Shown piece by piece: positions 1 to 64,000 of a stretch of 64,000 bases of DNA (the first letter of the stretch is position 1; the number at the start of each line of letters is the position of its first letter). The translations under genes were made by a program, and so were the position numbers. The notes under the pieces are model-generated. The model was given only the letters and a program-made list of their open reading frames with translations. It searched no databases and was not told where the DNA came from. The DNA lies in contig CAIXAE010000009.1 in NCBI GenBank assembly GCA_903917345.1, forward strand, positions 62,001 through 126,000, in the 5' to 3' direction. The stretch is from an uncultured Methylococcaceae bacterium (lineage in GTDB: Bacteria; Pseudomonadota; Gammaproteobacteria; Methylococcales; Methylomonadaceae).

Positions 1-2
1 GA

Positions 3-458
3 AGGTATCAAAAAGCTAGAAATGAATTTATAAGAAATTTATCTTATACGCCAAGCCTCAAAGAAACAGCGGATTACATGGGCTTAACATTAGAAAAAAT
101 TGAAAAAGTAGTGTTTACCATGCAAAGAATTTCTTCTTACTCAACAGAAGGGACTAGCAACATAGATATTGAAGCTGTTTCAGATCATAAAAGATTAGAA
201 CCCTCTATACAGATACAAAAAAGCATCATGCAAGTCAATGTAAATCAATGCGTTTTAAAACTACCCCAAAAATATCAGTACGTTATCTGTAGACGCTTTG
301 GGCTATGTGGCTACGATATAGAAACGCTTGAGCAAATAGCCGCTGATTTACACTTTAGTATAGAACACATTAGACAGGTTCAGTGTGTTGCCATTTCTAA
401 ATTGAAACTCATTTTCAAAAACAACAACCTCACTTCTCAAGCATTACTTGATTACTAA
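3..458 (+). CDS. rpoS: RpoS-like sigma-70 factor, C-terminal part (5' end outside window)
   Basis: The frame is open from the window edge, so this is the 3' part of a longer gene; the ATG at 78 is internal. The visible ~151 residues cover sigma region 3 (helices around FIRNLSYTPSLKETADYMGL) and region 4, with RRFGLCGYDIETLEQIAADL and a final helix HIRQVQCVAISKLK that should read the -35 element. The RRFGLxGY...TLE signature and the tail KNNNLTSQALL align with RpoS rather than RpoD, which is encoded separately at 40452-42290. Region 4 is diverged from textbook RpoS (RQVQCVAISKLK in place of RQIQVEGLRRLR). The stop overlaps the convergent nitrilase gene by 29 bp. The RpoS assignment is inferred from signature only. 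Confidence 0.75.
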   Translation, partial: RYQKARNEFIRNLSYTPSLKETADYMGLTLEKIEKVVFTMQRISSYSTEGTSNIDIEAVSDHKRLEPSIQIQKSIMQVNVNQCVLKLPQKYQYVICRRFGLCGYDIETLEQIAADLHFSIEHIRQVQCVAISKLKLIFKNNNLTSQALLDY

Positions 459-1314
459 CATTAGCTTGTAATGGCCAATCTCTATAATTGAAAACTTGAC
501 CATTTTCTCTTACCGTTGCACAAGCCGCTAAATTTAAGTCTGCATAGACCCATTGCACAGCATTGAACTCACCTATTGATAAGATACCATTATCAGGAAA
601 ACCCTTATCAACTGGGGTATAAACAGCGCCAGCGCCCACATTAATATCAACGGCTTCTGACCAAGGCGCCAAACCTACCAAAGAAGATTGCACTACATAA
701 CATTGATTCTCTAGCGCTCTTGCTTGACAACCAATTTTTACTCGATGATATCCAGCCACCGTGTCAGTGCAACTGGGCACCAAGATCAAAGTACATCCCG
801 CTTCTACTTGTTTTCTGGCCAGTAAAGGAAACTCACTGTCATAACAAATATTAATAGCAATTTTCCCATACTCCGTAGAGAAGACCTTTAAATCTTTACC
901 GGCTGTGATTAACCATTGTTCATTTTCAAAGCGCGTCATCATCAATTTGTCTTGATAATCAATCTGCCCTGCTGCGTTAAATAGATAAGCGCGATTCACA
1001 TAAACACCCGTCCCTACAAAAACAGGAAAGGTACCCGCTTGAATCAAACATTGATGCTTAACGGCTAGATTTTTGAATAACGCGATAAAATCATCATGTA
1101 AAGACTGTAATGCATCTAATTGATTGCTTAATGATGAATAAATATCTTGTGCGAACAAAGAAGCCAACTCCATGCTGAAATATTCTGGAAACAACAGAAT
1201 CTTTGCATCTTGTGCCGCAGCGTCTAAAACCCATTGCGTCACTTTTTGTTCATAGGCGGCCCAGTTTTCTAAAAAGCTAATATCATATTGGGCGGCAGCA
1301 ATTTTAAAGGTCAT
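430..1314 (-). CDS. carbon-nitrogen hydrolase (nitrilase superfamily)
   Basis: 294 residues, the normal length for a single nitrilase/amidase domain. The Glu-Lys-Cys triad is visible: E44 in LLFPEYFSME, K123 in QDKLMMTRFE and C157 in INICYDSEFP, so the enzyme should be catalytically intact and hydrolyse a non-peptide C-N bond. The substrate cannot be read from sequence. Its start overlaps the end of the GNAT gene at 1304-1903 by 11 bp, implying translational coupling. In other bacteria the same two domains occur fused in one polypeptide (GNAT plus carbon-nitrogen hydrolase), which supports a joint function. The 3' end overlaps the sigma-factor gene on the other strand. Confidence 0.9.
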   Translation of the reverse strand: MTFKIAAAQYDISFLENWAAYEQKVTQWVLDAAAQDAKILLFPEYFSMELASLFAQDIYSSLSNQLDALQSLHDDFIALFKNLAVKHQCLIQAGTFPVFVGTGVYVNRAYLFNAAGQIDYQDKLMMTRFENEQWLITAGKDLKVFSTEYGKIAINICYDSEFPLLARKQVEAGCTLILVPSCTDTVAGYHRVKIGCQARALENQCYVVQSSLVGLAPWSEAVDINVGAGAVYTPVDKGFPDNGILSIGEFNAVQWVYADLNLAACATVRENGQVFNYRDWPLQANVSNQVMLEK

Positions 1315-1903
1315 GTTTTAGCCAAAAAGTCATAGGTTTCGAAGTTTCTTCAGTATCATCTAAATCTTTCCAAATATAGGCCGATTTAAGTTCTGGGTGT
1401 TTAAAGTATCCCCGTTTGTTCCAGAACTGATCTAAAGGCACATAATCTTTAGGACGACGCGGATGATCTACCGGTCTTTCTACGCAACAAAAAGTAATGT
1501 GCTTAAATCCACCTAAATATTCAGCATGTGCTTCACGTTGCTCAAAGAACTTAACCCCTAAACCTAAACCACGATAATTCTTATTTAATACTGATTCACT
1601 GCAATAAAACACTTCATCAAGGTCATAGCCATTTTCAATAAAAGGTTGTTTCATTTCTATCGTTTCAAATTTCATGGGTAAAGCGGTAGAAGCTCCCACA
1701 ACTTTGTCGCCATCAAAAGCTAACACAATGACGCTTTCTGGTGTATCTATGTATGTTTGAAGATATTTTTCTTCGTACTCATAATCACCATCGTATAAAT
1801 AAGGAAAATCACGAAACACCTCTATTCTGAGGCGAGCGAGTTCAGGAATGTATTGCGCCAGTGCAGGACCACTGAATCTTTCAATGCGTATATCTTTAGA
1901 CAT
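1304..1903 (-). CDS. GNAT family N-acetyltransferase
   Basis: 199 residues with a GNAT fold. The acetyl-CoA pyrophosphate-binding motif is at R111-G-L-G-L-G116 (YRGLGLGVKFFEQRE), preceded by the beta strand FYCSESVL. It lies directly upstream of, and overlaps, the carbon-nitrogen hydrolase gene, so both should be made from one transcript. The pairing matches a known fused architecture in which an acetyltransferase precedes a nitrilase domain. The acceptor substrate is unknown. Confidence 0.85.
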   Translation of the reverse strand: MSKDIRIERFSGPALAQYIPELARLRIEVFRDFPYLYDGDYEYEEKYLQTYIDTPESVIVLAFDGDKVVGASTALPMKFETIEMKQPFIENGYDLDEVFYCSESVLNKNYRGLGLGVKFFEQREAHAEYLGGFKHITFCCVERPVDHPRRPKDYVPLDQFWNKRGYFKHPELKSAYIWKDLDDTEETSKPMTFWLKHDL

Positions 1904-2111
1904 GGACTATTTTTAATTAGAGAGCAGAACTTATTTTAGTCGAACTCATAAAACACATACAAGCAAAGCCCTCTTAAAAAACCAATCCGACTTTAAAAAC
2001 CCACACAAACCTAAGAAAACAAGAGGCATAAAATACTATAATAAGAACAATAACGATTGAAATGCTCATAGCAACCTAATGAAACATAAAGATTTAGCCC
2101 CATTGTGATCG

Positions 2112-2915
2112 ATGAAAAACGTATTTGAAATTGCCGAAAATTGTTTACATCACTCAACTATTGATGAGTTACTCGCTCGTACTCATCAAGCATGGCATTG
2201 GGCGGAATCTGGACAACTAAGCTATACGTCAAAATCAAACCCTTTACCCATTAACAAAGTCATTTTTCCGCAAAAGCCTACGTTATTAACCCCCAAAGAC
2301 ATGCCTAAACGCAAATTTGGAACGCCTGAAGGTATTGCTGCTTTTTTTCATGCCATTGCACATGTTGAATTTATCGCTATTTATTTAGCCTGGGACATTC
2401 TTTATCGATTTCGCAATTTGCCGGATGGTTTTTATCAGGATTGGTTACGTATAGCAGATGAAGAAGCACAACACTTTGAATTAATCAGAATCCACTTAAA
2501 ATCTTTTGGACTTCATTATGGCGATTTACCGGCTCATAATGGACTTTGGGATCATGCTACCGATACTGCAGATAATTTATTAGCGCGATTAGCCATGGTG
2601 CCCCGTTGCATGGAGGCACGTGGTTTAGATGTCACGCCTGCGATTATAAATAAATTTAAACATCATGGCGATGAGGCAAGCGTAACACTATTAACTCGAA
2701 TTCTAACTGATGAAGTGGGCCATGTTGAACGGGGTTCCTATTGGTTTAAATACGTCTGCTCTCAACAAAACGTAGAACCCGAAGCTAAATACCGAGAACT
2801 TATAGATAAATATTATCTTGGTGGAAAGCCCAAAGGGCCTTTTAACCGAGAAATGCGTATAATTGCAGGCTTCTCTGATGCTGAATTAGACTGGCTAGAA
2901 AATGGAAACTTATGA
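2112..2915 (+). CDS. DUF455 ferritin-like protein
   Basis: 267 residues of the DUF455 family, a helical ferritin-like fold. Candidate di-metal ligands are seen in the expected helix pattern: H84/E86 in AIAHVEFIAIY, E118/H121 in ADEEAQHFEL, the glutamate of CMEARGLD and DEVGH near residue 198. The family is believed to bind iron; its biochemical role is not established. The stop codon overlaps the start of the NnrS gene (ATGA at 2912-2915), so the two form an operon. A TATAAT sequence lies at 2037-2042, without a convincing -35. Confidence 0.85.
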   Translation: MKNVFEIAENCLHHSTIDELLARTHQAWHWAESGQLSYTSKSNPLPINKVIFPQKPTLLTPKDMPKRKFGTPEGIAAFFHAIAHVEFIAIYLAWDILYRFRNLPDGFYQDWLRIADEEAQHFELIRIHLKSFGLHYGDLPAHNGLWDHATDTADNLLARLAMVPRCMEARGLDVTPAIINKFKHHGDEASVTLLTRILTDEVGHVERGSYWFKYVCSQQNVEPEAKYRELIDKYYLGGKPKGPFNREMRIIAGFSDAELDWLENGNL

Positions 2916-4087
2916 ACACACACAAAATTTTTAATACCCCTCTTTTTAATTTGGGCTTTAGAGTTTTCTTTGCCCTCGCAGGTTTATCAGCACTTATTCT
3001 TATCGTGCTTTGGAATGCCATCTTTAATGGCCATCTAAACACCCAAAATTACTTTCATTCCAATTATTGGCATGCTCATGAAATGCTAATCGGCTATTCC
3101 GTTGCAGTGATCAGTGGTTTTTTATTAACCGCCGTTAAAAATTGGACAGGCAAAGCCACTCTATCGGGTGACCGATTAGCGGGGTTAGCTATACTTTGGC
3201 TTTATGGTCGAATTCTGCCTTTTTATGCCAACTCATTACCTGATGGCATTATCGCGTTTGTAGATTTTATATTTTTACCCATATTAATTTATCAAATCAG
3301 CAAACCCATCATTCAAACAAAATATTACCCAGCTTCTGTATTTATAGTGCTATTACTATTGTTGACCTTAGGCAATGGTTTGATACATGCTCAAATGCTA
3401 GATATTTATCAAAATACGGCTGACAGTGGAATTAAATTACTGGTAGCAACCCTTGTGGTACTTATCCTAATTCTTGCGGGACGTGTCTTACCTTTTTTCG
3501 TAGAGAAAGGCTTATCCGGCATCATTATTATAAGAAATCCACTTTTTGACACACTATCAATAGGCTCAGCATTACTGACCTTTACTTTAATGCTCAGTAA
3601 TAGTTCGCACATTCTCTTAGGTTTGGCTGCACTTACAGCAACGGTTAGCAATGGCTTAAGGCTATTTAGCTGGTATGTGCAACGTATTTGGTACGTGCCA
3701 TTATTATGGATACTTTACGCGGGTTACTGCTGGATTATATTAGGCTTTTTCTTAAGCTCTTTAGCGGCGTTCAACTGGGTGAACCCCGCACTCGCTCTTC
3801 ATGCATTTACTATTGGGGGTATTGGTGTGTTAACGCTAGGCATGATGGCCAGAGTTTCATTGGGGCATACAGGACGCACGTTAAAAGCCTCTAATGCCAT
3901 GGCTTTAGCTTTTGTTCTAATCAACCTTACCGTGATAATCAGAGTCCTATTGCCGATTGTTTTTCCGCAGTGGTATAACTTTTTAATGTATGCCTCAACC
4001 GTGAGTTGGTTAACTGCATTTTCATTATTTATGTTTGTTTATGCACCAATACTTAATAGCCCACGCATAGATGGATTAGAAGGTTAA
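2912..4087 (+). CDS. nnrS: NnrS family membrane protein
   Basis: 391 residues, mostly hydrophobic, with about 12 predicted membrane spans. The N-terminal FRVFFALAGLSALILIVLW and the motif NYWHAHEMLIGYSVAVISGFLLTAVKNWTG are hallmarks of NnrS, a haem/copper-containing inner-membrane protein linked to nitric oxide and nitrosative-stress tolerance in denitrifiers. It is translationally coupled to the DUF455 gene through ATGA. No nitric oxide reductase or NNR-type regulator gene is in the window, so the nitrosative-stress role is inferred from the family alone. It converges on the SulP gene with an 18-bp gap. Confidence 0.9.
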   Translation: MNTHKIFNTPLFNLGFRVFFALAGLSALILIVLWNAIFNGHLNTQNYFHSNYWHAHEMLIGYSVAVISGFLLTAVKNWTGKATLSGDRLAGLAILWLYGRILPFYANSLPDGIIAFVDFIFLPILIYQISKPIIQTKYYPASVFIVLLLLLTLGNGLIHAQMLDIYQNTADSGIKLLVATLVVLILILAGRVLPFFVEKGLSGIIIIRNPLFDTLSIGSALLTFTLMLSNSSHILLGLAALTATVSNGLRLFSWYVQRIWYVPLLWILYAGYCWIILGFFLSSLAAFNWVNPALALHAFTIGGIGVLTLGMMARVSLGHTGRTLKASNAMALAFVLINLTVIIRVLLPIVFPQWYNFLMYASTVSWLTAFSLFMFVYAPILNSPRIDGLEG

Positions 4088-4105
4088 TACCCCATAATGC
4101 TATCA

Positions 4106-5800
4106 CTAACAGATGTCATTTATAGCATGCTCGGTATGAAAAAAAACCTTTCCTGGTTTTAATAGCGTAAAGAAGTGGGTTTTTTCAAGTTTATCAAATA
4201 CAGGTCCTTTCACTTCAGAGAGATGTAACAAAATCCCTTCTGATTGTAAGGCCCGATTTAAATTTTCTAATGTTTCCAATGCGGTCGTATCAATATCACT
4301 AACCGAAGTTAGAATAAGGACTATATGCTTTATTTCAATTTGACCCTTGAGCTCATGGGCAATAAACTTTTCAATAAAGTTCACATTAGTAAAAGTGATA
4401 CTTTCATCAATCCGGAGCAACAATAAATGCGGCCAAGTTTCCACTTTATGTCGTTTAATATTTCGATAATGTCCTGTATTTGGGATACGCCCCACTACAG
4501 CAATATGCGGCTGACTGGTTTTACGCAAATAACTCACAAAAGTCAGGATAACACCTAAAGTGATGCCCTCCTCAATGCCTAATACCAAAACCCCTAACAA
4601 TGTTACACATTCTGCTAGGCCATCGCCTCTATCATAACGCCAAGTTTCAATTATTTTATCTAAACGCACTAAAGGGATAATGGCTACTAAGATAATTGCA
4701 GCTAAAGCCGCTTTAGGAATATTTTGAAATAAAGGCGCACAAAACATAACCGCTATTGCCAGAATACCCGCGGCAATTAACATCGCTATTTGAGTTCTTG
4801 CTCCAGCAGAAAAATTTACCATGGTTCTACTAAAACCACCCGCTACTGGCATGCCACCTGATATAGCCGTCGTCAAATTAGCCATACCCAAGGCAATCAG
4901 CTCTTGATTAGGTGCGATTTTCTCACTTCTCAAATTTGCCATCACTTTTGCAATAGCCACACTCTCTACATAAGCTATTAAAGCGATGAATGCCGCACTA
5001 GGTAATAACAAACGCCAATGTTCACTGGCTATAAAATTAAGATTTAATGTAGGAAACCCACTAGGCACTGCTCCAACAACCTTAATAGCACCCAGTTCCT
5101 TAAAGTAAACTACGACTAAAGTGCTTATCAGTACCGTTAGCAATGGACCACATTTACTCATAGCGATAACTAACGAGGGTTTTACACGATTCTTTTTCAA
5201 CAACCAGATCAACGGTTTTCCAAAGAAAACGAGTAATACGATAGCTGCAACACCGAGTAATAAAGTTTCAGAATTGTAATTTAAAAGAGATTCTTTATAA
5301 CAAGGCCATACCCCATTGCATTCAAAGCTTTTTAAACCCACTAATTGTGGCAACTGACTGCCAATAATTAATAAAGATGCTCCACTGGTAAAACCTGTTA
5401 AAACGGGATGACTAATAAAGTTTACTAAGCCACCCATTTTCAGAACCGCCATTAGCAACATTATTAAACCGCTTTCAGCTGACAATATTAAAGCACTCTC
5501 AACCGGTTGCCCTAATACACTCACTTCGGGTGAATTAAGCACCCCGGCAATCATAATCGCAGCAATAGAAACAGGGCCTACCGATAAAGTCCGACTGGTA
5601 CCTAATAATACATAGATAACGGGCGGTAAGATACTGGCATACAAGCCTAATTGGGGCGGTAATCCCGCTAAGATTGCATACGCAATACCTTGAGGAACCA
5701 ATAAAATTGCCGTGATAATTCCAGCAAATAAATCGCCATTAAAATCCTGGCGGGAGTATGTTTTTAACCAAGTAAAAATAGGAAAAAACGAATGAATCAT
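4106..5800 (-). CDS. SulP family inorganic anion transporter with STAS domain
   Basis: 564 residues: a SulP membrane domain (about residues 20-410, including the signature GLYASILPPVIYVLLGTSRTLSVGP and a second block GGMPVAGGFSRTMVNFSAGARTQ) followed by a cytoplasmic STAS domain (about 435-550, with VSDIDTTALETLENL). SulP proteins carry sulfate, bicarbonate or other anions. Being third in line after persulfide dioxygenase and SQR on the same strand, it is a plausible carrier for sulfate or sulfite made by sulfide oxidation. The 120-bp gap and a hairpin at 5864-5883 leave open whether it is cotranscribed. Confidence 0.9.
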   Translation of the reverse strand: MIHSFFPIFTWLKTYSRQDFNGDLFAGIITAILLVPQGIAYAILAGLPPQLGLYASILPPVIYVLLGTSRTLSVGPVSIAAIMIAGVLNSPEVSVLGQPVESALILSAESGLIMLLMAVLKMGGLVNFISHPVLTGFTSGASLLIIGSQLPQLVGLKSFECNGVWPCYKESLLNYNSETLLLGVAAIVLLVFFGKPLIWLLKKNRVKPSLVIAMSKCGPLLTVLISTLVVVYFKELGAIKVVGAVPSGFPTLNLNFIASEHWRLLLPSAAFIALIAYVESVAIAKVMANLRSEKIAPNQELIALGMANLTTAISGGMPVAGGFSRTMVNFSAGARTQIAMLIAAGILAIAVMFCAPLFQNIPKAALAAIILVAIIPLVRLDKIIETWRYDRGDGLAECVTLLGVLVLGIEEGITLGVILTFVSYLRKTSQPHIAVVGRIPNTGHYRNIKRHKVETWPHLLLLRIDESITFTNVNFIEKFIAHELKGQIEIKHIVLILTSVSDIDTTALETLENLNRALQSEGILLHLSEVKGPVFDKLEKTHFFTLLKPGKVFFHTEHAINDIC

Positions 5801-5863
5801 TATGATAGTTATCCTAACTGATACCCTTGTTCGTTAATAAGATTTTATTAACACGATCAAGCC

Positions 5864-5883
5864 CCCTAGTCTAAGGAGGCTTG
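5864..5883 (-). terminator. hairpin between SQR and SulP genes
   Basis: Inverted repeat with arms CCCCCT/AGGAGG type, loop AGTCTA, one internal mismatch and A/T pairs extending the stem. It sits in the gap after the SQR stop. The following U-run on the minus strand is poor, so it may act as a weak terminator or an mRNA-stability hairpin. Confidence 0.35.
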
Positions 5884-5920
5884 TGTTTTGTAGATGGGGG
5901 ACTAACGTATAGTGATTAAA

Positions 5921-7168
5921 TCAATCTTCGTTGGTAAACTTTTTAGCATAAGACGCTAAATGTGGAATATCAATACGATAGCCTTTTAACATTAAAGACC
6001 AATACATCCAGGGAAAGCCCATTACTTTCCCTATCCACCAGATAAATAGATTTTTTCTAGGGTCTAGCCAAGGAAATGAGGGGGTGACTTTCCCGCCGTA
6101 ACAAAACTCTGCCAACATGACAGTGCTTAAAGACGTTGTTAATGGGCATGAGCCATAACCGTCATATTTATCACTTAAGGCTTTACCTGCCATCATATGA
6201 AAAATATTATCGACTAAAATAGGCACTTGCTTTCTAACGGCTGCCGCTGTTTTAGCATTGGGCGTTGATGTCGCATCACCCAATCCAAAAATATTGGCAT
6301 ATTGTGTATGTTGCAATGTATTTTCATTAACATCTACCCAACCGGCGGCATTAGCTAATGGACTCGCCTTAATAAAGTCCGGTGCGCTTTGGGGAGGTGT
6401 CACATGTATCATGTCAAACGCTTTAACAACCTGTTGTTTATTTCCATCGGCATCCGTTGCTTCAAACGTCGCTGTTTTAGCGTCGCCATCAATAGCCACT
6501 AGATTATGAGAAAAATTAGTCTTAATACCATACCCAGCTACCACTTTACTTAAAGCCTTAGCGAAAAAAGGTATCCCAAAAAGGGCTGGACCGGCATTAC
6601 AAAACTCAATATTAAATTTATCTAATATGCCTTTTCTACGAAAACGATCCGCCGCTAAATACATGATTTTTTGAGGCGCACCCGCACATTTAATCGGCAT
6701 AGGAGGCTGAGTAAATAAAGCCGTACCTGATTGCAGTGACTGAATACATTCCCACGTATATTCAACAGTCTCAGCAGAATAATTACTGCATACATTATTC
6801 TTTCCAATGGTTTCTTTTAAGCCAGCGATTTTGTCCCAATCTAATTGTAAACCTGGACAAACCACTAAATAGTCATAACTCACCGCCTCACCTGAGCGTA
6901 AAGTGACGGTATTAGCCTCTGGCTGAAAAGTATCCGCATACTCTTTAATCCACTTAACAGTAGGATGTATTAAATCTGCTTCGTTACGGGTGGTCTTTTT
7001 TAAGGTATAGGCCCCGCCACCAATAATAGTGAAGCCAGGCTGATAATAATGTTTTTCTGATGGCTCAATAATAGCAATATCAATTTTAGCATTTTGCCGA
7101 CGCATGTTATTGGCGACAGAAACGCCCGCGGCACCGCCCCCAATAATTAATACAGTGTGATGTGTCAT
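5921..7168 (-). CDS. sqr: sulfide:quinone oxidoreductase
   Basis: 415 residues of an FAD-dependent SQR that oxidises sulfide and passes electrons to the quinone pool at the inner membrane. The FAD-binding Rossmann motif is at G10GGAAG15 and a second dinucleotide/FAD motif at GLGDAT (295-300). Two candidate redox cysteines are present, C161 in IKCAGAPQK and C341 in GSCPLTTS; their spacing matches the catalytic pair of the mitochondrial/type II SQR group. Aromatic C-terminal helices (FIWWIGKVMGFPWMYW) fit membrane association. It follows the persulfide dioxygenase-rhodanese gene after 111 bp, and the pair makes a complete route from sulfide to sulfite or thiosulfate. Confidence 0.93.
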   Translation of the reverse strand: MTHHTVLIIGGGAAGVSVANNMRRQNAKIDIAIIEPSEKHYYQPGFTIIGGGAYTLKKTTRNEADLIHPTVKWIKEYADTFQPEANTVTLRSGEAVSYDYLVVCPGLQLDWDKIAGLKETIGKNNVCSNYSAETVEYTWECIQSLQSGTALFTQPPMPIKCAGAPQKIMYLAADRFRRKGILDKFNIEFCNAGPALFGIPFFAKALSKVVAGYGIKTNFSHNLVAIDGDAKTATFEATDADGNKQQVVKAFDMIHVTPPQSAPDFIKASPLANAAGWVDVNENTLQHTQYANIFGLGDATSTPNAKTAAAVRKQVPILVDNIFHMMAGKALSDKYDGYGSCPLTTSLSTVMLAEFCYGGKVTPSFPWLDPRKNLFIWWIGKVMGFPWMYWSLMLKGYRIDIPHLASYAKKFTNED

Positions 7169-7208
7169 AAAGTCCTCGAGTTCTTATTTATAATTATTTT
7201 TAATCATA

Positions 7209-7254
7209 CAAGTGGTCTTCGTTTATGAATTGAATTCATTAATTCAACCACTTG
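7209..7254. repeat. long inverted repeat between persulfide dioxygenase and SQR genes
   Basis: Outer arms CAAGTGGT (7209-7216) and ACCACTTG (7247-7254) are perfect complements, and an inner near-palindrome around 7225-7240 (ATGAATTGAATTCAT) can extend the hairpin. There is no U-run on either strand, so an operator or mRNA processing/stability hairpin is as likely as a terminator. Confidence 0.45.
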
Positions 7255-7279
7255 CAGTTTATCTTATGTTTTAATTTTT

Positions 7280-8371
7280 TTATACGGCTTCTTTTTGCCA
7301 AGCCTCAAAACCACCGGCCATAGACAACACATTGTTATACCCTAACGTCTGCAATGTTTGTGCTGCTAGAGCTGATCGCCCCCCCGTACGACAATAAATT
7401 AAGACCGCTTTCGATTTATCAGCCAAATCGGGGGTCGCGCCAATTTTAAATTCTAATACACCACGCGGTAACAAAATTGCGTTATCAATATGGGCGGCTG
7501 AGTATTCACTTTCTTCTCGGGTATCCACCAACACAATATTACCTTCTGCTAACAATTGTTTTGCAGTCGTCACATTCACTTCAGTAATATGTTGTTTGGC
7601 TTCAGTCACTAAGTCTTGTGGAGACACTTGATTACGAATTGGTTTTACAGAATCCCTTAATAAAACCGCATCCTGACGCTCTTTCTCATCTAAACCACAA
7701 TAACGGTTAGCAGGCACAGCCTCATCAATTAAGCGGGGTCTAGGTAAATTAAGATTATTCATAATCTCAATAAACTCTGCTCTTGATTTACCGGTTAAAC
7801 GCGGATTATTAGTGCGTTCTTGTTTGATAGTACTAATCCAGCGACCTTGATAATCATGACCTGGATAAACGATGGTTTCATCTGGTAGCGTAAATAAACG
7901 TTGCGTAATACAATCATAAAGTGCGCCTGCATCGCCACCTTGGAAGTCAGTACGACCACACCCACCCACGAATAAAGAGTCACCTGTAAAAACGCGATCT
8001 CTCCATAAAAAAGAAATACTGCCGGGGGTATGACCTGGAGTTGCAATGACTTTTACGTGTTCCGTTTCACCTAGCGTAAAAATATCACCGTCTTGAATTT
8101 GTACATCCGCTGTTTGTGCGCCACACAAAGCACTTACTGCAGTTTGCGCACCTAATTTTTGACGTAAGATACCGCTGGCTGTGATGTGATCCGCATGCAC
8201 ATGCGTTTCTAACGAATATTTTAATTGCAAGCCATGTGCGGCTAATAAATCAATATATTCATCAATATGTATGTTTACTGGATCAATAAATAGCGCTTCT
8301 TTACTGACTGGATCACCTATTAGATAGGTATAAGTCCAGGTTTCTTTATCAAATAATTGTTTAAAAATCAT
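7280..8371 (-). CDS. persulfide dioxygenase-rhodanese fusion (ETHE1-like)
   Basis: 363 residues with two domains. Residues 1-240 are an ETHE1-type metallo-beta-lactamase fold with THVHADH (H57, H59, D61, H62), H114 in TPGHTPGS, D131 in FTGDSLF and H172 in YPGHDY; H57, H114 and D131 are the expected mononuclear iron ligands of persulfide dioxygenases. Residues 263-360 are a rhodanese domain with active-site loop C327RTGGRS. The dioxygenase oxidises glutathione persulfide to sulfite, and the rhodanese can combine sulfite and persulfide into thiosulfate. The gene stands upstream of SQR, behind a sigma-54-type promoter at 8444-8459, so its expression is probably switched on by sulfide or persulfide. 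Confidence 0.93.
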   Translation of the reverse strand: MIFKQLFDKETWTYTYLIGDPVSKEALFIDPVNIHIDEYIDLLAAHGLQLKYSLETHVHADHITASGILRQKLGAQTAVSALCGAQTADVQIQDGDIFTLGETEHVKVIATPGHTPGSISFLWRDRVFTGDSLFVGGCGRTDFQGGDAGALYDCITQRLFTLPDETIVYPGHDYQGRWISTIKQERTNNPRLTGKSRAEFIEIMNNLNLPRPRLIDEAVPANRYCGLDEKERQDAVLLRDSVKPIRNQVSPQDLVTEAKQHITEVNVTTAKQLLAEGNIVLVDTREESEYSAAHIDNAILLPRGVLEFKIGATPDLADKSKAVLIYCRTGGRSALAAQTLQTLGYNNVLSMAGGFEAWQKEAV

Positions 8372-8443
8372 AGCGTCACTCCCGTGTCATTTGTTGTGGT
8401 CACACAGTTTTTGTGTAAAACAGATAAAATCTATTTCATATAT

Positions 8444-8459
8444 AGCAATGGCCATGCCA
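8444..8459 (-). promoter_or_regulatory. sigma-54 (-24/-12) promoter for the sulfide-oxidation genes
   Basis: Read on the minus strand the sequence is TGGCATGGCCATTGCT, against the sigma-54 consensus TGGCAC-N5-TTGCW. GG and GC are separated by exactly 10 bp. The predicted start site, about 12 bp downstream near 8434, leaves a leader of roughly 60 nt before the dioxygenase ATG at 8371. Inverted repeats sit about 110-150 bp upstream, the usual distance for a bacterial enhancer-binding protein. Confidence 0.7.
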
Positions 8460-8546
8460 ATTTCTATATGCCTTTATAACTTATTGTTTTTCATAATCAT
8501 GAATACCCTAATAAAAAGTTATAATCGTAGTACTTAGCCATCTAAA

Positions 8547-8561
8547 TGTTTCAATGAAACA
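8547..8561. promoter_or_regulatory. inverted repeat, candidate enhancer site 1
   Basis: Perfect inverted repeat TGTTTCA-A-TGAAACA. It lies about 115-125 bp upstream of the start site predicted for the sigma-54 promoter. A further TGAAACA half-site occurs at 8584-8590. Confidence 0.5.
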
Positions 8562-8563
8562 TA

Positions 8564-8581
8564 TTGGTTCATATGATACAA
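8564..8581. promoter_or_regulatory. inverted repeat, candidate enhancer site 2
   Basis: Imperfect 18-bp palindrome TTGGTTCATATGATACAA (7 of 9 positions symmetric), two bases from the previous inverted repeat. Two adjacent dyads fit cooperative binding of an enhancer-binding protein. Confidence 0.4.
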
Positions 8582-8627
8582 ATTGAAACATCCATAAGAC
8601 ATCTCACTTCACTCATACATACCGTAT

Positions 8628-8756
8628 CTAATCATCGTCTTCATAAGGCTGCGGCTTAACACTTTCTGGCAATTTGCCAGAATTAGCGGTCCTCAACAAA
8701 ATTAAAGCCGCGCCTAAAACAAACAAGAAGACCACAATAAACACTAACCAGCCCAT
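8628..8756 (-). CDS. small single-span membrane protein, DUF2897-like
   Basis: A 42-residue ORF: one transmembrane helix (MGWLVFIVVFLFVLGAALIL) then a short cytoplasmic tail LRTANSGKLPESVKPQPYEDDD. The helix-LR-TA-KLP layout resembles DUF2897 proteins of gammaproteobacteria. A GGGGG ribosome-binding sequence lies a few bases before the ATG. It diverges from trhP and precedes the sulfide genes on the same strand, but the sigma-54 promoter region separates them. Function unknown. Confidence 0.6.
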   Translation of the reverse strand: MGWLVFIVVFLFVLGAALILLRTANSGKLPESVKPQPYEDDD

Positions 8757-8835
8757 TCAATACCCCCAATTTTTATCACTCAATAGCAAGCTTACGATAG
8801 AATATACAGCACTCTGATTACATTTAAGCTTCATT

Positions 8836-10179
8836 ATGAAACAAGTCGAACTCCTATCTCCCGCGGGAACTATTAAAAACATGCGTTACGCCTTTGCCTA
8901 CGGTGCTGATGCGGTTTATGCCGGACAACCTAGATATAGCCTTAGGGTTCGTAACAATGATTTTCTGAGTGAAAACCTATCTAAAGGCATTAATGAAGCC
9001 CATGCCTTAGGAAAAAAATTCTTTTTAGCGACTAACGTCATTCCACACAACGCCAAAATCAAAACCTTCTTAAAAGATCTTGCGCCCATCATCGCCATGA
9101 AACCAGACGCCCTCATTATGGCTGACCCAGGGTTGATAATGATGACACGAGAAACTTGGCCTGATATGCCGATTCATCTGTCTGTGCAAGCGAATACGGT
9201 TAACTATGCCACCGTTAAATTCTGGCAAAGTGTCGGTGTGGAACGCATTATTCTGTCTAGAGAACTGTCTTTGGATGAAATACAAGAAATTCGCCAACAA
9301 TGCCCCGATATGGAACTGGAGGTTTTTGTGCATGGTGCTTTGTGTATCGCTTATTCAGGCCGATGCTTATTATCAGGATACTTTAACCATCGCGATCCTA
9401 ATCAAGGCACTTGCACCAATTCTTGTCGCTGGAAATATGACACACTGCCCGCCCAAGAAAACGCCGAAGGTGATTTATTACCACAAGGCACTACGTTATC
9501 TATGGCTGATATTAGTACCGCCAGCTGCGGAGGTGCAGAAAGACACCCGCTCGCAGATGAAGTTTATTTTCTAGAAGAAGAAGGCCGTAAAGGTGAATTA
9601 TTACCCATCATGGAAGATGAAAACGGTACTTATATTATGAACTCTAAAGACCTACGCGCCATCGAACATGTGCAACGCTTAGTCGAAATTGGGGTTGATA
9701 GTCTTAAAATCGAAGGCCGCACTAAATCGCACTATTACGTTGCGAGAACCGCTCAAACCTACCGCCAAGCTATTGATGATGCCATTCAAGGTAGACCTTT
9801 CCAGCCTGAGTTAATCGGTATTTTAGAAAATCTTGCTAACCGGGGCTATACAGACGGCTTCTATCAACGTCATCATACCCATGAGCAACAAAATTACATA
9901 ACGGGCTATTCAAAAAGTCATCAACAACAATTTTGTGGTGAAATTAAAGAATACGACACCGAAACAAAGCTGGCCCTGATTGATGTTAAAAACAAATTCT
10001 CGGTGGGTGATAAAGTTGAGTTAATCCTACCCGAAGGCAATCAAGATATCATTATCGAACACATGGAAGACAAATGGGGTAATCCTATGCAAGAGGCCCC
10101 TGGTGGTGGTTACGAAGTCAAAATCCCCCTACCAGAAAGCAAAACACCTTATGGTTTATTATCCCGTTATACCGATTAA
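8836..10179 (+). CDS. trhP: tRNA hydroxylation protein TrhP (YegQ), peptidase U32 family
   Basis: 447 residues, full length for E. coli YegQ/TrhP. The N-terminal KQVELLSPAGTIKNMRYAFAYGADAVYAG and the cysteine-rich block HGALCIAYSGRCLLSGYFNHRDPNQGTCTNSCRW identify the U32 family; the cysteines are the likely iron-sulfur ligands. TrhP takes part in prephenate-dependent 5-hydroxylation of uridine 34 in several tRNAs and is not thought to act as a peptidase. It starts a same-strand run with rraA, ispH and hslR. Confidence 0.92.
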   Translation: MKQVELLSPAGTIKNMRYAFAYGADAVYAGQPRYSLRVRNNDFLSENLSKGINEAHALGKKFFLATNVIPHNAKIKTFLKDLAPIIAMKPDALIMADPGLIMMTRETWPDMPIHLSVQANTVNYATVKFWQSVGVERIILSRELSLDEIQEIRQQCPDMELEVFVHGALCIAYSGRCLLSGYFNHRDPNQGTCTNSCRWKYDTLPAQENAEGDLLPQGTTLSMADISTASCGGAERHPLADEVYFLEEEGRKGELLPIMEDENGTYIMNSKDLRAIEHVQRLVEIGVDSLKIEGRTKSHYYVARTAQTYRQAIDDAIQGRPFQPELIGILENLANRGYTDGFYQRHHTHEQQNYITGYSKSHQQQFCGEIKEYDTETKLALIDVKNKFSVGDKVELILPEGNQDIIIEHMEDKWGNPMQEAPGGGYEVKIPLPESKTPYGLLSRYTD

Positions 10180-10234
10180 AGCACTAAAACAAAGCACATC
10201 TTAGCTATCTTACCTTATCTTTTGAGAATAAATC

Positions 10235-10720
10235 ATGACGTTTACGACAGCTAATTTATGCGACACTCATTCAAAAACTCAGCATCTACAGATTGCTGAG
10301 CCACTCTTTATTTCTTACGGTGCAAAAACCGTTTATTCGGGTCAAGTCACCACCATTAAAACGTTTGAAGATAACGTTTTAATCAGCACCGTATTACAAG
10401 AACCCGGCCATCAAAGAATCTTAGTGATCGATGGGGGCGGATCCCGACGCTGCGCATTAGTAGACGCCAGCATAGTGCAAACAGCCATTGCGAATGGCTG
10501 GGAAGGTATTATCATTAATGGCTGTATTAGAGACGCGGCTTTAATTGCAAAACTCCCCATTGGGATACGGGCATTACAAACCCACCCTTTAAAAACCCAT
10601 AAGCAAGACCATAGTGATAGAGACCAATTAATCAGTTTTGCGGGTGTCAACTTTAAAAAAGATAGTTTTTTGTATGCTGATATGGACGGAATTATCGTAT
10701 CAGACACAATCTTGAGTTAG
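10235..10720 (+). CDS. rraA: ribonuclease E activity regulator RraA
   Basis: 161 residues, the exact family length. The N-terminal TANLCDTH and central VIDGGGSRRCALVDASIVQTAIANGWEGIIINGCIRD are diagnostic of RraA. The protein forms a ring-shaped trimer that binds the C-terminal half of RNase E and damps mRNA decay. It lies 55 bp after trhP and 36 bp before ispH, probably in one transcript. Related class II aldolases keep the same fold, but the length and motif favour RraA. Confidence 0.9.
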   Translation: MTFTTANLCDTHSKTQHLQIAEPLFISYGAKTVYSGQVTTIKTFEDNVLISTVLQEPGHQRILVIDGGGSRRCALVDASIVQTAIANGWEGIIINGCIRDAALIAKLPIGIRALQTHPLKTHKQDHSDRDQLISFAGVNFKKDSFLYADMDGIIVSDTILS

Positions 10721-10756
10721 AATAATCACACATTAACCTAGTATAGAAGTCAAGAT

Positions 10757-11719
10757 ATGCAAATCGTACTCGCTAACCCTCGTGGATTTTGTGCCGGTGT
10801 TGACCGTGCCATTGAAATTGTTGATCAAGCCATAGAAGCCTTTGGTGCCCCTATTTATGTTCGCCATGAAGTTGTACACAACCGCACGGTTGTAGATGGC
10901 TTAAAAGATAAAGGTGCTATCTTTATCGAAGAGCTTACCGATGTACCGGTCGGTTCTTACCTTATATTCAGTGCGCACGGTGTCTCAAAACAAGTGCAAC
11001 AAGAAGCTAAAGATAGAAAGTTAACTGTGTTTGACGCGACCTGCCCTTTGGTGACTAAAGTACATATTCAAGTCGCTAAACACGCGAAATCAGATAGAGA
11101 AGTTATTCTAATAGGCCACGCCGGCCACCCAGAAGTTGAAGGCACTATGGGTCAATATGATAAATGCACGGACAATGGTGGTATTTATCTAGTTGAAACG
11201 CCTGAAGATGTCACAAAACTAGTGGTTAACAATCCAGATAATCTGGCTTATGTGACTCAAACCACACTATCCATGACGGATACAAAAGTAATGGTTGATG
11301 CATTACGTGCTCGTTTTACCTCTATTCAAGAACAGAAAAAAGACGACATTTGTTATGCCACACAAAACCGTCAAGATGCTGTCTTTGAACTGGCAAAAAA
11401 AGCAGACACCATTCTAGTAGTTGGCTCAACTAATAGTTCTAACTCTAACCGTTTACGTGAAATTGCTGAACAATTAGGTAAAAATGCTTATTTAATCGAT
11501 ACAGCCAAAGACATGCAAAAAAGCTGGTTTGATGGCGTCAGTGTTGTAGGTGTGACGGCAGGTGCCTCTGCACCAGAAGTACTCGTGCAAGAAGTGATCG
11601 CTCAATTAAAAGCTTGGGGTGGCACATCGACTGTTGAAATTCAAGGTATCGAAGAGAAAGTCGTGTTCTCTTTACCTAAAGGTCTAAAAAAAGAAAAAGA
11701 ACTGAGTGCCAAGCATTGA
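10757..11719 (+). CDS. ispH: 4-hydroxy-3-methylbut-2-enyl diphosphate reductase
   Basis: 320 residues. The three cysteines that hold the 4Fe-4S cluster are present: C12 in [12 protein letters not shown]96 in [12 protein letters not shown] and C199 in [11 protein letters not shown]. The conserved [15 protein letters not shown] and [14 protein letters not shown] blocks are intact. IspH performs the last step of the non-mevalonate isoprenoid pathway, making IPP and DMAPP in the cytosol. Its end overlaps the hslR start by 14 bp. Confidence 0.96.
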
Positions 11720-12104
11720 TCTAGACGCTATTCGGATTGATAAATGGCTATGGATTGCGCGTTTTTATAAAACGCGCAAACTGGCTGCTGATGCTGTTTC
11801 GGGTGGAAAAATTCATTTAAACAAGCAACGCATCAAACCCAGTAAAGAAATCAAAACGGGCGCGACACTCACCATCAATAAAGACAGCCTCACGTGGGAC
11901 ATCACCGTCTTAGGTCTCGCCAAACAACGTTTACCCGCTAAAGACGCCGTCTTACTCTATCAAGAAGACCCAGAAAGCCTCACTAAACGTCAAAAGCAAA
12001 TGGACATTTTGCGTGAGCAAAGAACCTTAGTCGGTTTTAACGCCCCCGAACATAAACCCAACAAAAAAGATCGACGTTTAATCCATCAGTTTAAACAGTT
12101 TTAA
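11706..12104 (+). CDS. hslR: heat shock protein 15 (S4-domain ribosome-associated protein)
   Basis: 132 residues starting at a GTG inside the end of ispH. The S4 RNA-binding domain covers about residues 9-70 ([30 protein letters not shown]), followed by a basic tail ([16 protein letters not shown]). Hsp15 binds free 50S subunits that carry a nascent chain and helps to rescue them. The 14-bp overlap with ispH implies translational coupling. It meets dsrC tail to tail with one base between stops. Confidence 0.88.
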
Positions 12105-12105
12105 G

Positions 12106-12438
12106 CTATAAACAGGTCGGTGGCTTAGGTAAACCCGCTATTTTACACGCGTATTTTAAGGGGCCCTCTGGAAACAATCGATGTAAATATCGACTATTTC
12201 CCTTTTCTTCACCCAAACCTTTGGCAATCGCTTTCGTAAACACTCGCGCATTGGGCAAGTGTTTATAGAGCAGATAGTATTCCCTGATATACACAATAAT
12301 TTCCCAATGCGCTTCCGTTAATTCAATCGCATTGCGTTCCGCTAAAGCTTTAGCCACATCTTCATTCCAATCAGACGTGTTTCTTAAAAATCCTTGATCA
12401 GTCGTTGCCAACACGACAGCATTAACAACTAATTCCAT
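12106..12438 (-). CDS. dsrC: DsrC/TusE family sulfur carrier with both C-terminal cysteines
   Basis: 110 residues of the DsrC/TusE family, ending RLFPEGPLKYACKIAGLPKPPTCL. The penultimate C109 is the universal sulfur-carrying cysteine. C98, eleven residues earlier, is also present, giving the C-x10-C arm of true DsrC proteins; E. coli TusE has Thr at the first position. The protein could thus form the intramolecular disulfide/trisulfide used in respiratory sulfur metabolism, besides or instead of tRNA 2-thiolation. Its start overlaps the tusB end by 10 bp. No dsrAB or tusCD genes are in the window. Confidence 0.85.
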   Translation of the reverse strand: MELVVNAVVLATTDQGFLRNTSDWNEDVAKALAERNAIELTEAHWEIIVYIREYYLLYKHLPNARVFTKAIAKGLGEEKGNSRYLHRLFPEGPLKYACKIAGLPKPPTCL

Positions 12439-12719
12439 GTCTGGATATGAGGATTTTTAACGGTTAACTCGACTAAATATTTGTAGTCAATCATGGCTAT
12501 ACCGACTATTAACTCTGACGCCTGTATCCCTCGTGCGTCAACATCCTCTTTTAAAACATAAAGTTTATTGTGCTTTAACAGAGGCGCCAAAATAGATTTC
12601 ATATTGCCTTTTTCTAGCAGCCTCAAAACACTACTTTCGAGAAAAACCACATCATCATCTGGCGCGATACGCTCCAAGACAGCAGTTTGAATAGGTGATT
12701 GAAATATCAGATGCAACAT
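12429..12719 (-). CDS. tusB: sulfur relay protein TusB/DsrH
   Basis: 96 residues resembling TusB/DsrH along their length (MLHLIFQSP at the start; DVDARG, GIAMIDYKYLVELTVKNPHIQTWN at the end). In E. coli TusB sits in the TusBCD complex that passes persulfide sulfur to TusE for 2-thiouridine in tRNA. There is no cysteine in this copy, so it would be a structural partner rather than a sulfur carrier. It overlaps dsrC by 10 bp and follows the SMR exporter gene after one base, so the three genes form an operon. TusC and TusD are not adjacent, which is unusual. Confidence 0.85.
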   Translation of the reverse strand: MLHLIFQSPIQTAVLERIAPDDDVVFLESSVLRLLEKGNMKSILAPLLKHNKLYVLKEDVDARGIQASELIVGIAMIDYKYLVELTVKNPHIQTWN

Positions 12720-12720
12720 A

Positions 12721-13041
12721 TTAATACGTGTCAGTAAATTTAAGCCCGATAATACCGATAATAACCAAAGAAATAGAAACTAAACGTAACCAATCCACCG
12801 ATTCTTTAAATAAAATAATGCCCACGATGGCGACGCCCACCGCTCCCATCCCGGTCCATACCGCATACGCCGTACCTAAAGGTAAGGTTTTAAGTGCCCA
12901 CATGAGCAAACCGAAACTACCGATACCCGAAAAAGCGGTAATTACACTCGGCCACAGCTTAGTAAAGCCCTCATTGTACTTAAGACTTAACGCAAATATG
13001 ATTTCTACAAATCCAGCCGAAAACAAAAGCAACCACGCCAT
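12721..13041 (-). CDS. SMR family exporter, guanidinium-exporter (Gdx/SugE) type
   Basis: 106 residues with four membrane helices. The LPLGTAYAVWTGMGAVGVAIVGIILFKE block is the SMR signature, E13 in GFVEIIFAL is the essential substrate/proton-binding glutamate, and the sequence GFTKLWPSVITAFSG points to the Gdx/SugE branch, which exchanges guanidinium for protons, rather than the polyaromatic-drug exporters. It is first in the operon with tusB and dsrC, an odd pairing without an obvious metabolic reason. No ykkC-type guanidine riboswitch was recognised upstream. Confidence 0.85.
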   Translation of the reverse strand: MAWLLLFSAGFVEIIFALSLKYNEGFTKLWPSVITAFSGIGSFGLLMWALKTLPLGTAYAVWTGMGAVGVAIVGIILFKESVDWLRLVSISLVIIGIIGLKFTDTY

Positions 13042-13129
13042 CTAAACACTCCTTTCTTTGTACATAAAAGTTTTGTATTTTACAATAGTCTGCATCATAA
13101 GCGCCTATTCAATCTTTATCAGCCCAACA

Positions 13130-14482
13130 ATGAACTATCAAGTCCCTTCGGCCACCCAGAACATACTCACGGTTACTCAACTCAATCGTGCTACCAGCCA
13201 ATTACTTGACAACCACTTTTTAAGTATTTTTGTTGAAGGTGAGATCTCTAACTTTAGCGCACCTTCCTCCGGACATCTTTACTTCTCTTTAAAAGATGCC
13301 AACGCCCAAGTACGTTGTGCCATGTTTAAAAGCCAGCAACGCCGTTTAAACTTTACACCCAGCAATGGCAAACAAGTTGTTATAAAAGCCCGCGTTAGTC
13401 TTTACGAGCCCAGAGGTGACTACCAACTGATTGTAGAGCATATCGAGGAAGCGGGCGATGGCGCCCTACGCAGAGCATTTGAAGCCTTAAAACACAAGCT
13501 AGCAGCGGAAGGTTTATTTGACGCCGCCCACAAACAAACATTGCCTTTATTGCCGCACGCTATTGGCATTATTACCTCCCCTACGGGTGCGGCTATTAGA
13601 GATATTATTACCGTTTTACGCCGACGCTTTGCAGCGATACCAATCATCATTTATCCCGTCTCAGTTCAAGGCAATAATGCAAAACACGAAATAGCTAAAG
13701 CCATTAGCCAGGCTAATGAACGAAATGAATGTGATGTGCTTATTGTTGGACGAGGGGGTGGTTCATTAGAAGACTTATGGGCTTTTAATGAAGAAATAGT
13801 CGCCAGAGCCCTCTTTGCCAGCAGCATTCCTATTATTTCTGCTGTGGGTCATGAGACTGATATTACTATCGCTGATTTTGTAGCTGACTATCGCGCCGCC
13901 ACACCTTCTGCAGCGGCAGAACATGCCAGTCCTGATCAACAAGAATGGTCAGCGCGCTTTAATTATTTAGAACAGCATTTACAGCAACAACTCACTCGAA
14001 AATTAAATCAGAAAACACAAACACTCGATTGGCTTAAACAACGTTTGCAGCAACAACACCCCGGGCAAAAGTTATTAAGAAACAGTCAACGACTAGATGA
14101 ATTGGAGATAAGACTTAAACAGGCCTTACGCAGAAAACTAGATCGACATCAGCAAACACTGGCAACACATACGGCTAAATTAGGCCAATACAATCCGACG
14201 ATTACTATTAACAACTATAAACAGAAACAAGCCCACCTAAACCAACGACTCATCAGTGTTATGCAGCATAAACTCACGACACTCAACCAATCTCTAGCCA
14301 GATCGAGCCAAACCCTAAATGCAGTCAGCCCCTTAGCGACCTTGAATCGCGGCTATGCCTTAGTGATTAAACAGCCTTCTGGAGAGTTAATTCATTCTAC
14401 AAAACAATTAAAGCTCGGCGATAGTGTAGAAACAAAAATCGCCGAGGGTCATTTTACGAGTGAAATAACCGCTTTAAAGTAG
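13130..14482 (+). CDS. xseA: exodeoxyribonuclease VII large subunit
   Basis: The protein from this ATG is 450 residues, matching XseA. A longer open frame begins at 13058, but its extra 24 residues are hydrophobic and absent from the family, so 13130 (MNYQVPSATQNILTVTQLN) is chosen. An N-terminal OB-fold (FVEGEISNFSAPSSGHLYFSLKD) is followed by the catalytic region with GIITSPTGAAIRDI, ECDVLIVGRGGGSLEDLWAFN and SAVGHETDITIADFVAD, then the long coiled-coil that binds many XseB subunits. The enzyme degrades single-stranded DNA. It is divergent from the SMR gene. Confidence 0.93.
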   Translation: MNYQVPSATQNILTVTQLNRATSQLLDNHFLSIFVEGEISNFSAPSSGHLYFSLKDANAQVRCAMFKSQQRRLNFTPSNGKQVVIKARVSLYEPRGDYQLIVEHIEEAGDGALRRAFEALKHKLAAEGLFDAAHKQTLPLLPHAIGIITSPTGAAIRDIITVLRRRFAAIPIIIYPVSVQGNNAKHEIAKAISQANERNECDVLIVGRGGGSLEDLWAFNEEIVARALFASSIPIISAVGHETDITIADFVADYRAATPSAAAEHASPDQQEWSARFNYLEQHLQQQLTRKLNQKTQTLDWLKQRLQQQHPGQKLLRNSQRLDELEIRLKQALRRKLDRHQQTLATHTAKLGQYNPTITINNYKQKQAHLNQRLISVMQHKLTTLNQSLARSSQTLNAVSPLATLNRGYALVIKQPSGELIHSTKQLKLGDSVETKIAEGHFTSEITALK

Positions 14483-14500
14483 CTTAGAAAAGCTATTTTA
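14480..14500. terminator. bidirectional terminator between xseA and trkH
   Basis: Stem TAGCTT (14480-14485), loop AGAA, AAGCTA (14490-14495), then TTTTATTTA on the plus strand. It overlaps both stop regions of the convergent genes. Confidence 0.6.
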
Positions 14501-15955
14501 TTTACGCCAAAACTCAGGTACAAATAAAATAACAATAGAGAATATCTGTACACGCCCTAACAGCATAGCGAATGTACACACTGCTTTTTGATAATCCGTC
14601 AATAGTGCAAAACTAGAGGCAGGACCGACTTCATTTAAACCAGGACCGGCATTATTAAAGCAAGCAATAATAGCCGAGAACGCTGTTATAAAATCAAGAC
14701 CACTCACTAATAATGCAAAAATCAGAATCACAATACTCATAAAGTATAAAAAGATAAAACCCGTGACAGAATTAACAATGGCATTGCTAACCGTCATATC
14801 ACCAATCTTTAAAGGTCTAATCGCATAAGGATGTATAAATTTAAACATCTCTAAACGCGCCTGCTTCATCAATATAATCGTCCGAATCATCCTGATTCCA
14901 CCCCCAGTAGAGCCAGAAGATGCCGCAATACAACTTAAGAACAGCATCCACATGGGCACAAAGATAGGCCATTTATTAAAATCTTGATTAGAAAACCCAC
15001 TGTCCGTGGCAATAGACACTAAGTTAAAAGTGGCATAACGCAGTGCGGTATAAAAATCCCCATAAGTACCGTTATCCCATAAAACGAAGGCCGCCAAAAC
15101 ACAACTTCCCAGCACCAGTGTTAAAAATGCGCGAGCTTCCCGATCATAAAAATAAGGTTTGATTGATTGCTTACGAAGCGCAACAAAATGAGTGGCAAAA
15201 TTGATAGCCGCAATTAACTGAAAGATCGTCAAAACCACTTCAATCGATAAAGAATCGTAAAAGCCTATACTACTATCATGTGTAGAAAAACCACCTAAAC
15301 TCATTGCCGAAAACGCATGACAAACGGCATCAAACCAACTCATGCCTGCCCAACGTAAAGCCAGCAAGCATAACACCGTAAAGCCGGCGTAGACCATCCA
15401 CAACGCTTTAGCCGTTTGCGCGATACGCGGCGGTAAATCTGACTCTTTAACAGAACCCGGTGTTTCAGCTTTATAAAGCTGCATGCCACCAATACCTAAG
15501 ATGGGTAAAACGGCCACGGCGAAAATAATAATCCCCATGCCCGCAATCCAATTAAGCTCACAACGCCAAAGATTGATCGACATAGGTAAATTATCGATAC
15601 CCGATAAAATAGTCGCGCCGGTTGTGGTTAAGCCTGACACCGTCTCAAAATAAGCATCACTAAAACTCAACTGAGGCAAAAATATCATCAACGGTATCGT
15701 GCAGAGTACAGGCGTTAAAGACCACGTGCTGGCCACTAACAGGAAGCCTGCTTGCCTAGAGACCTTCTTGGGCACCCATATCGTTGTAAAAAATAAGAAA
15801 GCACCTAACGCTAAACTAACGAGTGTGCCGTAAGAAAAAGCCGCTGATGCCCCATCATGAGTCAACTCAGAAGTTAACCAACAGGTACTCATCAAACCAC
15901 TAAAACATAAGGTCACTAAACCCAATATGTGGACAATAGTAAGAAAAACATTCAT
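14498..15955 (-). CDS. trkH: Trk potassium uptake membrane subunit TrkH/TrkG
   Basis: 485 residues with about ten to twelve membrane spans. Selectivity-filter-type loops are visible: SGLTTTGATIL, HAFSAMSLGGFSTHD, SIATDSGFSNQDF and CFNNAGPGLNEVGP, each with the conserved filter glycine. With TrkA this forms the low-affinity K+ uptake channel/transporter of the inner membrane. It lies 19 bp after trkA on the same strand, the classical trkA-trkH arrangement. Confidence 0.94.
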   Translation of the reverse strand: MNVFLTIVHILGLVTLCFSGLMSTCWLTSELTHDGASAAFSYGTLVSLALGAFLFFTTIWVPKKVSRQAGFLLVASTWSLTPVLCTIPLMIFLPQLSFSDAYFETVSGLTTTGATILSGIDNLPMSINLWRCELNWIAGMGIIIFAVAVLPILGIGGMQLYKAETPGSVKESDLPPRIAQTAKALWMVYAGFTVLCLLALRWAGMSWFDAVCHAFSAMSLGGFSTHDSSIGFYDSLSIEVVLTIFQLIAAINFATHFVALRKQSIKPYFYDREARAFLTLVLGSCVLAAFVLWDNGTYGDFYTALRYATFNLVSIATDSGFSNQDFNKWPIFVPMWMLFLSCIAASSGSTGGGIRMIRTIILMKQARLEMFKFIHPYAIRPLKIGDMTVSNAIVNSVTGFIFLYFMSIVILIFALLVSGLDFITAFSAIIACFNNAGPGLNEVGPASSFALLTDYQKAVCTFAMLLGRVQIFSIVILFVPEFWRK

Positions 15956-15974
15956 AAGCAGGCAGTCACATTCA

Positions 15975-17336
15975 TTAAATACGTTTAAAAGTTGATTCGA
16001 TATTACTCACCAACTTTTTATCCATCGCAAACATCACCACATGATCATTTTCTGCAAACACCGTGTCATGATGGATAGGAATCACCTCGCTATTGCGGAT
16101 TAATGCCCCCATAACAATCCCGGGAGGAAAATTAATGCTATCCACACTACGTCCTACCACCGAATTTTCTTCATTACTCGCATGGGCAATCGCTTCAATT
16201 GCTTCTGCAGTACCTCCGCATAATGAAGTCACCTGTGCTACGTCACCGCGACGCACATGCTTTAAGATACTGCCTAAGGTTTCTTGGTTTGGCAGAACAG
16301 TCACATCAATACCCGTACCGGGCACTAATTTAGTGTATGAGTTTTGATTTAATAAACAGATCGTTTTACGTGCACCTAAGCTTTTAGCTAACGAAGCGGA
16401 CACAATATTGACACCATCGTTATTCGTAATAGCACAAAATAAATCTGCACTATCAATAGACTCATCTAACAATAAGTTTTCATTAGCACAATCGCCCAGC
16501 AATACCACCGTATTATTAAGCTCATTAGCCATCTTATGTGCCCGAATAGGGTCTTTTTCGATTAACTTTACCTGATGATTTTTTTCTAGCGCTAATGCTA
16601 AACGCTTACCAATGTGACCACCCCCGGCAATGATAACGCGCTTTATGGGGGCTTCTAATTTATCTAACGCTTTAAGTACGCGTTTAACTTCTTGACTAGG
16701 GGCGATAAAAAACACCTCATCATCCGTCTCGATACTCACATCGCCGCTCACCAATAAGGGCTTTCCCTCTCTAAAAACAGCCACCACTCGCGTCTTACTA
16801 TCAGACAAGCGCTCTTTAAGCGTTCTAATCTTTTTACCTGTTAAGAAACCATTTTCAACCACTTTGACAGAAAACAATCTGACCAAGCCACCCGCGAATT
16901 CAGACACATGCAACGCACCCGGAAATTCAACCAAGTTACGAATAGATTCCATCACGATATGTTCTGGACTGATAACGATATCAATGGGAAGACCTTCGGC
17001 ACCAAATAAACCAGGTCTTTTTAGATAATCAATCGCTCTCACTCGAGCAATTGTTTTAGGTCGGGGATGCAGTGCCTTAATAATAAGGCAAGCCAACATA
17101 TTGGTCTCGTCACTCTCCGTCACGGCAATCACTATATCGGCATTATCAATGCCTGCTTGCTCTAATACAGTAGGATGAGCCGCATTACCTGTGACCGTCG
17201 CAATATCAAAATGATCTTTTAAAGCGTCTAAAAGATCTTGTCTAGCATCTACCACTACAATATCATTTTCTTCATTAACTAAAGCTTCAGCCACTGAAGA
17301 ACCGGCCATGCCGGCACCAAGAATAACTATTTTCAT
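15975..17336 (-). CDS. trkA: Trk system potassium transporter regulatory protein TrkA
   Basis: 453 residues with two RCK units in tandem, each a nucleotide-binding Rossmann domain (GAGMAGSSVAEALV at the N-terminus, VIIAGGGHIGKRLALALEK near 229-247) plus a small C-terminal TrkA-C domain. TrkA binds NAD(H)/ATP and gates TrkH from the cytoplasmic face. It is immediately upstream of trkH and probably cotranscribed. Confidence 0.95.
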   Translation of the reverse strand: MKIVILGAGMAGSSVAEALVNEENDIVVVDARQDLLDALKDHFDIATVTGNAAHPTVLEQAGIDNADIVIAVTESDETNMLACLIIKALHPRPKTIARVRAIDYLKRPGLFGAEGLPIDIVISPEHIVMESIRNLVEFPGALHVSEFAGGLVRLFSVKVVENGFLTGKKIRTLKERLSDSKTRVVAVFREGKPLLVSGDVSIETDDEVFFIAPSQEVKRVLKALDKLEAPIKRVIIAGGGHIGKRLALALEKNHQVKLIEKDPIRAHKMANELNNTVVLLGDCANENLLLDESIDSADLFCAITNNDGVNIVSASLAKSLGARKTICLLNQNSYTKLVPGTGIDVTVLPNQETLGSILKHVRRGDVAQVTSLCGGTAEAIEAIAHASNEENSVVGRSVDSINFPPGIVMGALIRNSEVIPIHHDTVFAENDHVVMFAMDKKLVSNIESTFKRI

Positions 17337-17443
17337 TAAAAAACTACCGAGTTATGCCGTATTAATATCTGTCAAAACAATGACACTCTAACCCGTATTT
17401 TACCCTAATCTTTAAATGAGTACTCCTTAATAGCCATAGAATG

Positions 17444-17956
17444 CTAAAAACAACTACCATAGTCTAATAAAAGTTCCTCACAACCAAAAAACAAACGCGG
17501 ATATTCGATACGTAATAATAACTTGAGGGCATATTCAAACAACACGGCAAACGTCACTAATCTCGCCCCCGCCGCAAAAACTTTAAACTGCGTATTAGCA
17601 GCACACCGCCATATCGCAGTGATCCACCAAACGACCGGTAACAGCAACATCAGATGCACGTCATCCCAACTAGACACCGTTAACAGCCCCATTTTTACTA
17701 AGGTGTCTGCTGTATAAAGGCTCGCATTTAAAATAATAAAGAAGGGCCAAAACACCCACACTAATCGGGCCTGCCCCATCCAGGCCGCAAATAAATAAGA
17801 CGCCGTTGATTGCGTTTTAGTGATTTCATTGGTATCACCCGCGCTCATCAATAGCATGCCAAACAACGCCATAACCATAATCAACAATTCTAATGGACTC
17901 GCTAAGCCCACTTGACTAAAAAACAACGGTAAAGAATACACAAACATATTAAACAA
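17444..17956 (-). CDS. uncharacterised multi-span membrane protein
   Basis: 170 residues, not recognised. Four or five hydrophobic segments can be seen (for example LELLIMVMALFGMLLMSAG, WVFWPFFIILNASLYTAD, LMLLLPVVWWITAIW, LVTFAVLFEYALKLLLR) and the protein ends in a short cysteine-containing tail (FFGCEELLLDYGSCF). It is upstream of trkA on the same strand with a 107-bp gap, so cotranscription is possible but not shown. No catalytic motif was found. Confidence 0.6.
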   Translation of the reverse strand: MFNMFVYSLPLFFSQVGLASPLELLIMVMALFGMLLMSAGDTNEITKTQSTASYLFAAWMGQARLVWVFWPFFIILNASLYTADTLVKMGLLTVSSWDDVHLMLLLPVVWWITAIWRCAANTQFKVFAAGARLVTFAVLFEYALKLLLRIEYPRLFFGCEELLLDYGSCF

Positions 17957-18110
17957 CCTTTTAAATTAACTCACGGCCACCGAGTCTCCGACCCGAAACG
18001 CTTATACTGTCTTTAATTCTTAACAGCATATTGCCATAGTGCAAATCTAGCGGTACAGTTAAACAAATACCACCACTTTTAAAAACATTATGCTACTAAA
18101 AGATAAGCGC

Positions 18111-18887
18111 ATGAAAAAAACCCTGTTTTGCTTAGGACTCGTCGGCACCCTATTCTGCACAACCAGCCCCGCGGCAGACCTTGACCGACCCGAAGTAGAA
18201 AAACGCTTAGCTAATGCAGATAAAACGCATCCAGCCGACTTAAAGCGTAAAGATTTAACGGATATCGATTTATCAAACCTTAACTTTACGCAGGCTGATT
18301 TGTGGGGTTCTGATTTACGTCGATCTAACTTTAACCACAGTAATTTATCAGGATTAAACCTAGACTTATCGGTACTCTCTAAGGTTAACTTCTCCCATGC
18401 CAACCTGTCCAAAACCAGTATCTTTGGTGTGCATGTAGGGAGTGCTAATTTAAGCGATGCCGACTTAAGTGGCAGTCGTTTTATTGGTGTCATGGACAAA
18501 GCCAATCTAAGCAACGCCAACTTATCACATGCGGTTTGGGGCGCGGATATGAAGAACCAATCAATGGGCTTAATGCGAGCCAGCCTAAACAACGCTAATT
18601 TAAGCGGCGCCGATTTATCGTATGCCAACTTTGATAGAGCCACGATGCGTTATGCTAATTTTAGCCACGCTAAACTTCATAAAACCGTGTTATTTGGGGT
18701 TGATCTTTCGGGAGCGGACTTCAGCAATGCCGATTTATCGGGTGCCGACTTAACTGGCACCGACCTTGAGGACACCAACTTTAGCGGCGCTAATTTAGAC
18801 GGCACACGCTTTGCGGGCATCAAAGATAAATCGAAATTAAAAGGCCTGAGTACCAGCAAAAACGTGGATAAAGCGTTTATTGATTAG
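18111..18887 (+). CDS. exported pentapeptide-repeat protein
   Basis: The ATG at 18111 is preferred over 18090 because it opens directly into a signal peptide (MKKTLFCLGLVGTLFCTTSPAA, cleavage near residue 22). The mature part is built of A(D/N)LSx-type repeats, for example ADLSGSRF, ANLSNANLSHA, GADLSYANF and GADFSNADLSGADL, from about residue 48 to 240. Such repeats form a four-sided beta helix. Most characterised members (gyrase protectors, cyanobacterial proteins) are cytosolic, so a periplasmic member is notable. It overlaps the convergent AI-2E gene by 11 bp. Function unknown. Confidence 0.85.
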   Translation: MKKTLFCLGLVGTLFCTTSPAADLDRPEVEKRLANADKTHPADLKRKDLTDIDLSNLNFTQADLWGSDLRRSNFNHSNLSGLNLDLSVLSKVNFSHANLSKTSIFGVHVGSANLSDADLSGSRFIGVMDKANLSNANLSHAVWGADMKNQSMGLMRASLNNANLSGADLSYANFDRATMRYANFSHAKLHKTVLFGVDLSGADFSNADLSGADLTGTDLEDTNFSGANLDGTRFAGIKDKSKLKGLSTSKNVDKAFID

Positions 18888-19962
18888 CGGCTTCTGGCTC
18901 GATATTTAACCACAGTAAAAACAATTCGTAACCTAAAGCCAGCGTCACCGCCCCAATAAATAAACCAATCACACCGGCACTTAACAAGCCTCCAATGGCG
19001 CCCATAAAAATAATGGCCATGGGGGTTTTAACACCTCGACCTAATAGAATAGGTTTAAGAATATGATCGATGAGACTGATCGGTACATTCCACGCTAAAA
19101 AAGCCACTGCCGTAAACGTGTCAGCAGTATAAAACAAATAAATAATCATCGGAATAACGATTAAACCGATACCGACTTGGGCAATCGACAAAATCAAGCA
19201 CAACAAGGCCCATAAACCGGCCGCAGGCACACCCACTGCAATAAATCCCACACCTGCTAACAGACTCTGAATTAACGCCACCCCTAAGATACCGTTCGCC
19301 ACACTTCTAACGGTCGCTTCTGTTAAATCAGCAAAACTATCGCCTTTTTCATTAGCCAAACGCCCCGTAATCGCGCGCATGGTTTTATCGCACGCAGAGG
19401 CATTCGCCAACAAAAAACCGGCAATAATAATAGCCACTACAAAATGTAAAATTGCCACGCCCGCCCCCGTAGCGGCCGATAATAACCAACTGCCAATCAC
19501 TTTAAGTACCGGTTCTAGTTGTTGTAAAGCGCTGTGAATATTTTCGGACGCTAACAACCAAAACTTAGCTAAAGGTTCACCGATAAGCATCACAGCATGC
19601 AGATTTTCGGGTGGCGGCGGAATTAAGGGCGACCCATTCTTAATCTTGTCACCCAATAGACTCAAGCCTTGGATTAAGGTTTCTGTGAGCAGCAAGGTGG
19701 GCACCAACATCACGATTAAAAAACCGAGGGTAAATAAAGTGGCCGCTAGTTTAGTACGCTGCCCTAAAGCAGACTGTAAGCAACGATAAAGTGGATAAGC
19801 CGCAATCGCTATGATCGCGCCCCATATAATGGGAATAATAAACGGCTCAACAATCTTAAAACACCACACCGTAATCATCAGTAACAAACCAATCTGAATG
19901 GTCGCTTCTAATGAACGATGCACAAAAATACGATCACTTAGTCTTTGGGTGATAGGCTTCAT
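18877..19962 (-). CDS. AI-2E family transporter (PerM-like)
   Basis: 361 residues with a typical AI-2E exporter layout: two N-terminal helices (IGLLLMITVWCFKIVEPFIIPIIWGAIIAIAAYPLY), a soluble loop, and a C-terminal membrane block with GVALIQSLLAGVGFIAVGVPAAGLWALL and HILKPILLGRGVKTPMAIIFMGAIGGLLSAGVIGLFIGAV. The LKP...G pattern in the last part is characteristic. Members export autoinducer-2 or act as ion antiporters; the substrate here cannot be told. Its 3' end overlaps the pentapeptide gene. Confidence 0.88.
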   Translation of the reverse strand: MKPITQRLSDRIFVHRSLEATIQIGLLLMITVWCFKIVEPFIIPIIWGAIIAIAAYPLYRCLQSALGQRTKLAATLFTLGFLIVMLVPTLLLTETLIQGLSLLGDKIKNGSPLIPPPPENLHAVMLIGEPLAKFWLLASENIHSALQQLEPVLKVIGSWLLSAATGAGVAILHFVVAIIIAGFLLANASACDKTMRAITGRLANEKGDSFADLTEATVRSVANGILGVALIQSLLAGVGFIAVGVPAAGLWALLCLILSIAQVGIGLIVIPMIIYLFYTADTFTAVAFLAWNVPISLIDHILKPILLGRGVKTPMAIIFMGAIGGLLSAGVIGLFIGAVTLALGYELFLLWLNIEPEAANQ

Positions 19963-20051
19963 AATAGATTCTTATTAAGATAATGTAGCTAACATCATAG
20001 CAGACTTAATAATCCACATGCACGCCCCCATAAAAAGCGATACCCATATAA

Positions 20052-20225
20052 TTAAAACCATACATGAGCTTGTGTAACCCAATCGCTTTTCTCGGCAGGT
20101 ACCTCAACAACAATATCAGGTAACTCAAGCATATCACCGGCTAAAGCCGCAGTAAAAGAATCTAAGCTGACGCCTGCAATACTCAGACTTTTTAATAGGA
20201 ACGTTTTAAAGGGGATAGTCAACAT
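20052..20225 (-). CDS. possible small orphan ORF, 57 residues
   Basis: An open frame begins MLTIPFKTFLLKSLSIAG and ends AEKSDWVTQAHVWF. The N-terminus is hydrophobic and signal-like and the end (aromatic, terminal Phe) recalls an outer-membrane-protein terminus, so it could be a fragment of an exported protein. No ribosome-binding site precedes the ATG and I do not recognise the sequence. Confidence 0.25.
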   Translation of the reverse strand: MLTIPFKTFLLKSLSIAGVSLDSFTAALAGDMLELPDIVVEVPAEKSDWVTQAHVWF

Positions 20226-20883
20226 TATGAACAGGGGTATGAAATATATACTGACATTTTATAGTAGATTTTAACATTATGTAAAACGCTACAAATAAAG
20301 CGCTAACCCCTTAAAAACTGGCATTAAGCCCTTATAAATAGGTACCGGTTTCTTAAAAAAGGATATGAAAGCAGTCAAAAAAATTGTTAACGCTTTGACA
20401 ATGACTATTACTCTTTTAACTTAAATTTTCAAGCCGATAATAGGTCCTATTAAGAACCCGACTCCCCTTATTAAAAAGCCACCTCAAATTTTTAAGCGCT
20501 TAAAAATTCAAATTAGCGCATTAAAACTTACTTTCAGCTTTTTAAAAATGACTATCACCCCCTTAATAAGTCCTATTAAGCCTTTAATATTAATTTTTTA
20601 GGCTATAGCAGACTATTTGAGCGGTTTAGTACAAAATCTAAAATCTCAAGCAACACCTGTTAAAAAACTAAAAAATACGATTGAGCGACCAATACGGATA
20701 CTTAAACGCTTAGGTGTTTAAATTAAAGCGCTCATCATAAGGCATGGTACTTTCAGCCCATACTGGATTTTAAAATTAACGATGACTTAAGGAAATTAAA
20801 ATAAATTATTGAAAATAAAAGTATATTTATATTTTAAGTGCGTATACTCACTTAGAACCCCACAAAACCTAAGGATTAAAACC
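20226..20883. other. AT-rich gene-poor stretch with recurring short motifs
   Basis: No convincing gene in about 650 bp. Short motifs recur: CCTATTAAG (near 20445 and 20570), CCCCTTA with A/T tails (near 20309, 20464, 20560), ATGACTAT (near 20400 and 20547) and AGCGCT/TAAGCGCTTA. The sequence composition is more A+T-rich than the flanking genes. Candidate explanations are a decayed gene, a repeat family or a regulatory region for the gene at 20884. Confidence 0.4.
20487..20508. repeat. perfect 22-bp palindrome
   Basis: The sequence is fully self-complementary around a central AGCGCT: eight A/T bases, then AGCGCT, then the complementary eight (arms AATTTTTA and TAAAAATT). There is no spacer, which favours a protein-binding dyad over an RNA hairpin. 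Confidence 0.6.
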
Positions 20884-21498
20884 ATGAAATATATTAAAGT
20901 GCTGTTATCGTTTTTTCAATTGAGCATCCCGCTTAAAATTACCTTTTACCGCAATGTGTTACTCAAAATGACCGCCAACCCACACTTCACCAATCCCGAT
21001 ATCAGTTTGGCCCTTATGAAAACTGCCATCGATAACCTTGAGGCGTCCGCATTAGCCTGTGCTGATGGGGGGCGTGCCGCTACAGCCATCATGCATGAGA
21101 ATGAAGCCATTGTGGACACTATGCATCGCAGCCAAGCGGGTTATGTAGACAGAACAGCGGCGGGCGTCGCTGCTATCATACTCAGCAGCGGCTTTGACAT
21201 TACTAAAGAACCTGCGGCACGCGAAAAAGCCACTTTAGCAGTGATTGATGGCAGTAACTCAGGCATCGTAGTGTTAATAGCTAAACTAATCGAACACGCG
21301 GGCTCTTATATATGGATGATGAAAGGCCCGATGATTGACGGTGTTGAACAAGAGTTCAAAATCATGGGTTATAGCACGCAAACTAGATTTGAAGTGGCCG
21401 ATTTAATTCCGGGGCAAATTTATTATTTTTGTGTCGCCGGCATAACCACAACAGGCACCACTGATTTTTGTGCGCCTGTGTCAAAAATGGTGATTTAA
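20884..21498 (+). CDS. fibronectin type III domain protein of unknown function
   Basis: 204 residues from the ATG at 20884, which has a good ribosome-binding sequence (AAGGA, 9 bp upstream); an in-frame TTG at 20809 would add 25 residues but lacks one. The N-terminal half is helical and Ala-rich, with GGRAATAIMHENEAIVDTM and AAIILSSGFD. The C-terminal 65 residues look like a fibronectin III domain (YIWMMKGP...TRFEVADLIPGQIYYFCVAGITTTGTTDFCAPVSKMV). There is no signal peptide. It overlaps the OFA pseudogene tail by 4 bp. Similar proteins occur in scattered bacteria without known function. A protein at 61262 has a comparable size and beta-rich C-terminus. Confidence 0.7.
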   Translation: MKYIKVLLSFFQLSIPLKITFYRNVLLKMTANPHFTNPDISLALMKTAIDNLEASALACADGGRAATAIMHENEAIVDTMHRSQAGYVDRTAAGVAAIILSSGFDITKEPAAREKATLAVIDGSNSGIVVLIAKLIEHAGSYIWMMKGPMIDGVEQEFKIMGYSTQTRFEVADLIPGQIYYFCVAGITTTGTTDFCAPVSKMVI

Positions 21499-22095
21499 CT
21501 AAAAAACTTAGCCGCATTAACCAAGGTATTGTAAATACCCCAACCCGAAGGTATTGCCACTAGAATCCAAGCCAAATAAACTTTAATTAAAGGCGTAGGC
21601 TTAATCGTTTCAACAGTGGCATTATCATCCCCAAGCAACTCCTGCGTATCTTCTGCGACTTTATCTTGCAAATGCTGTTTTTCTAACGCTAGTTCTTCCT
21701 GAGTATCACGCAGAAAGTAACATACCACCACACCAGCAAATAGCGCTGATAACGCCTGCTTTGCGGGGCCCTACATGTTCCAACCAACTACCCCATACAG
21801 CCGCTGAAGAACCTAAAAACACAAAGAATAAGGTGTACATCCAACCCAAGGTAGATATTTTCCAATCACAGGTGGTGATAAATAACTCTTGAAAAAAACC
21901 CACTTCAGGCCCACACGCAATACTGTCTTTAATGCCTAAGGCTTTGGATAAAGGCAACCAAAACACCGAGAAGCCGTAAGCCATTCCAATGCATAAATGA
22001 ATTGCCAGAGCTGCCGGCGGCACCAGCCAGCGATTAAAGCCCGGTTCAGCTATCGTGTGCCTTTTATCTAACAGGCCTTCTAAGTTCTTTAGCAT
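21495..22095 (-). pseudogene. OFA-family MFS transporter remnant (internal deletion and frameshift)
   Basis: The first 129 codons (22095 to 21706) encode a normal N-terminus of an oxalate/formate-antiporter-family MFS protein: PGFNRWLVPPAALAIHLCIGMAYGFSVFWLPL, ACGPEVGFFQELF, LGWMYTLFFVFLGSSAAVWGSWLEHVGPRKAG. The frame then stops. A second frame (from about 21745 to 21495) supplies only the C-terminal end, ALFAGVVVCYFLRDTQEEL...IKVYLAWILVAIPSGWGIYNTLVNA. Roughly 350 residues, about eight helices, are missing between them. Such a protein cannot transport. The clean junction suggests a single deletion, so decay may be recent. Confidence 0.85.
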
Positions 22096-22318
22096 CTGAC
22101 TCTCTTAATATCCTTCAAAAGGAAATTATACTAGGCCATTAATAGATATAAAACTATCACTATGCCTCAACAAAAGCGATACACAGAAGATTTATTACCT
22201 ATTCAGTGAAACTCTTGTAAAATTGAATTGTCTGTGTATATTGTTGATGTTACGTGATGCTTGATCACTGAAAACACAAACTTTTTTGTTCATTGTCTAA
22301 TTAAGGAAATGTATTACT

Positions 22319-22987
22319 ATGAGATCTACTACTGTTATTTCACGTCCAGAATCGAGTATTCTGGCTACCAATAAAGTGCTTAGAAACACTTACCTACTTT
22401 TATCAATGACTTTGCTTTTTAGCGCTGCCACTGCAGGTTTAGCCATGACGCTTAACCTTGCACCTTTCGGCATGCTATCCACTTTTATAGGCTTTTACGG
22501 CTTATTATTTTTAACCACTAAGTACAGTAACAGTGCCTTAGGTTTGTTATTTGTATTCGCTTTAACAGGTTTTATGGGTTTAACATTAGGACCTATTTTA
22601 TCTTTTTATTTACACGCTTTTGCTAATGGCCATGAACTCGTTATTATGGCATTAGGCGGAACTGGCGCCATTTTCTTAGGCTTATCGGCTTATGCATTAA
22701 CCAGTCGTAAAGACTTTAGCTACTTAGGTGGCTTTTTAATGGTAGGTGTATTAGTGGCATTCTTGGCAGGTATTGGCGCTATCGTATTTGCTATTCCTGC
22801 ATTGTCGTTAGCCGTATCAGCTATGTTTATCTTATTAATGTCAGGTATGATTTTGTTACAAACTAGCCAAATCATAAATGGCGGTGAAAGAAACTACATT
22901 TTAGCGACTATTTCATTGTATGTTTCTATCTACAACTTATTCTTAAGCTTATTACAAATCTTAGGCGTATTTAACGGTAGAGATTAA
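22319..22987 (+). CDS. Bax inhibitor-1 family membrane protein (YccA-like)
   Basis: 222 residues with seven hydrophobic helices after a polar N-terminus. Signature segments are KVLRNTYLLLSMTLLFSAATAGLAM, LTGFMGLTLGPIL and the C-terminal IINGGERNYILATISLYVSIYNLFLSLLQILG. The family includes E. coli YccA, a substrate and modulator of the FtsH protease, and YbhL. A strong AAGGAAATG-type ribosome-binding region precedes the ATG and a strong terminator follows. Confidence 0.9.
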   Translation: MRSTTVISRPESSILATNKVLRNTYLLLSMTLLFSAATAGLAMTLNLAPFGMLSTFIGFYGLLFLTTKYSNSALGLLFVFALTGFMGLTLGPILSFYLHAFANGHELVIMALGGTGAIFLGLSAYALTSRKDFSYLGGFLMVGVLVAFLAGIGAIVFAIPALSLAVSAMFILLMSGMILLQTSQIINGGERNYILATISLYVSIYNLFLSLLQILGVFNGRD

Positions 22988-23015
22988 AACCTACGTTTTA
23001 CCTATCCGTAATAAC

Positions 23016-23046
23016 AAAAAAGGGTGTCGTTAGACACCCTTTTTTT
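23016..23046. terminator. strong Rho-independent terminator
   Basis: AAAAAAGGGTGTC, loop GTTA, then GACACCC followed by seven T on the plus strand. The A-run on the other side makes it work for both the Bax-inhibitor-1 gene and the convergent TIGR04073 gene. Confidence 0.92.
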
Positions 23047-23070
23047 ATACGCTAAGAAACCGGTTGTTTC

Positions 23071-23439
23071 TTATTTCAACATTTCCCAATCACCACCGTA
23101 AGTGGTTTCTTTCTTAAAACCTTGCCAAATGTAGTTAGGCTGTACCATTGGTTTAGTTGGAATAAAAAAAGTGGCTAGATCAGCTACACCACAAAAAGTT
23201 CGGCCCATCATATGTAAAAATCCAGTCATTACCCCTGCAGTGGCTGCATAAGCAGGACCTTCTGCACGATTAGCAATCATAATATTTTTAGGTATCTCAC
23301 CCATGCCTGTTACAGCATTAACAACACCATTACCTAATTTAACGCCCATTTTAGCGGGGTAACTTGAGGCATTTGCAGCATAAGGTGTCATGGCCAATAA
23401 AGCACCTACCAGCATCAACATTTTAATTATTTGTTTCAT
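23071..23439 (-). CDS. exosortase-system-associated protein, TIGR04073 family
   Basis: 122 residues from the ATG at 23439, which has GGAG six bases upstream; an upstream ATG at 23451 overlaps that site and is less likely. A signal peptide (MKQIIKMLMLVGALLAMTPYAANA) precedes a short mature part with KLGNGVVNAVTGMGEIPKNIM, GPAYAATAGVMTGFLHMMGRTFCGVADLATFFIP and Pro-rich QPNYIWQGF. This matches TIGR04073, small exported proteins found in genomes with exosortase/PEP-CTERM sorting. No exosortase or PEP-CTERM gene is in the window. Confidence 0.8.
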   Translation of the reverse strand: MKQIIKMLMLVGALLAMTPYAANASSYPAKMGVKLGNGVVNAVTGMGEIPKNIMIANRAEGPAYAATAGVMTGFLHMMGRTFCGVADLATFFIPTKPMVQPNYIWQGFKKETTYGGDWEMLK

Positions 23440-23487
23440 TGTTAACTCCATAAGAATAAAAAAATTTAACGTTCTTTGCTCAATCTA

Positions 23488-26400
23488 TTATATTTTTTCT
23501 AACTTCAAAAAGCGTCCATAGTGTAACAACATACCCGGCAACAACAACAAATTTAACACCGTTGAACTCACCAAGCCCCCAATAATAATCGCCGCCATAG
23601 GCCCCATAATTTCTCGGCCAGGGTTATCACTATTAAAAGCGATAGGTAACATGGCCAAAGCCGTTACTAAAGCAGTCATTAAAATAGACGGTAAACGCTC
23701 TTGAGCCCCTAGTATAACAGTCTCTAACGTCCATTGTTTACCTTCTACTTGCACTAAATAACGATAATGAGAAAGTAACATAATACTATTACGCACCGTA
23801 ATGCCAAATAAGGTTACAAAACCCACGATAGATCCTACCGATAAAGTCGCGTCTGTTATCAATACCGCAATAATGCCTCCTACCAATGCGAAAGGAAGGT
23901 TGATTAAGGCAAGACTGGTATTTCGCACGCTACCAATGGCGATATAAATAAAAATGAGCACTCCCACACCAGCCAATAAGGCATGTAAGATCAACTCTTC
24001 TCTAGCCGCTGCTTGCTCTACCGCCGCTCCGGTAAATTCAGGATAACTAGCTGCCGACACAGGTATCTCTTTAAGCACTTTTTCTTTAAGTTCTCGCATA
24101 AACGCATCCATATCCCTATTCAGCACGTTGCATGTCACTGACTGTCTACGTTGCGCACCTTGATGCAATATATTATAGCGACTAGCGGTATAGCGAATTT
24201 CTGCCACTTGATCTAATCTAATCAAGCTGCCCTCTTGTGTTTTAATTAATAAAGCACCGATGGCCTCGGGTTGTTCTCTTAGCTCGGGCGCTAAAGCCAC
24301 GGCAATATTAATCACTTTATTGCCTTTCAGTTGCTTTCCCACGACTTTAGTTTCAAAAGCCGTCTGTACCGTATTAACAATATCTGCTGGCATTAAGCCT
24401 CTAAAATTAAGCTGATCTAAATCTAGATGAATCTGTATCAAAGGCGTCGCTGGGGGTGATCTTAATTGCACATCCACTGCCCCGGGTATTTCACTCATCA
24501 CCTGCGCTAAGCGCTGCGCTTGGCTATCTAAGCTATTTAAATCATCACCGTATAAATTAACCACGACAGGCGCGGTGTAACCCGAAATGGTTTCATCAAT
24601 CCGCTCAGTTAAAAAAGTATTGGCCTCAAAACTAATCCCCGGAAAACCACTTAATATCTCTCTAAGTTGATCTAATATCGCTTGTTGTTTTGCACCCGAT
24701 AAAGGCTCTAATCTAACTTCATACTCACTGTAATGACTGCCATAAGTATCAGCGCCTCGCTCTGCCCTGCCTGCCCATTGTGAAACGGACTGCACACCCG
24801 GAACAGCTAAAAACTGTTCCGTTAACTTTGAACCGATCCTTAAAGACTCTGGTAATGATGTACCCGGAATACTACTGGTGTGCACAATATAATGCCCTTC
24901 TCTTAACTCCGGTAAGAATTGACTGTCCAGCTTTATAAAAGCCAAGCCACTCATTAAGCACAACACTAAACACCCTAATATCAACGCATTGAAGTGTTTA
25001 ATAAAATAAGCCAACCATCGCTTATAAATCGGCTTTAGCCACTTGATGACCGGCGGATCATTTTCTATATCCAACTGACTACCCAGTAATACATAACAAA
25101 GCGCCGGCGTTAAAGTTAACGCCACTACTAGCGACACTAAGATAGCTAAAATATAAGAATACCCCAGCGGGGCAAATAAGCGCCCTGCGACACCATTGAG
25201 TGTCAACAAAGGTACAAACACTAAGGCGACAATAAAGCTGGCATAAACCACCGAACTTCTCACCTCTAAAGAAGCGGTATAAACCACCTGAGTCACTGAC
25301 AGCGGCTGTTTTAATAAGCGATTTTCTCTTAAACGTCTGAATATATTCTCGGTATCAATAATGGCATCGTCTACCACTTCACCTAGGGCGATAGCCAAGC
25401 CCCCTAACACCATAATATTGAGATTAACACCCGACTCCAATAACACTAAAACAGCCCCCATCAAAGACACAGGGATAGCGAGTGCAGAGATAAATGCCGT
25501 GCGAAAATTAAATAAAAAGCCGTATAAAACCAGCAACACAAACAAGCCACCCAATAATAAGTGCCCTGACAGGTTTGAGATCGATTTTTCAATATAATCA
25601 GCAGGCCTAAAGAGATGCTCATAGAAGTTGACATCCTCATTTTTAAAGACGGGTTCAAACTCTTTTAATAAAGCTTCTACTTGTCGAGATACCGTTAACG
25701 TATTCGCGCCATATTGCCCAATCACCATGAGCACAATAGAGGCCTTACCTCCAATTTGTGCAGCACCAATGGGGGGTTCTGGAGCGTATTTAATAGTCAC
25801 GACTTCACCTAATGTAATGGTGCGACTTTGCTCCCGCTTAACGATAATCTTGGCAAATTCTTCGGGGGTATTGGGTTGCCCTGTCACTTGGACTGTAAAA
25901 CGCTGATTGGCATTCTCGATAAAACCCCCACCCTGAATAACGCCCGCTTGGGCCGTCGCAGCGACAATATCGCTTAAAGCCAAATTAAAGCGTTGCAACT
26001 CAATAGGATCCACTTGGATTTGTAACTGAGCCACTTGCCCACCAAACACATTAACATCTGCTACACCGGGTATGGCTAACAAACGCGGCACAACTGTCCA
26101 ATCCACCAAGCCTCTCAGCGCCATTAGATCTTTAGTTTCGGAATTTAATCCTAAGGTTAATACAGTGGCTGATGACGAGGATAAAGGAATAGCGACGGGG
26201 ATAACCCCTAAAGGTAGGTTAGTCGATAGACTGGCTAAACGTTCACTGATGAGTTGTCGATTGCGGTACACCTCTGTTTTTTCTTTAAAGGTAGCCGTAA
26301 TGATAGACAGGCCTTGTATGGACTCAGAGCGCACGGACTCCATACCCACTAAACCACTGATACCCGTTTCAATTTGGCGCGTGACTAAGCCCTCAACCTG

Positions 26401-26577
26401 CTCAGCGGATAAGCCCGGTGCCTCTGTTTGAATAATGACCCGTTTGGGGGAAAACTCAGGAAAAATATCTAAACCGGCCGAAGCAAAACGATAACCGCCA
26501 TACAGTAAAACAAGGAGTGCTAAAGCAATAACAATCCCGTAAAAACGGATAGAAAAACGGACTAGGGTACTGAGCAT
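23488..26577 (-). CDS. RND efflux permease, heavy-metal (CusA/CzcA-like) type
   Basis: 1029 residues with the full RND plan: helix 1, a periplasmic porter domain, helices 2-6, a second porter domain and helices 7-12. Helix 4 reads GLAIALGEVVDDAIIDTENIFRRLREN, with the paired acidic residues of the proton relay. The N-terminus (YRFASAGLDIFPEFSPKRVIIQTEAPGLSAEQVE) is of the CzcA/CusA kind. The pump should export a cation or another toxic compound from the periplasm. It is an orphan: neither a membrane-fusion nor an outer-membrane component is adjacent. It is divergent from the TonB-dependent receptor. Confidence 0.88.
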   Translation of the reverse strand: MLSTLVRFSIRFYGIVIALALLVLLYGGYRFASAGLDIFPEFSPKRVIIQTEAPGLSAEQVEGLVTRQIETGISGLVGMESVRSESIQGLSIITATFKEKTEVYRNRQLISERLASLSTNLPLGVIPVAIPLSSSSATVLTLGLNSETKDLMALRGLVDWTVVPRLLAIPGVADVNVFGGQVAQLQIQVDPIELQRFNLALSDIVAATAQAGVIQGGGFIENANQRFTVQVTGQPNTPEEFAKIIVKREQSRTITLGEVVTIKYAPEPPIGAAQIGGKASIVLMVIGQYGANTLTVSRQVEALLKEFEPVFKNEDVNFYEHLFRPADYIEKSISNLSGHLLLGGLFVLLVLYGFLFNFRTAFISALAIPVSLMGAVLVLLESGVNLNIMVLGGLAIALGEVVDDAIIDTENIFRRLRENRLLKQPLSVTQVVYTASLEVRSSVVYASFIVALVFVPLLTLNGVAGRLFAPLGYSYILAILVSLVVALTLTPALCYVLLGSQLDIENDPPVIKWLKPIYKRWLAYFIKHFNALILGCLVLCLMSGLAFIKLDSQFLPELREGHYIVHTSSIPGTSLPESLRIGSKLTEQFLAVPGVQSVSQWAGRAERGADTYGSHYSEYEVRLEPLSGAKQQAILDQLREILSGFPGISFEANTFLTERIDETISGYTAPVVVNLYGDDLNSLDSQAQRLAQVMSEIPGAVDVQLRSPPATPLIQIHLDLDQLNFRGLMPADIVNTVQTAFETKVVGKQLKGNKVINIAVALAPELREQPEAIGALLIKTQEGSLIRLDQVAEIRYTASRYNILHQGAQRRQSVTCNVLNRDMDAFMRELKEKVLKEIPVSAASYPEFTGAAVEQAAAREELILHALLAGVGVLIFIYIAIGSVRNTSLALINLPFALVGGIIAVLITDATLSVGSIVGFVTLFGITVRNSIMLLSHYRYLVQVEGKQWTLETVILGAQERLPSILMTALVTALAMLPIAFNSDNPGREIMGPMAAIIIGGLVSSTVLNLLLLPGMLLHYGRFLKLEKI

Positions 26578-26645
26578 TAGAAATATACTTTTCAGCGGTT
26601 ATTAATTAAAGACAAATTATAACAAGTTCTATTTGTAAGCTATGT

Positions 26646-26666
26646 ATTTACAATACCTTTGTAAAT
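26646..26666. promoter_or_regulatory. inverted repeat between RND and TonB-receptor genes
   Basis: ATTTACAA-TACCT-TTGTAAAT, perfect 8-bp arms, in the shared upstream region of two divergent genes; a candidate operator. Confidence 0.45.
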
Positions 26667-26685
26667 GAATGCCTTCTCACTATTC

Positions 26686-26717
26686 AGGAAAATTTCCTAG
26701 TCAAAAACTTTTATAAT
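26686..26717 (+). promoter_or_regulatory. dyad plus -10 element upstream of TonB-dependent receptor
   Basis: AGGAAA-A-TTTCCT (26686-26698) lies where the -35 of a TATAAT box at 26712-26717 should be. No good -35 is visible, which fits a promoter that needs an activator or is masked by a repressor. Confidence 0.4.
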
Positions 26718-26753
26718 AGGAGTAACTTTTTTAAATAGTACGCCTTAAGATTG

Positions 26754-29063
26754 ATGACTTACCGACACCTTCGTAAACATTTATTAATCGCCGTTTTACC
26801 ACTGACATTAACGACACCCGTTAACGCGGATACGGATACCCCTAAAACAATCGATAAAAAATCAGTTGTTAAAGAAACTACCGAAACAGAAAGCATAAAC
26901 GAGAATAAACCTCCGGTAGATGTCTTTGAACTACCTGATGTGGAAGTGATTGGAACAACACCTATCGGTTCTAACGGTTTAGCCTTAAAGAAGATATCAG
27001 GTAATGTGCAAGCGGTTGAAGATGAAGATCTTAACCGTCATGAAGCTATTAACTTGCCTGACTCTATGAACAGACAATTACAAAGTGTTAACATCAATGA
27101 CACGCAAAACAACCCTTACCAACCTGACATTAGTTACCGTGGTTTTAATGCCTCTCCGGTTTTAGGTGCGCCCATCGGCATTTCTGTTTACCAAGATGGT
27201 GTTCGCGTTAATGAGGCGTTTGGTGACACGATCAACTGGGACTTGATCCCTCAAATTGCTATTTCCAGCATAGAAATGATGCCAGGCTCTAATCCGTTAT
27301 TTGGTTTAAATACATTAGGTGGCGCCTTATCGCTTAGAACCAAAAGTGGCCGTAGCCATCCAGGTTTTAATGCCCAAGCCAGCGGCGGTTCCTTTGGCCG
27401 CCAAAACTATCAGGCAGAAGTAGGAGGGGTAAAAGATAAGTTTGATTGGTACTTTGCGGGTAACAGTTTCCATGAGGATGGCTGGCGCCCCTATTCGCCA
27501 ACACAGGTTCACCAAGGTTTTGGCAAGATCGGTTGGGAAGACGATAAAACCGATATCGATTTATCATTCACTTTTGCCGATAACACTATGCAAGGCATTG
27601 GTCCAGTGCCACAAGAATACTTACAACAAAACTGGAATGCTTTCTATACGGCGCCGGATGTCACTAAAAATACCTTATATTTCTTTAATCTAAAAGGCAA
27701 CCATTGGTTGACTGATAAATTACAACTCAGTGGCACTACTTATAATCGCAATAACGACACGTCTAGTCTAAATTCTAATACGGGGGATACAAACCAAAAT
27801 TGCGATACTTATACCGAGTGTATAGATAATGAATTCAAACCCGCGTCATTTCAATCCAGCAGAGCCAAACAAAATGGCACTGGGATCAATATGCAGTTGA
27901 CTTCTGACTATCAAGTCTTAAAACATGACAACCAATTTATTGTGGGTGGTGGTTACAATTATGCGACGACCGGTTATACCATAGGCCAACAAAATGCGAC
28001 TGCTACACCCTACCCCAACTTTTATGAAATAGCCGCTGAACCACTCACGCAAACTGTCAACATTAAAGGTGAAAATACTTACTCTAATGTTTTTGCTACC
28101 AATACTTTCTCTGTCTTTGACTGGATGCATATCAATGCCTCGGCTAATTGGTTACAAGCCCAAGTACAAACTTTAGACAACATGGGCACCGCACTAAATG
28201 GCAATAATACCTTTGCACGTATTAACCCTTCGGCGGGCTTAACATTTAATCCTTTTGACGCCTTAGATCTTAAAACACCTCTACAAGAATTCACCACCTA
28301 TTTTAATTACAATGAAGGCTTTAGAGCGCCGACACCGGTAGAACTTACCTGTGCTAACCCTGATGCAGCTTGTACATTACCCAATAGTTTCTTATCAGAT
28401 CCTCCTTTAAATCCAGTGGTTTCTCATACTTTAGAAACCGGTTTAAGAGGTAAATTTAGCGCCGCGCTTAAATGGAATTTATCTTTTTATGAAACCATTA
28501 ACACCAATGATATTTTGTTTCAAAACAAAGACACCACACATGGTTACTTTGCTAATGTGGGTAAAACTAAACGCCAAGGCATCGAATTTGGTTTAAATGG
28601 CTTAGCCTTTGACAAATTAAATTGGTATATTAACTACGGTTTTGTTGATGCTACTTATCAATCATCCGCCTCTTTATTTAATGGCTTAGGTACAGAAACA
28701 GTCGTAGCGGGCAATAAAATACCTAGCATCCCTGAAAACACCCTTAAGTTTGGCTCAGAATATGAATTATTTCAGCATTTCTTCTTAGGAGGTGATGCAC
28801 AATATGTCTCTAGTCAATATGCACGGGGGGATGATGCTAACACCCATTCTCAAATTTCTGACTATACCGTTGTTAACCTTAATAGCCGTTATGTTATTAC
28901 TAAAAATGTTGAACTATTTGCAATGGGGCGTAATGTTTTGGATAACCATTACGCCACGTTTGGCCAATTGGGTACAAACTTCTTCACCGGCGGGACAACG
29001 CAGTTCCAAGGCCCCAGTGCGCCCGCAACGGCTTATGCGGGTGTTAAGATCCATTGGGAGTAA
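26754..29063 (+). CDS. TonB-dependent outer-membrane receptor
   Basis: 769 residues from ATG 26754 (a TTG lies just before it). A signal peptide (HLLIAVLPLTLTTPVNA) is followed by a low-complexity linker, a plug domain (about 60-190; QPDISYRGFNASPVLGAPIGISVYQDGVRVNEAFGD and PLFGLNTLGGALSLRTKSG) and a beta barrel with NYNEGFRAPTPVEL and VELFAMGRNVLDNHYATFG. These barrels import large or scarce ligands with energy from TonB. The ligand is unknown; cobalamin, an iron or copper chelate or an organic are all possible. The histidine kinase gene starts 30 bp later, so transport and signalling are likely linked. Confidence 0.92.
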   Translation: MTYRHLRKHLLIAVLPLTLTTPVNADTDTPKTIDKKSVVKETTETESINENKPPVDVFELPDVEVIGTTPIGSNGLALKKISGNVQAVEDEDLNRHEAINLPDSMNRQLQSVNINDTQNNPYQPDISYRGFNASPVLGAPIGISVYQDGVRVNEAFGDTINWDLIPQIAISSIEMMPGSNPLFGLNTLGGALSLRTKSGRSHPGFNAQASGGSFGRQNYQAEVGGVKDKFDWYFAGNSFHEDGWRPYSPTQVHQGFGKIGWEDDKTDIDLSFTFADNTMQGIGPVPQEYLQQNWNAFYTAPDVTKNTLYFFNLKGNHWLTDKLQLSGTTYNRNNDTSSLNSNTGDTNQNCDTYTECIDNEFKPASFQSSRAKQNGTGINMQLTSDYQVLKHDNQFIVGGGYNYATTGYTIGQQNATATPYPNFYEIAAEPLTQTVNIKGENTYSNVFATNTFSVFDWMHINASANWLQAQVQTLDNMGTALNGNNTFARINPSAGLTFNPFDALDLKTPLQEFTTYFNYNEGFRAPTPVELTCANPDAACTLPNSFLSDPPLNPVVSHTLETGLRGKFSAALKWNLSFYETINTNDILFQNKDTTHGYFANVGKTKRQGIEFGLNGLAFDKLNWYINYGFVDATYQSSASLFNGLGTETVVAGNKIPSIPENTLKFGSEYELFQHFFLGGDAQYVSSQYARGDDANTHSQISDYTVVNLNSRYVITKNVELFAMGRNVLDNHYATFGQLGTNFFTGGTTQFQGPSAPATAYAGVKIHWE

Positions 29064-29093
29064 TCCTGACTTTTTACTCTTAAACAGCGCGAT

Positions 29094-30404
29094 ATGAGCC
29101 TACGAAAGCAGATTATTTATCGCATTTTATGTTCTGCTTTATGCATTTTAATCTTAGGCACTGCGCTTGCTATCTGGCAAGCGCAAAAATCCGTTAATAA
29201 AGAAATAGACGCCTCCAGTCATCTTGCCCTGCAACTCATTGCTTTAAGCTTAGACAATAACGGTGTTTTTCAGCAGAGTGATGATTTATCACATTTCCGA
29301 ACGTTGCAACAAACCCGCCACCTAAGCATTCAGATAGAAAAACCTGATGGCCAAATCATTCATTTTGCGGGAGATAATCAACCCAGCCACCCTGAAGACA
29401 TGCCGCCTGCGTGGTTTGTCAAATTAGTCCAAAGCGATTACCCCACCGTTAGTCATCAACTTAAAACTCAAAACGGCCAGTCTTTAAAGTTACTCATCCA
29501 AGCCCAACCCCTAGATGAAATTACTGAAATATGGGAAGAGACTCTCCGCTTTTTAAGTTTAACTTTAGTGCTAACCCTAGTTACCTTTGTAGCTGTCAGC
29601 CTTGCTCTCAATAAATCATTAAAATCTATTGCCGTTATTGTTAAGACTCTAGGCACTATTGAAACCGGCAACTATCAACAAAAACTCCCTCCATTTGCTA
29701 TTCAAGAATTTGATAGCATTGCAAATGCGATGAATCATCTGATGGTGGAACTTGACAAAACGCGCAAAGAAAACAGTGCCTTAACGCAACACTCCTTAAG
29801 CATCCAAGAAGATGAACGCCAACGCTTATCACAAGAACTTCACGATGAATTAGGCCAATCTCTCACCGCTATTAAAGTGATGGCGGTCACGGCGGCGCAT
29901 CCCACAGCAGACCATGAAAAAATCTCTGGAGCTATTGTGAGTATTTGTAACCATTTAATGTTAGTTGTTAGATCGATGATGCAACAACTCCATCCTTTAG
30001 TGCTCACCGAATTGGGTTTAAAAGCCAGTTTAGATGATTTGATACAGCATTGGGCAGAACGTAATCCTGACCTTAACTTAACGATAGACTGTGATGACTG
30101 TGTCGATAGTATCGATAAAACTATAGCCATCCACATTTTTAGGGTGATCCAAGAATGCCTAACGAATGTAATTAGACACGCTCAAGCCAGCGCAGTTAAT
30201 ATTCGTTTTGACATCATTGAGCAACCCTTTGCGCAACTGCACTTAAGCATTTGCGATAATGGCAGAGGTTGTGATTTAACCCTTCACCCACCAGGGTTCG
30301 GCTTATTAGGTATGAAAGAACGTATAAAATCACTGAATGGTGAGATTAGCTTTATGTCTATGCCCCAGCAAGGCATGAGCATATCTGTAAAAATCCCCTT
30401 ATGA
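29094..30404 (+). CDS. sensor histidine kinase, NarX/UhpB (HisKA_3) type
   Basis: 436 residues. Two membrane helices (about 8-29 and 152-172) enclose a ~120-residue periplasmic sensor, followed by a HAMP-like linker, a dimerisation helix with H250 in RQRLSQELHDELGQSLTAIK, and an HATPase_c domain with QECLTNVIRHAQA and DNGRGCDLTLHPPGFGLLGMKERI. The kinase should phosphorylate the NarL-type regulator that overlaps it (ATGA at 30401-30404). The signal may be the ligand of the upstream TonB receptor or envelope stress. Confidence 0.93.
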   Translation: MSLRKQIIYRILCSALCILILGTALAIWQAQKSVNKEIDASSHLALQLIALSLDNNGVFQQSDDLSHFRTLQQTRHLSIQIEKPDGQIIHFAGDNQPSHPEDMPPAWFVKLVQSDYPTVSHQLKTQNGQSLKLLIQAQPLDEITEIWEETLRFLSLTLVLTLVTFVAVSLALNKSLKSIAVIVKTLGTIETGNYQQKLPPFAIQEFDSIANAMNHLMVELDKTRKENSALTQHSLSIQEDERQRLSQELHDELGQSLTAIKVMAVTAAHPTADHEKISGAIVSICNHLMLVVRSMMQQLHPLVLTELGLKASLDDLIQHWAERNPDLNLTIDCDDCVDSIDKTIAIHIFRVIQECLTNVIRHAQASAVNIRFDIIEQPFAQLHLSICDNGRGCDLTLHPPGFGLLGMKERIKSLNGEISFMSMPQQGMSISVKIPL

Positions 30405-31042
30405 AGACCCATAAAATCCGTATTCTTTTAGTGGATGACCATGCCATTGTCCGTGCTGGTTTTAAAATGCTTTTAGCAACACATGAGGCTATTGAAGTGA
30501 TTGCAGAAGCCTCTCGCGGCGAGACAGCACTACAACAGTATCAGACATTAAAACCGGATTTAGTCATTATGGATTTGTCTATGCCAGGCATTGGCGGCCT
30601 AGAAACAATCAAGCGACTTTGCCAAAGAGACAGTAATGTACTTATTTTAGTTTTTAGTGTTCATCACGAACAGGTTTATATTAACCGCGCGCTCAATGCC
30701 GGGGCTAAAGGCTACATCACTAAAAACAGTGCGCCGGAACTGTTATTGGAGGCCATTAACGCCGTTATGCTGGGCGAAATTTATGTGGAAAAAGGTTTAT
30801 TAAAAACCACAACATCAACAGGCAATATCGATCATTATCAAACTATTATTGAAGATTTCTCAGCACGAGAATTTGATGTGTTTAAGCTCTTAGCGCAAGG
30901 CGTGACTGTTTACTCTATTGCTGAAGAATTATGCTTGAACTATAAAACTGTCGCCAATTATGGCACTCAAATCAGAAAGAAATTACGTGCGAACTCTCTT
31001 ATAGAAATAGCCCGCATTGCTGAAGATTGCAACATTATTTGA
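30401..31042 (+). CDS. NarL/FixJ family response regulator
   Basis: 213 residues. The receiver domain (1-120) has the acidic pocket D12/D13 (LLVDDH), phospho-acceptor D58 (LVIMDLSMPG) and the GAKGYITK lysine near 108. A LuxR-type helix-turn-helix occupies about 148-205 (FSAREFDVFKLLAQG...SIAEELCLNYKTVANYGTQIRKKL). The recognition helix has NYG where relatives usually have NHR-type residues, so its DNA target may differ. It overlaps the kinase gene by 4 bp. Confidence 0.93.
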   Translation: MKTHKIRILLVDDHAIVRAGFKMLLATHEAIEVIAEASRGETALQQYQTLKPDLVIMDLSMPGIGGLETIKRLCQRDSNVLILVFSVHHEQVYINRALNAGAKGYITKNSAPELLLEAINAVMLGEIYVEKGLLKTTTSTGNIDHYQTIIEDFSAREFDVFKLLAQGVTVYSIAEELCLNYKTVANYGTQIRKKLRANSLIEIARIAEDCNII

Positions 31043-31093
31043 TGCTTCTCCACCCTCTTATCATTTCTCAGCAATCAGTTAAACGACCAACCT

Positions 31094-31885
31094 TTAAAGC
31101 CAAACCAATTTAGCCGCCATCACAAATAACAACAACGAGAAGTAACGCTTCAATTTTTTAGCGGGTAATCGATGTGCCAATTTTGCACCTAAGGGTGCTG
31201 TTAATATACTGGTTAAGCCGGTCGCTAAAAAAGCGGGTAAATAGATATAACCTATACTACCTTCGGGTAAATTACCCACGTTCAAACCAAGAAGGATATA
31301 ACTAGTGGTACCCGCAACGGCAATAGGTAATCCACACGCACTAGAAATCGCCACGGCATTGCGCATGATCATCTGTCCGCGAACTAAATAAGGGACAGTT
31401 AAAGTCCCACCCCCTATACCGACAATCGCTGATAATAATCCAATAATAATCGCCACAAAAAAATCTAAGAGTCTTGATTGTTTTACCAGACCTGCTTTAG
31501 GCGTGATCTCCAATGCCATTTGTATACCGACATAAAGTAAGAACACGACTAAAAAAATTCGCAACCCTTCAGCACTGATTTGCTTAGCCACCATTGCACC
31601 CACAGCAGAACCCACAATAATCCCTGGCACAAGTCTAAGCACTTTGGGCCATATAACTGACCCCAAACGGTGATGAGCCCATACAGAAGAAACCGCCGTA
31701 AAGGAAATAACGGCCAAAGAGGTTGCAACCGCCATAATCATAATTAAATCAGCAGAGAAACCGTGCGCCTTAAATAAAACCGCCAATACCGGCACTATGA
31801 CTAAACCACCACCAATTCCAAATAAGCCCGCTAAAAGTCCTGAAACGATACCCAACACGCTACTCACCAACATAATATCTGACAC
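31094..31885 (-). CDS. sulfite exporter TauE/SafE family protein
   Basis: 263 residues, eight predicted membrane helices in two repeats, each starting with a Gly-rich motif: GIVSGLLAGLFGIGGGLVIVPVL and GLLSAIVGIGGGTLTVPYLVRG. This duplicated GIGGG signature defines the TauE/SafE family, which exports sulfite, sulfoacetate and other organic or inorganic anions. Sulfite is the product of the persulfide dioxygenase encoded at 7280-8371, so a role in clearing it is plausible but not shown by position. It stands alone between two oppositely oriented genes. Confidence 0.88.
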   Translation of the reverse strand: MSDIMLVSSVLGIVSGLLAGLFGIGGGLVIVPVLAVLFKAHGFSADLIMIMAVATSLAVISFTAVSSVWAHHRLGSVIWPKVLRLVPGIIVGSAVGAMVAKQISAEGLRIFLVVFLLYVGIQMALEITPKAGLVKQSRLLDFFVAIIIGLLSAIVGIGGGTLTVPYLVRGQMIMRNAVAISSACGLPIAVAGTTSYILLGLNVGNLPEGSIGYIYLPAFLATGLTSILTAPLGAKLAHRLPAKKLKRYFSLLLFVMAAKLVWL

Positions 31886-32023
31886 GTATACCTCGTAGAA
31901 TTGAATGGTTAACTTCTGATTATTTTATAAAACTTAACGAATAGCTATTCCCCATTGGGGTATTTTTATTTCGCTTTGGGCTTATGTTATTCTAGCGTTA
32001 ACTTAAACAAACATGCATAAATA

Positions 32024-33256
32024 ATGAAAACATACCTAGTGGGTGGCGCAGTTCGCGATAAGTTACTTGGCTTACCCATTTTAGAAAAAGATTGGGTAGT
32101 GATCGCTGAAACTCCCGAATCCATGATCGCCCAAGGATTTAGACCTGTCGGAAAAGACTTCCCCGTTTTTCTACATCCTAAAACCCATGAAGAATATGCG
32201 CTGGCCCGAACAGAACGTAAAACTGCACCCGGTTATAAAGGTTTTACCGTACACGCTTCCCCTGAAGTAACCCTTGAGCAAGACTTAATTCGTCGCGATT
32301 TAACCATTAATGCCATTGCTATGACGCCAGACGGTGAATTAATCGACCCTTATGGCGGCCAACAAGATTTAAATAATAGAATATTCCGCCATATTTCCCC
32401 GGCCTTTTCTGAAGATCCGGTGCGTATTTTACGTATTGCCCGCTTTGCAGCACGGTTTGCCCATCTTGGTTTTACGATTGCCCCTGAAACTAAAGCATTA
32501 ATGCAGTCCATGGTTAAAAGTGGGGAAGTAGATGCTCTGGTGCCAGAGCGTGTCTGGGCAGAGTTATTTAAGGCCCTTAAAGAACAAACGCCCGAAGCTT
32601 TTTTTACAACCTTAAGAGATTGTTCCGCACTGAAGAAAATTTTACCTGAGCTTGATCGCTTATTTGGCGTTCCTCAACCCGCAAGATATCATCCTGAAAT
32701 TGATACCGGCATCCATTCATTGATGTGTCTGCAACAGGCTGTCAAATTATCAGAAAAACCTGAAGTACGTTTTGCGGCTTTAGTGCATGATTTAGGCAAA
32801 GGCCTCACCTTATCTGAATATTGGCCTAGCCATCATGGCCATGAACAAAAAGGTTTACCCGTGCTAGAGGCTTTATCTGCCCGCTTACGCGTGCCGAATA
32901 GTTTTAAATCTCTCGCTAGACAGGTCATGGAATATCATACGCATTGCCACAAAGCTTTTGAATTACGAGCGACTACTTTAACCGATACACTTCAAACGCT
33001 AGGTGCTTTTAAAGCCGATAACTCGCTCGCTGAATTTTTATTAGCGTGTGAAGCAGATGCAAAAGGCAGAACAGGCTTTGAGGAAAATCCTTATCCTCAA
33101 GCTAAACTTTTTTACGATGCGGCTACAGCGGCAAATGCAATCGATAATACTGAAATCATCAATAGCGGCTTGAAGGGCCCAGAGTTTGGCTCTGCATTAA
33201 GACGCTTACGCATTAATGCCGTCACTGAGGTTATCAACCACAATAAATCGTTGTAA
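32024..33256 (+). CDS. cca: CCA-adding tRNA nucleotidyltransferase
   Basis: 410 residues, close to E. coli Cca. The class II nucleotidyltransferase head has [13 protein letters not shown] and EKDWVVIAE, then [11 protein letters not shown] and [15 protein letters not shown]. An HD phosphohydrolase domain follows with [12 protein letters not shown] and HHGHEQKG, as in the bifunctional gammaproteobacterial enzyme. It builds or repairs the 3' CCA end of tRNA. Confidence 0.95.
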
Positions 33257-33291
33257 AATAGTCCCCTTTTAATTATTTATAATTTACACCT

Positions 33292-33777
33292 ATGCCTTCC
33301 TTTGACATTATTTCTGAATTTGACACTCATGAAGTTAAAAACGCAGTTGACCAAGCTAATAAAGAAGTGAGCACTCGTTTTGATTTTAAAGGCACCAGCT
33401 CAAGTTTTGAACTCACTGATGAAAAATTGGTGATGATCTCTGAATCAACTTTTCAATTACAACAAATGTTCAGCGTCGTCGTCGCTAAATTAAGCCGTCG
33501 TGGTGTTGATGTCGGCTGTATGGATGTGGGTGATCCTAAAGGGACCGGTGGCAAGTTAATGCGTCAAGAAATCACCCTTAAACAAGGGCTAGACTCAACC
33601 ACAGCCAAGAAAATCGTTAAGTTGATTAAAGACAAAAAGCTAAAAGTTCAAGCGGCTATCAATGGTGATAAAGTGCGTGTAACCGGTAAAAAACGTGATG
33701 ACCTTCAAGAAGTGATTCAAATGTTACGCGATGAAAAATTAGAGACGCCGTTACAGTACGACAATTTTAGAGATTAA
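33292..33777 (+). CDS. YajQ family nucleotide-binding protein
   Basis: 161 residues, standard length. PSFDIISEFDTHEVKNAVDQANKEVSTRFDFKGT at the N-terminus and KLKVQAAINGDKVRVTGKKRDDLQEVIQMLR at the C-terminus are diagnostic. YajQ proteins bind nucleic acid or nucleotides, and some bind cyclic di-GMP as effectors. It lies 35 bp after cca and its stop overlaps the convergent CPBP gene by 4 bp. Confidence 0.93.
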   Translation: MPSFDIISEFDTHEVKNAVDQANKEVSTRFDFKGTSSSFELTDEKLVMISESTFQLQQMFSVVVAKLSRRGVDVGCMDVGDPKGTGGKLMRQEITLKQGLDSTTAKKIVKLIKDKKLKVQAAINGDKVRVTGKKRDDLQEVIQMLRDEKLETPLQYDNFRD

Positions 33778-34691
33778 TGAGCTAATCGAATTTCGTCTGC
33801 TAGATATCGATAAGTAAAATACACCAAGATAATGATTGCTAGCCATGCCGAGACTAAAGGGCCTGTAATTCCATCATAACTGCTCACCCAATCGTTATAG
33901 GGTGAGCTAACATCCGTATTAAAGAATTTTTTACACGTCTTAATCTGGCATACCCAACTACAATGGCATCCAATACAGAGTCCTAGGCTCATATTAAACT
34001 GACTTCTTAACAAACCCAAGAAAACTCCAACCATCATCAAAGCCAATAAAGCCGAATAATGTCTGGGACTAATCACGTTGTTAAACGCTTCTGGCCATAG
34101 ACTAAAACCGCTCCAAACAGTTAGTGTTGAAGTGGGTAAATGTGTTTTAGCGGTTAAAAAATGTAAGCCCGCAAAATAGACTGCACTCACTAATACGGCC
34201 ATGATAGACGGCAACTTTTTACTTAAACTGGTCCATAACAAGCCTCTAAAAAGCGACTCTTCTAGTAAAGCAATCAAAAAAGCTAATCCCAGATTAATAG
34301 ACAACGTATTTAACAAAATATCCCATCCCCAGGGTTGGGATTTATTAATGACAATAATCTTTAAAAAATCTAACACTAGAAAAACGGGAATAAGTACAAC
34401 AAAACCTATCCCAATACCGAGCCCTAATTGCTTTAAAAAAGCCTTAAGGGGAGCGTAACCAACATCTTGTTTATTAATGTTTAAATAAGACATAAACGGA
34501 AAAATACTCAACACTAACAAGCCTTGAGTAATTCTTGAAATGAGCTGTCTTAACGGTACAGCATCACTATAAAAATGCACAATCAAGTAAGAAACTACCG
34601 TAGCCAGTGATAAAGAAACTAATAAAACTAACGCCGGAACTAGGGTATAGCTTATATAGCGTAATCCCGTTAATACTCCGCTATAGCGCAC
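33774..34691 (-). CDS. CPBP family intramembrane glutamic protease
   Basis: 305 residues with about eight membrane helices. Motif 1, EExxxR, is at E144-E145-S-L-F-R149, and motif 2, FxxxH, at F173AGLH177. The third family motif, normally a His near GWVFG, is here replaced by a Cys-rich stretch (C239, C242, H243, C244, C248, C253). The protein should be a Rce1-like endopeptidase working within the inner membrane. The substrate is unknown. It is 20 bp downstream of rsmE on the same strand. Confidence 0.85.
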   Translation of the reverse strand: MRYSGVLTGLRYISYTLVPALVLLVSLSLATVVSYLIVHFYSDAVPLRQLISRITQGLLVLSIFPFMSYLNINKQDVGYAPLKAFLKQLGLGIGIGFVVLIPVFLVLDFLKIIVINKSQPWGWDILLNTLSINLGLAFLIALLEESLFRGLLWTSLSKKLPSIMAVLVSAVYFAGLHFLTAKTHLPTSTLTVWSGFSLWPEAFNNVISPRHYSALLALMMVGVFLGLLRSQFNMSLGLCIGCHCSWVCQIKTCKKFFNTDVSSPYNDWVSSYDGITGPLVSAWLAIIILVYFTYRYLADEIRLAH

Positions 34692-34711
34692 TCTGCTGTC
34701 TCCATAATAAC

Positions 34712-35458
34712 TTATTGATCATTTGATAGACCTACACCAAAATCGCCCCATAACATCTGCACTGCAGATAAAGCGGCTAACGCTGCCGTTTCTGTTCTAA
34801 GTATACGTGCGCCCATTCTCACCGGAATAAACCCCGACGCTTTAGCTATTTCTCGCTCCGCATCAGAAAACCCACCTTCTGGCCCCACTAATAGCGTGAC
34901 TTGTGTGGGGCGTTCTAAATCAGATAAACACTGTTCAGCATAAGGATCTAAAAACACTTTTAAGCCTTGTTGTTGACTTACCCAGGCACTTAATCTATCA
35001 ATTTCTAGTAATTCAGGTAACTGAGTACGGCCACTTTGTTCGGTTGCATGTTGGACAATTTTTTGCCAATGTATCCAACGCTGAGATTTCTTTTCACCTT
35101 TAAACTGCACTTGGCAACGCTCGGTAATTAGAGGTGTAATAAGATTAACCCCCAGTTCCACTACTTTTTGTACCGAAAAATCCATTCTATCGCCACGAGA
35201 GATACCCAGTCCTAAATGCACTGTCAATGTGGATTCAACGCTACGATTATCCAATTGCTTAATATCTATCACTACAGCTCGCCGACTCACCTCGATAATG
35301 CTGCAGAGATACTCACCGCCAGATCCATTAAAAAGAAGAATCTCCGCATCTTTCTTTAATCGTAATACGGTTCGAACATAATGTGCATTTTCATCATCTA
35401 ATTCGATTTGTTTACCGGTATTTAATTCAGCGGGTGTGTAAAGTCGAGATATGCGCAT
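34712..35458 (-). CDS. rsmE: 16S rRNA (uracil1498-N3)-methyltransferase
   Basis: 248 residues with a PUA-like N-terminal domain and a SPOUT knotted methyltransferase domain. The knot motifs VTLLVGPEGGFSDAERE and GARILRTETAALAALSAVQ are clear, and an RGDRMDFSVQKVVELGV block precedes them. RsmE methylates U1498 in the decoding region of 16S rRNA. It is 3 bp downstream of bioA on the same strand, so bioA-rsmE-CPBP may be one transcript. Confidence 0.95.
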   Translation of the reverse strand: MRISRLYTPAELNTGKQIELDDENAHYVRTVLRLKKDAEILLFNGSGGEYLCSIIEVSRRAVVIDIKQLDNRSVESTLTVHLGLGISRGDRMDFSVQKVVELGVNLITPLITERCQVQFKGEKKSQRWIHWQKIVQHATEQSGRTQLPELLEIDRLSAWVSQQQGLKVFLDPYAEQCLSDLERPTQVTLLVGPEGGFSDAEREIAKASGFIPVRMGARILRTETAALAALSAVQMLWGDFGVGLSNDQ

Positions 35459-35461
35459 ATA

Positions 35462-36811
35462 CTAATTCTTAACCGCTATTTGGATACCTTGCCATGCCAC
35501 ATCGGCAAGCAGTTCCAATTGTTCTGCAGTAATTATATAGGGTGGCATAAAATAAATCACATTTCCTAAAGGACGTAACAAAACACCTTTGGATAAAGCA
35601 TATTGATAGACTTTTTGCCCCCGCCGTTCCTGCCAAGGGAAAGGCTCACGCGTCTGTTTGTTTTTAACTAACTCAATAGCCAAAATCATCCCTGTTTGCC
35701 TAACTTCAACAACATTTGGATGGTCATGGAACCTTGCCGCCACTTTTGCTAAGGTGATGGCCAAGTGTTTATTATTATCAATAATGGGTTGTTGCTGAAA
35801 AATTTCTAAGGTGGCTAATCCTGCTCGACAAGCCAGCGCGTTACCCGTGTAACTATGGGAATGTAAAAATGCGGTGAGGTTTTGATAATCATCATAAAAA
35901 GCTTGATAAACCAGGTCGGTCGTTAAAACCGCAGATAATGGTAAATATCCCCCGGTTAAGCCTTTTGATAAACACATAAAATCGGGGGTTATCGAAGCTT
36001 GTTCACAAGCAAATAAGGTCCCAGTGCGCCCAAAACCAACAGCAATTTCATCCGCGATAAGATGTACTTGATATTTATCACAAGCGGCTCGTAACAAACT
36101 CAAATAAATAGGATCGTACATGCGCATACTGCCGGCACATTGCACTAATGGCTCGATAATAACAGCACAACAGTCGTCCGAGTGTTGTTGTAAAACCTGT
36201 TCCATTAAGGCAAAACGACGCGTGGAATAATCTGCCCAGGACTCTCCAGCATCCCTGTTATAACAATCAGGACCGGGTACAGTTATTACGTCCATTAATA
36301 ACGGCGCATAAGTTTCCTTATATAAGGCCACATTACCAACGGCTAATGCACCCAAGGTTTCACCGTGGTAACTATTTTCTAGGGTAATAAATTTTGTTTT
36401 CTGAGTTTGGCCTTTATTGCGCCAATAATGAAAACTCATTTTTAAAGCGACTTCTACTGCTGCTGAGCCATTATCCGCATAAAAACATCGATCTAAGCCT
36501 ACTGGTGATAAATCAACTAATTGCTCGGCTAATTTAATAGCGGACTCATGCGTAAATCCAGCAAAAATAACATGCTCAAGACTATCTAACTGATCTTTTA
36601 AAGCTGCATTAATGTAAGGATTTGCATGACCGAATAGATTGACCCACCAAGAACTGATGGCATCTAAATATCGATTCCCATCAAAATCTTCTAACCAAAC
36701 ACCTTGGCCTTTTTTTATAGGTATTAAGGGGGACTTTTCATGGTCTTTCATTTGTGAGCATGGATGCCACAATACTGAAAGATCTCGGGAGGCTAACGTT
36801 TTATTTGTCAT
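35462..36811 (-). CDS. bioA: adenosylmethionine-8-amino-7-oxononanoate aminotransferase
   Basis: 449 residues from ATG 36811; a GTG four codons upstream is possible. A class III PLP aminotransferase: SSWWVNLFGHANPYIN, FYADNGSAAVEVALKMSFHYW, ITLENSYHGETLGALAVG, LIADEIAVGFGRTGTLFACEQA and the PLP lysine in FMCLSKGLTGGYLPLSA. The WHPCSQMKDHE opening and SSWW motif are typical of BioA, which converts KAPA to DAPA in biotin synthesis using SAM as amino donor. It is just downstream of metF; no other bio genes are near. Confidence 0.93.
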   Translation of the reverse strand: MTNKTLASRDLSVLWHPCSQMKDHEKSPLIPIKKGQGVWLEDFDGNRYLDAISSWWVNLFGHANPYINAALKDQLDSLEHVIFAGFTHESAIKLAEQLVDLSPVGLDRCFYADNGSAAVEVALKMSFHYWRNKGQTQKTKFITLENSYHGETLGALAVGNVALYKETYAPLLMDVITVPGPDCYNRDAGESWADYSTRRFALMEQVLQQHSDDCCAVIIEPLVQCAGSMRMYDPIYLSLLRAACDKYQVHLIADEIAVGFGRTGTLFACEQASITPDFMCLSKGLTGGYLPLSAVLTTDLVYQAFYDDYQNLTAFLHSHSYTGNALACRAGLATLEIFQQQPIIDNNKHLAITLAKVAARFHDHPNVVEVRQTGMILAIELVKNKQTREPFPWQERRGQKVYQYALSKGVLLRPLGNVIYFMPPYIITAEQLELLADVAWQGIQIAVKN

Positions 36812-36836
36812 CTGCAGACTCACTAAGCAAATTGCT

Positions 36837-37694
36837 TTAGGCGTCTGTTTTTAATTCTAGATTATTCAATATAGCCAAGGTGGGGGCAGCCTGATTCATA
36901 GTATAAAAATGCAATCCAGGGGCGCCATTATTGAGTAATCGTTGGCATAACTGAGTCACCAATTCTGCACCAAATGCCTGGATAGAAGCCCTGTCATCAC
37001 CGAAGCCCTCTAAACGTTTTCTCAACCAACGAGGAATATCTGCGCCACACATTTCTGAAAAACGGAACAATTGGGCATATTGAGTAATGGGCATGATACC
37101 TGGAACGATTGGAATATTAATACCGTTTTTCTCACAAGTATCTAAGAAGTAAAAGTAGGCATCGGCATTATAAAAATACTGGGTAATCGCGGCATTCGCG
37201 CCTGCATCTACCTTACGCTTAAAGTTCTTAAAGTCTTCTGCAGCACTGCTGGCTTGAGGATGGACTTCTGGATAAGCGGCGACATGTATCTGAAAATCAT
37301 CACCCGTTTCCGCTCTAATAAAATCGACTAATTCATTAGCATAACGAAACTCGCCCGCCGATAACATACCTGAAGGTAAATCTCCACGTAGCGCTACTAT
37401 TTTAGAGATGCCGTTATCTTGATAATTTTTAAGAATAGTACGAATATTATCTTTCGTGGAACCCACGCAAGATAAATGTGGGGCTGCTAAGATGCCTTTA
37501 GATTGAATATCAATCACGGTATCCAGGGTTTTATCGCGGGTAGATCCACCTGCACCAAAAGTGACTGAAAAAAAATCAGGTTTTAGTGCGGCTAATTGAT
37601 TGCGTACTGATTGAAGACTAACAACGCCTTCTTCTGTTTTAGGCGGGTAAAACTCAAAGCTGAACAATTGGGGATGTTTATTGTGTGATGTCAT
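36837..37694 (-). CDS. metF: 5,10-methylenetetrahydrofolate reductase
   Basis: 285 residues, slightly shorter than the E. coli enzyme. FSFEFYPPKTEEG, DFFSVTFGAGGSTRDKT, KIVALRGDLPSG, QYFYNADAYF and VPGIMPITQY are the conserved blocks of this FAD TIM-barrel enzyme. It reduces methylene-THF to methyl-THF for methionine synthesis. It lies downstream of metK-ahcY on the same strand, forming a methyl-cycle group, though 122 bp and a large hairpin separate it from ahcY. Confidence 0.96.
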   Translation of the reverse strand: MTSHNKHPQLFSFEFYPPKTEEGVVSLQSVRNQLAALKPDFFSVTFGAGGSTRDKTLDTVIDIQSKGILAAPHLSCVGSTKDNIRTILKNYQDNGISKIVALRGDLPSGMLSAGEFRYANELVDFIRAETGDDFQIHVAAYPEVHPQASSAAEDFKNFKRKVDAGANAAITQYFYNADAYFYFLDTCEKNGINIPIVPGIMPITQYAQLFRFSEMCGADIPRWLRKRLEGFGDDRASIQAFGAELVTQLCQRLLNNGAPGLHFYTMNQAAPTLAILNNLELKTDA

Positions 37695-37767
37695 TCTAAT
37701 CTCACTGATCTAATTATAATAATGGAGCCCCACTGCCCTGCTAAAACTTCCTGTATGGTCAGTACAT

Positions 37768-37801
37768 GAAGACGATAATCGTAATCACGATTATCGTCTT
37801 C
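37768..37801. repeat. perfect 14-bp-stem hairpin between ahcY and metF
   Basis: Arms GAAGACGATAATCG (37768-37781) and CGATTATCGTCTTC (37788-37801) with a 6-base loop; outer CCTGTA (37750-37755) and TACAGG (37808-37813) can extend it. There is no U-run, so it may be an mRNA processing or stability element rather than a classical terminator. Confidence 0.6.
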
Positions 37802-37816
37802 AGTCTCTACAGGTTT

Positions 37817-39109
37817 TTAATAACGGTAATGATCCGCTTTATAAGGACCGGCTACTGGCACATTGATGTATTTAGCTTGTGCTTCAGTTAACGTCGTTAG
37901 ATTAACACCAATTTGAGCTAAGTGTGATCTAGCTACTTTCTCATCTAATATCTTAGGTAAGATATAGACTTTATTTTCGTAGCTCGCGGCATTTTTCCAT
38001 AACTCGATTTGTGCCAATACTTGGTTACAGAATGAGTTAGACATCACAAAACTAGGATGGCCTGTAGCACAACCTAGGTTCACTAAACGGCCTTCAGCTA
38101 AGATGATTAAGCGTTTGCCGTCTGGGAAGATGACATGATCCACTTGCGGTTTAATGTTTTCCCATTCGTATTGACGCAATGAGGCAATTTCAATTTCTGC
38201 ATCAAAGTGACCGATGTTACAAACAATCGCTTGGTCACGCATCGCTACCATGTGGTCATGGGTAATAATGCTAAAGTTACCTGTGGCTGTTACAAAGATG
38301 TTAGCTAACGGAGCCGCTTCTTCCATGGTTACGACACGGTAACCTTCCATCGCTGCTTGTAATGCACAGATAGGATCAATTTCTGTAATCCATACCGTTG
38401 CACCTAAGCCACGTAAAGATTGCGCACAACCTTTACCTACATCGCCATAACCACAAACAACTGCAATTTTACCGGCGATCATGACGTCAGTGGCACGTTT
38501 AATACCATCAACTAAAGATTCACGGCAACCATAAAGGTTATCAAATTTTGATTTGGTAACAGAATCGTTTACGTTAAACGCAGGTACTTTTAAAGTACCT
38601 TTTGTAACCATTTCATATAAACGCAACACACCGGTGGTGGTTTCTTCTGATAGGCCTTTTACATCAGCCATTAATTCTGGGAATTTATCATGCATCATAG
38701 TGGTTAAATCACCGCCATCATCCAAGATCATATTCGGACGCCAGCCATTTGTACCAACAATCGTTTGCTCAATGCACCACTCAGCTTCTGCTTCTGTTTC
38801 ACCTTTCCAAGCAAACACAGGAATGCCAGCGTCTGCAATCGCTGCCGCTGCATGATCTTGTGTTGAGAAGATATTACAAGATGACCAACGCACTTCTGCG
38901 CCTAAGGCCGTCAACGTTTCAATCAATACCGCTGTTTGAATAGTCATATGTAAACAACCGGCAATACGGGCACCTTTTAACGGTTGCTCTTGACCAAATT
39001 CAGCGCGTAAGGCCATTAAGCCTGGCATTTCTGTTTCAGCAATATTAATTTCTTTACGACCCCATGCCGCTAAAGCGATATCGGCTACTTTGTAATCTTG
39101 TTGGCTCAT
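37817..39109 (-). CDS. ahcY: adenosylhomocysteinase
   Basis: 430 residues with the family blocks [55 protein letters not shown], the NAD-binding [24 protein letters not shown] and the C-terminal [10 protein letters not shown]. It splits S-adenosylhomocysteine into adenosine and homocysteine using tightly bound NAD. It is 24 bp after metK on the same strand, so production of SAM and removal of its by-product are coexpressed. Confidence 0.97.
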
Positions 39110-39133
39110 TTAGTTTCCAGTTTGTGTATTTAA

Positions 39134-40294
39134 TTAAAGGCCTGCCGCATCTTTCAATGCATCTACTTTATCGGTTTTTTCCCAGCTGAAGGTCTCTTCA
39201 GTACGGCCAAAATGTCCATAAGACGCAGTCGGTTGATAAATCGGTTTTAATAAACCCAATTGATTAATCAAACCTTTAGGTCTTAGGTCAAAGTTATCTC
39301 TGACGATTTGCACTAAGCGATCTTCGCTTAATTTGCTGGTACCAAAGGTTTCAACGGTAATTGAAGTAGGTTCTGCTACACCGATAGCGTATGACACTTG
39401 TATCTCACAACGCTCTGCAAGACCTGCTGCCACTATGTTTTTTGCCACATAACGTGCCATGTAGGCTGCTGAGCGATCCACTTTTGAGGGATCTTTACCC
39501 GAGAATGCTCCGCCACCATGTCTTGCCATGCCACCGTATGAATCTACAATGATTTTACGACCTGTCAAGCCACAATCGCCTACGGGACCACCGATTATGA
39601 ATTGACCGGTTGGGTTAATGAAATATTTGGTGTCTTTGTGTAACCATTCTTTAGGCAATACAGGTAGGATGATTTCATCCATAACGGCTTCATGTAATGC
39701 TTTGTTGCTGATATCAGGTGAATGCTGAGTAGACAATACCACCGCGTCAATAGCGACGGGTTTGTTATTCTCATATCTGAAGGTAATTTGACTTTTAGCA
39801 TCCGGTCTAAGCCAAGGTAAGGAATTGTTTTTACGCACCTCTGCCTGACGCTTTACTAATAAATGTGAATAAGTAATAGGCGCTGGCATTAATACATCTG
39901 TTTCGTTACTGGCGTAACCAAACATCAAGCCTTGGTCACCGGCGCCTTGCTCATGATTTTCATCTTCATCAACACCCATGGCTATATCAGCCGATTGTTT
40001 ACCAATCGCATTTAATACCGCACAGCTTTGGCCATCAAAGCCAATATCACCATGGTCATAACCAATGTCACAAACTACTTTTCTAACTAAGGCTTCTAAG
40101 TCAACATTGGCGTTGGTTGTCACTTCACCTGCAAGAATAACCATGCCTGTTTTAACCAGCGTTTCACAAGCAACACGTGAACGTGGATCTTGCTCTAATA
40201 ACGCGTCAAGTACCGCATCTGATATTTGATCCGCTACCTTATCTGGATGCCCTTCTGAAACTGATTCTGATGTAAAACTAAAGTTATTGCTCAC
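39134..40294 (-). CDS. metK: methionine adenosyltransferase (SAM synthetase)
   Basis: 386 residues. [24 protein letters not shown] binds ATP/methionine, [12 protein letters not shown] is the flexible-loop signature and [19 protein letters not shown] the phosphate-binding block. It makes SAM from methionine and ATP. It leads the metK-ahcY(-metF) group and is itself downstream of the tRNA-Ile2 gene, whose terminator separates the two. Confidence 0.97.
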
Positions 40295-40335
40295 GTCACC
40301 ACCTTAATATTAATGAACTATGCTGAATACACAAA

Positions 40336-40354
40336 AGGCTGCATTAAGCAGCCT
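40336..40354 (-). terminator. terminator after tRNA-Ile2
   Basis: On the minus strand: AGGCTGC, loop TTAAT, GCAGCCT followed by TTTGT. It lies 12 bp past the tRNA CCA and 41 bp before the metK start. Confidence 0.65.
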
Positions 40355-40365
40355 ATTGTTTGATA

Positions 40366-40442
40366 TGGTGGGCCCTGTAGGACTTGAACCTACGACCTGC
40401 CGATTATGAGTCGGACGCTCTAACCAACTGAGCTAAGGGCCC
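40366..40442 (-). tRNA. ileX: tRNA with CAU anticodon, probably tRNA-Ile2
   Basis: 77 nt with encoded CCA. Acceptor GGGCCCT pairs with AGGGCCC, the T arm is GTAGGTTCAAGTCCTAC and the anticodon loop is CTCATAA. A CAU anticodon could mean elongator Met or lysidine-modified Ile2. The acceptor opening GGGCCCTTAGCTCAG and the anticodon stem CGA/TCG resemble E. coli ileX more than metT, and Ile2 genes commonly sit by rpoD in gammaproteobacteria. If Ile2, C34 is converted to lysidine by TilS so that AUA is read. Confidence 0.85.
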
Positions 40443-40451
40443 CTATACTAT

Positions 40452-42290
40452 TTACTCACCATCTAAGAAGCATCTTAGTTGCTCTGATCTAGATGGGTGC
40501 CTTAATTTTCTTAAGGCTTTAGCTTCAATTTGACGAATTCTTTCTCTAGTAACGTCAAACTGTTTACCTACTTCTTCTAACGTATGATCAGTATTCATAT
40601 TAATACCAAAACGCATACGTAAAACTTTTGCTTCTCTTGCTGTCAAACCAGCCAATACATTTTGAGTTGATTCTCTCAATCCTGCTATTGTAGCTGCTTC
40701 TACAGGAGATAATACTTTAGCATCTTCAATAAAGTCACCTAAATGTGAATCTTCATCATCACCGATAGGCGTTTCCATTGAGATAGGTTCTTTTGCTATC
40801 TTTAATACTTTACGTACCTTGTCTTCTGGCATTTCCATCCGCTCAGCTAACTCTTCAGGTGTCGCTTCTCTGCCTAACTCTTGCAAAATTTGTCTAGAGA
40901 TTCTATTCAGTTTATTGATCGTTTCAATCATATGCACTGGAATACGAATCGTTCTAGCTTGATCGGCAATCGATCGGGTTATAGCCTGTCTAATCCACCA
41001 AGTTGCATAGGTTGAGAACTTATAGCCACGTCGATATTCAAACTTATCAACCGCTTTCATAAGGCCAATATTACCCTCTTGAATTAAATCCAAGAACTGC
41101 AAACCACGATTGGTGTATTTTTTTGCTATCGAAATTACTAGCCTTAAGTTGGCCTCGATCATTTCTTTTTTAGCGCGTCTGGCCTTAGCTTCACTAATAG
41201 TCATACGTCTATTAATGTCTTTTAAACCATTAACAGTCAATCCATATTCAGCCTCAACATCAGCTAATATTTTTTGCGCTTTTCTCAATTCTTTTTCGCG
41301 GCCTTTTAATACTTCTGAGTAACTATGACCACTTAAATGACCATCTAACCATTTAGAATTAGATTCATTTTCTGTAAATGTTGCAATAAAATCTTTTCGA
41401 GACATCCCTGTTTCTTTAACAAAGACCTCTAAAATAAATCTTTCTTGTTCACGTACAACGGATATCCCGTTTGGAATAATTGTTGTTAACTTCTTTAAGT
41501 ATTGAGGCGCCCATTTAAACTCCATGAATAAATCAGCGAGTAATTCAAATGCTTCCTCTGTTTTTTCGTTAGTATATCCGTGTTTTTTTATTGCACTTGA
41601 TGCTACTTTTAACTGCTTTCTGAGCTCTTCAACCTTTTCCTTAACTTCATCATAATTAAGGCCTTTTAACTCTTCATCTACTGCAACTACCGTTTCTTCG
41701 ACAACATCAGCAACATCCGAACCTTCAACTCCTTCAATAGCAGGCAATGCAACCGCTAAATCTTCAGGCTCACTTAGATCAACAAATCCAGAAATCAGAT
41801 CTCCTAACTTGATACCACCTTCTTCATCGGATATTGAATCAAAAGACTTCAAGAACTCGTCAACCACAAAGCAAGATCTTGAAATTGATTTTACTAACTG
41901 TTGCTGACCTTCTTCTATGCGTTTAGCTATTTTTAACTCATCAGCTCTAGTCAACAATTCAACAGAGCCCATTTCGCGCATATACATACGAACTGGATCG
42001 GTAGTTCTACCAAATTCACTATCAACTGATGCAAGTGCGGCTACTTCTTCAGCATCCTCATCATCAGTAGTTAAGGCCGCTGAATCTGTTATGAGCGAGT
42101 CTTCATCGGGTGCAGTTTCATACACCTGAATACCCATCTCATTGATCATACTAATTATATCTTCGATCTGCTCAGGATCAACAATGTCACTCGGCAGGTG
42201 ATCATTCACTTCGGCAAATGTCAGATAACCCTGCATTTTACCTTTAGCAATCAATTGTTTAAGCTGAGACTGTTGCTGTTCTGAATTCAT
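40452..42290 (-). CDS. rpoD: RNA polymerase sigma factor RpoD (sigma-70)
   Basis: 612 residues, the length of the primary sigma factor. Region 1.1 ([26 protein letters not shown]), region 1.2 ([18 protein letters not shown]), a non-conserved acidic insert, region 2 ([32 protein letters not shown]), region 3 ([29 protein letters not shown]) and region 4 ([43 protein letters not shown]) are all present. It directs housekeeping transcription. It is the last gene of the rpsU-yqeY-dnaG-rpoD macromolecular-synthesis operon. Confidence 0.98.
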
Positions 42291-42367
42291 TATTTACTCA
42301 CTAAATGCGTTGCCCAGCACTACTTTAATCAACTGATGATTGTACTATATGTTATTAGACAAGTAAA

Positions 42368-44092
42368 TCACTTACCCACCAACATAGCAACCAACAAGTC
42401 CTGCTCTTCACTATTTAAGCCTTCATTTTGTGCTTTTGCCTGCAATCTCAATATCCCCGCTTCGCGCGCCTGCTTGAGCAATCCATTTAAAGCATCAAAA
42501 AAAACATCATCAACCTGATCTTCCTCAACATGAACATCCAATACCGCCAAAGCTTTTACTGCTTTTTCTTCAGGCAAATCACGATAATATTCTAGCAATA
42601 CAGCGGAATTTACAATTTTCTTATCCAAGATCAGTCGTTGAATATTCTTAAATAATTCAACTCCTCTAAACTCTATACCGGTCCAATCAATTTCTTGCTT
42701 TTCGAGTAGATAGGCTAATTCAGGCTTTTGCAAAAGTAGAGCTACAGCAACCCGAGAAGATGACAACCGATTAATTTCTTGAGTATTGGGCTTACGTGTA
42801 GCCATACCGATAGTGACTTGGTTATTTTCTAAAGCTGCCACTTTTTTAACACCTGACAATTCCTTTAGCCTAGCCGACATCATTTCTTTAAATGCGCTTT
42901 CTTGTAGTTTCTCTATGTAAGGTTTAACCTTGGCTATTAATTGCGCTCTTGCTTCCATCTCATTAAGATTCAACCCGGAGGCAATTTGCTCGTAGAAATA
43001 ATCAGACAAGACCTGAGCGCTAGTTACTCTATCAACAAAACTATCAACACCCTCATTACGGATCAAAGAGTCTGGATCATGCTGCTCAGGCAACAACATT
43101 ATTCTGCATGACCGCCCATCTTTTAATGAAGAAAAAGCCGCCTCCATGACTTTCCAAGCCGCTTCGCGCCCTGCCTTATCACCATCAAAACAAAACACAA
43201 TCTCTGAAGTGAAACGAAATAATAAATCAAGGTGCGCTTGAGACGTTGCTGTCCCTAATGCAGCGACTGAATAATTTATTCCATATTGAGCCAAAGCAAT
43301 AACATCCATGTAACCTTCAACAATTAATATTCTTTGTGGTTTCGGATTTTTTGCAAGCAACTCATACAACCCATAAACCTCTTTACCCTTATGGAACAAA
43401 GAAGTTTCAGGAGAATTTAAGTATTTTGGTAACGAGTCATCCAAAACTCGTCCGCCAAAACCAACAATACGCGAACGCTTATCTCGAATAGGATACATAA
43501 TCCTATTCCGAAACCGATCATAGACCTTGCCATCATCCTTAACAACTACCAGACCAGCCTCTACCAATAATTTCTGATCGAATTGATTAGCGACCCCTCC
43601 CCACTTATCAGGCGCATAACCCAGCATAAAATCTCGAGCAATCTCTCCTTTAACTTGCCTTGATTTTAGGTAATCAATCGCACCCGCATTTTTTCGCAAC
43701 TCTTCTACATAGTAGTTTGCAACCTGCTCCATCAAAAGATACAAATTACCTAAACTTTGTCCCGCAGGCTTCTGCAGCTCTTTTCCATTCGAATCCATTC
43801 GAACTGATACACCCGCAAAAGCAGCCAAATCCTCAACCGCCTCTACAAAACTCAAATGTCCGAAGTCCATCAAAAAACTTATGGAATTACCACTTGCACC
43901 ACAACCAAAGCAATGGAAAAATTGTTTACTACGATTTACTGAAAAGCTAGGGGATTTTTCGGTATGAAAAGGGCAACGAGCAACATAATTACTACCCGTT
44001 TTTTTAAGAGGTACGCGCGAATCGATTAAATCAACTATATCAACTCGCACTAAAAGCTCATCAATAAACTCTCGAGAAATTCTACCGGTCAT
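42368..44092 (-). CDS. dnaG: DNA primase
   Basis: 574 residues. The CHC2 zinc site is C40, H43, C61, C64 (ARCPFHTEKSPSF...FFHCFGCG). The TOPRIM core has ILIVEGYMDVIALAQYG with the catalytic glutamate and FCFDGDKAGREAAWK with the metal-binding aspartates, and a C-terminal DnaB-binding domain follows. Primase makes RNA primers at the replication fork. It lies between yqeY and rpoD with short gaps. Confidence 0.97.
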   Translation of the reverse strand: MTGRISREFIDELLVRVDIVDLIDSRVPLKKTGSNYVARCPFHTEKSPSFSVNRSKQFFHCFGCGASGNSISFLMDFGHLSFVEAVEDLAAFAGVSVRMDSNGKELQKPAGQSLGNLYLLMEQVANYYVEELRKNAGAIDYLKSRQVKGEIARDFMLGYAPDKWGGVANQFDQKLLVEAGLVVVKDDGKVYDRFRNRIMYPIRDKRSRIVGFGGRVLDDSLPKYLNSPETSLFHKGKEVYGLYELLAKNPKPQRILIVEGYMDVIALAQYGINYSVAALGTATSQAHLDLLFRFTSEIVFCFDGDKAGREAAWKVMEAAFSSLKDGRSCRIMLLPEQHDPDSLIRNEGVDSFVDRVTSAQVLSDYFYEQIASGLNLNEMEARAQLIAKVKPYIEKLQESAFKEMMSARLKELSGVKKVAALENNQVTIGMATRKPNTQEINRLSSSRVAVALLLQKPELAYLLEKQEIDWTGIEFRGVELFKNIQRLILDKKIVNSAVLLEYYRDLPEEKAVKALAVLDVHVEEDQVDDVFFDALNGLLKQAREAGILRLQAKAQNEGLNSEEQDLLVAMLVGK

Positions 44093-44112
44093 AATTAGCC
44101 GGACTCAAAGTA

Positions 44113-44565
44113 TTATTCAGTTAAAGCAGTCTTAATTTTGACACTAACGACAGACATATCAGCACGACCCTGCATCTGCGTTTTCAGTAAAGCCATTACT
44201 TTACCCATATCCTTAACAGACTCAGCACCCGATTCTCGAACTGCCTCAGCAACCATCGAATCGACCTCTTCATCCGTTAGCGCTTGCGGCAGAAAATCTT
44301 GTATCACAGCAATTTCAGCTTCTTCAATTGCTATCAAATCCTGCCTATCTGCATCTGCAAAAAGCCTAATAGACTCTCGACGTTGTTTCAACATCTTATC
44401 GAGTACTAAAATTGTCCTTTCATTATCAAGCACAATACGCTCATCGACTTCCACTTGCTTAATTGCAGATAGAATTAAACGTATCACACCTAACCGTGCT
44501 TTATGCCCTCCTTTCATGGAGGCTTTCATATCTTCCTTGATACGATCTGTTAATAACTCCATCAT
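44113..44565 (-). CDS. GatB/YqeY domain-containing protein
   Basis: 150 residues; a second ATG one codon later is equally possible as start. LTDRIKEDMKASMKGGHKARLGVIRLILSAIKQVEVDER and DFLPQALTDEEVDSMVAEAV...MGKVMALLKTQMQGRADMSVVS match YqeY, homologous to the tail of the amidotransferase subunit GatB. YqeY proteins often sit between rpsU and dnaG, as here, and may interact with tRNA; their function is not settled. Confidence 0.92.
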   Translation of the reverse strand: MMELLTDRIKEDMKASMKGGHKARLGVIRLILSAIKQVEVDERIVLDNERTILVLDKMLKQRRESIRLFADADRQDLIAIEEAEIAVIQDFLPQALTDEEVDSMVAEAVRESGAESVKDMGKVMALLKTQMQGRADMSVVSVKIKTALTE

Positions 44566-44577
44566 TGAAGCCTGATA

Positions 44578-44811
44578 TTAAAGAACAGGACGACCGCGAC
44601 GTAAGTTTTTCAACGCATAACGCTCACGCGCTAATTTTTTCAAATGGCGTTTAACAGCTGCAGCGCCTTTACGTTTACGCTCAGCCGTTGGTTTTTCATA
44701 AAACTCACGACGACGTACTTCTGCTAATACACCTGCTTTCTCACAAGCACGTTTAAAACGACGAATTGCAATGTCAAAAGGTTCGTTTTCTTTAATTTTT
44801 ACTGACGGCAT
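44578..44811 (-). CDS. rpsU: 30S ribosomal protein S21
   Basis: 77 residues, highly basic. [47 protein letters not shown] is the typical S21 sequence, ending in a basic tail. S21 is needed for initiation on natural mRNAs. It is first in the rpsU-yqeY-dnaG-rpoD operon and divergent from tsaD, the classical gammaproteobacterial arrangement. Confidence 0.97.
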
Positions 44812-44917
44812 TATATGATTCCAATTATGTTAATATTGTGTGTATAAGGATAATATTTATCCAACGAACAAACAGAACCCTCAATTATACATTCACTTTT
44901 AAAAAATTCAAAAACCA

Positions 44918-45919
44918 ATGTACGTTTTAGGCATAGAAACCTCCTGCGATGAAACAGGAGTAGCCATATACCACCCCCAAAAAGGCTTAATAAACCACGT
45001 TTTACACAGTCAAATCATCATGCACAGCGAATACGGCGGGGTTGTTCCAGAACTTGCCTCGCGCGACCATATTCGTAAGTTAGTACCCTTGATAAATCAA
45101 ACACTCTCTGAAAGCAACTTACAAAAAACAGACATCAATGCGATTGCTTACACCGCGGGACCAGGTCTTATCGGTGCGTTATTAGTGGGTGCTGCAACAG
45201 CCCAAAGTCTGGCGTGGACTTGGCAAATTCCGGCGATAGCTGTGCATCATATGGAAGGTCACCTACTGGCACCGATGCTAGAAGAAAACGCACCTGAATT
45301 TCCTTTTATTGCGCTATTAATTTCTGGCGGTCACACCTTATTAGTTAAAGTTGAAGCCATAGGCAAGTACGAACTACTAGGACAATCACTTGATGACGCA
45401 GCTGGGGAAGCTTTTGATAAGACAGCCAAAATGTTAGAACTTGACTACCCAGGCGGCCCAAAATTATCAGCCCTCGCTATACAAGGACAGGCATCAATAA
45501 AATTCCCTCGCCCTATGACAGACAGACCCGGTTTAGATTTTAGTTTTAGCGGTTTGAAAACATTTGCTCTCAACACAATAAATGCTTCAAACAAAACCTT
45601 TCAAGAAAAAGCCGATATTGCCGCTTCTTTCCAAGAAGCCGTTGCAGACACCCTAGCCATTAAATGCAAACGAGCACTACAACAAACTGGCCTTAAACGC
45701 TTAGTTGTAGCAGGGGGCGTAAGTGCTAATCAACAAATTAGATCTTGTTTAAGCGAAATGGTTATCAAAGAACAAGCAGACATTTACTTTCCTAGACCCG
45801 AGTTTTGCACTGACAATGGTGCTATGATCGCTTACGCCGGCTATCAGCGTTTAGTTAGCGGTGTAAACCTAGGGCTAGAAATTTATGCTCGCCCCCGCTG
45901 GCCTATGAGCGAACTTTAA
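44918..45919 (+). CDS. tsaD: tRNA N6-threonylcarbamoyladenosine synthase subunit TsaD
   Basis: 333 residues of the ASKHA fold. The metal-binding H111 and H115 are in [12 protein letters not shown]. Other conserved blocks are [66 protein letters not shown] and [12 protein letters not shown]. TsaD works with TsaB and TsaE to place t6A at position 37 of ANN-decoding tRNAs. It is divergent from rpsU and convergent with plsY. Confidence 0.97.
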
Positions 45920-45939
45920 TTAAATCTCTTAGTAAATTA

Positions 45940-46509
45940 CTACTCTTCCCCTTTTATTAGGCGCTGTATATTGCTTCTATGTCGCCACAACAATAAGAGC
46001 ATCATAAAAACTGCAGCACCTGTCAAATAAAGATCACCCACAATATACCAAGCGTAAATAGGGGATAAAATAGAGGCGAATAAGGCCGAAAGTGATGAAA
46101 TCTTACCTACTTTATAAATCAACAACCAAGTGCCTACAAACGCCGCACCCAACACCCAAGAAAATCCTAATAAGACTCCAATTGAAGTAGCCACCCCTTT
46201 ACCACCGGCAAACTTAAAAAACACCGGATACAGATGTCCTAAAAACGCCGCAACACCTGTAATTGCGATAAGCTCGACTGAAACGCCTAGTTCTTTTGCC
46301 AAATAAACAGGCAACAAACCTTTTAACAAATCCCCCAACAAGGTCATAGCCGCCGCTTTTTTTCCACCAATACGCATAACATTCGTAGCGCCTGGATTTC
46401 CAGATCCTTGCTCTCTGGGATCGGGTAATCCCATCAACTTACAAATTATAATTGCACTAGAAATTGAGCCTATAAAATAAGCCGCGGGGACAAACAACCA
46501 TTCAATCAT
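45940..46509 (-). CDS. plsY: glycerol-3-phosphate acyltransferase PlsY
   Basis: 189 residues, a polytopic membrane protein. The three PlsY motifs are visible: AYFIGSISSAIIICKLMGLPDPREQGSGNPGATNVMR, GHLYPVFFKFAGGKGVATSIGVLLG and HRSNIQRLIKGEE at the end. It transfers acyl groups from acyl-phosphate to glycerol-3-phosphate, the first step of phospholipid synthesis. Confidence 0.95.
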   Translation of the reverse strand: MIEWLFVPAAYFIGSISSAIIICKLMGLPDPREQGSGNPGATNVMRIGGKKAAAMTLLGDLLKGLLPVYLAKELGVSVELIAITGVAAFLGHLYPVFFKFAGGKGVATSIGVLLGFSWVLGAAFVGTWLLIYKVGKISSLSALFASILSPIYAWYIVGDLYLTGAAVFMMLLLLWRHRSNIQRLIKGEE

Positions 46510-46598
46510 TTAAATCTTTCCTCATCAGAACTTGTAAGACATCCACATTTGACTGATACTTACACATTTTAAAGCGCACATAATAACCGGAAATAAAC

Positions 46599-46952
46599 AT
46601 GGATATCATCTTTTTAGGCGGTCTCGAAATAGAAACCATTATCGGAATCTATGATTGGGAAAGAGAAACCAAACAAACTGTTGCACTCGATATTGAAATG
46701 GCATTTGATATTCAAAAAGCAGCTGAAACTGATGATATTCAATACACACTTGACTACAAAACCGTCTCTAAACGCATCATTTCTTACGTAGAAGAAAGCA
46801 ACTTCTTTCTAGTTGAAAAGTTAATTTCTGAAATTGCTAACATTATTATTAATGAATTCAATGTACCTTGGGTAAAAATCACGTTGAATAAAAAAGGTGC
46901 TATTCGAGGAGCAAGCGATGTTGGCATCATAATTGAGCGAGGAGAGAAATAA
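46599..46952 (+). CDS. folB: dihydroneopterin aldolase
   Basis: 117 residues, family length. IFLGGLEIETIIGIYDWERETKQTVALDIEM with the catalytic/binding glutamate, LDYKTVSKRIISYVEESNFFLVEKLISEIA and the lysine of VKITLNKKGAIRGASDVGI are the standard FolB blocks. It splits dihydroneopterin to 6-hydroxymethyldihydropterin in folate synthesis. folK follows after 3 bp. Confidence 0.95.
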   Translation: MDIIFLGGLEIETIIGIYDWERETKQTVALDIEMAFDIQKAAETDDIQYTLDYKTVSKRIISYVEESNFFLVEKLISEIANIIINEFNVPWVKITLNKKGAIRGASDVGIIIERGEK

Positions 46953-46955
46953 ACT

Positions 46956-47450
46956 ATGCATCAAGGATATATCAGCATAGGCAGCAATATAGACAAAGAT
47001 AAACACATTCCCGCCAGTTTAGATGCGCTTAAAACCCACTTTGGCACACTGACTATTTCAAGTATCTACGAATCAGAAGCCGTTGGATTTGTAGGCGACA
47101 CTTTTTACAACTTGATTGTAGGATTTAAATCGACTTTAGCAGTTAAAGATGCAGCCAAAACGCTACGACAAATTGAATTAGAGAATGGTCGTTCTCGTGA
47201 CAGCCAAAAATTCTCATCACGGACCCTAGATTTAGACCTTATACTTTATGATGACTTGGTTATTAATGATGGAAGATTACAAATTCCACGTGACGAAATA
47301 GAGCGCTATGCTTTTGTACTTGAGCCCTTAGCTGAAATAGCGCCTGATTTAAAACACCCAATTAGCCAACAAAGTTATGCAGCCATTTGGCTAAACTATG
47401 ACAAATCAAAGTTAAGTCAAAAACGCATCACCCCCAATTGGATACGCTAA
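46956..47450 (+). CDS. folK: 2-amino-4-hydroxy-6-hydroxymethyldihydropteridine diphosphokinase
   Basis: 164 residues. GYISIGSNIDKDKHIPASLDAL, SSIYESEAVGF, FYNLIVGFKS and FSSRTLDLDLILYDDLVIND...IPRDEIERYAFVLEPLAEIAPD are the HPPK signatures, including the two magnesium aspartates of DLDLILYDD. It pyrophosphorylates the product of FolB. folB and folK form a two-gene operon. Confidence 0.95.
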   Translation: MHQGYISIGSNIDKDKHIPASLDALKTHFGTLTISSIYESEAVGFVGDTFYNLIVGFKSTLAVKDAAKTLRQIELENGRSRDSQKFSSRTLDLDLILYDDLVINDGRLQIPRDEIERYAFVLEPLAEIAPDLKHPISQQSYAAIWLNYDKSKLSQKRITPNWIR

Positions 47451-47478
47451 TTCACAAGAATAAATACTAGCCCATTGA

Positions 47479-48210
47479 TTAACAAAATAATGTTCTACCG
47501 CCATCAATCGTTAAAACTTGCCCCGTCATATAGCTAGCATTTTCAATTAAAAAACTTACCGCTTTAGCTATATCTTCAGGTTGACCCTGTCGCTTTAACA
47601 CAACCCTCTGCAGAATTTCTTGTTGCTGATCTACTGACTCCAATGCTTCGGGCCAAATAATCGCACCTGGGGCAATTGCATTAACCCTCACATCCGGCCC
47701 TAATTCTTTTGCCAGAACCTTAGTCATAGCCACTAACCCAGCCTTAGCTATACTATAAACAGGGTAGTTTTTTAATCCTCTCTCAGCATGAATATCAACA
47801 ATATTGACCACGCAGCCCTGATTTTTTGCCAATGTTTCCGATAATGCTTTTACTAAGAAAAAGGGTGCCTTTAAATTACTACCCAATAAATCATCCCACT
47901 GCTCCTCGGTAACATCAGAGAATTCGGTTGGGTAAAAAGAAGACGCATTATTAACTAACACATCTAATCCACCCCAAATCTCAGACGCCTTAGTTGCCAA
48001 AGCTTCCAATTCTAAATTGTTCGTTAACTCAGCTTGCATCGTAACAGCGGAATTAGGTCTTAATTTATTTAAATCCTCACACAATGCCAAAGCCTCAACT
48101 TCGGAAGATCTATAATGCAAAAAGACATTACATCCTTGATCATGTAACAACCGCGCACAAGCCGCACCAATTCGCTTTGCAGCCCCTGTTATCAAAACAT
48201 TTCTTTGCAT
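47479..48210 (-). CDS. pteridine reductase (short-chain dehydrogenase)
   Basis: 243 residues, SDR fold. The TGAAKRIGAACARLL cofactor motif, with Arg in the TGxxxRIG form that pteridine reductases use for NADPH, NNASSFYPTEF, and the catalytic Y-x3-K (YSIAKAG) preceded by an Asp-bearing strand (VVNIVDIHAERG) point to a FolM/PTR1-type enzyme reducing dihydro- to tetrahydropterins. Its position next to folB-folK supports this. Another SDR specificity cannot be excluded. Confidence 0.85.
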   Translation of the reverse strand: MQRNVLITGAAKRIGAACARLLHDQGCNVFLHYRSSEVEALALCEDLNKLRPNSAVTMQAELTNNLELEALATKASEIWGGLDVLVNNASSFYPTEFSDVTEEQWDDLLGSNLKAPFFLVKALSETLAKNQGCVVNIVDIHAERGLKNYPVYSIAKAGLVAMTKVLAKELGPDVRVNAIAPGAIIWPEALESVDQQQEILQRVVLKRQGQPEDIAKAVSFLIENASYMTGQVLTIDGGRTLFC

Positions 48211-48473
48211 ATTATCAACAACTCAACTCAATAAATTAACCCAAGAGCACTCATAAAACAGAAAGGTTTTCTAGACATAGTAAAGCACAATCAACACTTA
48301 TAATTAAAATACTCACGCCTGTAATTAAAAATTATTAATCCCAAGCACTGCCGACTAAAATTAACATTTAGTAAACAGACTATTTCTGCTAACCTATTCA
48401 GATAATCAACAAAGCAAAAATCATCACACACTTGATTTAAGCTTTATGTAAGCACTTTAATACGAGGAATATC

Positions 48474-49064
48474 ATGAACGAACTCACAAAAAAACTATTC
48501 AACTATTTTTTGATAGGTACATTCTCAGTCATTCCAATAGTCGTTGTTTTACAAATCATTTTTTTCGTAAAAGACTTAATATCTGACCTCTTCAAAGTTG
48601 TTTACGCTTTTTCAGACAATTATTTATATACCGGAATATTTTTTGTCTTTAGTTTTATCTTATTAATTTGGATTGGCAGCACTATTGCCGAAAAAGGTCG
48701 ATCATGGGTCATTCACTTATTTGATTTAATTATCAGCAAAATTCCTTTTATCAGCACTGTATACCGAGTCATAAAAAAAGTAATCAACATGTTTGCTTCA
48801 CATGAACAAACTATTGCCAAAGAAGTTGTTTATGTTGAATATCCAAAGGACGGCATATGGGTGCCCGCATACGTCACTAATCGTTACGAAAACAAATATG
48901 TATTATTTATTCCCACATCACCCAATCCTACTTCTGGCTTTACCATCATTGTGGACAAATCAAAACTAATTAAATCAGCCATGGATATTGAGGAAGCAAC
49001 CAGCTTTATCGTAAGTGTGGGCGTTGATTTCAATAAGTCTGCAGAAACGCTTAACCTACCCTAG
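48474..49064 (+). CDS. DUF502 family membrane protein
   Basis: 196 residues with two N-terminal membrane helices (YFLIGTFSVIPIVVVLQIIFFV and YTGIFFVFSFILLIWIGSTIAEKG), then KIPFISTVYRVIKKVINMF and a cytoplasmic beta-rich domain with VFIPTSPNPTSGFTIIVDKS. This order is typical of DUF502, which has no established function in bacteria. A GAGGA ribosome-binding sequence lies before the ATG. Confidence 0.88.
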   Translation: MNELTKKLFNYFLIGTFSVIPIVVVLQIIFFVKDLISDLFKVVYAFSDNYLYTGIFFVFSFILLIWIGSTIAEKGRSWVIHLFDLIISKIPFISTVYRVIKKVINMFASHEQTIAKEVVYVEYPKDGIWVPAYVTNRYENKYVLFIPTSPNPTSGFTIIVDKSKLIKSAMDIEEATSFIVSVGVDFNKSAETLNLP

Positions 49065-49094
49065 ACAACATTCAATAGATATTAAAGCCCAAAA

Positions 49095-49128
49095 AATACC
49101 CCTCTCTTTTATCAAAAGTAGGGGTATT
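49095..49128. terminator. hairpin between DUF502 gene and fbp
   Basis: Outer stem AATACCCCT (49095-49103)/AGGGGTATT (49120-49128) with an inner CTTTT/AAAAG stem. It sits between convergent genes; flanking sequence is A/T-rich on both sides, fitting a bidirectional terminator. Confidence 0.65.
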
Positions 49129-49161
49129 AAAATTTAAACCTGTTTTGGACAATCTTATGCC

Positions 49162-50166
49162 TTAAGATGCCAAATGATATTCGACTATTCGTTCTACTTC
49201 TTTCTTTGAGCCTAACACTAAAGGCACCCGCTGATGAATGCCAGAAGGTTTAATATCAAGAATTCGTTCACGCCCAGTTGAACAAGCGCCACCAGCCTGC
49301 TCAATAATAAAAGCCATAGGGTTAGCCTCATACATTAAGCGTAATCGGCCTGCTTTAGAAGGATCTTTAAAATCGTAGGGATACATAAAAACGCCGCCAC
49401 GCGTTAAAATTCGATACACCTCTGCAACCAATGAGGCTAACCAACGCATATTAAAGTTTTTACCCCGCGGCCCCTCCACCCCCTGCAAACACTCTTCAAC
49501 ATAGCGTTGCATAGGCTTTTCCCAAAAACGCTGATTAGACATATTAATGGCAAACTCACTGGTCTCTTCAGGAATAGTGATGATAGGGTGCGTTAATATA
49601 AACTCGCCTATTTCTTGATCTAAGGTAAAGCCATTCACACCCTGCCCAGTCGTTAGCATCATCATTGTCGAAGGGCCATATAAAACAAAACCTGCACAAA
49701 CTTGCTCATGCCCTGGTCGCAAAAAGTCATCTGTCTTAGGCTCAATGCCTTCTTCACAACGCAAGATAGAAAAAATAGTACCCACTGTCAAATTGACATC
49801 AATATTTGAAGAACCATCCAATGGATCGAATAGAACCAAATACTTACCCCTTGGATATTGCCCAGGAATAGAAATTATTTCATCAATCTCTTCTGAGGCC
49901 ATGCCCGCTAAGCAACCATTCCAATTTAGCGAGTTAACCATAATATCATGGGTAATAATATCTAACTTCTTTTGCTCTTCACCCTGAACATTTTCTGACT
50001 CTGCACTTCCTAAAACACCTACTAGAGCGCCTTGGTTAACCAAATGGGATATTTGTTTACACGCAGTAGCAATATTATTAAGCAATACACTAAAAGTGCC
50101 TGAAGCATTTTGTGACTCCCTCTGTTGCTCAATAATAAATTGAGTCAAGGTGACTTTATTCGTCAT
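49162..50166 (-). CDS. fbp: fructose-1,6-bisphosphatase, class I
   Basis: 334 residues. The metal-binding [26 protein letters not shown], the ASEE block (MASEEIDEI) and [37 protein letters not shown] are the class I signatures. It removes the 1-phosphate of fructose-1,6-bisphosphate in gluconeogenesis or in sugar-phosphate cycles. It starts 3 bp after the SemiSWEET gene, so they share a transcript. Confidence 0.96.
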
Positions 50167-50169
50167 TAT

Positions 50170-50439
50170 TTATTTCCTAAATAAAGTATTGTAAATTTTG
50201 TATGACAATATTATTCCAGCCAATACCAGCGTAATCGCGTTAGCGATATAAATAGCCTCATCCTCAATTAAGATGCCATAAATTAACCAACATAAAACAC
50301 CCATAGAAAAAAGACTGTACATCCCTAAAGATAAACCATCCGTATCTTTGGTTTTAATCGTTAAGATTGCTTGCGGCAAAAATGAAGCCGTAGTGCAAGT
50401 CGCAGCCACATAGCTGATAATTTCATGCGTTTCTATCAT
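50170..50439 (-). CDS. SemiSWEET sugar transporter
   Basis: 89 residues with three membrane helices. The PQ-loop motif FLPQAILTIKTKDTDGLSLGMYSLFSMGVLCWLIYG is diagnostic; two copies form a facilitative sugar channel. It is immediately upstream of fbp (3-bp gap), an arrangement that suggests sugar movement linked to gluconeogenic flux, but the substrate is unknown. Confidence 0.92.
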   Translation of the reverse strand: MIETHEIISYVAATCTTASFLPQAILTIKTKDTDGLSLGMYSLFSMGVLCWLIYGILIEDEAIYIANAITLVLAGIILSYKIYNTLFRK

Positions 50440-50476
50440 TGAGGTACCCTATGCTTTCTTATTTACAGACATATCA

Positions 50477-52087
50477 CTAAACACCACGATACCCTGACGT
50501 AATGGGATATCGTCTATCACGACCAAAGGATCGACTGGTTATTTTTATACCTGGGGGGGACTGTCTACGTTTATATTCATTTCGATCCACTAAACTAATG
50601 GCTCTAGCCACATCAGCTTGCTTATAGCCCGCGGCCACAATTTCATCAGCCGATTGATCGAGCTCTACGTAGCGCTCCAAAATAGGATCTAAAACATCAT
50701 AGGGAGGCAAAGAATCAGCATCCACTTGATCGGGCGCCAACTCAGCCGAAGGTGGACGGATAATAACCCGCTCAGGAATCACAGCAGAAAGACTGTTTCT
50801 ATAATTAGCTAATTGATAAACCAACAACTTAGGTACGTCTTTAATAGGCGCAAATCCACCGGCCATATCACCATACAAAGTGGCATAACCGACGCTCATT
50901 TCACTCTTATTGCCCGTAGTTAACAACAACTTACCTTTTTTATTAGACAGTGCCATCAAGATAACACCTCGACAACGTGCCTGAATATTTTCTTCCGTGG
51001 TGTCTTTAGCAGTCCCTTCAAAGACCTCTGCCAACATACCTGTAAAAGCTTCGACTGCGGGAGCGATAGGAATGATATGGTATTTGACCCGCAAGGCCTC
51101 TGCCTCTAAAACAGCATCTTCATTACTCATATCTTGCGTATAGGCAGAAGGCATTAATACTACCTCAACCCTCTCTGCACCTAAAGCGTCAACAGCCAAA
51201 GCTAAAACCAATGCAGAATCAATACCCCCAGACAGGCCTAAAAGAGCCCCTTTAAAACCATTCTTTCTAACATAATCTTTAATACCCAGCACTAAGGCTT
51301 GGTATTCACTGGAGATATAGTTATATAGTGGTGCGCAGTGAGTCTTTAATGGATTTACCCCATCAAAGTCCACCACACTGATTTGCTCTTTAAACTCTTC
51401 GGCTCTAAAAACGATTTGTCCGTTTGCATCGACCACAAAAGAAGCGCCATCAAAAATCAACTCATCTTGCCCGCCAACTTGATTAACATAAACCAAAGGC
51501 AGCCCTGCCTCTTTAACTTGCTGACAAACAACCGCCTCTCGTTGATGCACTTTTCCTGCATTGAACGGAGAAGCATTCAACGTTAACATTAATTCAGCGC
51601 CAGCCTCTTTATAAGTGTTTATAAAACCATCAGTCCAAACATCTTCACAAATAGATAAACCAATAAAAACGCCATTAAATTCAAAGACGCTAGGCTCATT
51701 ACCCGCTACAAAATAGCGCTGCTCATCAAATACGCCATAATTGGGCAAAAACTGCTTACGATAATTGGCAACGATGACGCCTTGATACAACACGACAGCA
51801 CTATTATAGAGTTGCTTACCCTTTAACTCAGGATAGCCCACCACGATGGCTATATCAGTAACGCGATCAGCCAACTCATAAATAGCATTATTGGCAGCCG
51901 CAATAAAATCAGCACGGAGTAATAAGTCTTCAGCGGGATAACCGGTAATGGTTAACTCAGGAAAAACAACCAATTCAGCTTGCAATTGATCTCGCGCATA
52001 AACAGCCGCTGTAACGATAGCATCAACATTTGCCGCTATATTTCCAACCACAAAGTTAATTTGAGCGAGGGCAACTTTTAATGACAT
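50477..52087 (-). CDS. nadE: NAD+ synthase, glutamine-hydrolysing
   Basis: 536 residues, two domains. An N-terminal nitrilase-type glutaminase with E44 (VVFPELTITGYP), K111 (RKQFLPNYG) and C147 (LSICEDVW) releases ammonia. The C-terminal ATP pyrophosphatase has the P-loop LGLSGGIDSALV (about 284-294) and TTGNKSEMSVGYATLYGDMAGG. It amidates nicotinic acid adenine dinucleotide to NAD+. It is divergent from the B12-dependent regulator gene. Confidence 0.95.
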   Translation of the reverse strand: MSLKVALAQINFVVGNIAANVDAIVTAAVYARDQLQAELVVFPELTITGYPAEDLLLRADFIAAANNAIYELADRVTDIAIVVGYPELKGKQLYNSAVVLYQGVIVANYRKQFLPNYGVFDEQRYFVAGNEPSVFEFNGVFIGLSICEDVWTDGFINTYKEAGAELMLTLNASPFNAGKVHQREAVVCQQVKEAGLPLVYVNQVGGQDELIFDGASFVVDANGQIVFRAEEFKEQISVVDFDGVNPLKTHCAPLYNYISSEYQALVLGIKDYVRKNGFKGALLGLSGGIDSALVLALAVDALGAERVEVVLMPSAYTQDMSNEDAVLEAEALRVKYHIIPIAPAVEAFTGMLAEVFEGTAKDTTEENIQARCRGVILMALSNKKGKLLLTTGNKSEMSVGYATLYGDMAGGFAPIKDVPKLLVYQLANYRNSLSAVIPERVIIRPPSAELAPDQVDADSLPPYDVLDPILERYVELDQSADEIVAAGYKQADVARAISLVDRNEYKRRQSPPGIKITSRSFGRDRRYPITSGYRGV

Positions 52088-52262
52088 GAAAAACTCTGAG
52101 TTAGGCTAAAAATAAGGAATGAACATACAGCCAACATTATACTGAATTTTTTATCTCACATTGATCAAGACAATAAAACGCCCCTGTAACTTGCATTTAT
52201 CATCTAAGCTGGTATTTTTAATGACAAGCACTACAAAAACCCACAAACCTAATATGTAAATT

Positions 52263-52302
52263 TTTTGTCAATGTTTTGTATAAGTTTGTGATAGCATATA
52301 AT
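52263..52302 (+). promoter_or_regulatory. phased TGT repeats overlapping the promoter of the B12-dependent regulator
   Basis: T-rich TGT elements at 52266-52268, 52277-52279 and 52287-52289 are spaced 11 and 10 bp apart. A TATAAT -10 box is at 52297-52302, so the repeats cover the -35 region. CarH-type regulators bind helically phased ~11-bp repeats, so this is a candidate autoregulatory operator. Confidence 0.5.
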
Positions 52303-52325
52303 TTTTAATACGATAAAAATGCACT

Positions 52326-53303
52326 ATGACTGTAACTAATGATGATACAGCGCAATACTTAATTAGAACAGTTTCTAAAAGATCTGGCGTTAAATCTGAT
52401 CTTGTTAGAGCCTGGGAGCGCCGTTATCAAGCTGTAAGCCCTGTTCGTACTTCAGGTGGACACAGAGTTTATACAGATCAAGACATTGCTCGATTAAAAT
52501 TACTTAATCAAGCCACAAACAATGGGCACAGCATTAGCCAGATTGCCCAACTGTCCTTAGATGATCTTAAACAATTAATTAAAACTGAAGCGGTTACAAA
52601 TACGCTACAACCCGAACTTAATCAAACATCGATCAGAGACAAATATCACATAGCAGAAGATTACAATGTCAAATGCTATGGAGCCGTATTAGCTTTTGAT
52701 GCTCAAGCCTTAGAGTCACACTTTGAAAATGCAATTGTAGAATTGGGATCAGAAGCTTTCATTGAGCTACTCTTAAGCCCATTACTATCCAAAATTGGCG
52801 AGCGTTGGAAAACAGGTGAACTCAGACCCGTTCATGAACACATGACGTCATCTGTAATACGATCACTCACCTACATTTTAAGAAACAACAACCCCTGCCC
52901 TGCAAATGCACCCAGAATGATTGTTAGTACGCCTATTGGACAACTACATGAACTCGGTGCTTTATTAGCCGCAATAATGGCTGAGCTTTGTGGCTGGCAA
53001 GTCACCTATCTTGGGGCAAATCTACCTGCCGAAGAAATTGCCGCAGCCGTTAAATATACCCATGCATGCGCACTGACATTAAGCATCAGTTTTGCGAGTG
53101 AAGACAATATTGTTGCTAAAGAATTAAGACGCATAAAGAAATTGATCGGCAATGATGTTGCGCTGATCGTAGGGGGACGAGCAGCCAGTCATTATCAAGG
53201 TGTATTAGCTGAAATAGGCGTACCTAACATACTAGGTTACGCTCACTTCAAAGAGATTTTAAAACAACTTGCAGATCAACATCACGCAACATCTAACACC
53301 TAA
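52326..53303 (+). CDS. MerR-family B12-dependent photoreceptor regulator (CarH/LitR-like)
   Basis: 325 residues in three parts. A MerR helix-turn-helix (10-80) has RTVSKRSGVKSDLVRAWERRY and SGGHRVYTDQDI. A helical domain (about 110-190) contains W161-x9-E171-H172, the light-sensing motif of CarH. A B12-binding Rossmann domain (195-320) has H208 in GQLHELG as lower axial ligand, then YLGANLPAEEI, LTLSISF and VGGRAA. CarH binds DNA as a tetramer with adenosylcobalamin in the dark and falls apart in light. No carotenoid or photolyase gene is adjacent, so targets are unknown. Confidence 0.88.
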   Translation: MTVTNDDTAQYLIRTVSKRSGVKSDLVRAWERRYQAVSPVRTSGGHRVYTDQDIARLKLLNQATNNGHSISQIAQLSLDDLKQLIKTEAVTNTLQPELNQTSIRDKYHIAEDYNVKCYGAVLAFDAQALESHFENAIVELGSEAFIELLLSPLLSKIGERWKTGELRPVHEHMTSSVIRSLTYILRNNNPCPANAPRMIVSTPIGQLHELGALLAAIMAELCGWQVTYLGANLPAEEIAAAVKYTHACALTLSISFASEDNIVAKELRRIKKLIGNDVALIVGGRAASHYQGVLAEIGVPNILGYAHFKEILKQLADQHHATSNT

Positions 53304-53323
53304 CCCTCACTTTACTGTGCACC

Positions 53324-53752
53324 ATGACTTTTTGGACAAGTAAAAAGCTAACAGAAATGACACCCGAAGAATGGGAGTCATTATGTGATCATTGTGGAAA
53401 ATGTTGTTTACACAAACTAGAAGACGAAGAGACTGGGGAGATTTTTTTTACTGATGTTGCGTGCAAATTACTTAAGATAAATACCTGTCAATGCTCGCAC
53501 TACAGTCAACGCAATGCGTTAGTACCTGAGTGTCTTAATATTAGAACAATGGACACCGCTCAATATGAATGGTTACCTTCAACTTGCGCCTATCGACTCC
53601 TTAACGACAACCAACCCTTACCTACTTGGCACCCTTTAATAAAAGGTAATACCAAAGCCATGAAGAAAAAAGGCGTTTCTATTAGCAATTACGCAATATC
53701 TGAGTCTCCCAAATTAGATTTAGAAGATCATATTATTGATTGGATTATTTAA
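53324..53752 (+). CDS. YcgN family cysteine-cluster protein
   Basis: 142 residues. MTPEEWESLCDHCGKCCLHKLEDEETGEIFFTDVACKLL and CQCSHYSQRNALVPECL contain the conserved cysteines of the YcgN/UPF0260 family (YkgJ-like zinc or iron-sulfur cluster fold). LPSTCAYRLL and the C-terminal HIIDWII are also typical. Its function is unknown. It lies 20 bp after the B12 regulator gene, so it may be cotranscribed with it. The stop overlaps the opposite gene by 4 bp. Confidence 0.9.
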   Translation: MTFWTSKKLTEMTPEEWESLCDHCGKCCLHKLEDEETGEIFFTDVACKLLKINTCQCSHYSQRNALVPECLNIRTMDTAQYEWLPSTCAYRLLNDNQPLPTWHPLIKGNTKAMKKKGVSISNYAISESPKLDLEDHIIDWII

Positions 53753-54207
53753 TCCGGCTTAACATTGATACTAATCCCTGCCCCATCAACCGTTTTTTTC
53801 TTTTCAATTTCTGGCTCAGGTGAGGTAATAAAATTACCATTAAGTTCTAAGGCTCTCGGCTTCGCCTTAGTCTTTGTATCAAAATAATCAGATGTTTGAT
53901 TTTGCCCGTTTTTTTTCTTATCCGTTAACAAATCAAAACTATCTTGTTCATTAAAGGGCACAGACAAATCTAAAGGTTTATAAAGTTGATCAGGATCAAT
54001 CTCTATAGGCGGAGTAATAACGACTGTTTTCTTTTTAGATTTATGTTTTGGTTTAACTTTGGGCTTTAGATCCGGCATTATTGAGTTTAATGAAGGCTGA
54101 ACAGCCTCTTCTAAGATAACCTCAGCTATTACAGGCGAACTCAAGGTATTAATATAAAAGCTACCGACAACTAGAAAACTTAATAAAAGTTTACGACACA
54201 TAAGCAT
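53749..54207 (-). CDS. exported lysine-rich hypothetical protein
   Basis: 152 residues, not recognised. An N-terminal signal peptide (KLLLSFLVVGSFYINTLSSPVIA) is followed by a low-complexity, Lys/Pro-rich segment (LKPKVKPKHKSKKKTVVITPP) and a polar tail without cysteines or enzymatic motifs. The composition suggests a disordered periplasmic protein that might bind an anionic partner. It meets the YcgN gene tail to tail with a 4-bp overlap. Confidence 0.55.
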   Translation of the reverse strand: MLMCRKLLLSFLVVGSFYINTLSSPVIAEVILEEAVQPSLNSIMPDLKPKVKPKHKSKKKTVVITPPIEIDPDQLYKPLDLSVPFNEQDSFDLLTDKKKNGQNQTSDYFDTKTKAKPRALELNGNFITSPEPEIEKKKTVDGAGISINVKPD

Positions 54208-54285
54208 ATCAATATTCCACCCAATTTAAGATTGTAACTGAGCAAATTAAAAAACCTAACCTAACTTATTTAGAGTCTCTTAAAA

Positions 54286-54318
54286 GAAAACACAAAGGCG
54301 GATGCACTTTGTGTTTTC
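54286..54318 (-). terminator. terminator after the DUF5765 gene
   Basis: Perfect 12-bp arms GAAAACACAAAG (54286-54297) and CTTTGTGTTTTC (54307-54318) with a 9-base loop. Read on the minus strand it ends in TTTTCTTTT, a good Rho-independent terminator. Confidence 0.8.
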
Positions 54319-54347
54319 AAATGTTATTTCATCTTAGAGGTAAAAGC

Positions 54348-55103
54348 TTAGAGCTCATCCCCCACCTCAGTTTTATAAAATGGCCACTTTTTAACATGTA
54401 GATATTTTCTAATCGGTGTCTTAATAACTGATACACACAATGCAATAGAAAATAAGCACCATACAGCCGCATACTCATTGGGATCTGACGTTGTAATATC
54501 TGAAATAAAAGGCCCAATCAAATAATGAAAACCCACAAAGCGCCAAGAACCATAAACCAACGGTAAACAGAAAGAAACGACGATATAAGTAAAGGCATGT
54601 AAACCCCAATTAAAACCAAACAACCATTTAACAGGATCAGACATCAAGCCATTTAAAGGCATTTGCCACGCAATATGCCAAGCACCCGAAGTTGAACATA
54701 CATGAGGACCACAGAAGCCTTCGATGCCTACATTACAAGTACCCGCCCAAGCAAAGGGGTACATTTTAATCAACATAACGACAGTACCAATAGCACACAG
54801 GGTATAAACCGTGGTTCTAATTTTTAACTTAACGCTATTTGGAATAAAGTACATCGCCACCATATTCACAAAGAATGGCTGGAAGGATACGTGTAAATAT
54901 CCCAGCAACGTTAATATCTGATTATTAGGGTTGTCACATAAATCGATGTAAACATAGGTTGCTGCCTGCAACAACTCCATTAAAGCAAAATACGTTAATG
55001 GGATCCAAAGCTCTTTAGATTCCCCTTGCTTAATTGCCACATACGCTGCGGTACTAAGACCTACGACAGCTAGTACGCCTGACGCCTCTCCACTCCAACA
55101 CAT
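54348..55103 (-). CDS. DUF5765-like integral membrane protein
   Basis: 251 residues with about seven hydrophobic segments. It starts MCWSGEASGVLAVVGLSTAAYVAIKQGE, a start I associate with DUF5765, and has conserved-looking LMELLQAATYVYIDLCDNPNNQ, HVSFQPFFVNMVAMYFIP and Cys-rich AGTCNVGIEGFCGPHVCSTSGAWHIAWQMP. The function is unknown. It is a single gene with its own terminator. Confidence 0.7.
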   Translation of the reverse strand: MCWSGEASGVLAVVGLSTAAYVAIKQGESKELWIPLTYFALMELLQAATYVYIDLCDNPNNQILTLLGYLHVSFQPFFVNMVAMYFIPNSVKLKIRTTVYTLCAIGTVVMLIKMYPFAWAGTCNVGIEGFCGPHVCSTSGAWHIAWQMPLNGLMSDPVKWLFGFNWGLHAFTYIVVSFCLPLVYGSWRFVGFHYLIGPFISDITTSDPNEYAAVWCLFSIALCVSVIKTPIRKYLHVKKWPFYKTEVGDEL

Positions 55104-55174
55104 AAACCACTATCCCCCTTTTTTATAATTATTAATGCGACTTGCTATAAATAAACCGCCTATTGTATTACAAA

Positions 55175-55864
55175 TTAAAGTCCCGCACCCAAAGCATCAC
55201 TATCAATATAAATATCAATCGGATGACTACACGCTATCGTCGCTACAGGTAAGTCCGCACCTGCACGCCAGGCTTTAACAGCCTCTTGTTTATTAGCACC
55301 CGTAATTAAAAATAGCAGTTCATGTGTTTCACCAAGTACTTTTGCACTCATAGACACGCGCTCTGAAGGCGGCTTAGGTGAGTTATAAACGGCGTGCGTT
55401 AATGCATTAAGATCATGCACATGGCCCGGAAACAAGCTCGCTGTATGACCATCCTCCCCCATCCCTAACAACACCATATCAAAAGGTAATGCCTTGGCGA
55501 CTACATCTGCGTATGCTTGAGCGCCCAACTCAGGCCCTAGCTCAGCTGGAATATTAAAAATCTGTTCCTCTGGAATAGCCACTGCTTGCAAGAAACTCTT
55601 CTCAGCCATCAAGCTATTTCTATCGACATGATCAACAGGCAAACAACGCTCATCACCATGGTAGACGAACCATTTAGACCAATCCAAATCCGCCTTAGCC
55701 AATAAGCGATACACTTTTTCTGGCGTACTGCCACCGGCTAAGACCAATTTAAAACATCCGTGTTTAGCGATCGCTTGTTCTGCAGATCTTAATAGATGTT
55801 CATAAGTAGCCGTTGCTACTTGATCTGCTGTTTCTAAGGTATGCCAACGACTGTTTTCCTGCAT
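55175..55864 (-). CDS. pgl: 6-phosphogluconolactonase
   Basis: 229 residues of the DevB-type Pgl family: KLVLAGGSTPEKVYRLLA, DWSKWFVYHGDERCLPVDHVDRNSLMAEKSFL, FDMVLLGMGEDGHTASLFPGH and LLFLITGANKQEAVKAW. It hydrolyses 6-phosphogluconolactone between the Zwf and Gnd steps. It begins on the base next to the zwf stop, so translation is coupled in gnd-zwf-pgl. Confidence 0.95.
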   Translation of the reverse strand: MQENSRWHTLETADQVATATYEHLLRSAEQAIAKHGCFKLVLAGGSTPEKVYRLLAKADLDWSKWFVYHGDERCLPVDHVDRNSLMAEKSFLQAVAIPEEQIFNIPAELGPELGAQAYADVVAKALPFDMVLLGMGEDGHTASLFPGHVHDLNALTHAVYNSPKPPSERVSMSAKVLGETHELLFLITGANKQEAVKAWRAGADLPVATIACSHPIDIYIDSDALGAGL

Positions 55865-57349
55865 TTATTTACACTCCGGTGTTAAAGAACTACGCCACGA
55901 CTGGGCGCTTTTTTCAAATAATCGACTGTCTTCAGGCCCCCAAGAACCCGCTGGATAGGTGACAACATAATCACGCTCATTTGCCCAGGTTTGCAGAATA
56001 GGATCCACCACACGCCAAGCATGCTCAACCTCATCAAAACGTAAAAAAAGCGATCTATCCCCTTTTAAAACATCTAATAACAAATCTTCATACGCATCAA
56101 TGGCTTTTTCATCATGATTTCTAAAACTGGCATCTAAACTACTCGTCCGGGTTTTCATCTCCAAACCGGGCTCTTTAACCGTCATTTCAATACGAATACA
56201 TTCATCAGGCTGTATGCCCATTAAAATCCAGTTTTGATTCATACAATGCAGCTCTGTATCTCGAAAGAACTGTAAGGGAGGGTGTCTAAAACAAATTGAA
56301 ATAGTAGATTGCGACTTAGCCATGCGTTTACCTGTACGCATATACATAGGCACGCCACGCCAGCGCCAGTTATCAATATACAACTTCATAGACGCATAAG
56401 TTTCAGTAATGCTATTTTCAGGAATATTATCTTCCTGCAAATAACTCTTCACACTTTCGCCTTTAATATGACCCTGTGCATACTGCCCCCTAAAAGCATG
56501 ACTATGCACCGCCTCTTTAGGAATCGGTCTAATTGACTTAAGCACCTTAACCTTTTCGTCTCGCAAAGACTCTGCATCCATCGTTGCAGGCGGTTCCATG
56601 GTGACTAAAGTCAGTAACTGCAGCAAATGGCTTTGCAACATATCACGCAAGGCACCCGAACCATTATAATAATCGCCCCGCCCTTCTATACCCAACTCTT
56701 CTGAATGGGTAATTTGAATATGATCAATATAATTACGATTCCATAAAGGCTCAAGCATGACATTAGCAAAACGGAACACTAAGACATTTTGCACCATGCC
56801 TTTGCCCAAATAATGATCTATGCGGTAAATTTGTTCTTCGGTTAAATAACGACTAATCCGTTTTTGTAAGGCCTGCGCACTGTCTAAATCATAACCAAAC
56901 GGTTTTTCGATAATAACGCGACGCCAGCCATCCTCTTCTTCAAATAAGCGATTATCGCTCAACCTCTCCATCACCATGCCAAAATCAGCCGGACTGATCG
57001 ACAAGTAAAAAGCCATATTTCTAGAAAAGTTAACTTTGTCGCTTAACACTTTAGCCAAATCGGAGTAACACTCCAATTGCCCAATATCACCTTGATGATA
57101 ATACAAACGCTCACTAAAACGCTTAAATACGTTCTCATCAAACTCAGACTTTACCTTAGAGACAATCATATCTCTAACCTCATCCAACCACTTTTGCTGA
57201 TCCCAAGGTCGACGACCCATAGCCACAATCTTAGTGCCATCGGGCAATCGCTCAGCGCAGTCTAAATGATAAAGTGCCGGCATTAACTTAATACGCGACA
57301 AATTACCCGTCGCGCCAAAAATCACATACGTACAAGGCTCAGCAATCAT
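55865..57349 (-). CDS. zwf: glucose-6-phosphate 1-dehydrogenase
   Basis: 494 residues. The NADP-binding motif reads [21 protein letters not shown] (the common form is GASGDLxxRKLxPALY), then [18 protein letters not shown], the catalytic [13 protein letters not shown] and substrate-binding [35 protein letters not shown]. It opens the oxidative pentose phosphate pathway; in RuMP-cycle methylotrophs the same enzyme serves dissimilatory formaldehyde oxidation. It is 12 bp after gnd. Confidence 0.96.
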
Positions 57350-57361
57350 ATTAATCTCCGC

Positions 57362-58807
57362 TTAAACAGTATAAGTTGTCGACGCTGTTTTACCGCCATG
57401 CCCCGTCCAATCGGTATGGAAAAACTCGCCTCTAGGCTTATCGGTACGCTCGTAGGTATGGGCGCCAAAATAATCACGCTGTGCTTGCAACAAATTAGCG
57501 GGCAAGCGTTCAGTTCTATACCCATCGTAATAAGCCAAAGCCGAAGAAAACGCGGGGGTAGGAATGCCTAACTCAATGCCCAAAATCACCGCTTTACGCC
57601 AACCAGCATCCGTAGCCTTCATCGCATTAACAAAGAAATCGGCTAACAACAGATTTTCTAACTCAGGATTACCCACATACGCTTGCTTAATATCATTTAA
57701 AAACTGGCTACGGATAATACAACCGCCTCGCCACATCAAGGCAATCTCGCCGTAATTGAGCGACAAGTTATATTCTTTAGAGGCCTCACGCATCAACCTA
57801 AAGCCTTGTGCATAAGAAATAATCTTAGCCGCATACAAGGCATCACGAATCGCATCAATCATTTCGGCTTTATCACCCGCAAAGGTTTGTGTCGCCTTAG
57901 GTAATATTTGAGCCGCTTTAACACGTTCTGATTTTTGAGCCGACAAACAGCGCGCAAAGACAGACTCACCAATCAAAGTTAAAGGAATCCCTAAATCTAA
58001 AGCATTAATACCTGTCCACTTACCCGTCCCTTTTTGCCCTGCTGTGTCTAGAATCTTATCAACCAAGGGCAAGCCGTCCGCGTCTTTATACGCCAAGATA
58101 CCCGATGTAATTTCAATCAAATACGAACTTAACTCACCCTTATTCCATTCAGTAAAGATAGTGTGCATTTCATCCGCACTTAAGCCCAAGCCTTCTGACA
58201 ATAATTGATAAGCCTCACAGATTAATTGCATATCGCCATACTCAATGCCGTTATGCACCATCTTTACATAATGGCCCGCACCGTTATCACCGACCCACTC
58301 ACAACAAGGATCACCGTCTACGTGAGCACTAATCGCCTGAAAGATAGGTTTAACCGTTGGCCAAGCAGCTTTATCGCCACCGGGCATAATAGACGGACCA
58401 TGGCGAGCGCCCTCTTCACCACCGGAAACACCGGTGCCGATATAACTAATATTCTGAGCTTTAAGACTTGCAGTACGGCGATTGGTATCCGTAAATAAAG
58501 AATTACCCCCATCGACAATAATGTCGCCAGGCGCTAACAGAGGAACTAACTTATCAATGTACTGATCAACAACCTCACCGGCCTTAACCATTAACATGAC
58601 AATGCGTGGACTACTTAAACTATCCACTAACGCTTCTAAAGAGTGCGTACCAACCACCAAGGTATCTTTAGCCGGCCCTTCTAAAAACTCATCTACAACG
58701 CTGGTAGTTCGGTTATAAACAGCCACTTTAAAACCGTGATCATTCATATTTAAAACCAGATTTTGACCCATTACTGCCAGACCAATTAAACCGATATTCG
58801 CTTTCAT
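57362..58807 (-). CDS. gnd: 6-phosphogluconate dehydrogenase, decarboxylating
   Basis: 481 residues from ATG 58807, which has AGAAGGGG upstream; an upstream in-frame start at 58849 would only add residues foreign to the family. NIGLIGLAVMGQNLVLNM binds NADP. GVSGGEEGARHGPSIMPGGDKAAW, KMVHNGIEYGDMQLICEAY and ALDLGIPLTLIGESVFARCLSAQKSER form the active site. It makes ribulose-5-phosphate, CO2 and NADPH. It is first of gnd-zwf-pgl, an operon that can run glucose-6-phosphate fully to ribulose-5-phosphate. Confidence 0.95.
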   Translation of the reverse strand: MKANIGLIGLAVMGQNLVLNMNDHGFKVAVYNRTTSVVDEFLEGPAKDTLVVGTHSLEALVDSLSSPRIVMLMVKAGEVVDQYIDKLVPLLAPGDIIVDGGNSLFTDTNRRTASLKAQNISYIGTGVSGGEEGARHGPSIMPGGDKAAWPTVKPIFQAISAHVDGDPCCEWVGDNGAGHYVKMVHNGIEYGDMQLICEAYQLLSEGLGLSADEMHTIFTEWNKGELSSYLIEITSGILAYKDADGLPLVDKILDTAGQKGTGKWTGINALDLGIPLTLIGESVFARCLSAQKSERVKAAQILPKATQTFAGDKAEMIDAIRDALYAAKIISYAQGFRLMREASKEYNLSLNYGEIALMWRGGCIIRSQFLNDIKQAYVGNPELENLLLADFFVNAMKATDAGWRKAVILGIELGIPTPAFSSALAYYDGYRTERLPANLLQAQRDYFGAHTYERTDKPRGEFFHTDWTGHGGKTASTTYTV

Positions 58808-58971
58808 GTTAGCCCCTTCTGCAATGATTGTAAGACCGAATCTTAGCATACTTTATTAACAGTTCTGCAGTGCAAAAGGCTTACTAAACGACAAATTAGA
58901 CCTTATTAATTGCCAATTAATTAGCTAACCGCTCGATAAATAAATTTTACCGTCAAATATGACATTAGCTC

Positions 58972-59000
58972 TTGACTACTGGCGGTTAATCAAGTCTAAT
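58972..59000 (+). promoter_or_regulatory. sigma-70 promoter of the tRNA-Phe pair
   Basis: TTGACT (58972-58977), 17-bp spacer, TCTAAT (58995-59000), 20 bp before the first tRNA gene. Confidence 0.75.
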
Positions 59001-59019
59001 AGCGGTCTTTTGTAGCATC

Positions 59020-59095
<76 letters not shown>

Positions 59096-59120
59096 TCTAC
59101 AAAATCTATAATAATTATAT

Positions 59121-59196
<76 letters not shown>

Positions 59197-59205
59197 TGAA
59201 TTCCA

Positions 59206-59232
59206 AAGGCTCCTTCTCATAGGGGCCTTTTT
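59206..59232 (+). terminator. terminator after tRNA-Phe pair
   Basis: AGGCTCC, loop TTCTCATA, GGGGCCT (one G-T wobble) followed by a run of T. Its second arm and tail are part of a 24-bp sequence found again at 61997-62020. Confidence 0.75.
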
Positions 59233-59406
59233 TATGCCCGACGGTTTTTGCTTACTGGATTATTCCGGTCTTACCCTCAAACTGCGCATCCTGACCGACA
59301 GTGATGTCGCAATATTAATTTGTGGTCCTATAAAAATACAATTTACAAAAATCTAATGAGTTGCCATATTCTAACAATTGTTAAAACAAGACTATTGGAT
59401 GTTGAT

Positions 59407-59631
59407 ATGCATACACTGAAACTGACACAAATTGGCAATTCAGTCGGATTGATTTTACCCAAAGAAGTTTTAGTACGTTTAAAGCTTGTCAAAGGTGATA
59501 CCGTATTTTTAACCGATGCACCTGGAGCAGTCACAATTACACCGCACGACCCTAGTTTTGAAGAGCAATTAGAAATCGGGCGTGAATTTATGCGTGAGTA
59601 TCGAGATACCTTTAACGCATTAGCTAAATAG
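59407..59631 (+). CDS. AbrB/MazE/SpoVT-type antitoxin
   Basis: 74 residues from ATG 59407. A longer open frame begins at 59320, but the family starts at MHTLKLTQIGNSVGLILPKEVLVRL, the swapped-hairpin AbrB DNA-binding domain. The C-terminus (FEEQLEIGREFMREYRDTFNALAK) is the toxin-neutralising helix seen in Doc-type pairs. The toxin gene that follows after 2 bp is broken, so this would be an orphan antitoxin and autoregulator. Confidence 0.88.
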   Translation: MHTLKLTQIGNSVGLILPKEVLVRLKLVKGDTVFLTDAPGAVTITPHDPSFEEQLEIGREFMREYRDTFNALAK

Positions 59632-59633
59632 TT

Positions 59634-59898
59634 ATGCGGCAATGGCGCTGGATTGATAAACAACTATTACTCATGCTACACGATGAAAGCCTAACATTAC
59701 ACTGTGGTGCCTCAGGCATCCGTGATGAAGGATTGCTAGATTCCGCTTTAAGTCGTGCAATAAACTTGGCACATTAAGAAGATCCCGATTATGCAGACTT
59801 AGCTGCGGCATACGCAGTTGGATACGCTCAAATTCATCCAAAAACGATCAATAATTTATACCTATGTCTTGGTACAAAGAACCCCAAGCCGCCTAAAC
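59634..59898 (+). pseudogene. truncated death-on-curing (Doc/Fic) toxin
   Basis: The frame from ATG 59634 encodes the Doc N-terminus: LLLMLHDESLTLHCGASGIRDEGLLDSALSRAINLAH, then an in-frame TAA at 59775-59777. The same frame continues with EDPDYADLAAAYAVGYAQIHP, still Doc-like, but diverges before the catalytic HPFxDGNKR Fic motif. Both the stop and loss of the active site make it non-functional. It lies 2 bp after its antitoxin, the normal operon order. Confidence 0.88.
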
Positions 59899-59945
59899 TG
59901 TTCATCATGTAACTACCTGTTAATCAGAAGCACAAGCAAAAACAG

Positions 59946-59985
59946 ATTCAAAAATGCTTAGGATTATCTCTGGCATTTTTGATTC
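59946..59985. terminator. hairpin between Doc remnant and the 59991 gene
   Basis: AAAAATGC (59950-59957) pairs with GCATTTTT (59973-59980), with outer GATTC/GATTC partly pairing. A- and T-rich flanks allow termination on either strand. Confidence 0.55.
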
Positions 59986-59990
59986 AACTA

Positions 59991-60314
59991 TCAACCCAAT
60001 AATTTTTCAACAATTAAATCGCGCAGGTGTTCTGGCATTTGAAGTGTTTGTAAATCCCAACCCTCACGAATCAAAATATCATGCAAACATTTTTCCATAA
60101 TTTCATGTGCTTTCACTGAGGCATCAACAATAAGATTGTGTGTATCAATTGTTCTTTCATCGGCTTCTTTTTGACATTGTGCTTGATACTTTAAAAGTAA
60201 TCTTAAGCTTAGAACTTGCTCACTGACTTGACTAGGACAAACACAGGCATAAATTAATCCTTGGTTTTTTATTTTCTCAAGTTGCTCATCTGAATACTGA
60301 TAATCTAATTTCAT
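59991..60314 (-). CDS. conserved hypothetical protein, 107 residues
   Basis: Not assigned to a function. Largely helical: YSDEQLEKIKNQGLIYACVCPSQVSEQVLSLRLLLKYQAQC, then HNLIVDASVKAHEIMEKCLHDILIREGWDLQTLQMPEHLRDLIVEKLLG. Two cysteines (ACVC) and two histidines in the second helix could bind metal. No signal peptide or membrane span. It looks like a small family I recall from environmental beta/gammaproteobacteria, but that is memory rather than a search. Confidence 0.6.
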   Translation of the reverse strand: MKLDYQYSDEQLEKIKNQGLIYACVCPSQVSEQVLSLRLLLKYQAQCQKEADERTIDTHNLIVDASVKAHEIMEKCLHDILIREGWDLQTLQMPEHLRDLIVEKLLG

Positions 60315-60590
60315 ATAAATACCACTGCTAAGTTATTGAAAGTTTAACTATATTGTAAATACAGTTTCCACTGATTAACTTAACCGGATTTGGAGTAAAA
60401 GCAAATAATGAGAATGATATTATAAAGGTGTAGCCATATCAAAAGCACAAACTGCCGGAATATTAAGTCATTTACAATAAAGGTAATTTTGGCTTTATAC
60501 CGACCACCCTGCCACATTTGATGATGTCATGGAACTGTCACTTAGCGGATTTATGAGTTGTGATACGATTCTGGCTAGAGGGGATAGAGA

Positions 60591-60845
60591 ATGGATAATG
60601 ACATTTTAATTAATCAAGCACGGCAACTTTATGCCGAACTACAGGTTAAGCGGCAAATGGCGCCGTCGGATCGTATCGATCGACTGGTGTCTTCAGCTTA
60701 TCGCCGGTACCAACGCCGCTTAAATAGTTGTGCTGTGTGCTATCAAACCCGAATCAATGACTGTGATCGGTTTGTGCTAGGTAAATCTTGTTCCCTCAAA
60801 CGGCCTGAGCCAGAATTGTTAGAAAACCCTCTGAGCACCTCCTAA
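60591..60845 (+). CDS. small orphan protein with cysteine pairs
   Basis: 84 residues, not recognised. A basic helical first half (QARQLYAELQVKRQMAPSDRIDRLVSSAYRRYQRRLNS) precedes CAVCYQTRINDCDRF and GKSC, a four-cysteine pattern that could bind a metal. A GAGGGGATAGAG ribosome-binding stretch lies just before the ATG, supporting expression. Upstream, another frame carries a short open stretch without clear homology. Confidence 0.5.
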   Translation: MDNDILINQARQLYAELQVKRQMAPSDRIDRLVSSAYRRYQRRLNSCAVCYQTRINDCDRFVLGKSCSLKRPEPELLENPLSTS

Positions 60846-61261
60846 TCTTCAGCAAATATAATCTTCTTTAGGAACTCCCTTAAAAGATTAGTACGTTTCT
60901 GAATACTAATCAGCGGCTCACACTAATGATTAGTACGCTTCTAAATATATATTTTTAAATATCATTGTATTTTATGCGTGGGTAAACTATGTTAGTGACC
61001 GGGTGATAGAAAAAGGTGAGTCTATGATCTTCTAGAGTGTATTCCCTCTTATTAATAGTGCGCTCCTAATAACAAAGAGTTGCGCAGTAAAATACAGAGT
61101 GAGCTCACTGCAACAATTACCGACCTCCCAAATTGCGAGTCGGCAGTCCCAATAGTTCTGCGAGTAGGGCTAAATTTCTTCGGTGGTCTCCCCCATACCG
61201 ATCCTGACGCGTGATTATCTTTAAGTCCACACCTTAACTTAATTCGGAGATCATAAATATT
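60846..61261. other. intergenic stretch with repeated dyads
   Basis: No gene seen in about 415 bp. It contains the two 20-bp repeats listed separately at 60886-60947. A GGAG sits 14 bp before the ATG at 61262, a rather long spacing for a ribosome-binding site. The rest has no feature I recognise. Confidence 0.5.
60886..60947. repeat. pair of 20-bp direct repeats containing inverted repeats
   Basis: GATTAGTACGTTTCTGAATA (60886-60905) recurs at 60928-60947 with 18 of 20 bases the same, offset 42 bp (four helical turns). The first copy begins an inverted repeat GATTAGTA-N10-TACTAATC (60886-60911), and ACTAAT-G-ATTAGT (60922-60934) forms a second dyad. This spacing suits a protein-binding site. 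Confidence 0.6.
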
Positions 61262-61957
61262 ATGGCTACTAACAGCTATTTTCCATCTATCAGCGCTGAC
61301 CAAATCATCTGGCTCACTCATTACGCAGCCAAACTCCCTATCAATGGCCCAACTTGCGAAATAACAGCGCCTGATATCACCGCAACGCTGACTGAAATTC
61401 AGTATTACATTTGGATACTGCAACATTGGCATCCGGCTACTCAATCTGATGCTAAGGAAGCCACTGCCTATAAATACCTTGTTATAAATGATCTGGGGGA
61501 TACGATAATTGATTATCCTAAGCCCACTATTTTTTTAGCGCCACCTGCCGCCGTTAAACCCGGCATCCAAAAAAGGTTGTTTAGTCAGATTGTGCGTATC
61601 AAGGCCAGCCTAAATTACAATGAGGCCATCGGCCAAGATTTGGGGATTATCGCAACACCTGATAACAGCATACATTTGGTACCTGACTTTACGCTTACTG
61701 TTGAAATGGGTATTGATCATTCTATTGTGCGTATTGATTTTAATAAATACGGGCATGAAGGTATTTGGATTGAGAGCCGTCGTGGTGCAGAAGAATGGTC
61801 GTTTTTAGCCATCGATACCCTCAAACCCTATTTGGATGAAAGACCCTTAGCCGAGGGCAGCCTCCATGAAACACGAGAATACCGTATGCGCTGGTGGGAC
61901 AAAAGTTTGCCACAAGGTGAATGGAGCGCGGTACAAAAAGTGGTACTAGGCGAATAA
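61262..61957 (+). CDS. beta-rich protein of unknown function, FN3-like family
   Basis: 231 residues, no signal peptide. The N-terminal half is helical (IIWLTHYAAKLPI, IQYYIWILQHWHPATQSDAKEATAYKYLVIND). The C-terminal half is beta-rich: LTVEMGIDHSIVRIDFNKYGHEGIWIESRRGAEEWSFLAIDTLKPYLDERPL and REYRMRWWDKSLPQGEWSAVQKV, in keeping with a fibronectin-like or lectin-like sandwich. I recall similar proteins in other environmental bacteria, never with a known role. It stands alone and ends in a strong terminator. Confidence 0.65.
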   Translation: MATNSYFPSISADQIIWLTHYAAKLPINGPTCEITAPDITATLTEIQYYIWILQHWHPATQSDAKEATAYKYLVINDLGDTIIDYPKPTIFLAPPAAVKPGIQKRLFSQIVRIKASLNYNEAIGQDLGIIATPDNSIHLVPDFTLTVEMGIDHSIVRIDFNKYGHEGIWIESRRGAEEWSFLAIDTLKPYLDERPLAEGSLHETREYRMRWWDKSLPQGEWSAVQKVVLGE

Positions 61958-61987
61958 AACAAAATATTAATTAAAGAATAAATCTGT

Positions 61988-62015
61988 AGGCCCCTATCTT
62001 ATAGGGGCCTTTTTT
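61988..62015 (+). terminator. terminator after the 61262 gene
   Basis: AGGCCCCTAT, short loop, ATAGGGGCCT followed by six T. Its second half (61997-62020) repeats the sequence at 59215-59238. Confidence 0.88.
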
Positions 62016-62020
62016 ATGCC

Positions 62021-62345
62021 TATAGAATTTAAATAAAACGATTTGCCATAAAACAATCCACAAACAGCACTATCAACAAAAAACAAACAATCTATGTTTA
62101 AATATTAAATTTTGTAAATTAAACAAACTTAACTTTTTATAAGCCCCTGTAATCCGGTACATTATTCATTTATAATGTAACATTTTCAGACACTTACAAA
62201 ATAAACACCTCCAAAATAATGTTAAAATAGTTATTGCAATTATAAAAAATAATTTATCATCAAAGCTGCGTACCGTACGAGCCTTGTTAGATAAATCATA
62301 TTCTTAAACAAGTCTCCTAATTCAATCTGATTTAAGGAGTTGCCA
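62021..62345. other. AT-rich upstream region of the cytochrome module
   Basis: No gene in about 325 bp of very AT-rich sequence. The only landmark is a small palindromic CGTACCGTACG near 62270. AAGGAG at 62334-62339 is the ribosome-binding site of the next gene. No clear promoter could be chosen among the many AT-rich hexamers. Confidence 0.5.
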
Positions 62346-63011
62346 ATGAACCTACCCAAATTTAAAAAGCGCTCGCCGGAGCAAGCGTTTTATTCAACGA
62401 CATCATTTGCATCGCATGCGGCAAATGATTCATTTTCTGTTCAAACAGTCCAAAAAGTACAAACCAAATCGCGAGATAAACATAAGTACCATTGGGCCAT
62501 TATGTTATTGCATTGGGGAACCTTGATCACTTTATTGGCTGCCGTAGGCACCGTTTTAGCATGGGACAATGCTGAAGATAGAGCATTAAGAGTGCTATTA
62601 ATTGATTCGCACCGCCAAATCGGCATGCTAGTGTTAGTGTCTGTAGCAATAAGACTCGCCGTTAAAATGTTTACCGCAAAACCCACCCACCACCTCAACA
62701 TGTCTAAAATTTTTAAGGTTTGTGCAGGCCTATGTCACACGGCACTCTACTTTATGATGGTTGCGTTACCCTTATTAGGCATAGGGCTTACTTTAGCGCA
62801 TAACACACCCGTTACCGTCATGGGTTTAGTTAAGATTCCTAACTGGATTGGTGCAAATGCTGATTTGGCAGATACCTTAACTGATTACCACGTGCTCTTT
62901 TCTTGGGCATTACTGGGTATTGTGAGTTTACATATGACGTCTGCCTTGATTCATCATTTTGTTATGAAAGACAAAACCTTAACGTCCATGATTCCTGGAA
63001 AAGTTAAATAG
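62346..63011 (+). CDS. cytochrome b561-type membrane protein (cytochrome b/b6 domain)
   Basis: 221 residues from ATG 62346 (AAGGAG six bases upstream; a TTG at 62340 is less likely). A ~45-residue polar N-terminal extension precedes four helices: WAIMLLHWGTLITLLAAVGTVLAW, IDSHRQIGMLVLVSVAIRLAV, VCAGLCHTALYFMMVALPLLGIGLTL and DYHVLFSWALLGIVSLHMTSALIHHF. Histidines in each helix can ligate two b haems. Such proteins pass electrons between the quinone pool and periplasmic c-type cytochromes, which fits the two cytochrome c genes that follow. Confidence 0.85.
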   Translation: MNLPKFKKRSPEQAFYSTTSFASHAANDSFSVQTVQKVQTKSRDKHKYHWAIMLLHWGTLITLLAAVGTVLAWDNAEDRALRVLLIDSHRQIGMLVLVSVAIRLAVKMFTAKPTHHLNMSKIFKVCAGLCHTALYFMMVALPLLGIGLTLAHNTPVTVMGLVKIPNWIGANADLADTLTDYHVLFSWALLGIVSLHMTSALIHHFVMKDKTLTSMIPGKVK

Positions 63012-63126
63012 TTTTATAAAAATAAATTCAATATAACTGTTTTTTTTAAAAAAACAAATTGACCTATTCACCTTAATTATTTTAAATTTAATGTTAATAA
63101 ATTTTTAAATGCCTTATCAGACTAAT

Positions 63127-63155
63127 AAACCAAGCACGCTTAACCTGCTCGGTTT
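63127..63155. repeat. hairpin in the gap before the cytochrome c gene
   Basis: AAACCAAGCA (63127-63136) and TGCTCGGTTT (63146-63155) pair at 9 of 10 positions with a 9-base loop. There is no U-run, so it may stabilise or process the message rather than end it. Confidence 0.35.
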
Positions 63156-63278
63156 ATAAGCGCTCATGTCAGAATTGACTAGACTTTGTCATAAAAACTT
63201 AATTTATCAACACTATAAATAAGGTTATAGTACCCCCTACTTTATTAAAATTAAACTTTACCCACGAGGCATATATTT

Positions 63279-63629
63279 ATGAAACACCTATATTCGTTAA
63301 GCTTAAAAACTTTTATTGCTATCACCCTGAGTGTATTTTGTGTTTCTGTGCATGCTGATGCCGTTGATCCTGATGCAGCAAAAGCCTTTGCCAAACAAAA
63401 CAATTGCTTCAGATGCCATGGCGTTGATAAAGACAAAGACGGCCCAGCTTGGAACAAAATTGGCCCAAAATTTAAAGGCGACCCTAAAGGCGAAGAAAAG
63501 CTTCTACATCATTTAAGTTCTGGTGAAACCGCTAAATTCCCTGATGGACATGAAGAAGCACACATGATTTTAAAATCGGACGATCAAAAAGAAATTAAAA
63601 ACTTAGTCGACTGGATTCTTTCCCTTTAA
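63279..63629 (+). CDS. class I monohaem cytochrome c
   Basis: 116 residues. A signal peptide (to VSVHA, about residue 26) precedes a small cytochrome fold with haem motif C43FRCH47 and probable axial M96 (HEEAHMILKS), then a C-terminal helix DDQKEIKNLVDWILSL. Size and Met position resemble cytochrome c-551/552. It should be a periplasmic shuttle, here between the upstream b-type cytochrome and the multihaem protein 47 bp downstream. GAGG lies 10 bp before the ATG. Confidence 0.92.
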   Translation: MKHLYSLSLKTFIAITLSVFCVSVHADAVDPDAAKAFAKQNNCFRCHGVDKDKDGPAWNKIGPKFKGDPKGEEKLLHHLSSGETAKFPDGHEEAHMILKSDDQKEIKNLVDWILSL

Positions 63630-63675
63630 ATAAAAACCGCCTATGTCTTTTAAACCTTGCTGGAATTTTTATCTT

Positions 63676-64000
63676 ATGAATCTATTAATAAAATCTATCC
63701 TTCTGTGCGGACTCTTACTAACAACCGCACACGCAGAAAACACGACAACATCATTAGAAAATCCTTCCAGCAAGTCACCCGCTCAACAACTAGACAGAGA
63801 CTCAGTTTGTACCCGTTGTCACGATGAGAATGATAAAACCGCTGTACTTTCTATCGCTCAAACCCCGCATGGTAACAAAGCAGATTCTCGCACACCGTCT
63901 TGCCAATCATGCCATGGCGAAAGTGAAAAACATCTTACAAGCAAATCAAATCCACCCGATGTGATATTTGGCACAAAGAAAGGTGCTTATTCGCCTAGCG
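63676..64000 (+). CDS. DmsE/MtrA-like multihaem cytochrome c, N-terminal part (runs off window)
   Basis: Only the first 108 residues are in the window. A signal peptide (MNLLIKSILLCGLLLTTAHA) is followed by two haem motifs, C45TRCH and C76QSCH, set in DSVCTRCHDENDKTAVLSIAQTPHGNKADSRTPSCQSCHGESEKH, the opening of DmsE/MtrA decahaem cytochromes. These sit in an outer-membrane porin and carry electrons to or from the cell surface. An in-frame ATG at 63643 could add 11 residues. The number of haems cannot be seen here. Confidence 0.82.
   Translation, partial: MNLLIKSILLCGLLLTTAHAENTTTSLENPSSKSPAQQLDRDSVCTRCHDENDKTAVLSIAQTPHGNKADSRTPSCQSCHGESEKHLTSKSNPPDVIFGTKKGAYSPS

Follow-up and report, generated by a model that had tools for sequence, protein, structure and literature searches.

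Among the closest described systems are sulfide-oxidation genes under Fis-family activators in Cupriavidus and Acinetobacter. In Cupriavidus pinatubonensis JMP134, sigma-54-dependent activation of sulfide-oxidation genes by the Fis-family activator FisR is described, and three conserved cysteines of that protein are reported to cross-link (PMC9774590). The FisR of Acinetobacter baumannii is reported to be without the conserved Cupriavidus regulatory cysteines; there the operon A1S_1707-1711, encoding PDO1, SQR, TauE and hsd, lies beside fisR, and deletion of fisR abolishes sulfide induction (PMC7315123). For methanotrophs, the effect of H2S was called virtually unknown in 2023 (PMC10205796). 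The sqr genes of Methylobacter sp. S3L5C rise with sulfide and dissolved organic matter, and the passages of that report considered here name no regulator of this rise (PMC12211021). In the collection of open-access papers searched, we found nothing on sigma-54 control of a methanotroph sulfide quinone reductase and nothing on TGTTTCA as a sigma-54 enhancer.

The window, by which we mean the whole 64,000-nt stretch of DNA that was analysed, carries a set of short motifs upstream of a putative persulfide dioxygenase (PDO) gene. With a probability of roughly 0.88, we read this region as a FisR-type sigma-54 promoter and enhancer for the PDO-SQR operon of a gammaproteobacterial methanotroph, with the activator encoded elsewhere in the genome.

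Table 1. Features of the putative PDO-SQR locus and its upstream region; offsets are given in bp from the start of the sigma-54 box.
Feature	Position	Strand	Remarks
Possible third operon gene, SulP-family sulfate permease with STAS domain	4106..5800	-	
Sulfide:quinone reductase (SQR)-like flavoprotein	5921..7168	-	415 aa; after PDO
Predicted stem-loop, 10-bp outer stem	7208..7255	-	between PDO and SQR; RNA fold
Putative PDO, metallo-beta-lactamase fold fused to rhodanese domain	7280..8371	-	363 aa; first gene of putative operon
Predicted sigma-54 (-24/-12) promoter, TGGCAT-GGCCA-TTGCT	8444..8459	-	predicted start ~8434
Candidate activator site 1, perfect dyad TGTTTCA-A-TGAAACA	8547..8561		half-sites at -102, -94
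Candidate activator site 2, imperfect dyad TGGTTCA-TA-TGATACA	8565..8580		half-sites at -121, -112
Outer half-site TGAAACA	8584..8590	+	at -131; absent from the initial annotation

The name PDO rests on the predicted domain order and on 39-41% identity to an A. baumannii gene of the metallo-beta-lactamase (MBL) fold that adjoins a FisR-like gene. For the SQR-like protein, the best NCBIfam match was SQR_III_seleno, with 232.9 bits under its cut-off of 525. Of 40 loci, 13 have a SulP gene after SQR and 3 more have one directly after PDO, many loci ending too early to tell; SQR, and possibly SulP, would share one operon with PDO. The 112-nt gap between PDO and SQR folds as RNA at -18.6 kcal/mol (a single fold, computed without shuffle control), and the stem-loop within it might tune SQR relative to PDO.

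As the initial annotation had claimed, the minus strand carries TGGCAT-N5-TTGCT with exact GG-N10-GC spacing (TGGCATGGCCATTGCT, 8459-8444). The distance of about 60 nt to the dioxygenase ATG (8371) given there fits the predicted transcription start, which lies 63 nt upstream, but not the box itself, which begins 88 nt and ends 72-73 nt upstream. Likewise, the first of the two adjacent inverted repeats described there stands and is perfect (8547-8561, 14 of 14 paired positions palindromic), while the second is imperfect and spans 8565-8580 rather than 8564-8581; its half-sites have one mismatch each, and its arms are complementary at 5 of 7 positions. A stray half-site with at most one mismatch lies at -34 from the box. 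The gene for sigma-54, rpoN, the absence of which would have spoken against this kind of promoter, was found in the genome. In the window there is a single exact box, and allowing up to one mismatch gives 6 matches against 5.88 expected; genome-wide there are 11 exact boxes compared with 3 for a reversed control pattern, and two of the others precede nifH and a gene of the nitrogenase component 1 type. The dyad has one exact match in the window and 3 matches at up to three mismatches, compared with 6.0 expected. Across the genome, 19 places match it with up to two mismatches compared with 23 for the control, one of them without mismatch (8547-8561) and none with one. For box and dyad, exact matches alone stand out from chance and near matches are at chance level, so that the case leans mainly on conservation.

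For comparison with A. baumannii we used CM018764.1, which derives from another strain than that of PMC7315123. Here a regulator gene is divergent from genes for an MBL-fold protein (PDO), SQR, a TSUP transporter and homoserine dehydrogenase, an order in agreement with that of A1S_1707-1711; the likely identity of the regulator gene with fisR rests on this gene order and a one-way search. The MBL-fold gene is 39% identical to the window PDO, and the SQR match, at 50%, sits in a gene annotated 'TIGR01244 family phosphatase'. Both operons have a sigma-54 box preceded by five half-sites (at most one mismatch) at near-equal offsets, namely -132 (TGTTTCA), -121, -113, -100 and -92 in A. baumannii and -131, -121, -112, -102 and -94 in the window. 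This likeness is one of sequence only, while the FisR dependence of the Acinetobacter operon is known (PMC7315123). In both cases PDO comes first and SQR second, and the FisR-like activator is without the Cupriavidus cysteine triad. The two differ in that the activator gene is divergent and adjoining in A. baumannii but lies on another contig in the window genome, that the window PDO carries a rhodanese domain, unlike that of A. baumannii, and that the third gene is SulP in the window whereas a TSUP transporter and then homoserine dehydrogenase follow in A. baumannii. In A. haemolyticus and A. junii (L203, L206) the box and dyad are kept with offsets of -136, -112, -104 and -81.

The absence of a fisR-like gene beside PDO, pointed out in the initial annotation, was confirmed, and of the two options left there, an activator encoded elsewhere or one of a new type, the former is favoured. 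A genome search for a FisR-like sigma-54 activator, as had been proposed, found L005, a 452-aa PAS-AAA+-HTH_8 protein encoded on contig C6 (G000:C6:69737-71092), another contig than that of PDO. It matches PF00158 and HTH_8 and contains GAFTGA, and its PAS_9 match is below the cut-off of that family. An AF2 model of the orthologue L182 has a PAS-like order of elements at its N-terminus at moderate confidence (mean pLDDT 67, pTM 0.41); the 50 Foldseek matches listed were mainly sigma-54 activators aligned via the AAA+ domain and are uninformative on the sensor. Searched against the plasmid collection, L005 has four regulators of A. baumannii as its top matches, with 41.7-43.3% identity over 92-96%, and its HTH helix GMSRATFWRKRK resembles the helix GISRTTLWRYRQ of the A. 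baumannii FisR-like protein. L005 is the best candidate for the protein that binds the dyads. Its neighbours we take to be an ispG-like gene and a DEAD-box helicase-like gene. With regard to autoregulation, no exact half-site or box was found in the 511 bp upstream of L005. Just before position 1072 of the L005 locus, 2 nt ahead of the L005 start codon, lies the end of an ORF of about 45 aa (MGPYYQ...) whose product looks like a membrane protein.

That another enhancer-binding protein of the genome, for example the short AAA+-HTH protein L003 or L004, acts through the dyads instead is improbable. Candidates exist: a search with the sigma-54 activator domain gave eight strong matches in the genome, of which all but L007 and L008 carry GAFTGA or GAFSGA; six further matches of 19.6-28.8 bits, near the cut-off, were taken for other AAA+ proteins. 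L003 adjoins what is presumably a transporter-like membrane gene, which we counted in favour of this alternative. However, the L003 type is found in 94 of 101 family genomes, far more than have the sites, and L003 was rejected as dyad activator on that count. L004, L007, the NtrC-, NifA- and NtrX-like proteins and the two-component activators were rejected on their recognition helices: among the eight strong matches only L005 has a helix of the SRxTxWRxR type that the A. baumannii FisR shows, from which those of the other seven differ. The labels NtrC-, NifA- and NtrX-like are our own, and the co-occurrence analysis covers L003 and L005. Also against other activators at these sites, an own-genome regulon scan found the PDO box to be the only one of the 11 exact boxes with exact half-sites, the 300 bp upstream of each of the other ten containing neither TGTTTCA nor TGAAACA in exact form.

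Within the family, PDO (E ≤ 1e-60) was found in 95 of 101 genomes and an L005 orthologue (E ≤ 1e-90) in 66. At 32 of 98 PDO places the activator gene lies within 1 kb of PDO, in 30 of them divergently; fisR adjoining pdo was treated as a common arrangement rather than a requirement, and the window genome does not have it. We scored upstream stretches of 281-450 bp at all 98 listed PDO places, using weights of our own. A score of at least 14 anywhere upstream was reached at 48 of 67 places with an activator in the genome versus 1 of 31 without, and a dyad with at most two mismatches at 41 of 67 versus 1 of 31; mononucleotide shuffles gave 25/4900 and 23/4900, respectively. Counted by genome, 54 of 64 with the activator have at least two exact half-sites upstream of PDO, versus 1 of 31 without it (Fisher p 4.7e-15, relatedness ignored), and a box score of at least 13 within 130 bp of PDO was found in 54 of 64 versus 2 of 31. 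At genus level, activator and sites are both present in 20 and both missing in 6, with the activator alone in 2 and the sites alone in none. A within-genus permutation of activator versus sites gave a weak p of 0.029, the genomes not being independent. In genera g18 and g24, the one PDO genome each without activator is also without sites and box, and in G034 the activator match holds two stops and both sites and box are missing. Opposing cases are G076 (73% complete), with half-sites and box, and G013, with a one-mismatch dyad; no activator was found in either. Because of these two genomes, and because the offsets in L203 and L206 differ, our confidence in the FisR-type reading was slightly lowered. 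Overall, box and dyads recur upstream of orthologous PDO genes in the methanotroph family, the conservation that the initial annotation had proposed to look for, and together with rpoN this supports a predicted sigma-54 promoter with activator dyads before PDO-SQR.

Ten of the 64 activator-positive genomes have no half-sites at PDO. Among them are all three of genus g3 (G030, G054 and G075), in which activator orthologues are present; in G096, a small rhodanese gene stands between the site and PDO. In seven genomes (G008, G035, G040, G058, G063, G077 and G096) the activator match does not start until residue 114-136, and the open frames have 311-380 aa, which looks as though the sensor is missing or can no longer be recognised; three of these matches (G040, G058 and G077) are also interrupted by stop codons. 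The distances from half-site to box, 27 genus-distance values below 140 bp, fall mostly at 90-94 and 98-103, with R 0.54 at a period of 10.5 (p 0.00075 versus a uniform spread). Periods from 10 to 11.5 score alike (0.50-0.55), so that we reject a clean helical period and retain clustering only.

Another alternative is that the dyads bind a repressor, such as an ArsR-type BigR or SqrR, with the operon being read mainly from another promoter. BigR controls a second PDO in A. baumannii (PMC7315123), which lends this alternative some precedent, but the half-sites sit where an enhancer would, 94-131 bp upstream of the box, and their occurrence follows that of the activator gene; a repressor is very unlikely.

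An exact pattern of dyad, 75 to 105 bp and box was found in 40 stretches of the genome collection, 30 of them from Methylococcaceae-group methanotrophs; in one of these stretches (L195), PDO is 99% and SQR 100% identical to the window. We assigned 34 stretches to PDO, 31 by tblastn, L197 by the ORF start, L185 as a degenerate PDO start before SQR and L193 as G077:C97. At locus L187 of Methylobacter tundripaludum SV96, a cultured relative, box and dyad are the same and a fisR-like gene adjoins. The other six comprise one before a cydA-like gene (L208), three from Providencia, one from Thermoanaerobacterales that precedes a family 4 glycosyl hydrolase, and one contig end. In one A. haemolyticus plasmid (L267) no PDO or SQR is annotated, and L212 is a record without annotation. 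From these sequences, the dyad-plus-box pattern appears to be common to Acinetobacter, Methylophilus and methanotrophs, which we count as new. A slightly looser pattern gave 53 places in 50 of 237 family genomes and none for the reversed control; 42 places were read individually and 11 were PDO promoters already scored above. Of the 53, 49 precede PDO and/or SQR genes, three precede cydA and the last lies at the end of a contig. Five of the places, all in genus g13, have a small gene in first position, that of L261, the sole one scanned, being a rhodanese, and only SQR was seen after it. Near matches that do not exceed expectation, in the window for both motifs and genome-wide for the dyad, would allow box and dyads to have arisen by chance in AT-rich DNA. 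This is hardly credible given these 53 places versus none and the strong conservation: of the 28 genera with PDO, 20 have half-sites, and the 6 without activator have none.

The three Providencia stretches (L173, L194 and L199) share the exact dyad upstream of a sigma-54 box. The gene following in L173 is the methylisocitrate lyase gene prpB (NCBIfam), and L199 begins with a similar protein. SRTTLWR is the helix of the two activators that were read (L194 and L199), and the Providencia activator, encoded beside prpB and presumably PrpR, is 32-41% identical to L005 over parts of its length. This case suggests that the helix rather than a sulfide function sets the site, and since Providencia pairs the dyad with prpB, the dyad is not exclusive to FisR.

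With respect to the sensor, Cys71 is the only cysteine of L005 before the AAA+ domain, the sole other one being Cys201. In an alignment of 57 proteins, two of them from Providencia and one from A. baumannii (no protein was obtained from 6 of 62 loci), the Cys71 column holds cysteine in 45 but not in the A. baumannii protein. A three-cysteine signature was rejected as a general feature, as sensor cysteines range from 0 to 6 among the 57 proteins. L005, with one sensor cysteine versus none in the A. baumannii protein, does not have the three of Cupriavidus FisR, a protein likened here via descriptions only, and was not filed under this subtype.

FisR-type half-sites and a sigma-54 box also precede cydA in three relatives, L246 (G130), L254 (G127) and L257 (G150). 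A PF01654 match identifies the L257 protein as cytochrome bd subunit I, and L246 and L254 match this protein at 86%; next to the cyd genes of L254 lies a fisR-like gene in divergent orientation. The cydA of the window genome itself (L266) has no such sites in 1500 bp. CydAB rises with sulfide in A. baumannii (PMC7315123, Fig. 6 legend), and cytochrome bd has been linked to sulfide-resistant respiration (Forte 2016). We tentatively propose, with somewhat less than even confidence, that the PAS domain of methanotroph FisR, with its single and often conserved Cys, reads reactive sulfur without a three-Cys cross-link and that in some species the regulon couples sulfide oxidation to a terminal oxidase switch; the latter is suggested by the position of array and box before the cytochrome bd genes of these three relatives.

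In the window genome, sigma-54 RNA polymerase would wait at TGGCAT-N5-TTGCT in a closed complex. The activator, a PAS-AAA+-HTH protein of FisR type whose gene lies on a different contig, would occupy the stretch from 94 to 131 bp upstream of the box, binding as dimers to the two TGTTTCA/TGAAACA dyads, which are about 19-20 bp apart, and also to the outer half-site. When its PAS domain receives a reactive-sulfur signal, ATPase assembly would be released and the promoter opened, and PDO-rhodanese and SQR would then be made. The locus offers a specific, testable candidate regulator, operator and promoter for the methanotroph sulfide response, in common with A. baumannii. To the known systems it adds an operator array, the sharing of this array with Acinetobacter and Methylophilus, and a candidate link of sulfide regulation to cytochrome bd.

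Elsewhere in the genome, G000:C8:146144-149176 (loci L004, L007 and L214) holds two tandem short activators, of which L007 is without GAFTGA. They lie close to sigma-54 boxes before large exported-looking proteins, as in a further, putative sigma-54 regulon.
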